Positions 1 through 64,000 of a stretch of 64,000 bases of DNA are shown in pieces. The notes under the pieces are model-generated. The model was not told where the DNA came from, did no database searches, and saw only the letters and a program-made list of their open reading frames with translations. Source of the DNA: Cenococcum geophilum 1.58 (Eukaryota > Ascomycota > Dothideomycetes > Gloniales > Gloniaceae). Each line of letters opens with the position of its first letter. Within the stretch, counting starts at the first letter, position 1. The position numbers and the translations under genes were made by a program. Location: the NCBI GenBank assembly GCA_001692895.1, contig KV748194.1, forward strand, positions 62,001 to 126,000, written 5' to 3'.

Positions 1-714
1 GTTATATACGGAACTGTAATAACTGCTATAGATCTGTAATCCTATAAGATAAAACCCTAGGACTATTAAAACTACTCCTAATACTAAAACGCCCCTAGTA
101 GTATATTTTTATAGACTTTTATAAGCTACCTATAGACTATAACGGATACGATATAGTTATAATCCTAGTTAATTGCTTTAGTAAGCGCCTGATTTTAATC
201 CCCTATTATAAGAATATTAATATTAAAGAGGCAGCCTAACTATATATCTACTACGTTTACTAAATCTACGGACTACTAGATACTATTATATCTAATTATA
301 GGCCGTAATTTATATCGGCTTTCTAAAATAAGTTTACCTAAATTTTAAGCATTAAGCTAAAGCTTTCTATAGCATACCACTCCAGATAAATGGTTAGACG
401 AAAATTATAAATTAATACTTAGACTAGAGACTTCGGCCCTTTATTAACTACTTCTAAGATAACTAGGCTAAACTGCTACCCTTGATAAACTACGCCTAAG
501 CGACCCTACCCTATAACTTTATAGGATTTGCCCCTATCTAATTAGAAATGGGCTACTTACCCTATATAAGCTTTAACTGGAAAAGACTAGAAGGACCCCG
601 GACTATATATAAAAAACTATCTTATAAGGAGACCTAGTAGTACGCTAAGCGCTTAGAAGAAGCCTAGACAGTAGCCTATATAAATCTAGAAAAGGCCTAG
701 AAATTAATATAATA
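1..714 (+). mobile_element. Ty3/gypsy LTR-retrotransposon fossil, integrase fragment
   Basis: Translation of the plus strand gives a decayed but recognisable retroviral-type integrase core and C-terminal part of a Ty3/gypsy polyprotein: the strand-transfer region around 130-420 (similar to 'SKR.ILIP', 'YGLLDTI', 'FISAF.NKFT', 'KLKLSIAYH' segments) followed by the segment that normally precedes the chromodomain. The element runs off the left edge of the window and is cut at 714 by the pogo element. It is broken many times and A/T-shifted, as expected from RIP. It is an old fossil; no LTR is visible. Confidence 0.75.
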
Positions 715-1684
715 CAGTTAAATCTCCTTAATACAATATAGGGTATATAACGATAACCTCTATATTACGATCTACACCCCTTAATTAAGCCTTTTTTGGT
801 ATAATATTACGATAATCTAACCTTTAACAATATCGTTAAGCACCTACTACCAATATCGGTATAAGCAGATTTTAATTTGCCGGATTTAACCTCTGCTTAC
901 CATAAGTTTAGCTATTAAATCTATTACATAACAATTAAAATCTATTAAAATTACCCTTAGATCTTACTCTCTATACTTAATTCTATCTTATTTATTATAT
1001 TAAAATATTAAAATTCTATAAGGTAATGCTGTTACGGCTTTACTTATTATAAGTATTAGAAAATACGCGCCCACTACTAAAAACACCCCGGTCTACTATA
1101 ATTAGAAATTGCTTACTAGGTAAGCAACTTCCTCCATTATAATATTAATTAATCTTTAATATTAGAAATACTAAGCGATAAATTTTAACAGCTTAATTAA
1201 GCTAAATTATAATATAGGTAAAGTATATAAAAGTAAAAGAGAGCTGCCAAATATTCTCTTTTAGAGAAGGCTCTCTTTAAGTAGCACTAACGCTTATAGA
1301 ACTCTCGTATTTCTATTACTGGCGACCTTATATATACTGCCGCCACTTAATTATGGTAATAAATACCTATATTAGCGATAATAATTAAGCTAAAGTAGTT
1401 ACTTAGCTAATTAGAAGGCTTTAAATCTCGTAATGGTATTTATAAGAGGAAGTAGTATAGTAAGGCTGCCTTAGTTAATATAGAAGGAGCAGAAGATCGT
1501 ATAGTAGAGCTTTAAGTAATTATTAAGCCTTATCCGCTAAGGGATGTTTATAATATAGATAAGATAGGACTATTTTAGAAGGCTATACTAGATACTATAT
1601 TAGCTACTAAGGCTCTATTAGGAATAAAGAAGTAAAAGGCATAAATCTCTCTAGGTAATTACTCTAATACAAATAGCTTACGTT
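715..1684 (+). mobile_element. pogo/Tigger-like DNA transposon, left end and N-terminal half of transposase
   Basis: A TIR starts at 715 (CAGTTAAA...) right after a TA dinucleotide (713-714), the target used by Tc1/mariner-pogo elements. It aligns over about 150 bp with the sequence at 63449-63605. Downstream, about 1130-1684, the plus strand encodes a decayed DDE_1 (pogo/CENP-B-like) transposase: an HTH part ('SITGDLI', 'LEGFKSR'), then 'EGAEDRIVEL' and the first catalytic-Asp block 'RDVYNIDKIGLF', where the usual reading is DVYNMDETGLF. Stops are scattered through it, mostly TAA/TAG where Gln/Trp is expected, a RIP signature. The reading ends abruptly where the palindromic MITE begins. The C-terminal part is probably the block at 13490-14110. 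Confidence 0.7.
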
Positions 1685-1685
1685 A

Positions 1686-1911
1686 GGAAAAAATTTACTA
1701 GCATCTAATTTTACTTTTCTACTATTTTAGCATTTTCTAGCTTTTCTAGCATTTTCTAGCATTTAGCAGCTAAATGCGGCATTTATTACTAAGTACTAGC
1801 ATTTAGCCGCTAAATGCCGCATTTATAATTAAGTATTAGCATTTAGCTGCTAAATGCTAGAAAATGCTAAAATGGTAGAAAAGTAAATTTAAATGCTAGT
1901 AAATTTTTTCC
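1686..1911. mobile_element. 226-bp palindromic MITE with about 60-bp TIRs
   Basis: The two ends are near-perfect reverse complements: GGAAAAAATTTACTAGCAT at 1686 and its complement ending at 1911, with homology continuing about 60 bp inward on each side. TA lies on both sides (1684-1685, 1912-1913), consistent with a Tc1/mariner-type target duplication. The centre is built from more inverted and direct copies of TAGCATTTAGC / GCTAAATGC motifs. There is no coding capacity. A third copy of the same end lies at 3688. Confidence 0.7.
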
Positions 1912-1920
1912 TAATATAGA

Positions 1921-2500
1921 GGCTCCGTATAAAGCTCTGCGCGAAGCTCTATATAAAGTTCTATATAAAGTTCTACACAAAGCTCTGTATAAAGCTCTAT
2001 ATAAAGTTCTATATAAAGTTCTATATAAAGTTCTATATAAAGTTCTATACAAAGCTTTGCATAAAGCTCTATACGAAGTTCTATATAAAGTTCTACATAA
2101 AGCTCTGCACAAAGCTCTGTATAAAGTTCTATATAAAGTTCTATATAAAGTTCTGCACGAAGCTCTGCATAAAGTTCTGCATAAAGTTCTATATAAAGTT
2201 CTACACAAAGCTTTACACGAAGCTCTATACGAAGTTTTATATAAAGCTCTGTATAAAGCTCTATACAAAGTTCTATACAAAGTTTTACATAAAGTTCTAT
2301 ACGAAGTTTTGCATAAAGCTCTGCATAAAGCTCTATATAAAGCTCTATATAAAGCTCTACGCGAAGCTCTACACGAAGCTCTATATAAAGCTCTATATAA
2401 GGCTTTATATAAAGCTTTACGTATAGAGGCTCTGTATAAGGCTTTACGCAAAGCTCTATATAAAGCTCTATGTATAGAGGCTCTATACGAAGCTCTGTAT
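1921..2500. repeat. 12-bp minisatellite, about 48 copies
   Basis: Variants of the 12-mer GCTCTATATAAA (also GTTCTATATAAA, GCTCTGCATAAA, GCTCTACACGAA) repeat head to tail. Because the unit is a multiple of three and lacks stops, long open frames arise on both strands (Leu-Tyr-Lys-Ala repeats on plus, Arg-Ala-Leu-Tyr on minus). These look like artefacts of the repeat, with no flanking domain, signal peptide or promoter-like context. Unit differences are mainly C/T or G/A transitions. Confidence 0.85.
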
Positions 2501-2629
2501 TGGGTCCCCGCTATATTCCTAATAGCCTCTATATATGCCTTTGTTAAGTATACCCCCAATATACACCTAGGTAGCCACCTTATTTTTTACCCTTCCTTAC
2601 ATTCTCCCTACCTAGGAAGATACTAGAAC

Positions 2630-2965
2630 GACAGCTAGCAGACGACCGTCGCTGGAGCTAGACGACCGTTAGAGCCAAACGACCGTTGTTAGAGCTAGAC
2701 GACCGTCGCCGGAGCTAGATAACCGTCGCCAGAGCTAGACGATTGTCGTCAGAGCTAAACGACTGTCGTCAGAGCTAGATGACCGTCGTCAGAGCTAGAC
2801 GACCGTCGTCAGAGCTGGACGACCGTCGCCGGAGCTAGATGACCGTCGCTAGAGCTAGACGACCGTCGTCAGAGCTAGACGACCGTCGCCGGAGCCAGAT
2901 AACCGTCGCCAGAGCTAGACGACCGTCGTCATCGCTACACGACCGTCGCCAGAGCCACACGATAA
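2630..2965. repeat. 20-bp tandem repeat, about 17 copies
   Basis: The unit AGAGCTAGACGACCGTCGTC recurs head to tail with mostly transition differences (CGCC/CGTC, GACC/GATT). There are no spacers between units, so it is a minisatellite, not a CRISPR array. It begins about 130 bp after the 12-bp array and is much more G/C-rich than its surroundings. Confidence 0.85.
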
Positions 2966-3034
2966 CCGTTTAAACGACCAGCTAGCGAACACGATAAACG
3001 ATTTGATTGATTAATTAAATTAAGGTAACATAAA

Positions 3035-3292
3035 CAGGTAGGCACAGACAGGTAGGCATAGATAGGTAGGTATAGACGGGTAGGTATAGACAGACAGACA
3101 GATAGGTAGGGTAGGTAGGTAGGTTAGGTAGGTAGGTAGGTAGGTAGGTAGGTAGGTAGGTAGGTAGGTAGGTAGGTAGGTAGGTAGGTAGGTAGGTAGG
3201 TAGGTAGGTAGGTAGGTAGGTAGGTAGGTAGGTCGGTAGGTAGGTAGGTCGGTAGGTAGGCAGGTAGGTAGGTCGGTAGGTAGGTAGGTAAA
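3035..3292. repeat. (GGTA)n microsatellite
   Basis: Degenerate CAGACAGGTAGGCA / TAGATAGG units at 3035-3100 lead into a nearly pure GGTA tetranucleotide tract to about 3290, with a few GGTC interruptions near the right end. It is the third tandem array in a row in this block. Confidence 0.9.
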
Positions 3293-3687
3293 AGAGAACC
3301 GTCGCTATATTATATTAAATTATCTAAAATAATATAATTTATTTTGCACTAACTGCGTAGGAAAAGCAATACTTATTTATTACTTAAAGTAAGTAAGGTA
3401 TAATTAGGAGGAAGGAACTCTACGCGTGTATTTTTAAGAGAGCTATTTTTAATAAGTATTTAAACAGCTGCTTTATGGGCGCTAAAGCCGTTAATTAAGA
3501 GTAGTATCTTTCTACCGTATATCCTTTTATTAAACTAGGTAAGCTATTTAAGTATAATTACTATTATTATCTAGGCCTTCTTATTATACCTCTATATAAT
3601 ATTTATTAAGGCTATATTAATGCAATTGCGTAAAAAGTAATATAGCTTTAGTAATAAGCCAATTATAAGGAAAGAAAGCTTATTTAC
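3293..3687. other. A/T-rich RIP-scarred spacer, no assignable content
   Basis: Low-complexity A/T-rich DNA rich in TAA/TAG in all frames. Short peptide-like stretches occur, but I cannot match them to a family. It may belong to the middle of the split pogo element. Confidence 0.4.
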
Positions 3688-3919
3688 GTCAGGAAAAAAT
3701 TTACTAGCATTTTTACAGCATTTAGCAGCATTTGGCGGCTAAATGCGCATTCCGCGCACTATAACGTGTAGTATATAGTATTGACTAAGGTGCGGCATAC
3801 TGCTATATTTAATAATGCAGTGCAGCTAATTACGCATTTTGCACTTAATGCGCAATTAATATATAATGCCCTCCTTGCGCATTCTATATATAATACCCTT
3901 TTTGCGCATTCTATATATT
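3688..3919. repeat. Second copy of the palindromic MITE end with subrepeats
   Basis: CAGGAAAAAATTTACTAGCA at 3688 repeats the end of the MITE at 1686, followed by the same TAGCAGCATTT / GGCTAAATGC internal motifs. Further on, GCGCATTCTATATATAATACCC-like units repeat (about 3840-3918). I do not see a matching right TIR, so the copy is partial; the Harbinger element begins at 3923. Confidence 0.55.
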
Positions 3920-4399
3920 TTAGGGAGCGTTTAGTTATAGCTCTAGATTAAATCTAGAGGCTTTAGAACCGAGTTAATCTAAAGCCTTAATCTAATCTAG
4001 AGGTAGGTGTTTAGTTAATTTAGCGACCTTCTAATCTAGAGCTCCTCTAGATTAGCAACCGCGTTAAATTCGCACGCTTTACCGTATATAGTAGTTGAAT
4101 TTAAGCTCTTGAGCTTTTTTTTCTAGATTAATTGTTAAGTTAAATCTAAAGCTCTACTTATATACCCGTCTAATTACCTACTATACCCCTACCGCTACCA
4201 CCCTTATTAATAACGGTATTACTATAGCAGCTGCAGGCCCTATATGACGTCCTCTTCTTAATTCTCACTATTACCGTTTAGATCTAACTGGTTGGCGTTT
4301 ATACTTAACACACTAATATATAGTAGGGGACGTTGTAGACGACGTAGTTGCTCTATAGTCACCTATAGAGGCTCTATAATTTAACGAGGATGCGGCCAG

Positions 4400-5400
4400 A
4401 GGTGTTTAGGAAGTTGCTTAAATAGCTTTAAATTAACGGCGGCTTAAAGGATATGAAGCTTCTATTGGTAGCAGAGAAGCTATTAATATTCCTACTAATA
4501 TTTTATAATAATTAGTTATACTAATTGGTTTATAAGGAAACGTAGTACGCCTTATTAATAGTTAAGGAGTAGGTAATATATACGTTAATATATTCTTTTT
4601 ACTAGAGCTAATTTAGTATATAAAGTAGTATATACAGTTCTTCCTGGGCTCGTTAAATTGTATAAGGAGCTCGTTAATCTACTTAAAAATACTATATTAG
4701 ATAAGATTGTAGATAACCTAAAGCAATATCTATTCTTCGCCGATTGTATTAGAGCGCTTAATGGTACGCATCTACCGATCGCGATTTAAGGTGGATATAA
4801 GTGGCAAGCTCCTTAGCGCGGTAGGAAAGGTCTATTAACGCAAAACATTCTAGCTGCTGTCGATTTTAATATAAACTTTATATACATTCTAGCTGAGTGG
4901 GAAGGTACCGCTTATAACTATAAAGTTATTAATTTAGCAAAGAAGAAAGCCTTTAAAGCTCCGTAAGGTTAATATTATCTTATTAATACTAGCTATTTAA
5001 ATACCTCTATAACGTTAGTACTATACCGAGGCGTTTAATATTATCTTTGTAAATAAGCTTAGGCAAATATAAAGCTATAGAATATAAAGGAGCTATTTAA
5101 TCTACGTTATATAGGGCTAAGAAATGTTATTAAGCGTACCTTTAAAGTCTTTAAAAGACAATTTTAATACTTTAAGGCAGTAAGATAGAACCTCCTTGTA
5201 GTAATATAGATTCTTTTAGTATATATATTAACCGTAGTGTATAACTTCTTAAATATATATAATTCGGATAATCTAGAGGACTACGGTGTAGTAGAGGATA
5301 AGGAGATTAATAAGGGAAACGCGTAGATGGTAGAGAAAAAGAGTGAGGTTGCTATAAATTAAAGACAGGATGAAATTGCACGGCTTATATAGAGAGGCTA
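4400..5400 (+). pseudogene. Harbinger DDE (DDE_Tnp_4) transposase, RIP-inactivated
   Basis: Frame reading from about 4640 gives the signature blocks of fungal PIF1-like transposases: 'ADCIRALNGTHLPI' near 4740 (first Asp block, here Asn for Asp), 'KGLLTQNILAAVDF' (VDF carrying an acidic residue), 'AEWEGTAYNYKVI' (usually GWEGSAHDSRV) and 'YYLINTSYLN' (usually YYLVDAGY). Stops occur throughout, mostly at positions expected to be Gln or Trp. It is not functional. Confidence 0.75.
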
Positions 5401-6368
5401 TTATTAGGTAATTGGGAGGCCTTTATAATATATAGGTATATAATTTATAGGTAAACTACTATACTAAATTATATACTAATATATCGTACTGCTATATAGC
5501 CCGCCTTAAAAGAGCTTCTTATTATAACGACTTCTTAACATCTTTCTTTTTCTTTATTTTTGCTAGTGTCCTATCTATTAACTTCTTCTATAACGCCCCT
5601 AACGTAATTAAAAAGGTCCTTACTATTAATTCCGTCTTAAAGGCTTCTAGAATAAGCACTTGATTGTTAAGGTCTATATTGTTAAACTCGTTAAGGAACT
5701 CCGCTAAGGCCTTTTTTAGAGGCGGCTTTTGACTAAGAAGCTCTTATATAGCTCTGATCTCTTTTAATACTAGCTTTATAGTCTCTCCTAGTAGGTTCTT
5801 TATCCATTGCCTAGCTCTAAGTTGCTAATACTTTATATCTAGTTTATTTAACTAAGCAGCTTGTTTAATAGCGCGTTTTCTTATAGCTAGTAAAGACTTT
5901 TAAGTAGGCGTTAATAAAGGCGTATGGTAAAGGCTTAGGCTTGCTAAGGACAACAATTATTAACTAGAAGGTATAGTAGAGCAATTGTTTAAAGAAATAT
6001 TACTAGCTAACGAAGCTAACTAACGCTGCTTTATAGAAGATTAAGGCTTATCCTTATTAGCTACCTTATTATCTTCCTTATAAGAAGACTCTTCCTTCTC
6101 ACTCCTACCATCCTATACGGTAGTAGTACTTTCCTCCTTTATTAACGCAGGATTAATTAGCGGATTATTCTCTATTTAATTAAGAGCTTTATTAACTATA
6201 AGAGCATAGTCGCCCGTTGTAACTACGCCTTAAAATAGCTTATTAAGCTCCTCTAGGAAAGGCGGCGGAGCCTCTTAAAACTTCGCGGCGTTAGGATTGG
6301 CTTTAAAATATCTCTTTATAACGTCTTTAGAGGCAACTGGTACGCCTTTATTATTGTCTTACCCCTAG

Positions 6369-6561
6369 TGTCACGGAACGCGGGTAATGGCTATAAAGCG
6401 TATGTATTTAGGGAGTCTATAAGACGTTGCGCGATCGATTGTAAGGGTCGAGGGCGTAAGGAGGTGATATACCCTTGTGTAGCTGACATAAGCTATACGC
6501 GAGGTGTACGCGAGAGCACGGGGTTCTCCTATAGAGGCCCCTGCGGTCGGGTTCCGTGACA
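6369..6561 (-). repeat. 3' LTR of the chromovirus
   Basis: Begins TGTCACGG and ends CCGTGACA on the plus strand, so its own ends are also short inverted repeats. It is about 94% identical to the copy at 12673-12865. The small open frames seen on both strands inside it are incidental. Confidence 0.9.
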
Positions 6562-9500
6562 CTACCCCCCCTCCTATTAAGGCGGAGCTCCGGCGACGCT
6601 GTAGTTGCTATATATATATAGGGGGAAATGCTTAGGGTATCTAGAAAAAGGAATATTATTATAGGTGTAATAGGCTTATATAGGTGCTTCTAACTTAAAG
6701 CTTGTAGGTTGCTACTATGCGAAGGTACTAGGCTATAGAGGGGAAGGAGGCTATTGGGGACTTGGTAAGGTGTAAGGGTGTTGCTAAGGCGCTAGTAGTA
6801 AGTGAGCTAATAGCGATTTTCTATCCCGGGGATAGAAAATCCTAATTAGTTGGCTTCTCTTTAGCGTCTAGAATCTAACTAATTAGATAACTTTAACCGG
6901 CGGTTAAAGTTCCTTAATATCTTATCGGAGTAGTTACGTGACGGTAATATATAACGATTTAGCTGTGACGGCTCCTATAGGGGATTAGGTACGAAATCTC
7001 TGCTTAGGCCTAGTTTCTATAGGTTTATATAGTGGAAATCGCTAATTAGATCTTTTGTGTTTTTAAAATCTTCCTATAGTTGCTATTCTGGCTAATCTAT
7101 ATTAAATCCTATATAGGTAGCTTTATAGTAGAGCCGCCGTCCTTTGCCTTTGCTAAAGTATTTAGAGTTAATAATTTATTTAACGGTCCACTCCTCGTGG
7201 TTCTCGTCTTTATTCTTATCTTAGATTAGTACCGGTAGGGGTTTAAGCTATATTTGTCCTAGTAGAGGGTTAGACTGGTAAAGGTATAGTAGCTATAGGT
7301 AAAACACGGGCCATATTTTGTGGGTAGCTAAGGCAGGTAGGAGCTCTAGTTTATATACAGCTCCTCTATTAATAACTCATTTAATCTAGTAGGGGCTAAG
7401 GTTCTTATAATTAAGTAACTTTATAGGTCTCTATATGGAGATATTGCGTATATCTAACTATACCTAGTCGCTAATATGCATCTTGGGTGGTGGTGTTCTA
7501 TAGCGGTTGGCGAAGTAAGCTTATTTCGCTTGGGCCTAGGCCATCTCTCCTTTATAGTAGTTAAGTAGGTCTTTTATACGGTCTATATATTAATTAGTAA
7601 GTAGTATTTTAAGGCGTTTTCTATATAGTAGTTTCTTATTAATAGGCTTTGGTGGCTCTATACCGGATTATAGGTAATATCCTTTATTCGCAAAGAATGG
7701 GGTAAGTCCTATAGTGGCTAAGACGTAGTTATTTACTGCGAATTTACCTAGTAGAAGGTGGTCTACCCAGTCGTCTTAATTATAGGCGACTACCTGTTAT
7801 AAGTACGCCTTTATACTAGCGTTAGCGTTTTCTAATTATCCCGTAGTTTTGTAGTAAAAGGATATAGACATCTTAATAGAGATACTAAGGCGTTAGCAGA
7901 TCCGCCTTTATATATTAGAGTTAAATTATATACCTTAGTTAGATGTGATAGAGTTAGGTAACCCATGTAGTTAGTAGACTTTGTGGAGGAAGGCGTTAGC
8001 AACGTTGCTTATGGCTACGCCTTTAGTTAGGACGTAGTGGCGTTCTTTTATAAGTCGGCATATTATTATAAGGATATTCTTATAGGTTCGGCTATGTCGT
8101 TTATAAGGCGGTAGGTTAATAACGAAATCTATGGCGATATCTGCCTATTGTTATATAGGTACTGGTAGAGGGTATAGCAGTCCTTAGTACTTTGTGTGAA
8201 ATGCTTTAGTACGTTTATAGCTGTGGCAGGCACTTATAAAGCGTTTAACTAAGTCTATTATTTTGGGCTAGAAGTAGTATTGGCTAAGAAGCTTATAGGT
8301 TCCTCTTTTGCCTGGGTGGCCGCTTAATCGGAGGTTATAGGCCATTTAGATTAGTTGCCGTTATAGGTCTTCTAAGTTGGGGATAAATAGACGGCCTCTA
8401 TAATAGAGCCTATTTTCTTTTACTTTTAAGGCTGCTATATTAATCTGGCCTAAGCTTTAGAGGTTAATAAGTAGTGTATAAGTGCCGGCAATCTTTATAG
8501 TAATTAGTTAATATAGTAATGGGTTAATAGGGGTGTTATATACTGCGGTAATAAGTTTGTTAATTTTGGGGGGTAACTTTAGTTCTGTGGTATGAAGCTA
8601 AGGGGCAGTTGGTTCTGTCTTAGGTAGTATACCTAGGGCTAAGTTTTATGCTTTTAGGATTATTTATTGTTGGAATTAATTATAAGGGTTATCTTCTAAC
8701 TAAGGAAGGTCTTGCGAACGGCGTGTTAGGCTATTAGGCTTAGTACCTTATACTCCTAGCCTATATATAATTTTGAAGTTAAAACCGGAGAGGAACTTGT
8801 TCTAACGTGCTTGGCATTAGTTTAGTTATTTTATAGTTATAAAGTACTTAAGGTTGTGATAATCTGTAAGGACCTTAGTTGGCTAGTTAGGTTCTACTAA
8901 GGAGAGTTCTGGTTAGAATTCCTTAAACGCTTATATAATTGCGAGAAGTTCCTTATTATAGATCTTGTAGTTATATTCTTATGGTATAAGCTTAAACGAG
9001 TAGAATGCGACTAGGTAGAGGAGACTATTGTTACCTATCTGGGAGAGGACGCCCGCGTTAATGTGGTCTGAGGAGTTAGTCTTAAGATAGAGTTGTTATC
9101 CTAGTATAAAGTGAGCTAGGATAGGTGCTTTGGTAAATGTATCTTTTAAGTCTTGGAACGCCTTTTTGTATTTAGGCGTCTAGATAAAACGTAGATATAT
9201 TTTTCTTCCTTTTATAGAAAAGCCCTTTATTCGCATTATTGCTATAAGTGGTGCTATAATACCCGAGAAGTTATATATAAATTTCTGATAGAAGTTAGCA
9301 AAACCGAGGAAGGCTTATATATCTTTAATATAGGTAGGGGTTTGCCATCTAGTGATTGTGTATACTTTTTCGGGGTTTATACGGACACCCTTAGTAGTGA
9401 TAATTAGTTTAAGGTATTTTACTTCTATGACTGAGAATTTGCACTTCTTTAAATTAATATAAAGTCCTGCGTCTTTAAGGCGCTGTAGGACCTTTTAAAC

Positions 9501-12500
9501 GTGCTTAGTATGCTTAGAAGGGTTATTGCTATAAATAAGTATATTATCTAGGTACGCGGAGTAGAAGTCGTTAAGGTAGTTCTATAAGGTATTATTAATA
9601 TAGCTTTAGAAGCTGCCTGGGCCGTTATATACACTAAAAGGTATAATAGTGTATTTAAATTAGCTAAAGCGCAATATAAATATGGTTTTCCATTTATCAC
9701 CTTCCCGTATTTGGAGGCGGTTAAAGGCGGCGATAATATTGAGTTTAGTATAGATTTTGGCTTAGCTAAGCCGTTTAAGGGTCTCGCGTATAAGCGGTAT
9801 GGGGTATTGGTTCTTAATTATAATAGCGTTAAGTCCTCTATAGTTAACGCAGAATTAAATACCTTTTTTTGGCTTTTTAGTAAGGAGGATAGGAGCGGCT
9901 ATTGGGGATATACTGGGACGAATGAACCCTTTGTTAAGGTGCTTGTTGATATACTTTTTAACAACTAGGAGTTTATCTTTTAATATTAGGTAGGGTCTCT
10001 TATAGGGTAGCGTTTTTCCTTATTTAATATTAATGGCATAATCGTTAGGTTAATATAGGGGTAGTGTATCTACGCTCTTTTATAAGCATACGTTAATAAA
10101 GTTATAGTATCTCTTAGGGAGGAGCTTGCGGAGTTCCTTATTGGTAAGTCCTTTTTTAAGCTTTATAAACTTCTTAAAGTCTAAGGGTAAAAGTCCATAG
10201 AGTTCTGCGGGGGCATTATTTTTTAGAAGGTTGACTATATCTATCCTGTTATTATAGAGGATGTGGTCTTAATCTTTATTAAGCTTATATAGTTATAATT
10301 AGGAGGCTATAATAACGGTTTAGCCTTTTCTATATGCTATGCGGTAGAAGGCCGCGGCGCTTACGTAGTGGTAGTTAGTTATAGGTGGGGTAATAAGGGT
10401 TTCCTTAGGTTAATATCCTGGGGAGTAGATAGAGGTGGCTAGGCCGTGCCCTAGGCAAGTCTCTCTGCAGTATTTAGAGTTAAAGGTTACTTCTCTCTTT
10501 TGCCAGTTAATAGCAGGGTTGTATTATTTAAGCTAGTTTATTTTAAGGATAATAGGGTAGTTTATAAGTGGTATAATATAGGCCTAGAGCTCCTCCTAGT
10601 GTCCATTTATATTTAGGTAGAGTTATGCTATATAGGTAATCTTTTATGTAGTATAACTACTATTAGCGAGTTATAGGGCGCGGGCTTTAGTGAGGGGTAA
10701 GGTAGGTAGGTTATAAGTGCGCACGAATTAGGTATTTATAAATTTATTAATAGCTCCGCAGTTAATTATAGAATGGGTTTTATATTGTTTTTTAGCAGTA
10801 GTTCCCTTTATAGGTAAGACTATTTACTTCTATCCTTCTATTCTTACTAAGCTATTTATTAAGTAAGCTAATATATAGATCCCTCTATTATTAGAGTGTC
10901 CTAACCTATGACTTAGGGCTAGGACTTTATGTTTTCCGCTTCCGCGTCTAATTCTACTACTGTTACTGCATCTTCGTCTTATATAGTAGCGGCGCATAGC
11001 GATGTATTTAGTGTCTGGGGTATAGGGTTAGGTATTTAACGGCGGCTGCTAAACCTAGCTATTAGGTAGTTTGGGCTATAGCTGTAATAGCCTTCTTAAC
11101 GGCATCTATAGTAACGCCTTAGCTTTTAGAGTAGCTCGCGCTCTCCGTTTAGTAGCTTCTTTAGGAAGGCTAGTATAAAGAGGTCGATATTAAGACCAGT
11201 GGTGTTACTTAGGGTAGTAGGCGTTAGTGGTTTAGTAGGTCCGGAGGGCTTTTATAGGGAGGTCTTCGGGCGGGGGTTTATAGTAGTAATCTAGTTTAGC
11301 TGTCGTTTAATCTTCTATAGGGCTGCTACTATATTATAAACGTTGTTATAGTTATGGCTAGCGGCTGTGTAACTAAGGTAATAAGTAACTTTTTTAAGGA
11401 GATCTTCCTGGTCTTTAGCGTCGTCTTAGGTGAGGACTTTAGTATATTCCTAGAATTTAATATAGAACTTATTAAATAATTTAGTAGGACTTATTTTTAG
11501 GGCGCGTAGTTTAGCTTGACTAGTGGCTATTAGGTTATAGTCGCGGTATATTTAGTTAAGGTTATTAAGGACTTTTTAGTAGGACTGCTACTTCTAGGGA
11601 CTACTAGTCTTCTATTAAGCGAAAAGCCTATTAAATAGGATGCCCTTCGTTTGTCCGATAATATAGCCAATCTTAGTATCTTCTGTGGGGAAAAGGCAGG
11701 CGCTCTAGGTTAGTTTCTCGCGGGTTTATATCTTCTAGTAGCTATATTCTTTACGGTTACCCTTAAAAATTAGGGGATTAGGGTAGCGTGTATTAGACCC
11801 TATAGTAGTAGTTTAGGTTTAATTGTTATGGCTTTTATTATCGCCGCTGCTATAGTAGGGGTTCCCGTTAGGTGAAGCTGCTTAACACTAACCTTCCGTT
11901 AAGCGTTAAGTAGGTAAGGTTGCTGGGGGCGTAGAGACTTAGGTGGCGTTATATGTAGTAGAGAGGTATCTAGTATTATTACAAATGTGCTTATTAAGCT
12001 AAAATTATAGGTATTTAATTATACCCTCTCTTTTAGTAACCGTAGCAATAAGTATAATCTTAGCCTTCTTTAATTATTAGACGTCATATTTAGACGCGTA
12101 GAGGTCGTCTTTAATTTCTTAGCGTGTATTGTTAGCAAGCGCCTTACGAGCTTATAGGTCTTGGATAATATTATAATCTTAGGCAGTACGCATCTTAGTT
12201 TATATAAGCTTTAGATAGTAGTTCTATAGAAGGCGGTAGTATTTATTAGGTTCTTATACTACTATTTTTACAAATATCTTGGCGTCTCGTATCTCAATCT
12301 TAATAGGTAGTAGCCCTTCGGCTTATTTATCCGTGGTTATATAGTTAATAAAGGATAAAACATTGTTAATGTCCCCCTTATAGTTATTATAGTCTTTTAA
12401 GCCACTAGGCTTCCCTTTAGGGGTTAAGGCTAGGGCTAATAAATTAAATCCTCCTAGGACTAATTGGTGTTGTGGTTTTAATATAGGTATTAGGTTATTC

Positions 12501-12672
12501 TTTAAGTTTAATATAGTAGCTAGTAAGGAATTTTATCTTATTATTGTTGATTTTTTAGAAATATAAAGTAAGGTAACTTATAGATACGCTGCTTCTAGTA
12601 GCGTTTACGGTATTATAGAGATGTAGAATTAGTTATAGGCTAAGCGTTGGTGAAGAAAAAGGCGTAATATAA

Positions 12673-12865
12673 TGTTATGGAACGCGGGCAATGGCTACAA
12701 AGCGTATGTATTCGGGGAGTCTATAAGACGTTGCGCGATCGATCGTAAGGGTCGAGGGCGTAAGGAGGTGATATACCCTCGCGTAGCTGACATAAGCTGT
12801 ACGCGAGGTGTACGCGAGAGCACGGGGTTCTCCTATAGAGGCCCCTGCGGTCGGGTTCCGTAACA
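12673..12865 (-). repeat. 5' LTR of the chromovirus
   Basis: Begins TGTTATGG and ends CCGTAACA on the plus strand. It is the less C-to-T-mutated LTR of the pair over most of its length. The CCTAG target duplication follows at 12866. Confidence 0.9.
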
Positions 12866-13489
12866 CCTAGCTAAATTAGCTGCAGAGCTCCTTCTATACC
12901 CTCTAGTCCTTTTTATAGCTATTATGCTTACTTTTAAGCTGCTATATAGTAATTGGATATTAAGTCTTTGCCTACGCGGTGTCTAGAGCTATTTACCAGC
13001 CCTCCTTCTTATACAAGCTATCTATACGAAGCCCTTTTTAAACGGCCTTTACTAGGCTATTAACTATAGCTTCTTCTATTTTATAAGTCTAGTTAATACG
13101 CTGCTTCTTTAGAGCTGCTTAGTAAGCTATAGGCTGTATATAAAGGGGCGGAGGACGCGAAGAATGTAATGTATATATATTGGTAGCAGGAGTAGGGGTA
13201 GTAGTTAACGGCATGGTAATAAGATACTAGACAAGGAGCTAGTAATACAGGTTTAGTAGTAGGTAGGTTTTAGTAGAGGATTAATTAGTATAGGTAGAAG
13301 ATGTCGCTAATATTTTAAGCTTTATCTAAGGCCTTTTTAGAACGATTAACCAAACAGTCGGCTTTATTTTAGATTAAGTACGACTACTAGATTAAGCGCC
13401 ACTAGTTACCTACTAATTGACGCCGGTGGAAGTACGGATTAACGTTAGATTAAAAAAGCTCTAGATTGCAACCGAACGCTCCCTTAGTA

Positions 13490-14110
13490 TATTAGCCTCT
13501 TAATTAAGGGATAATTATAAACTTTAAGCTACTCTATCGGCAATACTAGCTGCAATTTATAGTGGAGCTCTTACTTTAAGATGAGAATCTAATTAAGTAG
13601 ATGCATGTCTTATAGGTAATTTAATAGTTAGTTAAAGCTTAGAAGGAGGTTATACTATAGATAATTAAGAATTGCTTTATTAAATTTACCTTATTCGGCT
13701 CTTATATAGGCCCACGGCCTCGCCCTTAAGATTATTTAAATCCTCCTATAATTACTAAGATATAGTAAATAGCGGAACAGCTACTTGCAGTAGGAAGGAT
13801 TTACGCCATAATAAATATTTAGGAATTTATTAAGCTACCAGGTAAGGAAGTAAAAGATTCCTTAGAGGATCTTATTAAGTATATAGTAGAGCTTTACGTA
13901 GGGCCCGATCGCGATGCGGAAATAGATAAGGAAGCTATTAAGCAACCTTAAATTAAGCTTAATAAGGCGCTTATAGCCTTACAAAAGCTTCGTCTTTATA
14001 AGGAGTAGTAAAGTGATTCTAATAGAGACGTAATTACGACTCTATTAAGGTATGAGCGTTAAATTTAAGGCCAACGACCTTAAAACACCAAGCAGCAATT
14101 AATTGCGATG
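13490..14110 (+). pseudogene. C-terminal part of a pogo/Tigger (DDE_1) transposase
   Basis: Plus-strand translation at about 13520-13700 matches the C-terminal end of fungal DDE_1 transposases ('YRQYQLQFI', 'HVLQVI', 'LVKAWKEV', 'IIKNCFIK', reading likely RIP stops as Gln/Trp). It is followed by an acidic tail and a final 'ALQKLRLYKE' / 'RDVITTLLRYER' segment that these proteins often carry. It fits as the missing end of the transposase whose N-terminal half stops at 1684. I see no right TIR before composition changes at about 14150. Confidence 0.6.
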
Positions 14111-15436
14111 TATTTTAGTATAGCCGATCGCTTAATTACGAGTTTACGTGCATAGATATATAATATCATTACCTAATTTTGATTTTGGGTGCATTTTATA
14201 TACAAGTATGTAATACAACGATACCCTTGGTATTACGATACGCTCGGCCGAATAAACCATATCGTATTAAAGAGATTTGACTGTATCTCCCGAAAAGGCG
14301 GTGGTGTTTTTCGCTTCACATGCGGGTCTCCAGAACATTTCGCCACTTTCCTGGAGATCACGCGCAGACTTGCTGTTTAAGGTAATTGAAGAAAGAAAAA
14401 CGGATGACTCTTGCCATGTCTGTTTCGGTTTTCTGCAATGATGCTACTATATGATTTTGAAATGTGTTGTTGATGGATATTTACTCTTTCTCAAGGGGTT
14501 CAGCTTGAATGGAGGAGTCAGAGAATTGGCTGCTAGGATAGGATGAACGCTTGCCAGAAGTTGACTGTTGAAAGAACTTACCGGCCTTGTCTAATACCGG
14601 TTGGTAGTGATGCGTAAATCTAGCATGCAGCATACGAGGCCACGAAGCATGTAGTACGGCTGATTGCCCGGTGAGGAAGACGAAACCTCGGGATGGCTGC
14701 TGCGTTTGGATGTGATAAGGAACTAGTGCAAGGTATAGGCGTTGGAGATGACACCATGCCCCGGCATGCTGCATCAATGTCCCGGTACGTGCAGTCTAAT
14801 TAGATATGTAGTGGCCTTCACGAATGGTTTTGGATAGCTCGGAGAAAAGCCTTTTAACTCTCAACAAATTAAATGGGTAGGCAATCGCTGGGCCAATGGA
14901 GGTTGGCAAAGTGTGGTGCTGAAGTCATTCTCAATGCCCTATACTAACTTAGCCAAGCTTATTCGCCATCAGATAGAGAGGGCCATCCACAATGACGAAG
15001 ACAAGCATTCGCTTCGACGTAAGGGCGCAATGATATTACAAATGGATGCAGGCTGACTGGTGCCCAGGAATTTAGCTGGTGTTGATGATGGGTCGTCTCC
15101 GGTTGGATGCTTGGGATCTGGTTCCGTGTGGCATCGTCTCACTGCCTGCCAAGGTCACTCCCCCTACAACATTGAAAGAAATACCTCCGATAAAATCTCA
15201 TGGGCAATCACAATCACGGCGTGAATGCCTCGACAAAAATACCTTCAGGTGGCCGGATATGTACCCTGCTTCAGCATGCTCCACGCCATTTCGCCGTGCT
15301 TACGGCTGGCCCGGATCTGAGAACACTGCCACAAATCATGAAAACGTATACCTGAATTTCCCTAGCCCACCTTGTCCTTTATTTTTCCCTAGGGGACGCG
15401 ACGACCGATTTGAGCGCTGAAGATATCCACAACACA
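14111..15436. other. Boundary of the RIP region and gene-free stretch
   Basis: Base composition switches from A/T-rich, TAA-laden DNA to balanced DNA near 14150. Short open frames (14189-14380, 14481-14777 minus, 15079-15420) have no recognisable domain or splice context. The last 300 bases are presumably promoter and 5' UTR of the hydrolase gene. Confidence 0.5.
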
Positions 15437-18292
15437 ATGGAGCCTTCTTCACATCCCAACGCACTCGCTGATATTCAATTCGCCTCAATTATCGACCCAG
15501 ACCTTACACCTTCCGAAGATGAGTCCCCGGAAGCACAATCATTCCCAACCGAAGACGCCCAGTCAGTTATAGGTGTTAGTATCGGTCAAGCGCAAACACG
15601 TCTTACCTCTCCGAAGACTCCGGCAGCAGAGAAAGCTGCCGCATTGGACGATCTCGAGGGTGGAGGGCTCTTTGACAATGCATGGGAGAAACCAGGTGAT
15701 GGAGCAACTGAGGAACAACCTTCGGAGCCACCTGCGGTCATCTTGGAGGAACATAAGGAGCAGGTATCTGGGAATGACTCAAAGGGCCAACTTTATACCA
15801 GTTCACCTCCAAGGGGCGTCACTCAAGACTCAATCGCAAGATTACCTTCGCCCTGGCGGGCGGCTCCAAGAAGATTTCAGCGCCTGGATGAAACTAGAGC
15901 GTCTTTACGAGAAGGCTTCACAGAGCAACGGAGGAGAGCGTCGTCCGGAGGGTCAACTGCCGAGACTTTCAGGAAATACTTACCTTTCAATCTACCGTCA
16001 ATGCCTTCAATGCCTAAGAGTCCTCATCTTCTGAATTTTTCTCTGCCTGGTTTTTCATTATCCTCCAGTCTGGATAACATACATGTTAGTGAGCGTTCTG
16101 CAGCAGGGAATCCTAAACCTAAAGAGTCGCCTCCAACTAGATATTATTCAATTGGACAGACTGATGGTTCCTCACATTCGCGAGCGGTAAAGAGGAATAA
16201 GCCACCGCTCGAGCGACATTCAATGTTTGTAAATAGCCCTTCCGCTGGAACGCCTTCTCCTAGCGCTCAAGGAGATCTTGTCAAAACGAGCGCTTCACCA
16301 TCAAGCCCAGAAGCGGGGCAATCGCAAAATGGGCACCCTAAATTGCGACGCTCAGCATCTGATAACTCTCTTTTGATACATCGCAGCTTATCTCGTGCAT
16401 CCTCGCTAGGCGACGACAGCCGCTTTGAACACGTGCAGGAACAAGTAAACAGTCGACTCAAAGCAATCAAAGATAGCTGGCAAGATGCAAATTTCAAACT
16501 TCCTAGTATGCCTATGATGCCTAATTTTAGTTTTGGTTCTTCTAGGGAAGATTTTTTCAGACCTAGGAACGCATCTACCACCATCAGAACCTCGTTCGCA
16601 GCTCCCGAAACCAAACACCCATCGGTCCCGCATCCATCCACTCTCGCAAAGAATATCACGCTGCCATCTCGAAAGGCATCTGCAGCGAAGTCTGATCAGC
16701 AATCGGCGATCGCGGGTATGTCCGCTAGTAATGCTGCGGCTCATTCATTCTTTACGAGAGCTGTCCAAGATTTGACCGGTGACGTTGTTATTCTTGGGGG
16801 TTATAGAGGTTCTATCCTACGCTCCGCCGAGCCGCCAAATAGGCAATTATGGGTGCCAATTAAAGTTGGTCTAAACTTACGAAAAGTTGATCTCGAGGTT
16901 GGACCGAATCCTGAGGATGAAGAGACCATGGAAGAACGCATCATTCCTGGCGGCATGCTCACCAACATCGGACCAGTCGACATTTCAAAGAGACTACTAA
17001 AGAGATTGAGAGCATCTGAGAACGCTAGAAATGAAACGCTTCGAATCCATAATTATGGCTATGACTGGCGACTGAGTCCTCATCTACTAAGCCGAAAACT
17101 GACCGAGTTTCTTGAGGGATTGTCATGCAACGCTCCAGGAACGCCGCCAGAGAAAAGAGGCGCCATTGTAATTGCACACAGTCTTGGTGGCCTTATTACT
17201 CGACATGTCATCAATCGGCGACCAGAGCTAGTCTCCGGCGTCATCTATGCCGGAGTACCTCAAACCTGTGTGAATATTCTCGGTCCCTTGCGGAATGGTG
17301 ATGATGTCCTACTCAGCTCTCGAGTTCTTACAGCGCAAGTCAATTTCACAATTCGTACAAGCTATGCGCTTCTCCCACTAGATGGGAAATGCTTCTTTGA
17401 CAAATACACCAAAGAGCAATACCCCGTCGACTTCTTCGACGTGAATACCTGGATCGACTACTGCCTCTCACCCTGCGTCGCCCCGCTACACTCACCTCTC
17501 CACATCGTCCCAAGCAGCACGAGCATCAGCGGGCTCCTCAACTCCATGTCCAGCGTCCTCCCCATCATCGGCCGCAAAGGCTCCATCTCGCGCGGCAGCG
17601 CCCCAAGCCACAGCAATGGCAACAGCAACAACAGCAGCACCACGCCCAGCGACGCGGCCACCACCTCCGCGCGCGAGCTCTCCGCATCCAAAACCTCGCA
17701 CGCCGCCCACGCCGCCGAGGGCGGCGCGCAAACCACCGGCTTCGCGCCGCAGATGGGCACCAAGAACGCGGCTAACCTAGCCGAGCACAACAGCCCGCCC
17801 TTAGCGTCGCCCTCCACCGCGACCATGATCCCGCGCGCCCAGGCGGTGGCCTATCTCGCGCGCACGCTCGCCGACGTCAAGCGCTTCAAGCAGGAGCTGG
17901 CGTTCAACCCGGCGCATGCGGCTGCGAACGCGTATCCGCCTGTCGCGGTCATCTATGGGAAGAGCACGCCGACGGTGTATGGGGCCAAGGTGGAGGGGCG
18001 GGATGGGATCCGGCGCGCGGATGCGTATGATGAGCTAGCGTTTGCGAGTGGGGATGGGGTGGTGTTGGCGAGGGCGGCGATGGTGCCGGAGGGGTATAGT
18101 GTTGTGCGCGGTGGGGTGGTCAGTAGTGACCGCGGGCATGTGACGCTGTTGGGGGATTTGGAGGCCGTAGGGAAATGTTTGGCGGCGGTTGCTGGGGGGC
18201 AGAGAGCGGGTGTTGGAAAAGGAGTGGGGGGAGAGAAGGGCAAGGAGGAAGTAAGAGAGAAACGGAAGGAGAAGGCCCAGGAGAAGGCTTAG
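15437..18292 (+). CDS. LCAT-like alpha/beta hydrolase (acyltransferase/lipase family)
   Basis: Single-exon gene, 951 aa from the first in-frame ATG. The first 400 residues are Ser/Pro-rich and look disordered. The hydrolase domain starts near residue 440 ('DVVILGGYRGSIL'), with the LCAT-type 'NYGYDWR' block. The nucleophile elbow is A-H-S-L-G-G with Ser582 (Ala replaces the usual first Gly). Candidate acid and base are Asp873 in 'SGDGVV' and His901 in 'RGHVTLL'. A low-complexity Ser/Asn/Thr/Ala insert (residues about 700-800) separates them. The family acts on acyl esters of lipids, often at membranes; the substrate here is unknown. The C-terminus is a Lys/Glu-rich tail. The codon third-position G/C rises sharply after 17400. 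Confidence 0.85.
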   Translation: MEPSSHPNALADIQFASIIDPDLTPSEDESPEAQSFPTEDAQSVIGVSIGQAQTRLTSPKTPAAEKAAALDDLEGGGLFDNAWEKPGDGATEEQPSEPPAVILEEHKEQVSGNDSKGQLYTSSPPRGVTQDSIARLPSPWRAAPRRFQRLDETRASLREGFTEQRRRASSGGSTAETFRKYLPFNLPSMPSMPKSPHLLNFSLPGFSLSSSLDNIHVSERSAAGNPKPKESPPTRYYSIGQTDGSSHSRAVKRNKPPLERHSMFVNSPSAGTPSPSAQGDLVKTSASPSSPEAGQSQNGHPKLRRSASDNSLLIHRSLSRASSLGDDSRFEHVQEQVNSRLKAIKDSWQDANFKLPSMPMMPNFSFGSSREDFFRPRNASTTIRTSFAAPETKHPSVPHPSTLAKNITLPSRKASAAKSDQQSAIAGMSASNAAAHSFFTRAVQDLTGDVVILGGYRGSILRSAEPPNRQLWVPIKVGLNLRKVDLEVGPNPEDEETMEERIIPGGMLTNIGPVDISKRLLKRLRASENARNETLRIHNYGYDWRLSPHLLSRKLTEFLEGLSCNAPGTPPEKRGAIVIAHSLGGLITRHVINRRPELVSGVIYAGVPQTCVNILGPLRNGDDVLLSSRVLTAQVNFTIRTSYALLPLDGKCFFDKYTKEQYPVDFFDVNTWIDYCLSPCVAPLHSPLHIVPSSTSISGLLNSMSSVLPIIGRKGSISRGSAPSHSNGNSNNSSTTPSDAATTSARELSASKTSHAAHAAEGGAQTTGFAPQMGTKNAANLAEHNSPPLASPSTATMIPRAQAVAYLARTLADVKRFKQELAFNPAHAAANAYPPVAVIYGKSTPTVYGAKVEGRDGIRRADAYDELAFASGDGVVLARAAMVPEGYSVVRGGVVSSDRGHVTLLGDLEAVGKCLAAVAGGQRAGVGKGVGGEKGKEEVREKRKEKAQEKA

Positions 18293-19100
18293 ATGGACTG
18301 GCAGAGGCGGGGATTGTGTATGACTGAGGTGTTCGACCCGGTGTATAGATACTGGCGTGCTAAAGAGGCGTTCGATGGTTCTTGTTGTGCGATTATGGTA
18401 TAGCAGCATTGCTTGGTGTTGGTTTAGAAATCATGATGGGTGTCGGACATATGAGATAAGGGATATATACGATAATAATGCCGACTATGCTCTAAATTCT
18501 GAGGTAATTAATGTCGTGACTGCTAATATATTGATACGGATACAGCTCTTGTCCACTATTTTCTGGAAAATTAGTAGTATATTTTGAAATCTACAGATAA
18601 GGAAATTCACAAGAGTTTCAGCGTTCTGCGGAAAAGATTCTGCGGAAGTCACTGTATGGCCCCTGAATATCTTCACAAATTTATTCCGAGAGTGACAAAG
18701 TCGCCAAATATATTTGAAGTGTCCACCGGTGCTTAATTAGCGAAGAGCATACGGTCTGTAGGCATACATTCTGCTATACATACTTCCGAGTACGGAACAG
18801 GTCTGCCCAATATTCAATGAGCTATCCTTCTTCTTGGTGCCGTAGTAATGGTCTGCAGTATTTCAATCCATGGTCCGGCTCTCCGCATACTCATTACCTT
18901 GCTCTTCTACCTCCCAATCGCTTCTTCAACACTTTTAGGTTCTGGCCGAGTTCTCAAACCCCATAATCCTTTAGTCAAGTTGAATCCTCCAGTTATTTCA
19001 TCCCCACAAATAACCCCAACCTCAACCACCCCCTTCTAACTCAGACTGAAATCTGACAGTTGCTAGCTCCCTAGCACTCAGCACTCGCCTGCAAAACACC
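18293..19100. other. Intergenic, convergent 3' ends
   Basis: Lies between the 3' end of the hydrolase gene and the 3' end of SAP18. A/T-rich around 18480-18680. No supported gene; the 63-codon frame at 18848 has no features beyond a hydrophobic stretch. Confidence 0.5.
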
Positions 19101-20002
19101 TCACCACCCCCTCCCTCTCCCTCTCCCCCTCCCATACCCNCCCCCAGGCGGCCCTTGTGGCACTTCTCCCCTCCTCCACTCCCCCGGCGGGACTCCACCT
19201 CTCCCGCCCTCATACCTCGCGCCGCCCCTACCCCTAAAGCCTCCATAATCCCCTCTACCCCCATACTCCCCACGGCCCCCATAGTCCCCTCTCCCCGCGA
19301 ACCCATTCTCCCTCCCCGCTCCCCCTCCACGCCCTCCATACGCGCCCGGCGCACGATATCCCGCGCTAGCCGGCGGCGGCGGCGCCGCGACCGCGCCATC
19401 AGGCAGAGGCGGGAAAATAGCACAGGAGATATAATCGCCGATGACGAAGCGGGCCGACGCAAGCGTCTTCTCCGCATCGCCCTCCAGGCCCTCCAGCAGC
19501 GCCTTGACACCGCCGCCGCCGCCACCCGCACCACCGCTCCCCGCGGCTTCGTCGCCGTTTTCGTCGCCCGCGTCCTCGAGGCTGGCGCTGCCGGCGCCGA
19601 CGACCACGCTGCCGAGCTCTTTGGACAGGTACCGTCCTGGGCCGGGTCGGGTGGCGTCGCGTGTGTCGGGGAAGATGAGGCGGAAGGCGAGGCGGGTGCC
19701 GATGGCGGGGGCGGGCAGGAGCGAGGGGAGGGCGGTTAGGAGGAGGTGGGTTAGTTCGCTGAGGGTGCAGGTCGGCCAGGTGTAGATCTGCAGGTGGGGA
19801 GGAGACGCGGAGGTGTGGGGGGAGAATTCGTCGAGGCTGGTGGTGGGTTAGTTTAGGTGGTTTATTGGGTAGAGAAGAGGGAAGGGGGGTTGAGGGGGGA
19901 GAGAACGTACCGGTGGAATGTCCCGTTTCTGTAGTAAAGCTTAAGGAGGAAGGGCGTGGTTATTTGGCGGTCGATTTTGGGGGTGAGAGATTGCGAGGCC
20001 AT
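19101..20002 (-). CDS. sap18: SAP18, Sin3-associated histone deacetylase complex subunit
   Basis: Two exons: 20002-19911 and 19836-19101, with a 74-bp intron (GTACGT...CAG); 275 aa. The conserved core runs from the N-terminus ('TTPFLLKLYYRNGTFHR' then 'LDEF') through 'QIYTWPTCTLSELTHLL', 'RLAFRLIFPD', 'GRYLSKELGSVV' to 'DARFVIGDYISCAI'-type sequence (here 'SARFVIGDYISCAIFPP'), which is diagnostic of SAP18. The protein bridges Sin3-HDAC and, in animals, the ASAP RNA complex. A Gly/Ala linker sits inside the domain, and the last 80 residues form an RGG/YGG-rich tail, likely RNA-binding. One ambiguous base (19140) falls in the tail. Its start is 284 bp from the divergent PRP18 start, so the two may share a promoter. 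Confidence 0.93.
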
Positions 20003-20286
20003 TGTTTGGGTTATGGCGAGCGGTGGGGGGAGATTGAAAGGTTAGGGCATACGGATTATACTGAGTAAGGAGGATAGGATCGGAGAATAGGTCAAGAAAA
20101 AAGAGGACGTTTGGAATGGTGAATTGATGCTACGCGTGAGTCCAATGGTGCTGATGTTTTGCGATACCGCATCAAGCTCGGGAATTCTTTCCGCCGCTGG
20201 ATGCCCAGATCCACCCTCTTGAATATTCCCTTCTACATTAGAACCACATACGAGTGCACAGTCTCTACAGCAGTAGCGTTATCGAA

Positions 20287-21429
20287 ATGGATTTCGCGAA
20301 ACTAATGGCGGCGCAAATCGCTAAATCTAAAGAGCAAGCCCCTCCCGCATCCTCGGAGAAGAAGTACCTCAAACGCTCTGAAATCGAAGCGCAGCGTCAA
20401 GCTGCATATATGGCCGAGCAGAAAGCTGCGGAAGAAGCGCGCATCGAGAAGCTAGAAAAGAAGCGCAAGTTTGAGGAGGAAGAAGCGGAGCGGAATCGCC
20501 AGCGTGATGAGAAGAGGCGGCGACTAGCGGAGGAGTCGCGGAAGCGGAGGGAAGCTGAAGAGGAGGAGGAAGAGAGTAGGAGAAGGAAAAGGCTGGGCCT
20601 GCCGGAATTACTGCCTAAGAGTAAGGATAGAGAGGATGAGGGTACGCCGCTGCCTGAGGGCGAGGATATTGAGGATGGAGAATTGGTCGCTAAGCTAAGA
20701 GCGCTGGATGAGCCTGCGAGGCTGTTTGGGGAGGCCCATAGGCAGAGGTTGAAGAGATATAGACGCTTAACTGGGCAAGAGAATGTTGTTGCGACTCTGA
20801 CTGATGGACCGATTCCCACAACACTGGAGCTGGTGCCGGAGGCTGAGATGAAAGTCGAGGCCAAGTTGCCGAGAGATGTCGAGGGACGAAAGTTCTTGTT
20901 TCGACAGCTGGCTTCGTATTTCACTATGGTACTGAAAGAATGGGAGGTTGCGCTTGCACGCCGGCCGATCGACGTCAAGACGAGTTATCAAGGAAAGCAA
21001 GCATACAATGCTATGGTTCAGGCAAGAGAAAACATGCGGCCTTTGTTCAAAAAACTTGAAAAGGGAGATGTGGAAGATGGGATTCTCGAGCCAGTGGTTG
21101 AAATCGTCAAGGCAGCGCAGGAAAGAAGATATGTGGATGCCAATGACGGATACCTACGATTGAGCATTGGTAAAGCGTAAGTTGTGCTCGCTCCTATGTT
21201 CCTTGAATGGAAAAGCATCTAACCCCGGAGCAGTGCTTGGCCAATTGGAGTTACCATGGTTGGTATTCACGAACGTTCAGCACGAGAGAAGCTTCATGAG
21301 AGCGACAAAGGGGCAGCTCATATTATGAGCGACGAGGTTACCCGCAAGTACCTTCAGAGCATCAAGAGGTGCTTAAGCTTCGCACAAACACGGTGGCCGC
21401 CGGATGATCAGTTGCAATTGATGGGTTGA
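20287..21429 (+). CDS. prp18: Pre-mRNA splicing factor Prp18
   Basis: Two exons: 20287-21176 and 21234-21429, with a 57-bp intron (GTAAGT, CTAAC branch site, CAG); 361 aa. The start was set at the ATG giving 'MDFAKLMAAQIAK', the usual N-terminus of the family. Residues 25-115 are a charged Lys/Glu/Arg coiled coil; residues about 120-170 hold the PRP4/PSF-like segment ('LPEGEDIEDGELV', 'RLFGE'). The Prp18 helical domain follows ('FLFRQLASYFTMVLKEWE' ... 'RRYVDANDGYLRLSIG') and crosses the intron to 'WPIGVTMVGIHERSAREK', the conserved loop. Prp18 acts at the second splicing step with Slu7 in the nucleus. All family blocks are present and undamaged. Confidence 0.96.
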
Positions 21430-22032
21430 TAGGTCTATTTTGGAGGCTGGGGTAAGGCAAGGCATATCAAAATACTCCATAATACAGAAGCAATCTCTCG
21501 GTGCTAAGCATATTGGAAGGGTTGCATTGTAATTGTCGATCTATTTGATGGAGGCAGGCGGGCCTATCTGCCCTCTCTTCTCATAGCGCTATGCACGTGA
21601 AGTAGGCACGACTAGCGATGAACTACTTCCTTTAAGAGGCCTAGGTGTGCTATCCTCATACACTCAGGCGTATTGTAGTTCGGGAATAAAAGAGCCTATG
21701 CCCCGGTGCAACAGAGCATCGTTATCGGCACGTACAGACGATAAATGCGGCACGTGAGTCTTTTCAGATAGCTGAAAATACCAGTCGATTTGATTTACAA
21801 TTTCTCAATTGAATTTTTCATCGCGTGGAAACATTAACGGCCTCACGGTCTCACGTGAACGCGAAATTACATCACCACTTCAGATAACTATTTTTGCTAA
21901 ATACTCAAACCCCATTTACACTAACCACACAACTAAAATCTAGATGTCGACTTGGGTTTTGGCTTCAACCTCTAACCATCTAGTCTATTACCTACTTGTT
22001 GGTAAGAACGGAGAGAATACTCTCGTCCCGCA
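21430..22032. other. Intergenic
   Basis: Contains the 3' flank of PRP18 and the upstream region of DML1. No further gene, repeat or RNA is apparent. Confidence 0.5.
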
Positions 22033-24366
22033 ATGCACGAAATTGTGACGCTCCAATTCGGCCAGCAAAGCAACTATCTCGGAACGCATTTCTGGAATAC
22101 TCAAGTTAGCATCTCCTAGTAATAATGCTTTTGTTCGCTTCAAAGCCTAGTTTTAGTCGAGGAATCCAATGTCTATTTCACTTCTCCCCCCGCCCCCCAC
22201 TTTTAGAGCTCTCATCATTCAAACCACCAAGGTCCCCACTAACCATATACTTAGGAATCATACTTCACTTNCCCTCCCGAGCCAGAATCTCCCGTTAACC
22301 ATGACATCCACTTCCGGCCAGGCCTCGCACCCGATGGGTCCGAGACGTTCACACCCAGAGCGCTAATCTATGACCTGAAAGGCGCATTCGGGAGTATGCG
22401 GAAGATCAACGCGCTTTACGAAGTTGAAGAGAAGGGCGGGACCGCAGGAAAGGGGCTATGGTGAGCGATTCACTTTAATCGTCTTTTCACCCATTTGGCC
22501 AATTTCGCACTCCAATCACATTCTGCATCAAAAGAGCCTTGAGCCGTGTCGCCATTCCCCTCCACATCTCCAGCCGCATTTGCTTACCTCTTGTCGTGCT
22601 TGTCTACTCACACTCCACGTAACTTCTCTCAATTTCCCCGCTGCAGTGAACCGCTCTCTCCACCTCCTGCGCTAACCCTCCGCCAGGAACGCAGCACCCA
22701 TCCTCCACCGCCAACCGCCCATCGCGCCGTCGCCCTACCAAACGCACCTCGACGCGGGGCTAGCGCCGCCGCCTCTGACAACTTCTGCGGTGCGCTACTG
22801 GTCCGACTACTCGCGCCTGTACTACCATCCCAAATCACTAATCCAGCTATCCGAGTTCGAGGTCGGCGACACGCTCATGCCGTTTGAGAAGTGGGAGGTT
22901 GGGGCAGAGCTGTTCGGGACTTTGGATGCCGAGTTTGATCTGCTGGACCGGTGAGTTCGGTGGTTTTTCTTTCCGCTAGAGCGGTTTTGTGTGAGGGGTT
23001 GAGAGTGAGAAGGCGCAGTGGTGCAAGGGTGCAAAGGGGATGCGCTGACTGGGGGCTTTTAGGGACTTGAGGCCGTTTGTGGAGGAGTGCGATGGACTGC
23101 AGGGACTGCAGATTGTGACGGGGGTGGATGATGCGTGGGGAGGATGGGCGGCGCGATGGATGGAGAGGCTGAGGGACGAGTTTGGAAAGTTGGGGATTTG
23201 GGTTTGGGGGGTTGGTGGGCAGGGTGCTAGTCCGGGGGTCGCGAGGGTGAGTGTGGATTCTCTGCTTTGCGAGTGTACGAGTTTTTCTAGCTGTACGGAT
23301 TAGGTTGGAGGGTAAAAGGATAGACGTTGTAGCGATGGAGTCGCTGTTATTGATACTGTGCTAACTACATGAGCATACAGGAGAAAAGGCTGCGGCAACT
23401 GGTCAATACGGCACGGTCACTTCATGACATATCCGAGCAAGCGTCGGTATACATTCCAGTTTCCAATAGCCCGTTGAAGACGCCATCATATTTATCCATA
23501 GACCTCAGTTCTCAGTGGCATACATCAGCCATCCAGGCAGTCGCGTTCGAGAGCATGACCTTGCCATCACGACTCAGATCATCCAATGGTCAACGTGGCA
23601 CATTACAGGATATGGAGGAGGCGTTCAACAGCGGTGGGAAACGGAAGATTGCGAAGCTCGAATTGAGTACTGCTGACCCTGAAGTCCTGGAGGAAAAGGT
23701 ACAAGCTAAGGCAGAGCATGCCGAGAAAGTAACTTTTCAGCAACCACAGCGTGACGAGAGCGACTTATCAGAGACACAGCTGGCAGAATTCGATATCGAT
23801 GTCTTCACGAATGACTATAGGACAACATCAAGAAAGCACTATAAGAAAGAACAAGTCTTCGGAAGAGCAGAGACGTCTCGAGGAGCGTGGAATGTGTCAG
23901 GAGAAACTGGAGGCAGAGATCCTCGAGACCGTTTCAGCAAAGGTCCTACCGTCCAAAGGTATGTTTCATTTTGGTTGAAAGCTACTGCAGTAGCGGAAGT
24001 TGCCCAGCGTGGTTCGTGAAATAAGGCCAGATGACCAGGAGAAGAGCGGGTGGCTTTGACTGGGCACCAAACGTTTCTTTGGGCTGACTCGCGCCTAGCT
24101 ATTCCGCTCCATTGCTATTCCCGCTACTCGACAGCTTCCCCTCCATTTTTAATGTTGGGCCTGGTCAGTCCAAGAAATTGGCAGTGTACTCGGCATTATC
24201 GGCTTCCTCTTCAGTTGCCAACCAGATTCGGTCTATTGAGCAAGCTGCTCGCAGGTTAGTGGGTCTAGATGAGCGGGAGGCGCTCTCAAATGGGCTGGAG
24301 GCGTTGGCAGAGGAGTACGACGAAGGATGGGACAGTGGTACGGACAGCGACGAAGACGCAGACTGA
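22033..24366 (+). CDS. dml1: Misato/DML1, tubulin-like mitochondrial inheritance protein
   Basis: Six exons: 22033-22104, 22255-22460, 22687-22950, 23063-23246, 23381-23958, 24099-24366; 523 aa. Diagnostic blocks: '[20 protein letters not shown]' (tubulin-like N-terminus), '[11 protein letters not shown]', '[23 protein letters not shown]', '[14 protein letters not shown]', '[16 protein letters not shown]', '[16 protein letters not shown]', 'LPSRLR', 'LLDSFPSIF'. DML1 is required for partitioning mitochondria and mtDNA in yeast and is cytoplasmic. All introns have GT-AG ends; the first donor (GTTAGC) is weak, but the reading frame and family match demand it. An ambiguous base sits in exon 2 (22271). 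The tail is acidic. No damage seen. Confidence 0.93.
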
Positions 24367-26456
24367 AACAGGAACATAATTGTGGTGATATCAATAAAGG
24401 CTATCTGCCAGTCCCGACTGCTGCAGCAACAATAAACAGTTGCCACCACAAAGAGGATTTGTGGGGTCTTGTCCTGTAGTGACATGGATCCAAAAACAGA
24501 ACGGAGGCCGGGCCATAGTGAGAAAAACGCCGAGAAAAATCAGGCAAAAACACGAAAGTTGATAACGGCAGACTTGGACTGATTAGGCACTTCAATTTGA
24601 CACTCGTGATCAGCATACATAGAAACCGGTTTCTGGCATAAGGCCTTCTTAGGCGGCCTTGGAAACCGGCGGGGAATAGACAGATAAGGCGGCGTCGCCA
24701 GAGCAGCGGAAGCTCCTCCAACGGCCAAGCCGCGATACATAGGTTGAATCACCCTTGGATATCCTGTATGGCTGCTATAGAATTCGGCCCCCTGTTTGCA
24801 CATCAACAACGGTTTGTTTGGAGGCCTGAGGATCGTCTATCGAACGAACGGGATGAACCGGCAGCTTTGTCTAGCAACTTTGACCCACATCACATTCAGG
24901 CAATTGGGATACTGCATCGCACAAGGCATAGCTGACCCCTCTCGAAGGTTCGACTTAAAGGGCAAGACTTCGGTCAAGTCTTCAGCTCAGGCGCGAGAAG
25001 CGAGACATGAGACGCAGGAACAAGAGCATAAGCTTAAAGTAGTACGAATATGACGGTCTTACTGACCGACGCTGTGCCAATGGTGATGAGCGGTGTTTGG
25101 GTGATGATGGCCGGAAGTAGAAGCGAAAGGCGCTGCGGGTCAAGATCTTCCCCAGCACTGCCAGCCACCTGTGAACCCTTAAGCTTCCCAACACCCTCCA
25201 TTGCAGCCTCCTTCTGCACCATCCATGTTTTTCGATAAGATACCCTGCAGAGATCGCGTCGTGGCAACCGATGAGCAGTCAACTGCGAGGCTTTCGTCCG
25301 TCAGTACCCATCTGCGAGAATGGGTGGCACGGCAGCAGCAGGAGCAATATCACTCTACCTATCCATCCTCTGCCCCACCGCCAGCCCTTCTCAGCCGTTC
25401 CTTGCACAGATGCTAGCGGAACTAAGGCTTTTAGAGTTTTTTCCAGTGGTTACGTCAAGCTCCAGGAGAATTCTTATCGTGAGTTGAGCTTGCAAACAGT
25501 TCCCTATCACTTCCACGATGATGATCGGGGTGATCGCCAGGTGGGTCGTCTATTCTTAGAGTATTGTATGGTGACCTTCGACGGCGTTGCTTGTCCATGG
25601 GCACGAGACAAGGGGGAGGTGCCATGCAAGCCTTGGTTGCATCATTGGGAACTCGCCGCCAAATGAGAAACATGCTGCACACCGAATCTGGTAAGTTTCA
25701 CTCATTTTTTTTCGCCAGTGTACCCGAGTGCATAGAAGCTATTATGACTATACAGTAAGCGGTATTGTTTTCCGTTGCACGAAAAGTCCATTCTATTTCA
25801 AAGTCTCGGGCGTTTTTTCATCATAGAGATGTTTTCTTGCCTTTCGTCGTGGATACACCAATGCCGATGATGAGGGAACCAAATTTTTATCAGTTGGCTG
25901 GCGTGAGGGGCAGTCGGCTGCTTGGCAGTTGTGCAGCCCGCCTTCGTGCCATGTGGCCGCTTACATCCCTGTCGGCCGGCCGTTTATCCGGTGTTTACTG
26001 GGCAACGATTCGACTTTTAGCCGTTGGCTAGACTCTCCAGGGAGCATGGCCCTACCATATCGATACCAAAAGTCACTCAGCGGGCCCACTCATACGAGGA
26101 TACTTCTCTATGCGGTAGAGCGCTCCAGCATTGCGGCTCCACTAACAACGTCAGAGCGCATGCAACCCTGCCAGTGTTAGACGATATGGTCACACATAAT
26201 CAACATCCTAATGGGATGTTACGGTGGGCTGGGCACCTTGTGTTTATAGAGGCCGCCACCCTCTTTCATCTCCAGGGGCCTCCATCTGCAATCTATCGTT
26301 TCAGAGCGTTCAAACCAGCCATCGGTTTGTTCACCAGCCTCTCCAAACAGAAGTAACTCGCTCGCTACGGTTCTTCTGTATCTTTCGTTTATATCAGATC
26401 GTCTTTCACTTGCGGTGTGTTCAATCCGCAAATCTTAAGCAACAGCATAATCGACT
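24367..26456. other. 2.1-kb stretch without a supported gene
   Basis: Several 70-130-codon frames occur (for example 25271-25666), but none shows a known domain, a signal peptide or plausible splice partners. Composition is balanced, so this is not transposon debris of the RIP type. The last few hundred bases presumably hold the promoter of the wall-protein gene. A non-coding transcript or an orphan gene with introns cannot be excluded. Confidence 0.4.
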
Positions 26457-27866
26457 ATGGTCAAACTTTCGCTCTCACTTTTGTCCCTTTTGGGAGGTGC
26501 GTTGGCGTGGGACGGTGGCTATTTTCCTGAAGAGGTTGAGACTCTCGTCACGTATACGACGACGACTGTTTGCCCTATCACGTATTTTCACGGGCCATCA
26601 ATTATCACGACTCTGACAACGTCGACCATCACCATCACCAGCTGCAAGTGGGGATGCTATCACTCTACTCCTCCGTATACGCCCCCTTACACACCTCCGG
26701 TCGCCCCATCATCAACTCCCTACACCACCACTTCAACCCCTCCTCCGCCTCCACCACCGACGTCGACGCCGTGCACGACTTCTTCGTCGACTCCACCGCC
26801 GCCACCTCCTAGCTCGACTCCTCCTCCACCGCCGCCACCTCCTAGCTCAACTCCACCTCCCCCACCACCTACCTCTACGCCGTGCACGACTTCGTCTAGC
26901 ACGCCTCCACCTCCCCCACCTCCGAGCTCGACTCCGTGCTACACGAATTCGACTTCAACTCCCCCTCCTCCACCCCCAACCAGCACCCCGTACACGGCCT
27001 CGACTCCTCCTCCACCGCCTCCTCCCCCGAGCTCTACTCCGTGCTACACGAATTCGACTTCAACTCCCCCTCCTCCACCCCCAACTAGCACCCCGTACAC
27101 GGCCTCGACTCCTCCTCCACCGCCTCCTAGCTCGACTCCGTGCACCACTTCGACTCCTCCACCACCTCCTCCCCCAAGCTCTACTCCGTGCTACACGAAT
27201 TCGAGCTCGGCTTCGCCGCCGCCACCACCACCAACTTCTACGCCATGCAGCACATCGACTCCTCCACCTCCACCACCACCGACTTCAACTCCAATCTACA
27301 CGAATTCTAGCACCACTCCGCCACCGCCGCCATCAACCTCTACTCCGTGCGAAACAATCACGACCACGATTACCACGGTCACAACTACCGTCTGCCTAAC
27401 CACGACAACAATTACCATCACCAGCTGCTCGCACGGCTGCACTGAGTATACGACGACGACAGTTGTTCCAATTACTTCAACTTATACAACTGTTTGTCCA
27501 ACCATTTACACGATCCCGATAACTACTCTCGTCCCAGCTCCCCCGTCCACTCCAGTCCCTGTTTACTCTTCTCAGACTCCAATTATCTACTCCTCCCAGA
27601 CACCAATTGTCTACTCTTCCGAGACACCAATTGTCTACTCTTCCGAGACACCAATTGTCTACTCTTCTCAGACACCAATTGTCTACTCTTCTCAAACACC
27701 AATTGTCTACTCTTCAGTCCCGGTCTACACTCCTCCAGCCACCACTGTTGCCCCAGTCGTCTCTGCGACAACTTCCGCTCCGGCTCAGTTCACTGGTGCC
27801 GCTGCTGCCAATAAACCGATCGTTGCCTTCCTCGCTGGCGCTGTTGCCTTGGTCGCTTTAGTCTAA
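26457..27866 (+). CDS. Pro/Thr/Ser-rich GPI-anchored cell-wall protein
   Basis: Single exon, 469 aa. A signal peptide (residues 1-17, Leu-rich, ending ALA) is followed by a Thr-rich segment with a 'TTTVCPIT' ... 'TITSCKWGC' motif, which returns near residue 310 as 'TTTVCLTT' ... 'TITSCSHGC': two matching cysteine blocks bracket the middle. Residues about 80-300 are poly-Pro runs (5-8 Pro) alternating with Ser-Thr-Pro. Residues about 366-420 are an 8-residue repeat YSS(Q/E)TPIV. The end 'AAAANKPIVAFLAGAVALVALV' is a typical GPI-anchor signal. The mature protein should be heavily O-glycosylated and sit at the plasma membrane or wall; its role (adhesion or structure) is inferred from composition only. 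Confidence 0.85.
   Translation: MVKLSLSLLSLLGGALAWDGGYFPEEVETLVTYTTTTVCPITYFHGPSIITTLTTSTITITSCKWGCYHSTPPYTPPYTPPVAPSSTPYTTTSTPPPPPPPTSTPCTTSSSTPPPPPPSSTPPPPPPPPSSTPPPPPPTSTPCTTSSSTPPPPPPPSSTPCYTNSTSTPPPPPPTSTPYTASTPPPPPPPPSSTPCYTNSTSTPPPPPPTSTPYTASTPPPPPPSSTPCTTSTPPPPPPPSSTPCYTNSSSASPPPPPPTSTPCSTSTPPPPPPPTSTPIYTNSSTTPPPPPSTSTPCETITTTITTVTTTVCLTTTTITITSCSHGCTEYTTTTVVPITSTYTTVCPTIYTIPITTLVPAPPSTPVPVYSSQTPIIYSSQTPIVYSSETPIVYSSETPIVYSSQTPIVYSSQTPIVYSSVPVYTPPATTVAPVVSATTSAPAQFTGAAAANKPIVAFLAGAVALVALV
27550..27716 (+). repeat. 24-bp in-frame tandem repeat in the wall-protein gene
   Basis: About 6.5 copies of a 24-bp unit (TCTTCCGAGACACCAATTGT plus 4 bases) encode YSS(Q/E)TPIV. Units are nearly identical, so copy number is likely to vary among strains. 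Confidence 0.85.
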
Positions 27867-28499
27867 AGAGTTCCCTGTTCTATTCAACATGTATATTTTA
27901 TCTTCATCTGACGAGTAAATGATCTTTATAATGGCTTCATGCCGACATGCATCGGCGGAGTTGACGCTCCTTTAACGACTTAGGAAGGGGAATATTTGTC
28001 GCAATGTTTGTTGGATTCCAGCATGACATGGAGAGAAGAGATGGTTCAGGGAAAAGAATTCTATTGGCAGGGAGTATCTACTTAATCTGGGCAAGGCGAA
28101 TAGAATTTCAAGATTGGTATAATGTTTTGTTCATAGTTAGATTTAGCAATGATGAATAATGAAAATACATCATTTTCTCACGAGATCGCGTGCCCCTCAG
28201 TTTTTTACGGTAAAATGATTTATTATGTTACACCACAGTTGCAAATAGCATATTCTCAGTTGATAACGCCTTGGTTTAAACTTTGGAACTCGGTCGTAGA
28301 TGGCCCATACTCAAAAGACGGTGTTAAAGTCTATTGCGAGCCCTCAGGAGAGTCTGTTCCGATCATCGCTGTCGGGTCTTTGCTGCCTTGGCAGGCAGCC
28401 CCACGCTAAGCTTCGGCCAGGCAACTTCGCCGCAACTCCACAAAGCTCCAACAAGCTTCATTCTGATCGAATACGAGAACTAGCTGGCACAACTTCGAT
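27867..28499. other. Intergenic
   Basis: 3' flank of the wall-protein gene and upstream region of the aminopeptidase. An 86-codon frame (28149-28409) shows no recognisable feature. Confidence 0.45.
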
Positions 28500-31400
28500 A
28501 TGGATCAGATTGATGCCCAAAACTTGTCCGAGCGGCTTCAGTGGGAGCAGCAGGACTATTGGCTTCATATCGAGTCCTCGTCTCCTTTGGACAAGTACCC
28601 GGGTTCGTAATCTTTGCCGCGAAGCAACCTTCGGAACACCCTACTAACACTTTGGGATTTACAGCAAAGCAACATGCTCAGCGGGTCGCACAGAAGCTTG
28701 ACGTCTCAAAAGGATTAATATATCTTCCAGGCGCTTCAACCACATACTTTCAGGACAGCGATCAGTCCCAGCCCTTCCGTCAACTTCGATACTTTTATTA
28801 CCTCAGTGGGTAGGAGCTGTGCCTCTTCCCGCAACCCCAACCATATCTGACTGGAATATAGCGTAAACGAAACAGACTGTCACTTAACGTACGATATCAG
28901 CCAGGATGTCCTCACCCTTTTCATTCCAAGAATCGATCCAAGCACTGTGATCTGGAATGGCCGTGGTTCTACGCTTGCCGAGGCTTACGACAAGTACGAT
29001 GTGGACGCCGTCTGCTACACTGCCTCGCTGCCCAACTTCGTCAAACGATGGCCAATGCTTCATGAAGGGACTATCTATGTTTTGCACCCAAACCAGGGGG
29101 CCATACCAGGACAAGATAAGCTCTCGCGAGTGGATTCCGCCCAGCTTCAGATAGCTGCAGATGCAGCTCGAATGATAAAAGATTCCCACGAGGTCAAGCT
29201 GATCAGAAAGGCTAACGAGATTACTGCAAAAGCCCATCGTGAAGTTCTCTCCAACATTTTGAAGTTCAAGAACGAAGCTCAAGTTGAGGCCATATTCCTC
29301 GATGCGTGTGTTGCTGAAGATGCAAAGCATCAAGCTTATGAAGTTATCGCTGCTTCCGGAGAAAACGCTAGTACTCTCCATTATATCAAGAATGACGAAC
29401 CACTCGAGGGTCGACAGCTCATGTGCCTTGATGCTGGCTGCGAGTGGGAGTGCTATGCTAGTGATGTTACCAGAACGTTTCCGATATCTGGGGCCTGGCC
29501 GTCAAAGGAAGCTAAAGAAATATACGATCTAGTGCAGAATATGCAAACTGCATGTATCTCACGTCTTGCTCCAGGGGTCAGATTCCTGGATTTACATGTT
29601 TTGGCCCATCAGATAGCTATTCAGGGTCTGATGAACCTGGGTATCCTTCGCAACGGCGACCCAGAGGAGATTTATAGAGCCGGAACATCTCGCGCCTTCT
29701 TTCCTCACGGCTTGGGCCATCATCTGGGTCTCGAAGTTCATGATGTAGGGCAGAAATCGCTGATGGCGGTGACTAGTGACAACGAGTCAGACCCTACTGC
29801 CCCAGAGGTAAGTACATGTAAACAAGAATCCCTTAAGCGCAATGCCTTATTATTTCATAGCCGAAATCAAAATATCCTGCAAACTATTATCTTCCAGTAT
29901 ACCACAGTGAGATGTGCAGATCTCCCGTGGACCCCCAAAGCAGTAGCTTGGAGGAAGGCATGGTCGTTACTGTTGAGCCCGGAATGTAAGTCGCCAATTC
30001 ACTGGCTAGTCTCATCATACTAAAAACAATACTATAGCTACTTCTCTCGTTATGCACTCAGCACTGTGTACCTTCCTTCACCGATACATTCTAAATACAT
30101 AAACAAGGAGGCACTCCTTCGATACCTCCCTGTCGGCGGAGTACGCATCGAGGATGATATTTTAATCACCTCTTCTGGCTATGAAAATTTGACGACAGCT
30201 CCTAAAGGAGAGGAAATGCTCAGGATTATCAAAAGCCAGGATAACGATGCTTCACAGGCAATTACTGCAACCGAAACAGACGAGGTTCTAGTGGTTGTAC
30301 CTACAAAGATAAAGGATTTAGAGTGGTTGAATACTTTTGATACACCGACGCAATCTGCGAGTCGTACTTCGCATCCTGCCCGAAGTACACAACCGAAATT
30401 TGACTCCAGATTTATTGAGAAAACACCGAATCCACGCTCTCAAAACACAATTACCGAGAGCCAACAATATAAACTACCGATTCCGCCAGTTTGTCAGAAC
30501 GCCACTCCGGATATACCAGCGAAACGCCATATCCTGGAGAGCAGAAAAATCTCTCAACAAGAGGGTAAAGCAATAGAAACTTCCAACTGGCTTAGTAAAT
30601 CTTCCGAACCCCAACTGGAAGTGTCTCCAGTAAGTAGACCTAAGCTTTCAAGACTTCGAAGCTGCACTCCCTGCAAGAAGAGAATGGTACGTTCATCTTC
30701 CAATGGAAGCCCTCTTTAACTTACTAACTCTCTGGTTCATTCAGAATCGCTGTTCCGGGACAGTGCGAAGGGAGGATGATGATCGATTGAAAGCTGAAGC
30801 CTGCCTTCAGTGCATCCATTTTGGGCTTGCACATGAATGCAACAGTGCTCTTAGACCGCCCTCAGTGCGCCGTATGCCACCCGCAAATACCTACTGGGAT
30901 GGACTGGATGCGTTAGGATTTGAAGATACTCGTCCCTCTGAGTGCACACCGAAGCCGCCTAAACTTCCGCAAAAGCCGTTAGCCTACCGTCACAGCCTAC
31001 CATGCCTTAAACCACAGCATCCGGATAATCAACCACAGCCCCAAAGCCCTGATCGTAATACAGATCCTTACAGACATATGAACGAAATCCGGTTCAATGT
31101 GCGGCCTTCTAGCCTTTCCTCAACCACTGAACGGGGGCCTCGCGAGTCTCTCCCGGACATCAGAGAAGAAGCTGAGGTTCCTACAAAGAAGTTTGAACTG
31201 CCACATCGCCTATCTAGGCCAAGAAGTGAGATATGGCAGCCAAGGATAGTACCGCCTTCCCCGCTTCATTCGAGGCAGCCCCCGGCAACTTTTCGCTTTG
31301 CGCAACCACCTCAGGCGTGGGGCGCGTTGAGAAACCGCATGAACTTAGATCCTCCTGCGGTACCCGAATGGCTGTCCACCGAGCTTAACTCTCTCCGCTG

Positions 31401-31656
31401 GAAATATCCAAATTGCGATATTGCGCCAACTATGCTCTATTCAGCCGTCGATGCACAAACTTCTCAAGTATTGAACCTCGACTCTGAACTTCCGCCCCCT
31501 GCAAGCCCTGGTGTTTTGTATACATATCTACCCCGCATTCGGTGCACGGATTGCCCAGGAAAACTTTACACGCCGCCTGTAGAAAATTTCGAAATTCATT
31601 TGAAAAATCGGTTCCACAAGGCTGCGGTTGCAAGGCGTCTTAATCAAATGGGATAG
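28500..31656 (+). CDS. M24B Xaa-Pro aminopeptidase with C-terminal zinc-finger/Snf5-tail-like extension (possible fusion)
   Basis: Six exons: 28500-28602, 28665-28809, 28862-29807, 29861-29985, 30038-30686, 30745-31656; total 2880 nt, 959 aa. Residues 34-500 are an aminopeptidase P: N-terminal creatinase-like domain, then the pita-bread fold with all five metal ligands Asp273, Asp284, His369 ('HGLGHH'), Glu437 ('VEPG') and Glu478. It removes N-terminal residues next to proline and uses two Mn2+. The frame stays open past the usual end (about residue 510), crosses a disordered linker and reaches C-x2-C-x6-C-x16-C-x2-C-x8-C (residues 649-688), a Zn2Cys6-like pattern split by an intron with a TACTAAC site. 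The last 130 residues ('[16 protein letters not shown]' ... '[14 protein letters not shown]' ... '[10 protein letters not shown]') resemble, from memory, the tail of fungal Snf5 homologues. Alternative: two genes, with the second start hidden near 30250-30660. Confidence 0.75.
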
Positions 31657-32404
31657 AGTTAGACTTGCTTAGAGGATGATGGATGGTGACGACTGCATGT
31701 TGTAACAGCGGAGTTGATTGGGAAAAACTGACGGTTGTGTTTGGGCAGAAATGGTTCTTGGCGGACTCTGAGCGGAGTCGTGCAGGTCGCAGGATTGTAT
31801 TGCAATTCCGTGCGATACGCATGGGTGCAACTTCTAAGAGGGAGATGGATGGCTTAGTAAAAACTGATAATAAGTCGAAGGATCTTTCGTAGAAGGTTTT
31901 AGGTTACCTTCGGTAGTAGCAGCGGCCTTTGTTCTTTTACGCAAGTTATTCACCACCACGACGACTACATATTCGACAGCTGACACCTTTTGGCATTTGC
32001 CAAGAGAAATACGGTGTTTTCAGGTATTAAGGTTAGCGAACAGAGGTAGATCCAATAGCGCACTAAGGCGGTTGTGCATACAATTAACCAGACCAGGTCA
32101 CTGCTTGATAATCAAGAGGAGAGCATTGGCTAACATCCCTGATGCGTTGTGGTCTTTTCGGGACTTCCGCTCCGTAGTGTCGTATTAAAATTTGTTGATA
32201 TTCAGATTGATGCCATAGCATATGCTGCAGATTGGCGGCCTTGACGCGTATCGAGGCGCAGGCGCAAGGCATTCACAGCACCAAAGCGTTGGCCTTGACA
32301 GACAAGGAAGGGCACAGAGCTGGAGCAAAAGCTGCCTTGCTGCTGTAAACGTCAGCTCTCGCTACCTTATCTCTTTTAGGCACCCCGTCCTCTGCTAATC
32401 AAAG
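31657..32404. other. Intergenic
   Basis: Separates the fusion-type peptidase gene from the transcription-factor pseudogene. No supported gene. Confidence 0.5.
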
Positions 32405-34683
32405 ATGGAAAACAGAATTGAACAACCAGGTCAGAACACGGACAACATGGATCAATCTACCACTGCACTAAAGAAAAGCAGGGCAAAATCTTGCACAGCG
32501 TGCCGACAAGTGGAGGTAGGGCTACTTTGCGCCTCAGACCAGCCGATCCCACGTATAAATGCAATCAATACTGATCTAAATATAGCTCCAATGCGACGCC
32601 AAGGATACCTATCCAGCGTCATGTTCGAGGTGCAGGGCAGGTAATCATGACTGCAAGATGGACTCGACCTTTAAACGAATCGCCACTAGGCGGTTCGTTC
32701 ACAGAACTCTAATTTTCGGCGAACAGATTCTGAATGAGTGAATAGGCGTGTCGAAGATCTTACCAATCAGCTCAATAGTGTTCAAAGAGCCCTCGCGCTA
32801 GAGCAACCAACGGATATCCCGGAAGGTAGTGATATGCATCTATCTCATCACCATCAGGCTTCAGCTGCTCTTCCAACGCCCTCTGTGGAACAGCTGTCAT
32901 TGCACCCCTTTCAAAGCGCCCCTCAGGTCGTCACCCCTTCTAAGAGCTCTTCATCAAGCACCGCATGGTTCGACGCAAACTCACTAGTTTCAACACCAAA
33001 TTTCCCTCACTATTGGGTTATCGAAGGGATCACAATTGAGCACAGCGTTGTTGTCGATATTTTCCAACAGTAAGTCTTCCCGTAATGGTCTCAGCAACCT
33101 AACTCACGAGTTTGAAGATTTAATGACTTTTACTATCCCCACCTTCCAATTATTGAGCCAGTCACGTCTCTGCAGGACCTATACAGTTCAAGCCCCGCTC
33201 TATTTTGGAGTATTGTGCTTACCGCGAGTCGTCATCACCCTCACTATGCAGTAGTGTATGAGCAACTAAAAGACCCCTTTCGGCGACTTATCGGGCGCAC
33301 TTTAAGCTCGCCACTCAATATTCTCAGCGATTTGCAGGCCGTGCTTATTACTTGTCACTGGCCTCTGGAGATTAAACTGCAAACTGAGGATCCGAGCTGC
33401 ATGCATTCTGGGATGGCCATTAATGCAGCCTTGCAGATGGGTTTGGACAAGTCTGAAGACGAAGTGCTGTTTGGCTATCGTAGAGCGAGGTACTCTCTAA
33501 AGAATTTCAGTCAAAAGTATAGCGTGATGACTTGGATGAAATGCTTCCAGATTGGCACTCAGTGAGTCTTGCCGCTAGTTCCTACGTTCAATTTGGATAT
33601 TTAAATACCATCGGGTTTTAACTGACCTCAATTTAGGCTCAGTTCATGGCATGGATTGCCTCCCCCTATTAGTTCTGCATCAAGTCTTTAGAAACTCTCT
33701 GTGCTTTATGACGAAGCTAGCATCCCGAATGAGATGATTGCAATGACAGAGATCCAGCGGCAGTTCGCCCGATTTACAAACATACTTGAAGAATCTGGCA
33801 CTGAAGTTTCAGTATCTCTTATACAAATCTTTGCTCAGGATCTGGGTGATATCAAACGACGATTTTCAACCTCGTGGTCGGCAATCAGCGGATATTAATT
33901 TGCAGGGAGTAAAGCTATACTTATTTGCTCTTCCTCTCGTATCGATTGATCAACAGCACATTAGGGCTCTGCGCGGCTTAGATTCTGCAGCATTTCTCTG
34001 CACTATTTTGCAATGGGGACATGTGGCTGCCATACGGCTCACCCATCTCATGGTTGAGCTGGGTGGTTTGCGCGGCGTTGATGATCCGTCGTGTGGAACA
34101 TACGAGAGCGGAGGATGTCCTCTACTTGCGCATCCTAAGCACCATTTCCGAGTCGCGTTCTTCGCCTGCACCATGCTTCTCAAATATCTTGACTGTAACC
34201 GGGATGCGTCTCCAGCCGATAAAGAAGCCGCTCGCAATGCAGTGTCCACAACGTATCAGCTCTTCAACAGATTTCAATCTTCATATCAGCATGTACGGGC
34301 AGCGAAAATGATGGAAGTCCTGGCCCGTACGGTTGTACCAGACCGGGGAAGAATGGTGACACGTCAAAACTCGATTGGGAGCTTCGCTCTTATATAACGC
34401 GATCCGGACAGCGGCAAAAATTCGAGGCCGCCTGAACGATCCGGAGTTTTCCATCACTGCGACCCCTTCGAACAGCGCGCCTTCTGCGACGGACGGAATG
34501 GATCAGGGCATGAGGACAGTCGCAGATTTTTCTCAAAGTGCTGACATGATGTCCCAACAAGCTACGGCCTCTGGCCACAGCTTTCCTTGGGGTCTGTGGG
34601 ACGATGAATTGTTTGATACGCTAGGCTTTGGTTGGAATGACCAGCCCTATCCTAACATGTCTGGGAATATGGATTTTCTATAA
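32405..34683 (+). pseudogene. Zn2Cys6 fungal transcription factor, degraded
   Basis: Spliced exons 32405-32515, 32586-32692, 32746-33069, 33118-33561 and 33637 onward give a Zn2Cys6 domain (C-x2-C-x6-C-x9-C-x2-C-x6-C, the third Cys coming from exon 2), a short coiled linker ('RRVEDLTNQLNSVQ') and the fungal-TF middle region ('DFYYPHLPIIEP', 'PALFWSIVLTASRHHP', 'VLITCHWPLE', 'INAALQMGLDK'). An in-frame TAG at 33689-33691 interrupts conserved sequence ('PPPISS..SL-KLSVLYDEASIP'). Further frame changes are needed near 33885 ('SADINLQGVKLYL' is in another frame) and near 34375 ('GASLLYNAIRTAAKIRGR'). Three breaks outside plausible introns point to a pseudogene; sequencing error is the main alternative. 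Confidence 0.7.
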
Positions 34684-35268
34684 ATCAACTGCGAGTCGTG
34701 CTAACAATACCTTATCTTAACTGCGAAATTCCCGGTTTCTCTCAAGCTCTGTCGCTTTGGTCATCATCTTTAAAGCATGTGTAATTGGTGTAAGCAGCAA
34801 ACCCAGCCAGTTTCAACCTGTGCTGCACCCACAGACTACTTCATCCCGGCTACAGTTGAGATTAACCATGTAGCTGCACGAAACGCGACGGCAATCTGCA
34901 GGTTTTCACGTGTATGGACCTTCTACAGCCGAAGTATTAGGTTTCATAGCTGCGCCAACACGCTCGCACTCCTGAACTGCGAAACCCGCAACTCGGACTT
35001 GGCGCTTACCACCAATCACATAGCTCCAATTAAGGTGCGAATTCAGGAGCACCATTCTGCTATCCACTTTGCGATGCTCACAGCTTACGAGCGCTGAACC
35101 AAAATATCAATGGTTTACGGATTTGTCCATGTCTAAGCCTCCATGGAGTACTTATAAGAGATACTTACAACCCGGGAGGCAAATCATACCAAGCAGACCA
35201 ATACCAAGGACTCTAATTACAACCCTAACTATAACAACACCAAAAGCCGCTGAGCTGAATCTTTAGAT
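34684..35268. other. Intergenic
   Basis: Between two pseudogenes. No supported gene; a 106-codon frame (34777-35097) has no features. Confidence 0.5.
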
Positions 35269-36276
35269 ATGGGCCTTATTGCCAACCCCGTGATCCCGGA
35301 TGCGCAATGTACACTACAAACCTGCTCTCGTCTTCAAGCTCATTATCAATACATTCCTTCTCTAGCAGGCAATGCACTCTACGCAGGCATATTTGGTCTC
35401 CTACTCGCCTTTCAAATCTTCTTTGGGTGGCGGCCCGAACATGGGGTTTCCTCGGTGGCATGTTCGGTGGACTAGTCCTCGAAATAATCGGATACGTTGG
35501 CCGCATTCAAATGCACTCCAACCCATTCACTGACAGCCCCTTCCTCATGTAAGCCAACATATCACATATGACCTAATTATTTAAGAGCACCCAACTAACC
35601 AATCCCCCAGGTCTCTCGTCACCCTCACCATCGCCCCAGCTTTCCTCTCCGCCTCCATCTACCTCTGCCTGTCCCGTATCGTAGTCGTCTACGGTGAAGA
35701 CCTCTCCCGCTTCCGTCCCCGCACCTACACCCTCATCTTCATATCCTGTGACTTCATTTCGCTAGTGCTGCAAGCCGCCGGCGGCGCTATCGCCTCGGGC
35801 GCCAACGCACCCAGCCAAGACCAGATGGGCATCAACATCATGATCGCAGGGCTCTCCTTTCAAGTCTTCTCGCTCGCACTCTTCGTCGCCCTTAGCGCCG
35901 AGTTCGCCTAGCGCGCGTTCCGCAGCCCGGCGCGGCTGAACGCGGACTTCGAGCGGCTGCGCGACTCGCGCTTCTTCAAGGCCTTCCTGTCAAGCCGGGC
36001 GTCGCGACGCTGTGCATCTTCGTCCGCTCGTGCTTCCGCGTCGCGGAGCTGTCCGGCGGCTTCCATGGCGCGCTGGCGAACCAGCAGGTCACGTTCATAA
36101 TCATCGTCGCGGTCGGTGTGCTGACGGCGTGCCATCCGCTGTTTGCGTTCCAGGGCCGCTGGGCGGATGCCGGGTGGAGTCTGCGCGGGCACGCGGTGGC
36201 GGGTAAGGATGTCAGTGCTGAGAGTTTGGGCCAGGGCGAGCTGGGGATGGGGAAGGTTGGGGGGGTTGTCGTGTGA
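35269..36276 (+). pseudogene. RTA1-like seven-helix membrane protein, degraded
   Basis: Starts at a credible ATG ('[23 protein letters not shown]' is helix 1 of the RTA1 family) and has one intron, 35549-35610. Conserved blocks '[23 protein letters not shown]', '[16 protein letters not shown]', '[16 protein letters not shown]' and 'FIIIVAVGVLTA' are all present but in three frames. One shift lies near 35425-35440. TAG at 35909-35911 replaces the Trp expected after 'AEFA'. Another shift lies near 35985-35995. RTA1-type proteins are linked to lipid translocation and drug or stress resistance. Loss of this copy next to a lost transcription factor suggests joint decay. Confidence 0.75.
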
Positions 36277-37077
36277 GTGCCGCAGTCAGATTGAGGACGA
36301 GGAGGCGCAGTTAAGAATCTGCGGAGCTCGGGGGAGCACTAGGGGGGGGGTGGCAGTTTGAAGGTAAAGAAGTGTGGGGTAGTGAGCTGGGTGGAGCGAT
36401 GACGTAGTTGCTGCTTACTGCTAGAGATGTTTATTTATTAGGGTTTGGGATAAAGGGTTGGTTTAGAGTGTGAGATGGTCAGATAGTCTTAGACTGTAAA
36501 ACGCGATTTCTTTTGTTAATACCAAGGTAGAGGGGAAGTCTTTGTATACATTTACGATGGGGAGGAATAGGAGCTGGATATTAGAGTATTCGGATGCTTA
36601 GGAATACAAAAGCTTCTCTCCTGTATTATAATGGCTTTTTATTGGAACCAGTGACTGTCAAATGTGCAATTACTTCCCCCTAAAATATCATTTCAAAAAG
36701 CTATCCTGTGCGCCGTTGGTAAATGCATACGTGAGGGGACATTTATTTAGTTGGATGAGTGTCCAAAGTACTTCAAGACTAAACAAAGAGAGCTTTTTTA
36801 CTGTTCTCTTGAGCACCTGAAGACACATTTAGGACACCGAAACTTGATTAGACGCCTCTAGGGTGCATAGGATACGCCTGTATTTGTTCATTTTTGGCAA
36901 AGACTCATTCAAACGATATTGCATTTATATACGAAAGCCCATTTAACCTCCACACCGGGTATCTCAAATCATCCTTGCCAAGAATTTCAACTTCACCTTC
37001 CAGCACTATATAGCTTACTATCCCATTCCAAATTCCATAAACTAGTCCGTTCCCTCCAACGCAAACCACTACCTACC
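36277..37077. other. Intergenic
   Basis: Flanked by the RTA1 pseudogene and the 3' end of the STAND gene. Moderately A/T-rich; nothing assignable. Confidence 0.5.
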
Positions 37078-40000
37078 CTAGAAAAAATACGGCACAATAT
37101 CACAATCCTCAATGCGATCAAACTTCTCAAACTTCCCCTGCAACTTCCCTCCCCTCCCGAGGACCCCTTGCATCGCGCCTTCCGCCCCGTCACTACTCTC
37201 CAGCTTCCGCCACCCGCCCATCTGCGCCTGTTCCTGCACAAAAAACCCCATCGGCGGCGCGCTCTCGTGCTTCCTCGCAATCATGCCCTTTGCGCCCGGC
37301 GGCGGCGGCAGCTGTGGCAGCGGTGTCTGCGCGCCCAATATCACGGTCGCCTGGTCGCGGCGCTCGGCCTTGACGCCCGGCACGGGCGGGAAATAATAAA
37401 CCGGCCTTAAAAACAGCTCTGCGGAGCGCGGGAGGAAGACGGGGCCGCGGCAGACTTCAGCGAGGATGGGACCGGCGGCGGCGGCGGGGTCGGGGCGGAA
37501 GAGCGGGACCTTGATGACGTCGAGGGTCAGGCTGCTCTTGGTCAGATAGAGGGCCTTCGGGGTCCAGGTAAGGGAGTAAGGCAGGCGGGAGGCGTAGATG
37601 GAGACGGTGGTGCCGAGGGGGATGGCGGTGCGGAAGACGAGGCGGGGCGGGCTGCGTGCGGTTTTGTGCAGCGATAGGCGGTGCGTTGAGACTTGGAGCG
37701 TGAGGCGGAGAGGGGGCTTGGGCCCGCCTTCGATCGGCGGCTCGTCTTGCCGTGCTTCCAGGGCCGCTAGGTGCAGGTATCCGCCGCAGGGGGAGAAGTG
37801 CGTGCGGATGAAGATGTGGCAGCTGCGAGGAGCAGAACAGCGCAGCGTGCGGGTGAAATAGGTTTTATTGGAGTAGTCGGCGAAGAGGATTTCGCCGCCG
37901 CCGAGCGGCCAGACGAGGAGGGGGGAGGAGGGGTGGAAGACTGGAGGGGAGTTGATGAGTACGGTGGTGAAGAGGTGGCAGAATTGGAAGATTGGGACAG
38001 CGCTGCCGGTTGAGGTGTCGTAGACTTGTAGTTTAACTTGTGGACAGCCGTGGCGTCCGCAAGAAGCTCGTTGGTTTGAGAGAAGAGCCTCGAGCCTCGC
38101 ACTATCTTCGTTCTCTTCATCGCTAGACGCCTCGCTATCGGCACTCTGGGAGTAATCGCTTTCAAAAGATGATGTTTCAATGGATTCGTCTTCATCGGAT
38201 TCATCTTCTTCACCCAGCTTAGTACTTGCTGAACGAGTTGAAAGATCCGAGTCGTCAGCTTCAGAGTTCGCCTTGGATGTGAAGGAACTTCTAGCCTCGG
38301 TGTTGAGAGACTCTTCAGAGTCAGAGTCGCTGAGATCTGACATGTCTTTCATGACTATGTCAGACACACCGGAACCCCAGTCGTTCCACTGGTCTTCATC
38401 ATCAGTCTCGTCTGAGTGGTATTCAGTGGAGCCCTCGCTCCATGACTCGCGTGCGGAGTTGGTCTCAATGGACGATAGTTCCATATCGGAGTCCAGCTGC
38501 AAGGACTCCGCATCCAGCTCCTCTGGAAGACGATCCTGCGCAGTCTCTTCAATACTTTCAATACTTAGGGACGTCTTTGAAGAGTTGGCTGACGACAAGC
38601 TGTCAGCAATCGACGATGCGCCGTCAGACCGTTCCTCAGCGCTGGGCGTAGCGGAGGAGCCGTTCGCTTCCTGTTCATCGAGAGTGTTTGAAAAAAAGTC
38701 TACGAAATTTTGCATGATGAAGTCGTCTAGTCCAGTCGAGTAGAGGTCGCGATGAGTAACTTTTTGCCGTGTTGCTACAGCAAAGTAGCGTCCATTGCTA
38801 GCCAATTCCTCGAAGTAATTGAGCTCTTCCTCAAGACCACTCACGGGGACATAGTCGCCTTTTTCCGACAGTGAAAATATTTGAGAGCTTATGTGGAGGT
38901 ATTTGAAGTCGGGAGTACAAGAGACTGGGGGTGGGCGACCGATGATGGTAGTTCGTAGAGGGGCATCGTAGAGATTCCAGCTTTTCTTGGACACCGGAAA
39001 ATTCTGCGAATGCTTGAGCTTTGGCCTGTGGCCATTGAGACTCCATCTCTGACACTCAACATTCCACTGAGAATCATCTCCCTCTCTGTTTTGCCTCGTT
39101 AACCTTATGCAGATAGTCGAGAGTAGGCTCACTTACAGTTTCTGAAGTTCTATGACTTGCACTTCATTCCCTTGCTCATTAATGTGGTCAAAATAACGGC
39201 TAATATCGACTCCCTCCGGATTATTATCCTCCGCAAATAGGAAACTTTTGTACCGACTCTTGTTTTTATGGAGAAAATGTTTAGGCCCCAAGGAATTCCA
39301 AAGGCAGCGATCAAGATCCCCAGGGCAAGAGCCTTTACTTGAAGCATACTCATCCAGAAAGTATCCCCATTCTCCTACGAAGGTGTAGTATTGCTGGCTC
39401 AATGACCTCCCGAGCTCGCAATTCATTACGAACCATCGCGGGAAGACGCGTCTCAGGTGTAGACCAGCCCACACACGAGATGCGTTAAACCAGAAATTGA
39501 ATTGACCTTGGATTGAGTCAGCAATGAGAATATATTGTAGTTATTGACGACAGGTCTAGACCTCCTTGCCCCATGCGTTGTTGAAGCATACACTAAATTT
39601 TAGGTGGCTTTGTTGTGTCCTTGTGAATGACTCTTTATACTTGAGAAAACAGTATTGGCTTCTCCCCGTGTCAAGTTTCAAAATCCTTCAGCCTCGGAAG
39701 CCTACATGGAATAGCAAGGATTAAACAAATAGCCCCTCACGTGTATGCCTATTCAACGGCGCATTGGATATTCTGGTGTTATACAACCGGGGGGTAGAGA
39801 ATTGGGCATGCTTACCTTCTACAAGAAGGCTCTGTACTTGTAAGCAAGTTAAGAACTGACGAGACATGACGAACTGTTGAACTTTGTCGCACCGATCTTG
39901 TGTGCCGGCAACTTCATCAAGATGTTTGTCCCAATATTTTGCTGCGTAACCAAGCAGTTGGTGGGAATGGATGTCCTCGCCTAGCTCAGAATCGCCTGTG

Positions 40001-42463
40001 CTTGTGTAGAAAGTATCATCTTTCTTTATCAACAGCCGCCGGTATCGCGGCTGTGATAGATATTTGAGGCAAATCTCGGCAATCTCGGCGCTGGTAATTA
40101 AGCATTTACTGCATGGATCCTCCCCTTGTAGAATATTCCTTTTCTTCACGAGGTAGTTCCGAACGGATAAATGTGTCAGGGAGCACACGTTTCTGGATCC
40201 GTCCTGGTTCTCTTCTCTGACCTCAACAAGAGGAGCACAAAGTTCGAGAACTTTGTCCTTGAATAAGGTCTTCCGATTACTCATGTTTTTACCGTGCTCA
40301 GTTGAACACATACCCACGGCTTCGCAAAGCTCTTGGAGATAGAGAGGCCTTTTTGCATAAACAATGCAAGACAATATCTTGCTAAACATAGAGTGGTCAA
40401 CAAGGTTACGTGATCAGATTAAAAAGAATTCTTACCAAGTAAGGGCTCGATCCTCGGGCTTGATGTTCCGGAGCTTGCGGTCATAGTATACCTCATAGTC
40501 TTTGGGAAGACCCTCCTGAATCAGCTCTTGCACATCTTCCAAGCTTGCTGCGGCAGAGATGGCTTCAACCATGAGGGAAGCCCAGAGAAAATTCCCACGA
40601 GTTTGACGCTGCAAATCATTTAAAACCAATTTCTTTGTGCCAGGGTCAATATCCAGGGAGCGAATCTTAGGCAAAGAGCTTTTAAGGTATTCTTCGATGT
40701 CTGAGTTGTTGCGATGTTCATCCACAAGAATCATTTTGAAATGCTCAAGGCTTTGTCGTATCCAACGGCGGTCCTGGCTACTACACCACAACCGGATAGC
40801 AGGTGAGGTGGTACAAGCAAGTTCTTCGAAGAATTGGACGACCTCATAAACCTCAGGCCAATCGGTTCTTTCATCAAGACCGTCTATGAGTACGTACGCT
40901 GGCAACTCAGAAACAATGAACTCAATGAACTTCTTGATATTTTCGGGGTCGTCATTGTTCTTCCAGATGAATGCGTGAAGTTGGTCAGGTATGTCTTGTA
41001 ACTGATCATGAAGCTGCTCGAAAAGCTGCTCGGCGATATTCCGAAATGCTTGAATTGAGGAACACTGCTCATCAAATCTGTAATACTGATACGCAATACC
41101 TGAAAGTGATCTGGCTTCTTTGATATGGCGAACAACGGAGGCACAAAGAACGGACTTGCCCATTCCTGGCGGTGCAGTAAGCCAAAGCGTGGACGACTTC
41201 TCGTCAATCCACTCTTGGAAAGTATCGTCTTTCAGAAGCCAGCCACATGTTCCTGCTCCAGCGGCTTTCAGCGCCGATATCCCGCGGGCTTGGTGCCGGA
41301 AATTACTTTCATTGAGAGTTGACCCTTTGCGAAGCCATTCGTGTACTTTCCTTCGCCGAACGTTATCTTCATTACGTCGCCTTTCCTCAGCAAGCTCCAT
41401 TTTTTCTTTTCGCTGTTCTCTAATCCATTTCGAAATCTCATGTCTTGCTAGGCTTGCTTTGCGCCTTTCCCTTGCTGTCTCTTCTATCTCGTCCCGGTGC
41501 ATTTCCTCCTGAATGATTGGCACTAGTCTTGCGATGTTATTTGCGTCATCTGCTAGATTCTCTAGGATTTCGTCTAGCCTCTTGGTGCTTATAGAGGTCA
41601 CAGATCTCATCATTGCGACGGGAGCTAGAGAGATGAGTTGAAAGTAACTATTGAAAGGGATGCCTACCCACCAGATCGATCGCATTCTTCCACAACTTTG
41701 CTCCAAAAGCGGAGGATGCTCACGTAAGAGGCTCTTAGCACATCCTGCATCTCTGTAGAATGACCGAAAAGCTTCTCATACTTGGTTAACCGAGACAGTC
41801 GCTCAGTTAAGGCTTGGAGCTGAGACTTGATCTGGCTGTACAAGTCTACGTATCGTTTTGAGCACTTCGAAATAAAGTAAGTCCGTCTTCAATAATACTC
41901 AGCGAGTTCAGTGGAGCACATACTTCAATGATAGCTTTCAGCCCTCCCCACACTACTGCAGATGGCATGGGATCCGCTTGGCCTGCGCATTTATGTCAGC
42001 ATTAACCAATACTTCGATGCTCGGCAGTGGATCGAACAGAGGACGTCCAAAATTCCACTATAATCAACCATCACAGTAATTACTGGCTCTAAAACCTTGC
42101 GAATAATTCGCGTTGAAGTTTTATTTGAAGACTCCCGCTCGACCTGCTCCACAGATTGCAGAACATCTCCTGGAGTAACGGACTCGCCAGTATCCAAACA
42201 TTTCCGAATAAATTTCGGCTGTCTGTTTTTCGGGAACGAGCCCAGAAACTCATCGATGGCTCCCCGGAATGGTGAGTTTGCAAACGTGATCGTCGAAGGG
42301 GCCAACGTCAATGAGCTTTTATCCGTTAAATTTTCTCAATAATAAAAAGACATTGTACATCTAAGGAAATAATACCTTGCATATTGTGCCATACTGCATC
42401 TAGCACACGATCGCTCGTATCCAGTACCAAAAGGAGAGTTTCCGTTATCTCGTAAAAGCACTC
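37078..42463 (-). CDS. NACHT STAND (NLR-like) protein with long C-terminal region; 5' end unresolved
   Basis: Eight exons on minus: 42463-42376, 42334-42038, 41982-41924, 41864-41672, 41624-40436, 40381-39816, 39506-39137, 39085-37078; 4770 nt in one frame (1589 aa) without a start codon. The N-terminal part ('LVLDTSDRVLDAVWHNM', 'PFRGAIDEF', 'ADPMPSAVVWGGLKAIIE', 'YEKLFGHSTEMQDVLR') is the fungal domain usually found before NACHT (DUF7708-like by memory). NACHT: Walker A 'APPGMGKSVL', Walker B 'YVLIDGLDE', and 'TRGNFLWASLM' further on. The C-terminal 900 residues lack ankyrin, TPR or WD motifs I can recognise; they hold a 200-residue Ser/Asp/Glu-rich insert. STAND ATPases act as cytosolic switches in heterokaryon incompatibility and immunity. 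The first exon may have been lost: an inverted repeat lies directly upstream. One intron is long (309 bp). Confidence 0.82.
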
Positions 42464-43163
42464 CTAGCGAAGGGCGGAGTATTAAGCTTAAACTACATCT
42501 CGTTATATGAACAGGAAGGAGGTGTGTCTTGGTTTAACAAGGCCCACGCAGTGCGCTGACACCGCTAGGTGTGACGTTCTTCTGGCCCCAACGATGAGGC
42601 TGGGTTGCAAGCATAGACAGATAAGTCGTGGCACACTTTCTTACTAAGCAGCTTCTTTAAAGTAAAATTCTACAAAGCTGGTAAGAGATCGGATTTTAAA
42701 AATGTTTTGCTAAGTATAAAGTTATTAACGGGCTTTATATACGAAAATTTAAAAGATTTTATTCAAAGTGTGGTTGTTAAACCTCAGTTGTTCTTCACAT
42801 GGCCAAAAAAAAGTGTGCCACGACTTATTTGTCCATGCCTGGTTGCTACTTGGCGCCTCGGAGCTATTCGCCCCGCCCTCAAAGCTGACATTGAGCTAAT
42901 ACTAGAGAAGCTTTCTCATGTGATGGGCTGCATGCTGCAGCCCTCAAACACACCAGCCATGTATTTTCAGCAACGCGATCGGCTCTGTCCAAGCCTCCGT
43001 TGCAGGCTGGCAAACCTTTGTCTGCAACTGCGTGCAAAGAGCTCCGTTGCGCGTCTTTCCCAGCTAGTCGCACCAATATCTGGAGTGCATCAGCAGTACG
43101 TTTATACAGCAACTTACCCTTTATGATAGCCAGCCACCAGCCAGATCCTTTTTGGGATTAATA
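42464..43163. other. Head-to-head spacer between STAND and AAA genes
   Basis: 700 bp between the first recognisable STAND exon and the AAA start codon. It holds an inverted repeat (see separate entry) and short frames without features. If both genes are active their promoters lie here. Confidence 0.5.
42608..42842. repeat. Inverted repeat, about 32-bp arms, MITE-like
   Basis: The left arm (about 42609-42640) is the reverse complement of the right arm (about 42810-42842): AAAGTGTGCCACGACTTAT is shared exactly and the match continues with a few transitions. The 170 bp between are A/T-rich. It may be a small insertion that removed or displaced the 5' end of the STAND gene. No target duplication was identified. 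Confidence 0.5.
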
Positions 43164-45459
43164 ATGGAATCTACAGCAAATTTCAAAACGAAGGATGAGC
43201 AGGAGAAAAGCAAGACCGAGGGCAGCAAGAGCCAGCGCATCTTGCGTGTTGATCAGATGTAAGTTTACCGGTCCCAGAATTTACCGCATATCATGCTCTA
43301 ACTCCGTATTCTACAACCAGCTACAGCAGGTAGTCTTCCATTATCAAACTAAGAAGCTTAGCACTCACGAAGTTCCTCTTTAGAAAGGATCGCCAAATAC
43401 ACTATGTGAAAACCGCAAAATCTAGTCTAACTCAAGCTAAATATGAGCGGATGAATAAGACTACACTGGTTGTGCGCCGGATCATTAGCAAGCAGGGCAT
43501 GGTCGCATCCACGGAAGTCGATATCAAATCAATGCCCCTGAGGGATATCCTGCTGGAGATATTTGAAGGTGTAGAAGGGCTACAATTGAACAAAACACCC
43601 CCAGTGGTTGGTCAATCCATTCAGCCCTTAGCACTCTAATATACTGACCCTTCATTTTTGTCTAAAGGCAGACCCGGAACTCCTCTTCCACGCGCTACCC
43701 AGCCTTGAAAAGCGGCTCCAGTCAGAAGAAGCCAAAGATGTTCCTAATAAGTCCCTGATAAACGACCTGAATAGTGTTCTCGAGTTCATAAGAGAGGATT
43801 TTGGACGCATCATGGCCAGTTTGGACTCCCTATCTGAGCATGATGAAATTACATTCGATTTGCTATGGGCTCTTTTCCAGCCGAATACAATAGTTTACAC
43901 AAAGGACAACATGTTGAAGGAAGCACAGGCCTATAGGTTCCTCAGCGGGAGTTACAAGAAACAACAAGACGGCTCACAAATTTTTCAAATGCGATTGCGG
44001 ATGATTAGCCATGACGGACAAGAACTAGGCTGGGGCGAACAAAATTTGCAAATTGGCAGCTTTGAAGGAGCCAAAAAAGTCTATCACCTTGCCACCTTCC
44101 CTCTTTCCGTTCATCCTGAAAAGGAAGCGGCGCGGACTGACCTTATTCGGCGCGGGCGGATGTTCGTTGACTTGCTGAAGACTAATTGTAAAGAGTATAG
44201 CGGAACGGCCATTACAGAGGATAGGAAGATAGTCATCAGAGGGAGTTACAAGGCAGTGAGATTCTTCGTGAGTTTTCCTGTTACATCGACTCTATTGTTA
44301 CCTGTTTTACTAATATGCGTTGCTAACACTAGGCGCATGGTCGTATAATGCTTGACCCGGTGACTTTCCGGCAACAAAACGCATATTCAGACTTAATGCT
44401 ACCTTCCGTATCTCTTCCAGTCAATCCCGAGACGTTCAAGGACGATGAGCTTCTTTTGTGCAGTCACTCTCTCTTGGGCTTCAGTTTTTCACAAAAAAAG
44501 TGGGGCGTGTTTGCCATAAATAAGGTAGCTGATGTTCAGTGGAATGCTGCGGCATTCAACAAACTCGTCATGGACCCCAAGAAGCGCGACCTGGTTCACA
44601 CACTAGTAAAATCCCACCGAAACGATGGCGTTCAATTCGACGACATCGTTGAAGGCAAGGGAAAGGGACTAGTCGGACTCTTAAGTGGTAGCCCGGGTGT
44701 AGGAAAGACTTTGACGGCCGAAGTGGTCTCCGAAGTCACCAAACGTCCTCTTTACATGGTCTCAGCCGGTGAACTTGGGACGCAAGTATATGAAGTCGAC
44801 GAGCGCCTAGAAATGGTGCTCGAGATCACAAGGAGATGGGGATGCCTGCTGCTTATAGATGAAGCCGACGTTTTCCTGCAGAAGCGGGATGGCTTGGATC
44901 TTCAACGGAATTCCCTGGTTAGCATATTTCTGCGCCGTATAGAGTAAGTTCAATAGCTTCCTCCGCTTCGTCTTGGAATAGCCAACGCTCATTACTGCGC
45001 AGATATTTCCAAGGTATTCTTATCATGACTACTAATCGGAAGAATATCATTGATGCCGCTTTTGAAAGTAAGGATTCTTACTATTATTCTGGTGATTGTA
45101 TCTTTACTAACCCACACTCTCGCAGGTCGCATACATTTTAAGCTTCACTACGATGACCTTGATGAAGTAAGCCGCGCCACCGTGTGGAAGAACTGCTTGG
45201 GGAGCGGACCGTCAGATTTGGCGAGGCCAAATTTCAGTGATGAAGAGATCAAGAGCCTAGCCAAGCTGAAATTAAATGGCCGCCAGGTAAGCACGCCCAT
45301 TACACGCATCTTTCTAGAGCTTCTAATGATAATTTGTAGATAAAAAATGCATGTGCTTGCGCTTTCTCGATTGCCGTTGAAGTTAAGAAGCCCTTAACCA
45401 TGGAGGGAATCCGTATGATTCTGGATATAGTGGTAGAAGACATGGAGGAAGGTGATTGA
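43164..45459 (+). CDS. AAA+ ATPase with DUF7025-type N-terminal region
   Basis: Seven exons: 43164-43258, 43384-43603, 43668-44267, 44333-44943, 45003-45067, 45126-45286, 45340-45459; 623 aa. The N-terminal region carries the fungal DUF7025-type block ('LWALFQPNTIVYTKDN', 'VYHLATFPLSVHPE'). The AAA module follows: Walker A 'GSPGVGKTLTAE', Walker B 'CLLLIDEADVFL', sensor 'IMTTNR' and the exon-spanning 'IDAAFESRIHFKLHY'. These proteins are abundant in filamentous fungi, and their substrate is unknown. A 9-nt micro-exon (43321-43329) would also keep the frame inside the first intron; I prefer the simpler model. The C-terminal helical lid is short. Divergent from the STAND gene. Confidence 0.85.
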
Positions 45460-46893
45460 ATGAGCTCCTGGTGATGTCTGTGCATTTGGAAACTCGGAAC
45501 TTCATAAGTATCAGGCAGCTGAAGTGAATGACCACCCATAGCGTCCCTTCTCGTAGTTAGATGAAAGACGACCTGCGGCTCGGATTAAGTGCCCGAATCG
45601 TGATGAAGCTGTCTTACCTTTTGGCACTATCCCTTGCAACGATGATTTGGGTACTATTCTTATCGATATTAGATCGTTAGGATCTTAGAACTCCAGCAAT
45701 CGCCCTTCCCCCTACCAACAGATCCTCGCAATTCTTTCTTGATCTAAGGTCGGGGAATCGGAGGTTATTGAGCTTAAGCGTAGCAAGTTGCATTTCGACA
45801 TATTCTCCGTGTTCTCCTGTCGAGGTATACCTCCTATGGAAGTGGTTTGCTTCTTGGATATGGCTGCACGCTTAGGACATGAGGTCAATACTCACCACCG
45901 TGGAATTCCGCCCACCACGAAGACGGCACTTGATGAAAGGCGGCGCTTGACGAAAGTCGGCGTAGCCTTACCGTCTTTCATGTGGATGCTCGCCTCGCCG
46001 TTGTTGACCCCCACGTCTTGGCTAAATTTGGACTTCTAAAAAAGGCAATCACTCAGTAGGATCGTCAGATCAGGTGTTCCAAGATATTTGCCAGCGGCCA
46101 TTGAGCCCGATCTGAAACGGTTTTGGTACTGCATGAAGATACCACTCAAGATGTCAAAAGTCACAGCACCGGATCTTCGCATCCGCGAGTTGCCTTTCGT
46201 GCAAACAAAAGTCGTGGTCAAACCGTGTTGGAAACGCTAAAGAGCTAGAATCAGCGTATTCTGATGGGAGGAGAGGCTGCAGGGTGCAATAAGTCACGAT
46301 GTACACATGATACAAGCACAGCTTGAGAATTTGCCCGTGGTATTGCTCCCGGTTGTCATGCGAAGGCTCAAGGTTAGCATGCAGTAGAGCTGAAAAGGGA
46401 AGGTGCAAGGAAAGACCGACCCTAAATGCCACAAACCCTTAAAACTATGCACGAGATACATATTGCGCTATTTGAATCTTCGATCACTGGGTTTTCTTCT
46501 GGGACTTATTTAATTGCGCATCTCCGCTTCTCAGAACTGGCCCGTCTCACAGGATCAAACGTTTCCCTTGGCGTTGATGGCTTAGCTAGTCCACAGTTGA
46601 GCTTCATTACTTTCCTATTCTCCTTTTCAACGGTCTATTAGCTGGAACCGAATCCGGGTTGAGTGGCCAAAGACTGGCCATCTCGGTACAGAACTAAGCG
46701 TGGACAGCTCCGACTGTTCATAGCAAGCATCTGCGAAAAATCTCCAGCCTTCTTGACCAATTACCGCCAAGCTACTCAGCTCCGCTAAAAGCACGTTTAC
46801 AGGTTCTGCTGTGAGGCTCTGCGCACGATGCGTCGTCCTTCTGATGATCCTCAACACAACATGCATATTCAAGCCAGGTGATATCTTGAGAGA
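45460..46893. other. 1.4-kb intergenic stretch
   Basis: Several short frames on both strands (for example 45788-46039, 46154-46432 minus) have no recognisable domain. No transposon ends or tandem repeats seen. Confidence 0.4.
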
Positions 46894-49198
46894 ATGTCGA
46901 GCAAGCTCAGATCAGCTCCGCCGGACTCGAAGTCTGATGAAAATGAGAAATCACCAGCGTTAGGTCAGGCTGGTAAACTTCCCACAACCGCTCCCACACC
47001 ACCTCAACACCGCGTATCGCGTTACGAAACATACGTAGATTATCTCAATGCTATTGAAGATAGATGGCCGGAGTATGTTCCTCTTCGCCAATACCTTGAG
47101 CTCGGCGAATTCAGCGCTCGGAAGTTGCCGCATTCCAATACGAGTCAAGGGCACGGTGCGAAGGTCTTTATAGTGGATATTCTTCAGGATGGAACCGTTT
47201 TAATTCCCTCTTCGAACGGAACATTAAAGTACGACCAGTCTGACCACGAGAAGGTTAGAAAACAGAAACTAAAGGACTTCAAGGCGGCGCTCCTTACTGG
47301 CAACAGTAATCTCATGTCACGCATTCTGCTGATAGATGGTGCAAACCGGCCTGTAGATCCGCCGCTGGTTGATCTACTAGGCCTAACTTTTGACATCGAA
47401 CCCGAGTTCTTTCTGGCGCTGCTAGTATCTTACCCATGGTGGAACGAGTGGAACACGATGACTAAAACCGTGGATGTCCCGTCAAGATACTATAAGCCTA
47501 ACAAATTTTTATTGCTTCCAAATTTTGTATTCAAGTCCATCAAATCTGTAGATATTGGACCTGCCCGGATATCGCTCGGTTAGTCGATGCAGCAGGCTTG
47601 TCGAATATGTACAATTAATAACATGTTCTCCAGGTCTCACTTTTGTTCGCGCCAAGTGGGACCCTCAATATACTTATAGGTTCGCGGAATATATCAAGGG
47701 AACTCCAAGTATCTTCGGATGGGAAAGAGAGTACGCTCCTAGAGTGACACACCCAACTACTCTGGAACAAATTCGCGCAAGCATCGACACCCAAGACAAT
47801 GAAGATTCGTCTTGGTCTCATATATTTGCGCAGTGGTTTGCTCACAACTATCGCAGCGGCGGCCCGTCTAGTTCCAATATACCCTTACTTCATTGCCTTC
47901 AGCTGCTTGGTAGGCTTCAAATATCACGCAACCAAAGCTACACTCTCACCGTAACGAGGGATTTGAGAAATTGGAAATCCGAGCATGATGAGCTTGAAGA
48001 CCACGAAGACCCATTAGTGGAGGTTTGGCGAGAGATTCGGGTGAATTTAGAGACTCACAAATCTTTTGTTCGAGCCTTTAGATGTTACATATCCCGTAAC
48101 TTTGATCCAAAAGAGGCTGAGGGATTTTTTGAGGACCTTCATACCGAGCAAGACGATGTCACGACAGATTTACTTGTCGTGGAGTCTGAGTTTAAAGACA
48201 TATTGCAAATGCAGGTCGGAAGTTTATCTCTCGCCGAATCAAGAAAAAGCATTGAAATGTCGAAGAAGTCAATCGAGGAAGGCAAAAGAATAAAGCTCCG
48301 TGAGTTATCCGCCCCCGGCTAGACCATCAGGTTGCTTATCCATCAAGGCTGATTTTTTCATCCGGTAGTGACTATGTTGGCGTTCTTCTTCATTCCTGTC
48401 AGTCTCGCAACATCAATATATGGGATGAATCTCCAACAAATCAATCAAACAGGCCACGACATATGGGCATTCGTGATCACTGCAATTGCTATCGTCGTAG
48501 TAGCGCTACTCGCGTGGGCGCTCTCTCTTCTCATCAACAGCGCCTGGACAAATTGGCGAGATCCTAGGCGATATTATCCATCAAGGGAGTACGACAGTTT
48601 CTGGCATCGATGTAAGATGATCGTATACCTGTTTCTCCAAGGACATACCGTATGGATGATCAAAACAGGCGGCCTGTTGGCACTCCTCACCAATTTCCGC
48701 TATGGATCTCATCAACTTCCGCCAGACCGATGGCCGATCAATTCCGTGTTGTGGCTACCTTCTGACCACCCGCTGCACTGGACTCCTCTAAAATTCGAAT
48801 GGGTATCTTGGAAATCCTGGATCATTGCTGCGTGGATAGACCTAAGACTTCTCTTCGGCTTCCTCAAATTCCCCGAAAAGCTGCCGCGGGGCATACACAC
48901 ACATTGGGGACCCGTAGCTACAACTTGGGACTTTGTCGAATGGATACTCATTACTGGGACAAACGGTAGAGTGTATCGGTCACATAGTGAGAATGGACAC
49001 AGCTTGGGGCGTCGCACACCACGCACGGAGGAATACGAGCACGGCTCACTGCATGAGCGGCGCAGCTCACGGCATGAACAACGCACTTCATTGCGGGACG
49101 AACGAAGTTCATTGCACACCGGCCGTGGCTCGCGGCAGGAAGAACGCGGCTCATTGGGCGACCACGACAACTTTAGGACACCGCGACACGAGGTTTAG
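46894..49198 (+). CDS. CorA-like membrane protein
   Basis: Three exons: 46894-47578, 47634-48299, 48369-49198; 726 aa. The soluble N-terminal 460 residues are mixed alpha/beta. A helix with heptad character ('EGFFEDLHTEQDDVTTDLLVVESEFKD...' region) runs into the first membrane segment 'LLTMLAFFFIPVSLATSIYGMN', which ends in the Gly-Met-Asn signature of CorA Mg2+ channels, followed by a second hydrophobic helix ('AFVITAIAIVVVALLAWAL'). The cytosolic tail has a 7-residue repeat (SLHERRS, SRHEQRT, SLRDERS, SLHTGRG, SRQEERG). Fungal genomes carry many such CorA-like proteins, some beside STAND genes; true Mg2+ transport is not shown. Confidence 0.82.
49050..49166 (+). repeat. 21-bp in-frame repeat coding for a 7-residue tail repeat
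   Basis: About five degenerate copies encode S(L/R)(H/R/Q)(E/D)(R/Q/E)(R)(S/T/G). Every unit begins with Ser and is rich in Arg/His/Glu. Confidence 0.65.
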
Positions 49199-49590
49199 CA
49201 CTCCCTACCCAAGCTTCCCGAAGTCCTTATCTAGAGTGACATTCAATGCTGCCCACTTATCTTACCGTAATCTTTAATCACATTTCTACTACGCACTTTG
49301 GACCAACCTGCCTCTGTTTTCGTCACTAACGGCTTTGATTAATAATACCCAGAAAAGCCCGGCGCTTTCAACCTCAGAGCATTAGCCATAAAAGCCTGTG
49401 GATAATCCCGTCTAGAACCCGAACACGGAATTCAAGGACGGCGTCATGCCAGGGCTCTCAATTCCACTGTCGATACCATCACTCAACCCGCAATTTTCGT
49501 TTTTATAGAGAAGCTTGGAATTGGTTCAAAATTGCTAGTCTTTATATCGTCGTCAAATCACCATGACTCCAAATCCCAGTCTGCATTAAA
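49199..49590. other. Intergenic, convergent 3' ends
   Basis: Lies between the 3' ends of the CorA-like gene (plus) and the MFS gene (minus). Nothing assignable. Confidence 0.5.
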
Positions 49591-51475
49591 CTACAACAAG
49601 AACCTGAATCCATGCTCTGATGCCTCCCCAGGCACGGCATTAATCGCACCCTCCACATGCTCGCCCCGATCCAGTTTCTTGTTCAGTTTCGCCAAGACAA
49701 GTCTCAGTATCGTTGCCATAATAATCGCCAGCACAGCCGTAGCGCTATCCACGGCCAGTGGAATAACCAGATTCGCTGCACATCCACCTGTCAGTGAACC
49801 GCACCGACGAAAGCAAGTAAAAAGGCGAAGAGTGACTTACGATGCGTGACGCCCTTCTGCTGCGGATACATATAGCTCGCGTAAATCGAGCTCATATTAC
49901 TGACTGAATTGATCGCTGCCAGCGCTGCCGCTCGCTTGGCCGGCGGGCGCGGGATCGAGTTCGAGATCCAGGCCAGCGTCACCCCGTAGCCGGTGTATAC
50001 GCCGGGGACCATCAGCATCATCGCCGCATAGCGCGGTGCGGTGGTGGTGGTGGCTGCGGCGAGGATGAAGGCCGCGACGCCGACGCAGAGTGGCAGCACG
50101 ACGTGCAGGTAGCGCTCGCCCGTGCGGTCAGCGTGCCAGGCGTTCAAGAATGCCGTGATGACAGCCAGGACGTACGGCGGGGTGGTGAGGAGGAGCGTCT
50201 TGACGTTGTTGTATCCGAGGGTTTTGACGACGGTGGGGAAGAAGTTCGTCACGGAGCCTGAGGACACAATGCCCAACAGCATGACCATTAGGATCCAGGT
50301 CTTGATGTCTAGGAACGCGAGCTTCATGCCGTGGAAGAAGCTCTGCTGCTCGCTGCTGACCCAGTCGTCCTCGCCGATGTCTTCTTGAAGCCGCCACACG
50401 GCTAGCTGGCGCTCCTCTTCCGTCAACCATTTCGTTGTGCGCGGGAAGTTAGGCAGGAGGAAGAAGGCGATGAAGGCGACGATGATGGTGATGGCGCCTT
50501 CGATGATGAAAACCCAGCGCCTATTCAGATTGAGATTTAGCTATTGCCGAGGGAATATTTGAGGGTGGAGAAAGCTCANCATGCACGGAGTCCCCGCATC
50601 CCGTCCATATTTCCTGTTATACCCGCGGTGATCAATCCACCGAAAGCTCCGGAGATTAGCGAGCCTGAATAGAGAATCGCAGTCCTCAAACCCAGCTCCT
50701 TGCGCGTATACCAAGCTGATAGATAGAACAAACAACCGGGCTAAATCGATATCAGTGATAAGACCCCTGGCTCCATATGACATCATATACTCACGAAATA
50801 CGCAGCTTCGACAAAGCCCAAAAAGAAGCGAGTAGCGAGTAGGCCTCCAAAATTATAACATCCTGCCGTCGCGCCCGAAATTATTCCCCACACAATCATG
50901 CAGCTCGGCAAATATATAGCCGGCAAACCGATCTTGTTCAGAAACAAGTTCGAGGGTACTGCGATTGTGAGCTTAATCCTGGTCATTAATTGGATTCGCG
51001 CAGTAGTTTACTCTGCATAAGAATATATCCCACAAACAAAATACTAACAGTTGTCTATCCTTGCGATCAGCCCAATTCAGCCCAACCCACCATTTCCACC
51101 AACACTCACTTGATATTGCCAACTTGCTAGATTGAGTTCATCCTGCAACCCGGCCAACCTCACTGCCGCAATATTATTCCTATCCAGGTAATTCATGATG
51201 TACATGAGAGTAATCGTCGGCAACAATCGCGCATCGATCCTCCGACACAGCCTTGCTTCGGCCTCGGCACGCTGCTCAGCGGACATCTCGCGCACGAGCG
51301 GCGGTGGCTGCAGCTTTGCGCCGCGGTCATGGCCCGGCGCAGCGGTAGCAGCAGTGGTGTCGTGCTCGGAGGGGTGCTCGGAGAGGTGCTCTGAGAGGTG
51401 CTCGGCGACAAGTTTATCGTCGCCGGGGAGCCTGTAGCGCGGCTTGAAGGGCTCGTGGGCGCGGGAGGAAGCCAT
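49591..51475 (-). CDS. MFS transporter, anion:cation symporter (allantoate permease/DAL5-type) family
   Basis: Six exons on minus: 51475-51110, 51054-51012, 50958-50795, 50740-50580, 50520-49841, 49787-49591; 536 aa. TM1 carries the family hallmark 'YIMNYLDRNNIAAVRL'. Other blocks: 'VSILFVGYILMQIPSNLFLNK', 'GFVEAAYFPGCLFYLSAWYTRKELGLRTA', 'WRWVFIIEGAITI', 'FLLPNFPRTTKWLTEEER', 'VTLAWISNSI' and the C-terminal 'GFRFLL'. ACS members import organic anions such as allantoate, nicotinate, pantothenate and biotin; the substrate here is unknown. The cytosolic N-terminus has an EHLSEHLSEHPSEH repeat. The ambiguous base at 50579 falls on the first base of the fourth intron; a G there gives a normal GTGAGC donor. 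The chosen ATG lies 66 codons inside a longer open frame. Confidence 0.92.
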
Positions 51476-52060
51476 TGCAGCGACCAAGATGCGAGACGCA
51501 AGATCCAAGAACGGAGCTGCGATGCACGCGGGAACTGTGCTCTGTGGGTGGCAACTGGCAGCAGGAGAGACGGGCGGCGGTCCTTCGAACTCCTCAGCAG
51601 AAGAGGTGAGAGACGAAGCTGAGGGTTTTATGGCCCTCGCAGCGATGACATGGCTCAACCACCAACCCGTCACCGCACTCCCCTCCCGGGGGACCCTGAT
51701 GTGATGTGTTCTGGTCTCTTCTGGGATATGGCAGCAGCAGTAGCAGCGGCGATCACCATATCAGCCGCAGCAGTCGGCAGCGCGTGTTCCGACTGATACC
51801 GGTACACGGGATATTCCGGAACATTTCTGCCTCATTCCAGAACGAGCCGTCCTTGCTCCAGAATGAGTTGTGTATGTTCCCCTCTAAAGCTCTGCGCAGG
51901 AAGGCTCTAGATTTATCACGAGAATTGAGGATTTATCTGTGCGATAGAAGTGGCTACGGGCTCGTGCACGCCACGACCTTGAGCACGGTCTTGCACGCCT
52001 CACCGCTTATTTCTCAACACCCACAACTTCATTCAAAATATACAGATTTTATTCAAAAAT
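51476..52060. other. Intergenic, upstream of the MFS gene
   Basis: Contains the 5' flank of the MFS gene and the edge of the next transposon block. A 120-codon frame (51706-52068) has no recognisable domain. Confidence 0.5.
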
Positions 52061-53181
52061 GGATGTAATGGAAGCTGCACTCGAGGAGCTTAATATTTAA
52101 GAGAAAAGAAACATCCAGGCTACGGCTAAGTATGGTGTTGAGAGAAGCGTGCTCTTAAAGCGCTTCCATGGAAAAACCGGTACCAAAGCTTAAGGATATA
52201 ATTCTCAACGGCTTCTCTCACCAGGAGCTTCTCAGGCCCTTATTAAATACACTAACGACCTACCCAAAAGAGGGCTTCCTCCTACACACGCAATGGCACG
52301 AAATCTGGCCCATGTAATGGCCCTAAGAATGCTAGGAATTAACTGGGTTTCACGCTAGGTTAAACAGAATTTAAAACACCTTAAATCTTTCTACCTTCTG
52401 CCTATTAATAAAAACTAAAAGAGGGCTGATTTAGCACTGTATTATAGTCTATACCTTAAGCTCTTAGGTCGGAAGATTAAGGAGTATAATATACAGCCAC
52501 AAAATATATATAATATGGATAAAAAGGGCTTCCTTATTGGCTATATCTAAAAAAACCCAAAGGATCTTTAGCAAGTGTGCTTATAAGTCTAGAGCAATGC
52601 GCTATATTATACAGGATGGAAGTAGAGAGTGGATTATAGTAGTAGCAGCCATTTGTGAGAACAGAATAGTACTCTCTCCAACGCTAATTTATTAAGCTAT
52701 AATGGGCAACATATAAGATATATAGCTTAAGGATTTCAACCCAGATAAACACAGCTGCTTCTTCTCCTTAATACTAACAGGCTGTACCAATGATAACCTA
52801 GGCCTTAAATAGTTATCTATCTTTAATTAAGAGACTAAGGAAAAGGCTTAAAGGGACTGGCGATTACTTATTATTAATGGGCATGGTTCTCACGTTAATA
52901 TAAGGTTTATTAACTATTGTAATAAGCATAAGATTCTCCTGGTTATATATCCACCTTACTTAACGCACCGGTTACAGCCTCTTAATATCTCTCTCTTCTC
53001 TCCTTTTATAATATTCTATAGCCAAGAACTTAACCGCTTTATAATAATTTCTGAAGGATATTCATGCTTTATAAAAAGGGACTCCTTTAGGACCTTTTAG
53101 ATAGCTTGGAAGAAGGCCATAAAGCCTAAGAATATATGTAAGCTTTGCAGTGCGAAGAATTGAATGAACGACTTGATTGTG

Positions 53182-53225
53182 AATGTAGCTCTAAAGCCTC
53201 TATATATACACGAAGAAGGTGGAGG
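53182..53225 (-). repeat. Inverted remnant related to the solo LTR
   Basis: CTCTAAAGCCTCTATATATA at about 53190 is the near-complement of the TATA region of the solo LTR. It looks like a scrap of an older copy in the opposite orientation. Confidence 0.4.
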
Positions 53226-53254
53226 TAATAAGACATGAAAGGGAAATAGGTAAC

Positions 53255-53491
53255 TGTCGAACTGAGAATGACGTACTTATCACTGTTTGTGATACCTAGT
53301 ACCCTATGTCTCATTACCCCGCTATTTACCATCATATGTCTCATCGAATGTCTAATTACCTGTTTCCACTACCGAATGACGACTACGTCGTCATTCTATT
53401 TATCACCTATCTGGTGTATATATAGAGGCCTTAGAGCCACACTCAATAAACACACGAGTCCTCATTTTCAGACCTCATTTTTAGGTCAACA
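53255..53491 (+). repeat. Solo LTR, 237 bp
   Basis: Starts TGTCGAAC and ends GGTCAACA, flanked by a perfect GTAAC duplication (53250-53254, 53492-53496), so it is a lone LTR left after recombination. A TATA-like TGTATATATAGAGG lies at about 53414-53427, followed by CAATAAA. It contains the palindrome-like GAATGACGACTACGTCGTCATTC core (about 53372-53394). It is not RIP-scarred to the eye, so it may be younger than its host transposon. The superfamily is unknown. Confidence 0.75.
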
Positions 53492-54623
53492 GTAACTAAA
53501 ATGGGAACAGTGATCTGCAAGCAATATTGATCTGCAATCAATATATAGGGTGGCGTTGACGCTGTCTTGGAGCCTTCCAAGCGGTGATCTTGTGTCTCAG
53601 CACAGTGTCGGTAGTCGGTTACAATATAGCTAGTGGATAGAAAAGGACCGGTATTTACCTATGGGATCCTAATACTATATTAAACTAGTTTAATAGTAAG
53701 AAGGAAGAGGATGAAGAGAGACCATTATCTAGTAACTCTATAGGGTCTATTCTAACAGCTAGTAATTAGAAGAAGATTGAAATTAAACTTAGAGAGGTGG
53801 TAGAAGAGGTGGTTCAATCTAAGGATAGAAAAGTAAGAGCGCTTACTAAGAATATTTAAGAACTTATGGCGACTAACATTATCCTTTAAAGTCGCATTAA
53901 GGGCTATTAAGAAGCTTTTAAGATAGAATAAAGGAAAAGAAAGAGGCAGAAGAACCTTTTTTAATAGCTAGCCACCAATGAGGGGGGTAGAGCTATTATC
54001 TATTTACCGAATAAGGGTTAGGAAGTAAAGGAACTCTATTAAGAGAAAGAAGATACTAAGGCTTATAATATAGCTACTAAAGCGGATGAGAAGGTTTAGA
54101 GGCAGCTAGTAAAGGAGGGGAAGGAAAGAACTCTTAAGTTTAATAGATCTATAAGGCTTGCTAGCAAAAAAGAAAAGGATAATGCTAAGGCACTGAAAAA
54201 GCGCGAAAGGGAAGAGGCTTGTAAGGTACGTGATGTAGAGAAACAACTTCAAGCAGAGAGGAAGTTGATGCAGCAGAGGCAGAAGATTAAGAAGGTTGTA
54301 TTTACTATTCCTAAGGAGCCTACTATTGAGCAAGTTCGTAAGGTGGAAGATGGGGTAGTCAAATCAGCCAGCGGCCGCCCTCAACAAGTTCGCAAACCAC
54401 CACAACACTTAAAGGATTCTGTGATAGTTATAGAATAATAGAGCAGCGTTATAAGCCTCTCCTCCTTGATTTTTGTGTATATAGAGCGTTGTGTTGTGTT
54501 AAAAACTTTCAAGTTGTAATCTGTATTGATTTTCGAAAATCGTGCACAAGCCAGTATCGTGCCCGAGCCCGTAGCCACTTCTAGTGTAACGTTCCGGCGG
54601 ACTTTGAGGGGCCGATATATATA

Positions 54624-55132
54624 CAGCGATGTTCACGACCAGCTTCACCCCCCCCCTTTAGCGAGCGCTGCGAGATTTCAAATTCGCTACGCGCATCCAA
54701 TCTCGCTTGATTGCCGCCAGCTGTACATAGTAATTGTAGCGAAGCCGTATGCTTGGCTGCAAGAACGTCGCGATCCCGCAGTGTCGTGATCTTCATCAGA
54801 TATCATGAGGTTTCCACCCGTATGATATTGCCAAATTTCATCGACCTCTCTGCAGAGACAGCGTTGTATTCGCGTTTTGGCGGCCACAAGGGAGGCGTAG
54901 TTATGGGGGAGAAGGGGGAGAAGAGGAAGCGTACGTCTTTAATTTGATTCCCCTGGCCAACCAAGGCGTTTCTCCAGGGCAACCAAAAAGGTCCTTGCGT
55001 GTGGCCACAGCCGTTCGCTACAGGTACTACGTACAGCTAGTGGCAATCAAGCGAGGTTGGATGCGCGTAGCGAATTTGAAATCTCGCAGCGCTCGCTAAA
55101 GGGGGGGGTGAAGCTGGTCGTGAACATCACTG
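54624..55132. mobile_element. 509-bp MITE with about 100-bp TIRs, Tc1/mariner-type TA target
   Basis: The left end CAGCGATGTTCACGACC and the complement of the right end CAGTGATGTTCACGACC match over about 100 bp with only a handful of transitions and a one-base difference in a poly-C run. TA borders both ends (54622-54623, 55133-55134). The interior has no transposase. High TIR identity and balanced composition suggest recent movement, driven in trans. Confidence 0.85.
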
Positions 55133-55259
55133 TAGTGTAACCTTAATTCTATTAAGTAGGTGTCCCATTTTATAAAGTAGAGCTATATATATTCAATCCC
55201 TTAATAAAAAGACGCGCCAATACTTATAAAGTTGGACGAATCTTACTAAAGCGGGAGAC

Positions 55260-56020
55260 TTGACGTTTTGAGGGGAACATTTGCTACTCACTCCTGGACT
55301 GATTGTGATAAATTCTTGCGCGTATTGTACCCTTAACATGTTAACTGCCGCTTTGCTGACTTTATAAGCAGGGACGAGAAGGATTGCGAAGCGTTTAGCC
55401 ATACCGATGGAACCAAGGGTTGTTGGCGGGGAATGGGGTTAAGGTTACATGTTGGACACTTTCTTTACTTTCCCTTATACAGCAGCAGTAGAAAGGCGCA
55501 CGTCACATTTCTACATTTGTTATAAAAGTTGAGGTTAGACCGTTCCTATCGAAGTTGTTAGAGGAATATTTTTGATACACAAGTACTTTTCATCTACGCC
55601 TCTCTCTTCACCTATACATTTGTTCCGAAATGATACAAATAACTTACATCTCTACAATTCCTTCCTGTGTAATAGGCATTACGCCCGCATTGTTAATCAA
55701 CACATCCAATCCTCCAACCACGTCCTTGGTCTTAAGGCGGTGTTCTACTTTCCCCGCAGCCTTCTTTACATTTGCAATATCCGCGGCGTCAAGCTTCACA
55801 TAAACCACACGTCCGCTAGATCCGTCTATGAGCTTCTGCAACCCGGAGGAGGGTGTACCGTGGGCTGTGGCAAAGATCAGATTGCCCCCCGAAGAATGTG
55901 ATGATCGGTTGAGGGCTGTGCAGTAAGTTCAAGGCCCAGGCCGCGGGAAGAGTCCGTGATGAAGTAAGTTTTCATTTCAGGTGCAAAAATGCGGTTGAGA
56001 TTGCGAGAAGTGTTAGATAT
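55260..56020 (-). pseudogene. Short-chain dehydrogenase/reductase, degraded
   Basis: Minus-strand blocks: 'MKTYFIT.SSRGLGLELTA' (Rossmann Gly motif, start about 55972), 'IFATAHGT' and 'GLDVLINNAGVMPIT' (NNAG motif, about 55690), then 'TLGSIGMAKRFAILLVPAYKVSKAAVNML' (YxxxK active site, about 55420-55330) and 'TISPGV'. A frame change lies near 55890. The usual 60-70 residues between NNAG and the catalytic region are missing, replaced by 200 bp of unrelated sequence. The C-terminal third is absent. The MITE lies 130 bp beyond the broken 3' end. Not functional as read. Confidence 0.7.
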
Positions 56021-56089
56021 TTCTTTTCCAAGAAACAGACAGTGGGAGATGAGAGGGTATCTCCAATTGTTCATGCGACTCTGGAAACT

Positions 56090-57021
56090 CTTCCCTTGCC
56101 CCGTTTATACACCCCAACTTGAACGCCAAACATCATCGTCAGGTCCTAGTCAAGTCTCGTGGGAGTAACTTATTAAGCAACGCTATTCAAGGCCGAATAA
56201 TACAGGCAGTTTAGTAAACAGCTACTGCAATTTACCATATCCTATATACTCTCCTGGGAAGCAGTTGTTAGGAGGGGCGCTAGCAATCCATCGAAGCGTG
56301 GGCAGTGATTGGCTGATTAAAAGCGGAGGGAGTGATTTCATGGACGGTCGGCCATCGCATAATGGCTACAGTGGAGAAACCTCTTGCGGTTGTGGCAGGC
56401 AAAGTACATGCCAATAACTGGCTTAATCATGCTGTAAGAGCAAGGGAATGGCGGAACGCCTTTTTGACTTGCGTGCTGGGACTATGCTACACACAAGCCG
56501 CTTGGAATCATAGTCCTATCTATAAAGGATCCTTGTTTCCACTATCTTCCTCCCTTGAGAAAGGCGTTGTCTGATATGTTAAATCACAGCTCTCATTCTT
56601 CTCATAACTCCACAACCCTCCAACATCTTCACAATAGGCCAACCCAGCACAATCAATTCCAGCTCAAATTATATCTCGGGCATCGAGCCGCCGCTTCTAC
56701 CTCTCCATAGATACGAATAAAGCAAGAACAGCAGCAGATCAACCAGGAAGCAAGCAAAACAAACTCCCTAGCAATGCCGCTAAAGCTCAGGCAACGCCTC
56801 CAACACCTTGGCGCTGAAGTAGAATCAAAACCGAAACTCAAATATCAATCTTAGCCAACTAGTGTACTGGTACCGGCAGCAACACACGATCCACAACTAA
56901 AACTGATCTCTACCACTAGTGATACTCATCCTTTTGTCTCCGGCATTCCTGTGAAACTGGTTTACAAGTTCATCACACTCTCCTCGTAAATGTAAACAAT
57001 TCTACGAGGAAGAAACTGGTC
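56090..57021. other. Intergenic
   Basis: No supported gene. Short frames (56332-56574 plus, 56653-56841 minus) show nothing recognisable. Confidence 0.45.
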
Positions 57022-59047
57022 TTATCGCTTGATCGCCCTGCCGACCGGTGCACTGATGTCTCTTCTCCCGAGCGTTCCTTCCAACATCTGCTTTCGTGGC
57101 GTACTCTGTCCGGCTGCGATACTCCGTGCTCTGCCTCGGCGTAGCCGAATCTGCTCTAACGCGGCTGCTCTATCAATTGGCAGTGCGTTCAGATCTAGAT
57201 CTCTTAGCGGCTGAGATGATCCTGAGTTGGGCGCGTGGGAAGGCAAGTGGGAGATAGTGGAGGGCGTGGGAGGCATGTTATGTATTGGTGCTGGAGAGAA
57301 GTGAAGAGGCACTGTTGTTGTAGTGGTGATGGTGCGGGTGAGGAAAGTCGGAGTCGCAGGGCCGGAAGGACCGTGGAGAGGTGTTTGGAGCTCGGAGGGA
57401 AGCGCGGGAGAGGAAGGGGATGGCTCGTCTTCAATGGCCTCCTCGTCAATGTTAGAGTATGTGGAGGTCGTCTGTAATGTAGGGCGATATGGTGGTGGAG
57501 AAGTGGTGGAGGTCCTTATTGTGGAGAAGTCCGGTGTGGGGGCCCAAGGGGAAGACTCGATGGCCGCTTCGGTTATAGATGAAAGGTGAGGGCGGGTAGA
57601 AGGAGCTGGTGTCGACGTTGTGGCGGGTTCTGGTTTAGCTTGAGACGACAGGGTGCGGAAAGTGCCTGTGGTCGGGGAGAAGGCAACCAGCGGCTCTGGT
57701 TCCTTTACTTCCTCTGGCATCTGTTCTGCTGGTGTGGATAGACGCTCTGCCTCGGCTTCTGGAGCAGCTAGGGAAATGGTTACAACGCCCTCCATCTCGT
57801 CTCCATCATGGTCGCTAGCTGGCGGCGTGATGACTGGAACTGTGGCTTTGATACGCTCTATTTCTGCATCATAAGTGCTATCGTGGACATAATTCGAGCC
57901 TTGAAGTTCGGCGACGCGGCAGGAGCAGCATTGGAATTGGCATTCCATTTTCATAAAGTCGATTTGATCCTCTGCGCGTTCCCGGCGGCGTCTCTCAAAG
58001 GCGAGCTCTTCTTGTAGGGACTTCAACTCAATAGCTCTTCTTGGCATGATATTCTCCTTATCCTCTCCGTCCATGTTGATCATACATTGCTTCCGCGGTG
58101 ATTTAGCAGGTGATGAAAACTCATCATCCTCATCACTTGTGGCCACAGGAAGCGCGATACGACCTTCTGCGGCGATTCGCGCTACCTCTTCTTCCTTGAG
58201 ACTCGTCTTGAGGGCATCACGTTCTTCTTCAACCACTTTGATTTTCTCTCGTGCCTTATCTAGCTCTTCTTGCACACCAACGAGCTGATACTGTGCGGTA
58301 AAAGCCTCCTGCTCGCGTTTTGCTAGTTTCATTTTCTCGGACTCAAGGCCGGATTGAGTGATTCGGAGCGAGTTTCGCGTGGCTTTAAGCTCTTCTTGCA
58401 TTTTGACAAGTGCGGAGGATGATTTGAATGCTTCTTTTCGGGTACGCCGTATCTCTTTCTCGTAGAGAGACTGTGCATGGCTGTGTGTTTCTTTTGAGCG
58501 ATGGAGTTCATCCTACATGCGGGATCGATTAGTATTNTCATGTACTGGAATATCTGGTTGAATGATTATATGAAGAGAAAAGTTCAATACTCACCATAAC
58601 AACCTCTAATCTTTTTGCGCCCTTCCTCTCCCGTTCCCTCCCCTCTTCAATATCTTTCCTCAATTTCCTAACTTCCTCTCTCCATTTTTTTCCTTCTCGT
58701 TCCACCTCCTCCTTTTCGTCCTTGATCTTCTTCAAATCCATCTCCGCCATCTCACGCGCCATCTCAGCCCGCTTGATAGCGATCTCGTCGCGCCGATGTG
58801 TTTCCTTATGGTCTCGTATTTCTAGGCTGTTGAACCGCGCAACCATGCCTTGGACGTTTGCGTCAGAATTGTCTCGACTGTGTGATGGCTTCAGACCAAA
58901 CGGAGAAGTGCTGAACTCTGGCAGAGAGGGCGATTGCGCAAGGTGCCCGCCGCCATATGGAGAGCGGTTACCATTGACACGTTCCGGTGAGAGTGGGAAG
59001 AGAGGTGTCCCCGGCGAGGCGGGGAATTTGAAAGGTGGCGGATCCAT
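57022..59047 (-). CDS. Coiled-coil protein of unknown function
   Basis: Two exons on minus: 59047-58595 and 58512-57022, with an 82-bp intron (one ambiguous base at 58537); 647 aa. The start was set at the ATG giving 'MDPPPFKFPASPGTPLFP'. Residues 1-70 are Pro/Ser-rich; about 75-250 is a long Lys/Glu/Arg coiled coil that crosses the intron. A Ser/Pro patch with likely phosphosites follows ('SPAKSPRK'), then a second short coil with a 'CQFQCCSCRVAEL' Cys cluster at about 320. The last 250 residues are disordered, Thr/Pro-rich. The basic end has 'STPRKQ'. The organisation suggests a cytoskeletal or spindle/septum scaffold, but that is a guess; I do not recognise the gene. Confidence 0.8.
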
Positions 59048-61339
59048 ATGGATCAATTGCAGTATGATTTGTTCTCTGATGTCGTGGTGATATGCTATAT
59101 GGACTGTGGTGGTGAGGTCCAGGGATGTCGTCGTGTCGAGGTGGTACTGGAGGGCTCTGTGTGTGGATAAACAAACCGATGCCTAGCAACACAACCGAAC
59201 ATGGTCCGTGCGCACATTCTCGCCACCACCTTACCGCCTATCAAAGCCTTTCTATGAGGGAGAGTGTTCGAAAATAAAGACATGTATCCATCTATTTTGC
59301 CTTAGTCTAATATGGACAGCCCCTTAGAGTATATCTCAACGTCCACTTCAGATTGCAATCGTGCTGACTGTCGGGGAAATATTGCTTCGCTCTCCAGAAG
59401 ACTCGCTGTCCCAAAACAGTCTTCCCATTTCTCTGCACGCAGTAGCTTCGATCTCGTTTAGAAGCGGATCTCAAGGCTCTCAATCCGCTATTCCGAACTC
59501 TCACCGTGTATCCCAATGTCCACGGAATAACCACTTGAGCGGCGGCTTTGCGCAGAAAATATCCTGTCCGCGAAATTGAAGTTTCGTCATACGTGTACAC
59601 GCCCACTTGCACCAAGATTGGCGAATCGTAGGTGCATAACAAGGAACCTCATAACTGTCTCCTCAATTCGGTTTACAAATCAAGAGACCAGAATCCGGAC
59701 ACCGATATGTGTACAAAGATTGCATTGATTGCCGGTCTAGCTGGGCACGAAAGGTGATCTTACGAGGGGAAGATCGTAATATATAAGAGTGTAAACGATT
59801 TTGTATCTCCTAGAGCTCATGTGAGTGAGATTGTGTCCTAGTATATCGGGGTAGTTTCTAAGGAGCGTTAATGTTCGAGAAGAGTTATGTACATCAGAAC
59901 GAAGTAAAACCTAATGGCAGATCCTAGATTGGTGGTCTCTAAGCGCTGATTCTTCACAATGCGAATGGTGAGGAGCTGTGCGGCGAAGATGGTGTGAGAG
60001 AACAGATCGATCGTGCTGTGCCTGTTCGGGCGGCTCGAGGGATTGCAGTTTCGCGATGTCTAACTTCAGTAAGACAACCCCACTACTGGATCAAAGCAGG
60101 ACTTGACAGCGATTTATGAAAGAGCATCTTATAGACATTTTTTACAATTCTAGTGTAGTGTGATAGCCAATATTGAACTCATGTTGTTGAAGTCTTTCGA
60201 AACAGTATCATCAACACGCTAGGTAGGATCATGGAATAGGGATGACTAGGGGTCTGCTAACCTTGCAAGCTTGAAAGATGTGATCTGCGTATGTGCATAA
60301 ACATGTTTCGAAAGATCGGTAGCCCTGCAACATAGCCGATTGCTATTTGAGAGCAACTCTTCAATTTGCTCAAGTTGTTTGAGCATTCTCCAAGGTTGCC
60401 GCCGATAAAGCGGTAACTTCTAGGCAAAACTATAGCTATGCTCTTGCATCGTTTGCTTCAGGATGTGCCTACACCAGTGAATTCAGTTCTTCATCGTGGA
60501 TTCATAAGGGGATGGCACGCGGGTGACAGAAAAGTGACCTTGTAAACCATACAAATCACGGGGAACGTCAAGAGTCGCTCAACTCTACGGACTTATTAAG
60601 CCACAATAACGTAGACCCTTTAAATTTTGAATAGACAAAGGCGTTAAGGCGCCTTAAAAAATATTGTACCTGTATTATTATTATTTTATATCTTTTATGG
60701 TTATATTATAAGCAGTAAAGAAGATGACTACTTTGCAGTAGGCGTAAGGCTGTATTCATCGGCGAGTCGGTAGTTCAGTTCACCGCTCATACGTGTTGAA
60801 TGTGTAGTCAAAAGCTTCTAGAATATCTCGCCTGCAATACCACAAGGTATAATGACTGTTTACTGCTACTAGCGTGGTAGATCCGCTTGTGGAGAAGAAA
60901 TTGGTAGCGTGGCGAGACTGCAGCCACATGTGGCTGTCGGGTTTAATAAGCACCGATCTTGCCGATCATCTACAAAGAAACCAACCAGAAGACGCGCACG
61001 ACTCAAAATGCCGTGGACGCCTTGCCGTTAAACTGATGAGAAGGTGGTGTACGCGGCATGGAAGCCTTCCCTTCATTCCAGCATGTTCTCGTGGTTTCAA
61101 TACTCTCGGTAAGTTCGGCCGTGATTGGTGATTTCGGGTACTTGTTCGACAATCTTCCTCCGATGACCAATATAACGGCCCCGAGTGGCGACGTACGTAT
61201 GCCTTCGGCTGCCTACGAATAAATTGTATATAAGACAATTGCTGGCGGTAGATATTTGTTCTCTCATCATCTCATCACATCAACTATCACTCAACCTACA
61301 AACAATCACACAAACCACAAAAACATACAATTAACATTC
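59048..61339. other. 2.3-kb intergenic stretch
   Basis: No supported gene. A small palindrome TTAAGGCGCCTTAA lies at 60644-60657 followed by an A/T-rich patch to 60720, possibly old transposon debris. The right end holds the Hsp20 promoter. Confidence 0.45.
61227..61234 (+). promoter_or_regulatory. TATA box of the Hsp20 gene
   Basis: TATATAAG sits 113 bp before the start codon, in a position expected for a stress-inducible fungal gene. I saw no clear run of three alternating GAA/TTC heat-shock units nearby; a weaker GAAGCCTTCCCTTCATTCC stretch lies at about 61062-61080. Confidence 0.55.
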
Positions 61340-62230
61340 ATGCCTTCAATACGCTACATCAATCAATCAGCTCCCTTCTGGGACTTCATCGCTAGCCTAG
61401 AAGACCAAGGCCAGGCACATCCTTTCTTCGCCTCGCAGCAGGATCAAAGAGAAAGAGATTCATCTGGTGACGAGGCACCTGCTGGCCCCTGGGGTTGGGG
61501 ACCACCAGGTCGTGGCGGCTGGCACCGTGGACCACACCCACACAGACATCGTCACTCAGGGCCACCTCAACCACCACAGCCAGAGGGTTCCGATGCGCCG
61601 CCAGCACCTCATACGCCAGCCGAAGGTTCTTCCGATCCACAACAACCACCTCACCCACCTCACCCTCATCATGAAGGCCCTCCACCACACTTCCGTGGCT
61701 GCCATGGACGACGTGGACGTGGATTTGGTGGACGCGGAGGCTGGGGAGGCTTGGGAGGAGCTTGGGGAGGACCAGGCGGCTTCCCGATGGGTGGTGCCTT
61801 CAACTTCAGCGGTCTAGCCGAGCATCTCTTCGGCCAGGACAACAACGATGGCCAAGCCAAGGAAGCTACCGCTGACGACTTCAAGCCGGAGGCCGACATT
61901 TTCGACACCGAATCTGCCTACGTCGTGCATGTTTCTCTTCCCGGAGCCAAGAAGGAGGATGTGGGCGTCAACTGGGACGCTGAGAAGAGCGAGCTTAGCA
62001 TCGCTGGCGTCATCTACCGTCCGGGGGACGAGGATTTCTTGAAAACTCTCGCGTTGGATGAGAGGAAGGTTGGAGCTTTCGAAAAGAAAATTCGCCTTGG
62101 TAGCCGCGCAAACCCGGCTCAAGTCGACACAGACATGATTACGGCGAAGCTGGAGGATGGCGTCTTGCGCGTCGAGGTCCCGAAGCTTGACAAGGATTAC
62201 GTCGAGATCAAGAAGGTCGACATTGAGTAG
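61340..62230 (+). CDS. Small heat-shock protein, Hsp20/Hsp30 type, with Gly/Pro/His-rich insert
   Basis: Single exon, 296 aa. The start was set at 'MPSIRYINQSAPFWDFIASLEDQ'. The alpha-crystallin domain begins near residue 182 ('PEADIFDTESAYVVHVSLPGAKKEDVGVNWD', 'LSIAGVIYRPGDED', 'GAFEKKIRLGSR') and ends with 'ITAKLEDGVLRVEVPKL', the usual beta8-9 signature. Residues about 40-165 are an unusual low-complexity region: Gly/Trp, then Pro/His, then RGRGFGGRGGWGG. Hsp20 proteins hold unfolded clients as oligomers; the insert may alter oligomer size or phase behaviour (inference). TATA box at 61227. Confidence 0.92.
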   Translation: MPSIRYINQSAPFWDFIASLEDQGQAHPFFASQQDQRERDSSGDEAPAGPWGWGPPGRGGWHRGPHPHRHRHSGPPQPPQPEGSDAPPAPHTPAEGSSDPQQPPHPPHPHHEGPPPHFRGCHGRRGRGFGGRGGWGGLGGAWGGPGGFPMGGAFNFSGLAEHLFGQDNNDGQAKEATADDFKPEADIFDTESAYVVHVSLPGAKKEDVGVNWDAEKSELSIAGVIYRPGDEDFLKTLALDERKVGAFEKKIRLGSRANPAQVDTDMITAKLEDGVLRVEVPKLDKDYVEIKKVDIE

Positions 62231-62682
62231 AAGGATCTCGAATTAACGGAGATATGGAAAGAAGAGGAGTAGTAAAGGAATAGTTCGGAGTGAAAGGATT
62301 AGGACTAGGATTTAGGATAATTTGAACATTTGGAGGACTTTCTGCGCCTAACAAATTTGAATGTGACATTTGGTCAATTGTGATCACCAGCCCAAAACAT
62401 GAAATGTTTGATCTTGCGTACAAAGTGATTTGTTCATCCCTGCAAAGAGTCATAATTCGACTAGGATTTGACGGTGTTTGTTTCGCGGTCTCGGTACGGG
62501 CGGGGTAGGGGCGGGTCAGGGAGCTTCCCAGAAAGCAAAGCAGCCGATGACGCCACCAAATAGTAAGCTTCAATCAACCTGATAATTCCAATAGCCAACA
62601 ATCTCTCCCGATACCGAAAACAATTCACCGGGTAAAAGCATAATACCCATAACCAGTTCAATCTTAAATCCTACCAATCGCA
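62231..62682. other. Intergenic
   Basis: 3' flank of Hsp20 and promoter of the SRPBCC gene; nothing else visible. Confidence 0.5.
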
Positions 62683-63283
62683 ATGTCGCGAATCCCTACC
62701 TCCACCTCCGTGACCGAATCGGCGGTTATCGAAGCCCCCATGNGCGCCGTCTGGCATCTCATCAAGCTGCAGAATTTCGCCTCCTTCTGGAGCAAGCTGG
62801 AGAAGAGCGAATTGGTGAAGGGTGTGTCTGAGGAGACGGATATTGTCGAGTGGAGCTTCAAGGATGGCACGGTATTGGAGGTCAAGCAAGAGGAACATTC
62901 CGTGAGTACAGTGCACTGACTGCAATCTCCCCGCGGGGTTGCTGGCATTGAAATGAGGCTAATTATTGCCTTTATTTGCTCGTCGTCAGACCATCGACCA
63001 CTACATCACCTATAGCGTTATCTCCTCTAAGCCGGCGCTGAGCTACACCGCGGTTGTGAGTACTGTGAGATGCTATCCGGTCACGTCAGGCAAGCATGAG
63101 GGACATACTTTCGTGACGTGGACGGGCAATTTCTCTAGCGATGCTGATGCGGGTGTGTTTATTTTATCCTACCAAATTAGACTTAATTACTGATTACTGT
63201 GCATGGTAGGCGTAATCGAGGATGCCAAATTCAAGCGCCGCGAAGCTCTCGCGGATCTAGCCCACGCAGTGTCGAAGAAGTGA
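62683..63283 (+). CDS. SRPBCC / Bet v1-like (START-type) small protein
   Basis: Three exons: 62683-62901, 62990-63152, 63210-63283; 151 aa. The N-terminal strand and helices ('ESAVIEAPM.AVWHLIKLQNFASFWSKLEKSE'), the glycine/aspartate loop 'FKDGTVLEV', 'HYITYSVISS' strands, 'HTFVTWTGNFSSDA' and the C-terminal helix 'VIEDAKFKRREALADLAHAV' match the polyketide cyclase/dehydrase-like SRPBCC fold, a hydrophobic ligand-binding pocket. Substrate unknown. An ambiguous base (62743) lies in the first helix. Second intron donor GTGTGT. Confidence 0.85.
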
Positions 63284-63448
63284 GAATATGGGAAATGAGT
63301 AGGATATGTAAGAGAGGGGAAGATGCAAAGCAAACGTACAAGTGTCATGAGATCATGGGGAGGTAATAATGGGATTACAGTTTCCCGGCGCGACCTCAAA
63401 ATGTACACTACGCGGTTAGCACAGAATGGACATGACAAAATTTGATTG

Positions 63449-63610
63449 CAGTAAAAACTCTGTAGTACGATATTTGATTACAACGATATACTCCGTCTTA
63501 CGATCTACATCCTTAATCAAAACTTTTCTGGTGTCTTATGATAAACTGACTTCTAATGATATCGTTAAGTTCCTGCCACCAAAATCGGTACAACCAGAAG
63601 AAATTTTGTA
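63449..63610 (+). mobile_element. Left end of a pogo/Tigger-like element, same family as at 715
   Basis: CAGTAAAAACTCTGTAGTACGAT with repeated TACGAT/AACGAT motifs aligns base for base with much of 715-870, including the ATCGTTAAG-(N)-CCTRCYACCA-(N)-ATCGGTA stretch. This copy is less A/T-mutated. The bases before it are TG, not the expected TA. Similarity stops at about 63610, so it is a truncated or internally deleted copy. Confidence 0.65.
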
Positions 63611-63713
63611 TGGAAGGGAAGCTATTTGGCCGTGACGTGTTGGCTTCTTTTTCCTGCTCATCTATTAATCCAACACGTGACTTTCTCTATCCCCCGCAAC
63701 GGTGGCGTTCACA

Positions 63714-64000
63714 CAGTGGTGGCCCGTGTGGGAACACCAGAATTAGAAGTACGCGCATCACTTATCCCTTAACCCGCTGAAATTCGTCCATGTATTATCG
63801 ATAAGAATCAGCCAATTAGATCAACGCAATCGACTGCGCGCGTTGTTTGGATTTGGTGTTTTGCATGGACCACCTACTCCGTGGACGCCGCGGGTTAAGG
63901 GATAGATTCAATCAATATATTTTTGTCAACCATGCCCTCCAATCGTACTTCTAATAATATAGACTTTGTTCCACTGACTCAATACCATATTCCACCAACT
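63714..64000. mobile_element. Possible transposon end with internal inverted repeat, runs off the window
   Basis: CAGTGGTGGCCCGTGTGGGA at 63714 has the look of a hAT-type terminus. Inside it, CTTATCCCTTAACCCGC (63761-63777) is repeated inverted at 63890-63904. A frame starting with ATG at 63932 stays open to the window end (23 codons). The other end is outside the window, so the call is tentative. Confidence 0.3.

Follow-up and report, generated by a model that had tools for sequence, protein, structure and literature searches.

A fungal gene model joining an M24B Xaa-Pro peptidase to a Zn2Cys6-like motif and a Snf5 tail domain

Xaa-Pro dipeptidases and aminopeptidases P of the M24B type (PDB 5mc0, 1a16) are built from an AMP_N and a Peptidase_M24 domain and carry five metal ligands. 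PMC7804941 gives their shared motif, that of M24B aminopeptidase P and prolidase, as HxxGHxxGx3-8H. Three further described systems lie close to the locus considered here. Where M24 folds occur in chromatin proteins, they are known mainly as inactive scaffolds. The N-terminal domain of Spt16 is kin to aminopeptidase P and, to our knowledge, has no peptidase activity. It is treated as an M24-like domain of a chromatin protein, the FACT histone chaperone, in PMC4741192. Fungal Snf5, as seen both in a solved protein (PDB 23fj, chain S) and in the Snf5 of the genome analysed here, ends in a C-terminal tail of ~95 aa. A GATA finger is placed by one published study in an SNF5/INI1-domain protein akin to its SFH1 subgroup, and not in the Snf5 tail. 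Zn2Cys6 transcription factors (PF00172), finally, are marked by six ordered Cys and a basic first loop.

The window, that is, the whole stretch of 64,000 nucleotides that was analysed, contains a gene in which such parts follow one another in a single frame. This gene probably encodes one polypeptide of ~959 aa, comprising an M24B Xaa-Pro peptidase, a basic linker, a Zn2Cys6-like cluster, a proline-rich stretch and a Snf5 tail. The model of six exons and 2880 nt in one frame, put forward in a preliminary description of this DNA, was reproduced exactly: the spliced translation of 28500-31656 has 959 aa and a single terminal stop (Table 1). All five introns are of the GT..AG type, with lengths of 62, 52, 53, 52, and 58 nt. 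The two alternatives at the start of exon 4 use either an acceptor at 29911 (942 aa) or a donor at 29812 with an acceptor at 29897 (948 aa). Both remain open to the same stop. The residues that they alter all lie immediately ahead of the catalytic domain's second half, and the join is unaffected. In the genome as a whole (177.19 Mb in 162 contigs were searched), spliceosomal introns are present and Zn_clus has 83 or more matches, which makes a filamentous ascomycete the most likely source.

Table 1. Features of the peptidase/Snf5-tail gene, in positions of the window.
Feature	Position	Strand	Remarks
Exon 1	28500-28602	+	start codon at 28500
Exon 2	28665-28809	+	
Exon 3	28862-29807	+	most of AMP_N and first part of catalytic domain (D273, D284, H369)
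Exon 4	29861-29985	+	E437 near end; start has two in-frame alternatives
Exon 5	30038-30686	+	peptidase end (E478), linker, zinc Cys 1-2; peptidase frame open throughout
Exon 6	30745-31656	+	zinc Cys 3-6, proline-rich stretch, Snf5 tail, stop
Intron 5	30687-30744	+	GTACGT..ATTCAG
AMP_N domain, aa 38-145	28673-29048	+	Pfam E 4.1e-26; interrupted by intron 2
Peptidase_M24 domain, aa 196-484	29199-30170	+	Pfam E 4.8e-54; interrupted by introns 3 and 4
Linker, aa 506-648	30234-30662	+	basic
Zn2Cys6-like motif, aa 649-688	30663-30840	+	C-x2-C-x6-C-x16-C-x2-C-x8-C
Snf5-tail domain, aa 859-959	31351-31653	+	match to solved Snf5; holds C923-x2-C926-x14-H941-x5-H947
Possible alternative intron	30630-30744	+	frame-keeping; strong GTAAGT donor

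Elsewhere in the window, an open frame of 471 aa at 26451-27866 consists of Pro/Ser/Thr-rich tandem repeats (units of 105 and 24 nt) between hydrophobic ends; it resembles a cell-wall protein and has no Pfam match. The first 14,000 positions have a GC content of 0.30-0.39, compared with 0.45-0.57 in most of the rest, and may be mutated repeat DNA; low-complexity ALYKVLYK-like repeats lie at 1867-2626. An open frame on the minus strand (40432-41775) is NLR-like, matching NPHP3_N and NACHT, and another one comes after it at 39721-40413. The stretch 19050-19739 includes one or more undetermined bases, seen as X in translation.

The peptidase half conforms to the M24B pattern throughout. AMP_N scores 91.5 bits against a Pfam cut-off of 24.6 and Peptidase_M24 183.7 bits against 23. 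The metal ligands D273, D284, H369, E437, and E478 are all present as assigned via alignments to solved prolidases, at the five positions that we take to be the ligands there, and the HxxGHxxGx3H motif of the M24B structures is found with H365, H369, and H376 in a stretch of 14 letters. Residues 38-484 are accordingly placed, by domain and ligand content, as a predicted complete M24B peptidase, which upholds the five-ligand enzyme that had been proposed from the letters alone. The solved structures most similar in sequence are those of Xaa-Pro dipeptidases, presumably human (5mc0 and others, with E near 1e-63); aminopeptidase P comes next. In contrast to these structures, the encoded protein continues for ~450 aa after the peptidase, whereas the 57 solved sequences listed, retrieved with aa 1-540 of the query only, are 348-517 aa in total length. 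It differs from Spt16, a chromatin protein that also has an M24-like domain, in that its peptidase ligands are intact. Ten PF00557 matches, counted per exon, were found in the genome. One relative (locus L015) shares 38% of its residues with the peptidase in an alignment of 437 aa and 54% in an additional one of 52 aa, and another (L021) is weaker; thus, the gene is not the sole one of its kind here.

At the other end of the protein, a segment containing HLKNR.H had been associated with fungal Snf5 tails, and database searches bear this out. Residues ~860-958 align with the C-terminal end of a solved Snf5 (PDB 23fj, chain S) at an E of 6.5e-18, and a two-sequence profile of the tail matches the same Snf5 with an E of 7.8e-35. 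One other copy of the tail was found in the genome, on the minus strand of contig C13 (C13:1037264-1037560), just downstream of the SNF5 domain (C13:1038472-1039152) of the genome's own Snf5. Since this Snf5 tail is in a different reading frame from that domain, it apparently forms an exon of its own. In the extracted locus (C13:1035500-1042500, L014), this tail occupies 4935-5252 of the reverse strand as a conserved domain of ~95 aa with CxxC...HxxxxxH. The tails of the fused gene and of Snf5 are 55% identical as proteins. In an alignment of 92 codons, positions 1, 2, and 3 are 65%, 73%, and 38% identical, respectively, and 10 of 29 fourfold sites match. Synonymous sites between the two tails thus look saturated while the protein is held, a pattern which indicates that the copy is old and under selection as protein.

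Pfam scans gave no credible match for either tail (for Snf5's own tail, two at E 0.19 and 0.23). The CxxC and HxxxxxH pairs are separated by x14 in the fused gene and by x18 in Snf5, so that the loop is 4 residues shorter than in the own-genome Snf5 tail. C2H2 fingers of the U1/matrin-like kind range over C-x2-C-x12-15-H-x5-H. The spacing in the fused gene fits this range; the tail has no Pfam match, and a single-sequence AlphaFold prediction for aa 845-959 has a mean pLDDT of 46.6, too low to be usable. The Snf5 tail domain is perhaps a C2H2-type zinc finger. The SNF5 domain itself (PF04855) was absent from the gene in Pfam scans of both halves, and the two matches found in the genome lie on C9 and C13. 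The gene thus has one domain in common with Snf5 without being Snf5. A single 20-residue match to the tail in prokaryote genomes was taken as chance. The tail was not found in viral contigs or plasmids. All three collections are of a kind not meant for fungi, and the misses have no bearing on how far the tail is spread.

Between the two halves, the preliminary description had recognized a six-Cys zinc pattern split by a canonical intron. The six Cys (649, 652, 659, 676, 679, and 688) and the GT..AG intron 5 stand; membership in the zinc family does not follow, the PF00172 score being 9.6 bits for the second half and 12.2 bits for the trimmed region against a gathering cut-off of 21. As in Zn2Cys6 transcription factors, the Cys are in order, the first loop is basic (CKKRMNRC), and the pattern C-x2-C-x6-C plus C-x2-C-x6-8-C is present. 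Unlike in these factors, the Pfam score stays below the cut-off and the middle loop has 16 residues, which exceeds the range usual for the Zn2Cys6 Cys pattern. The element is best regarded as Zn2Cys6-like, not as a proven family member. Intron 5 splits the motif after C-x2-C-x4, in phase 0, between residues 656 and 657. An intron at the same place and phase occurs in the next downstream gene (32516-32585) and in locus L063; it falls after x6 in L064 and L065, and within the codon after the second Cys in L062. The position is recurrent but not diagnostic. The downstream gene itself, at 32405-34400 and in the same orientation, resembles a gene for a Zn2Cys6 transcription factor (CTACRQVE/LQC). 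A whole-genome search in which only the best candidates were scored found no second copy of the zinc region.

The join of peptidase, zinc motif, and tail is real in the DNA, and a fusion is the simplest reading of that DNA. From the peptidase end to the zinc motif, the peptidase frame is open for 144 codons. Of 20000 random sequences, 11 stay open over this length if the first-order chain is fitted to the linker, and 8 and 17 if it is fitted to the intergenic stretch on one side or the other; the first of these counts makes it improbable that the frame is open across the join by chance. Codon usage in the linker weakly favors the peptidase frame. The codon test, trained on 29 open stretches of at least 300 codons from loci of the genome, which were taken as coding, picks the true frame as the best in 351 of 425 coding windows. 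Four windows over aa 481-630 score 0.135-0.241 in the peptidase frame; off-frame windows of the training ORFs reach the lower value in 2.6% of cases and the upper in 0%. The whole linker scores 0.151, compared with a mean of 0.082 and a 99th percentile of 0.169, not passed, for its own base shuffles. Frame 3, interrupted by 10 stops within the linker, outscores the peptidase frame over aa 546-575 and comes close to it over 561-590. Over aa 621-650, a stretch outside the reach of the Zn2Cys6-motif control, the score is -0.029. Over the 40 codons of the zinc motif it is -0.077, and this low value is explained by the same drop in 14 other Zn2Cys6 motifs of the genome (mean -0.081), where the own frame scores best in 0 of 14. 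These controls are the 14 of 30 loci (L028-L057) with the Cys pattern near the middle, the other 16 having been dropped. A non-coding gap at aa 601-690, where the scores are matched by 2.4% and 1.4% of true coding windows, was considered and, over the motif itself, rejected because the low score there agrees with these controls. For the linker, the best other match in a whole-genome search (best candidates scored) had an E of 0.064, and no convincing second copy was found.

The modest codon support for the linker would suit two ordinary adjacent genes, whose apparent fusion would stem from an assembly error or from recent loss of the peptidase stop codon. Close same-strand neighbors are common in fungi, and in other fungi a single-domain peptidase of the same type has ~490 aa. 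This explanation is nevertheless improbable in view of the 144 open codons and because, apart from Met500, the range tested contained no separate start with convincing splice signals. The first CxxC lies in exon 5 and in the peptidase frame, so a separate second gene that includes the whole cluster needs either Met500 as its start or a splice into exon 5. Met500, the only Met from the peptidase end to the zinc motif in the peptidase frame, was also the only credible separate start for the second half in the range tested, and it lies inside the peptidase end. Among 14 routes from an ATG through one intron (45-120 nt) into exon 5, none combined a donor of at least 4/6 with a branch site and a YAG.

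Met500 could instead serve a second product of the same locus. A full-length or peptidase-only mRNA would then be accompanied by a nested shorter mRNA from exon 4-5, translated from Met500 into 460 aa with the linker, the zinc cluster, and the Snf5 tail, and the two functions would reside in separate proteins with exon 5 in common. Met500 (30216) is in frame and has G at -3. Retention of intron 5 would end the peptidase at a stop at 30717-30719, and two further introns with good signals out of exon 5, 30595-30744 and 30630-30763, lead to stops 11 and 8 codons on, respectively; peptidase-only products by these routes are possible. The nested protein, however, would start inside the C-terminal segment of the peptidase, and we consider the arrangement unlikely, if a more serious contender than a pair of separate genes.

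For the single polypeptide that we prefer, we infer transcription and splicing according to the six-exon model, with one product. Of the peptidase fused to a zinc-finger/Snf5-tail module that had been suspected beforehand, the single open frame and the tail, now identified by search, hold; the zinc element is Zn2Cys6-like, its family membership unproven. The architecture looks unusual, a new combination of known parts, and no such fusion was found in literature titles among the matches listed. One further splice form may matter for its function. Use of the 30630 donor with the acceptor of intron 5 would keep the frame, give 940 aa, and remove the first CxxC, that is, the first two zinc Cys. 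The resulting form without an intact zinc cluster might act as a switch between DNA-bound and free protein.

If the six Cys bind zinc and DNA, and if the Snf5 tail binds to chromatin or to a SWI/SNF surface, the prolidase would thereby be held at chromatin. Its role there might be local trimming of proline-containing peptides, or signalling of peptide or proline status to transcription. A catalytically intact prolidase inside a DNA-binding, Snf5-tail chromatin protein, which would couple proline-peptide turnover to SWI/SNF-dependent transcription and whose DNA binding would be toggled by intron 5 splicing, is a speculative and rather doubtful proposal. The gene suggests that the fungal Snf5 tail, for which the Pfam scans returned no credible family, is a movable domain found outside Snf5. 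The combination of an active-looking M24B peptidase with a zinc cluster and a Snf5 tail, if true, would tie peptide metabolism directly to chromatin.
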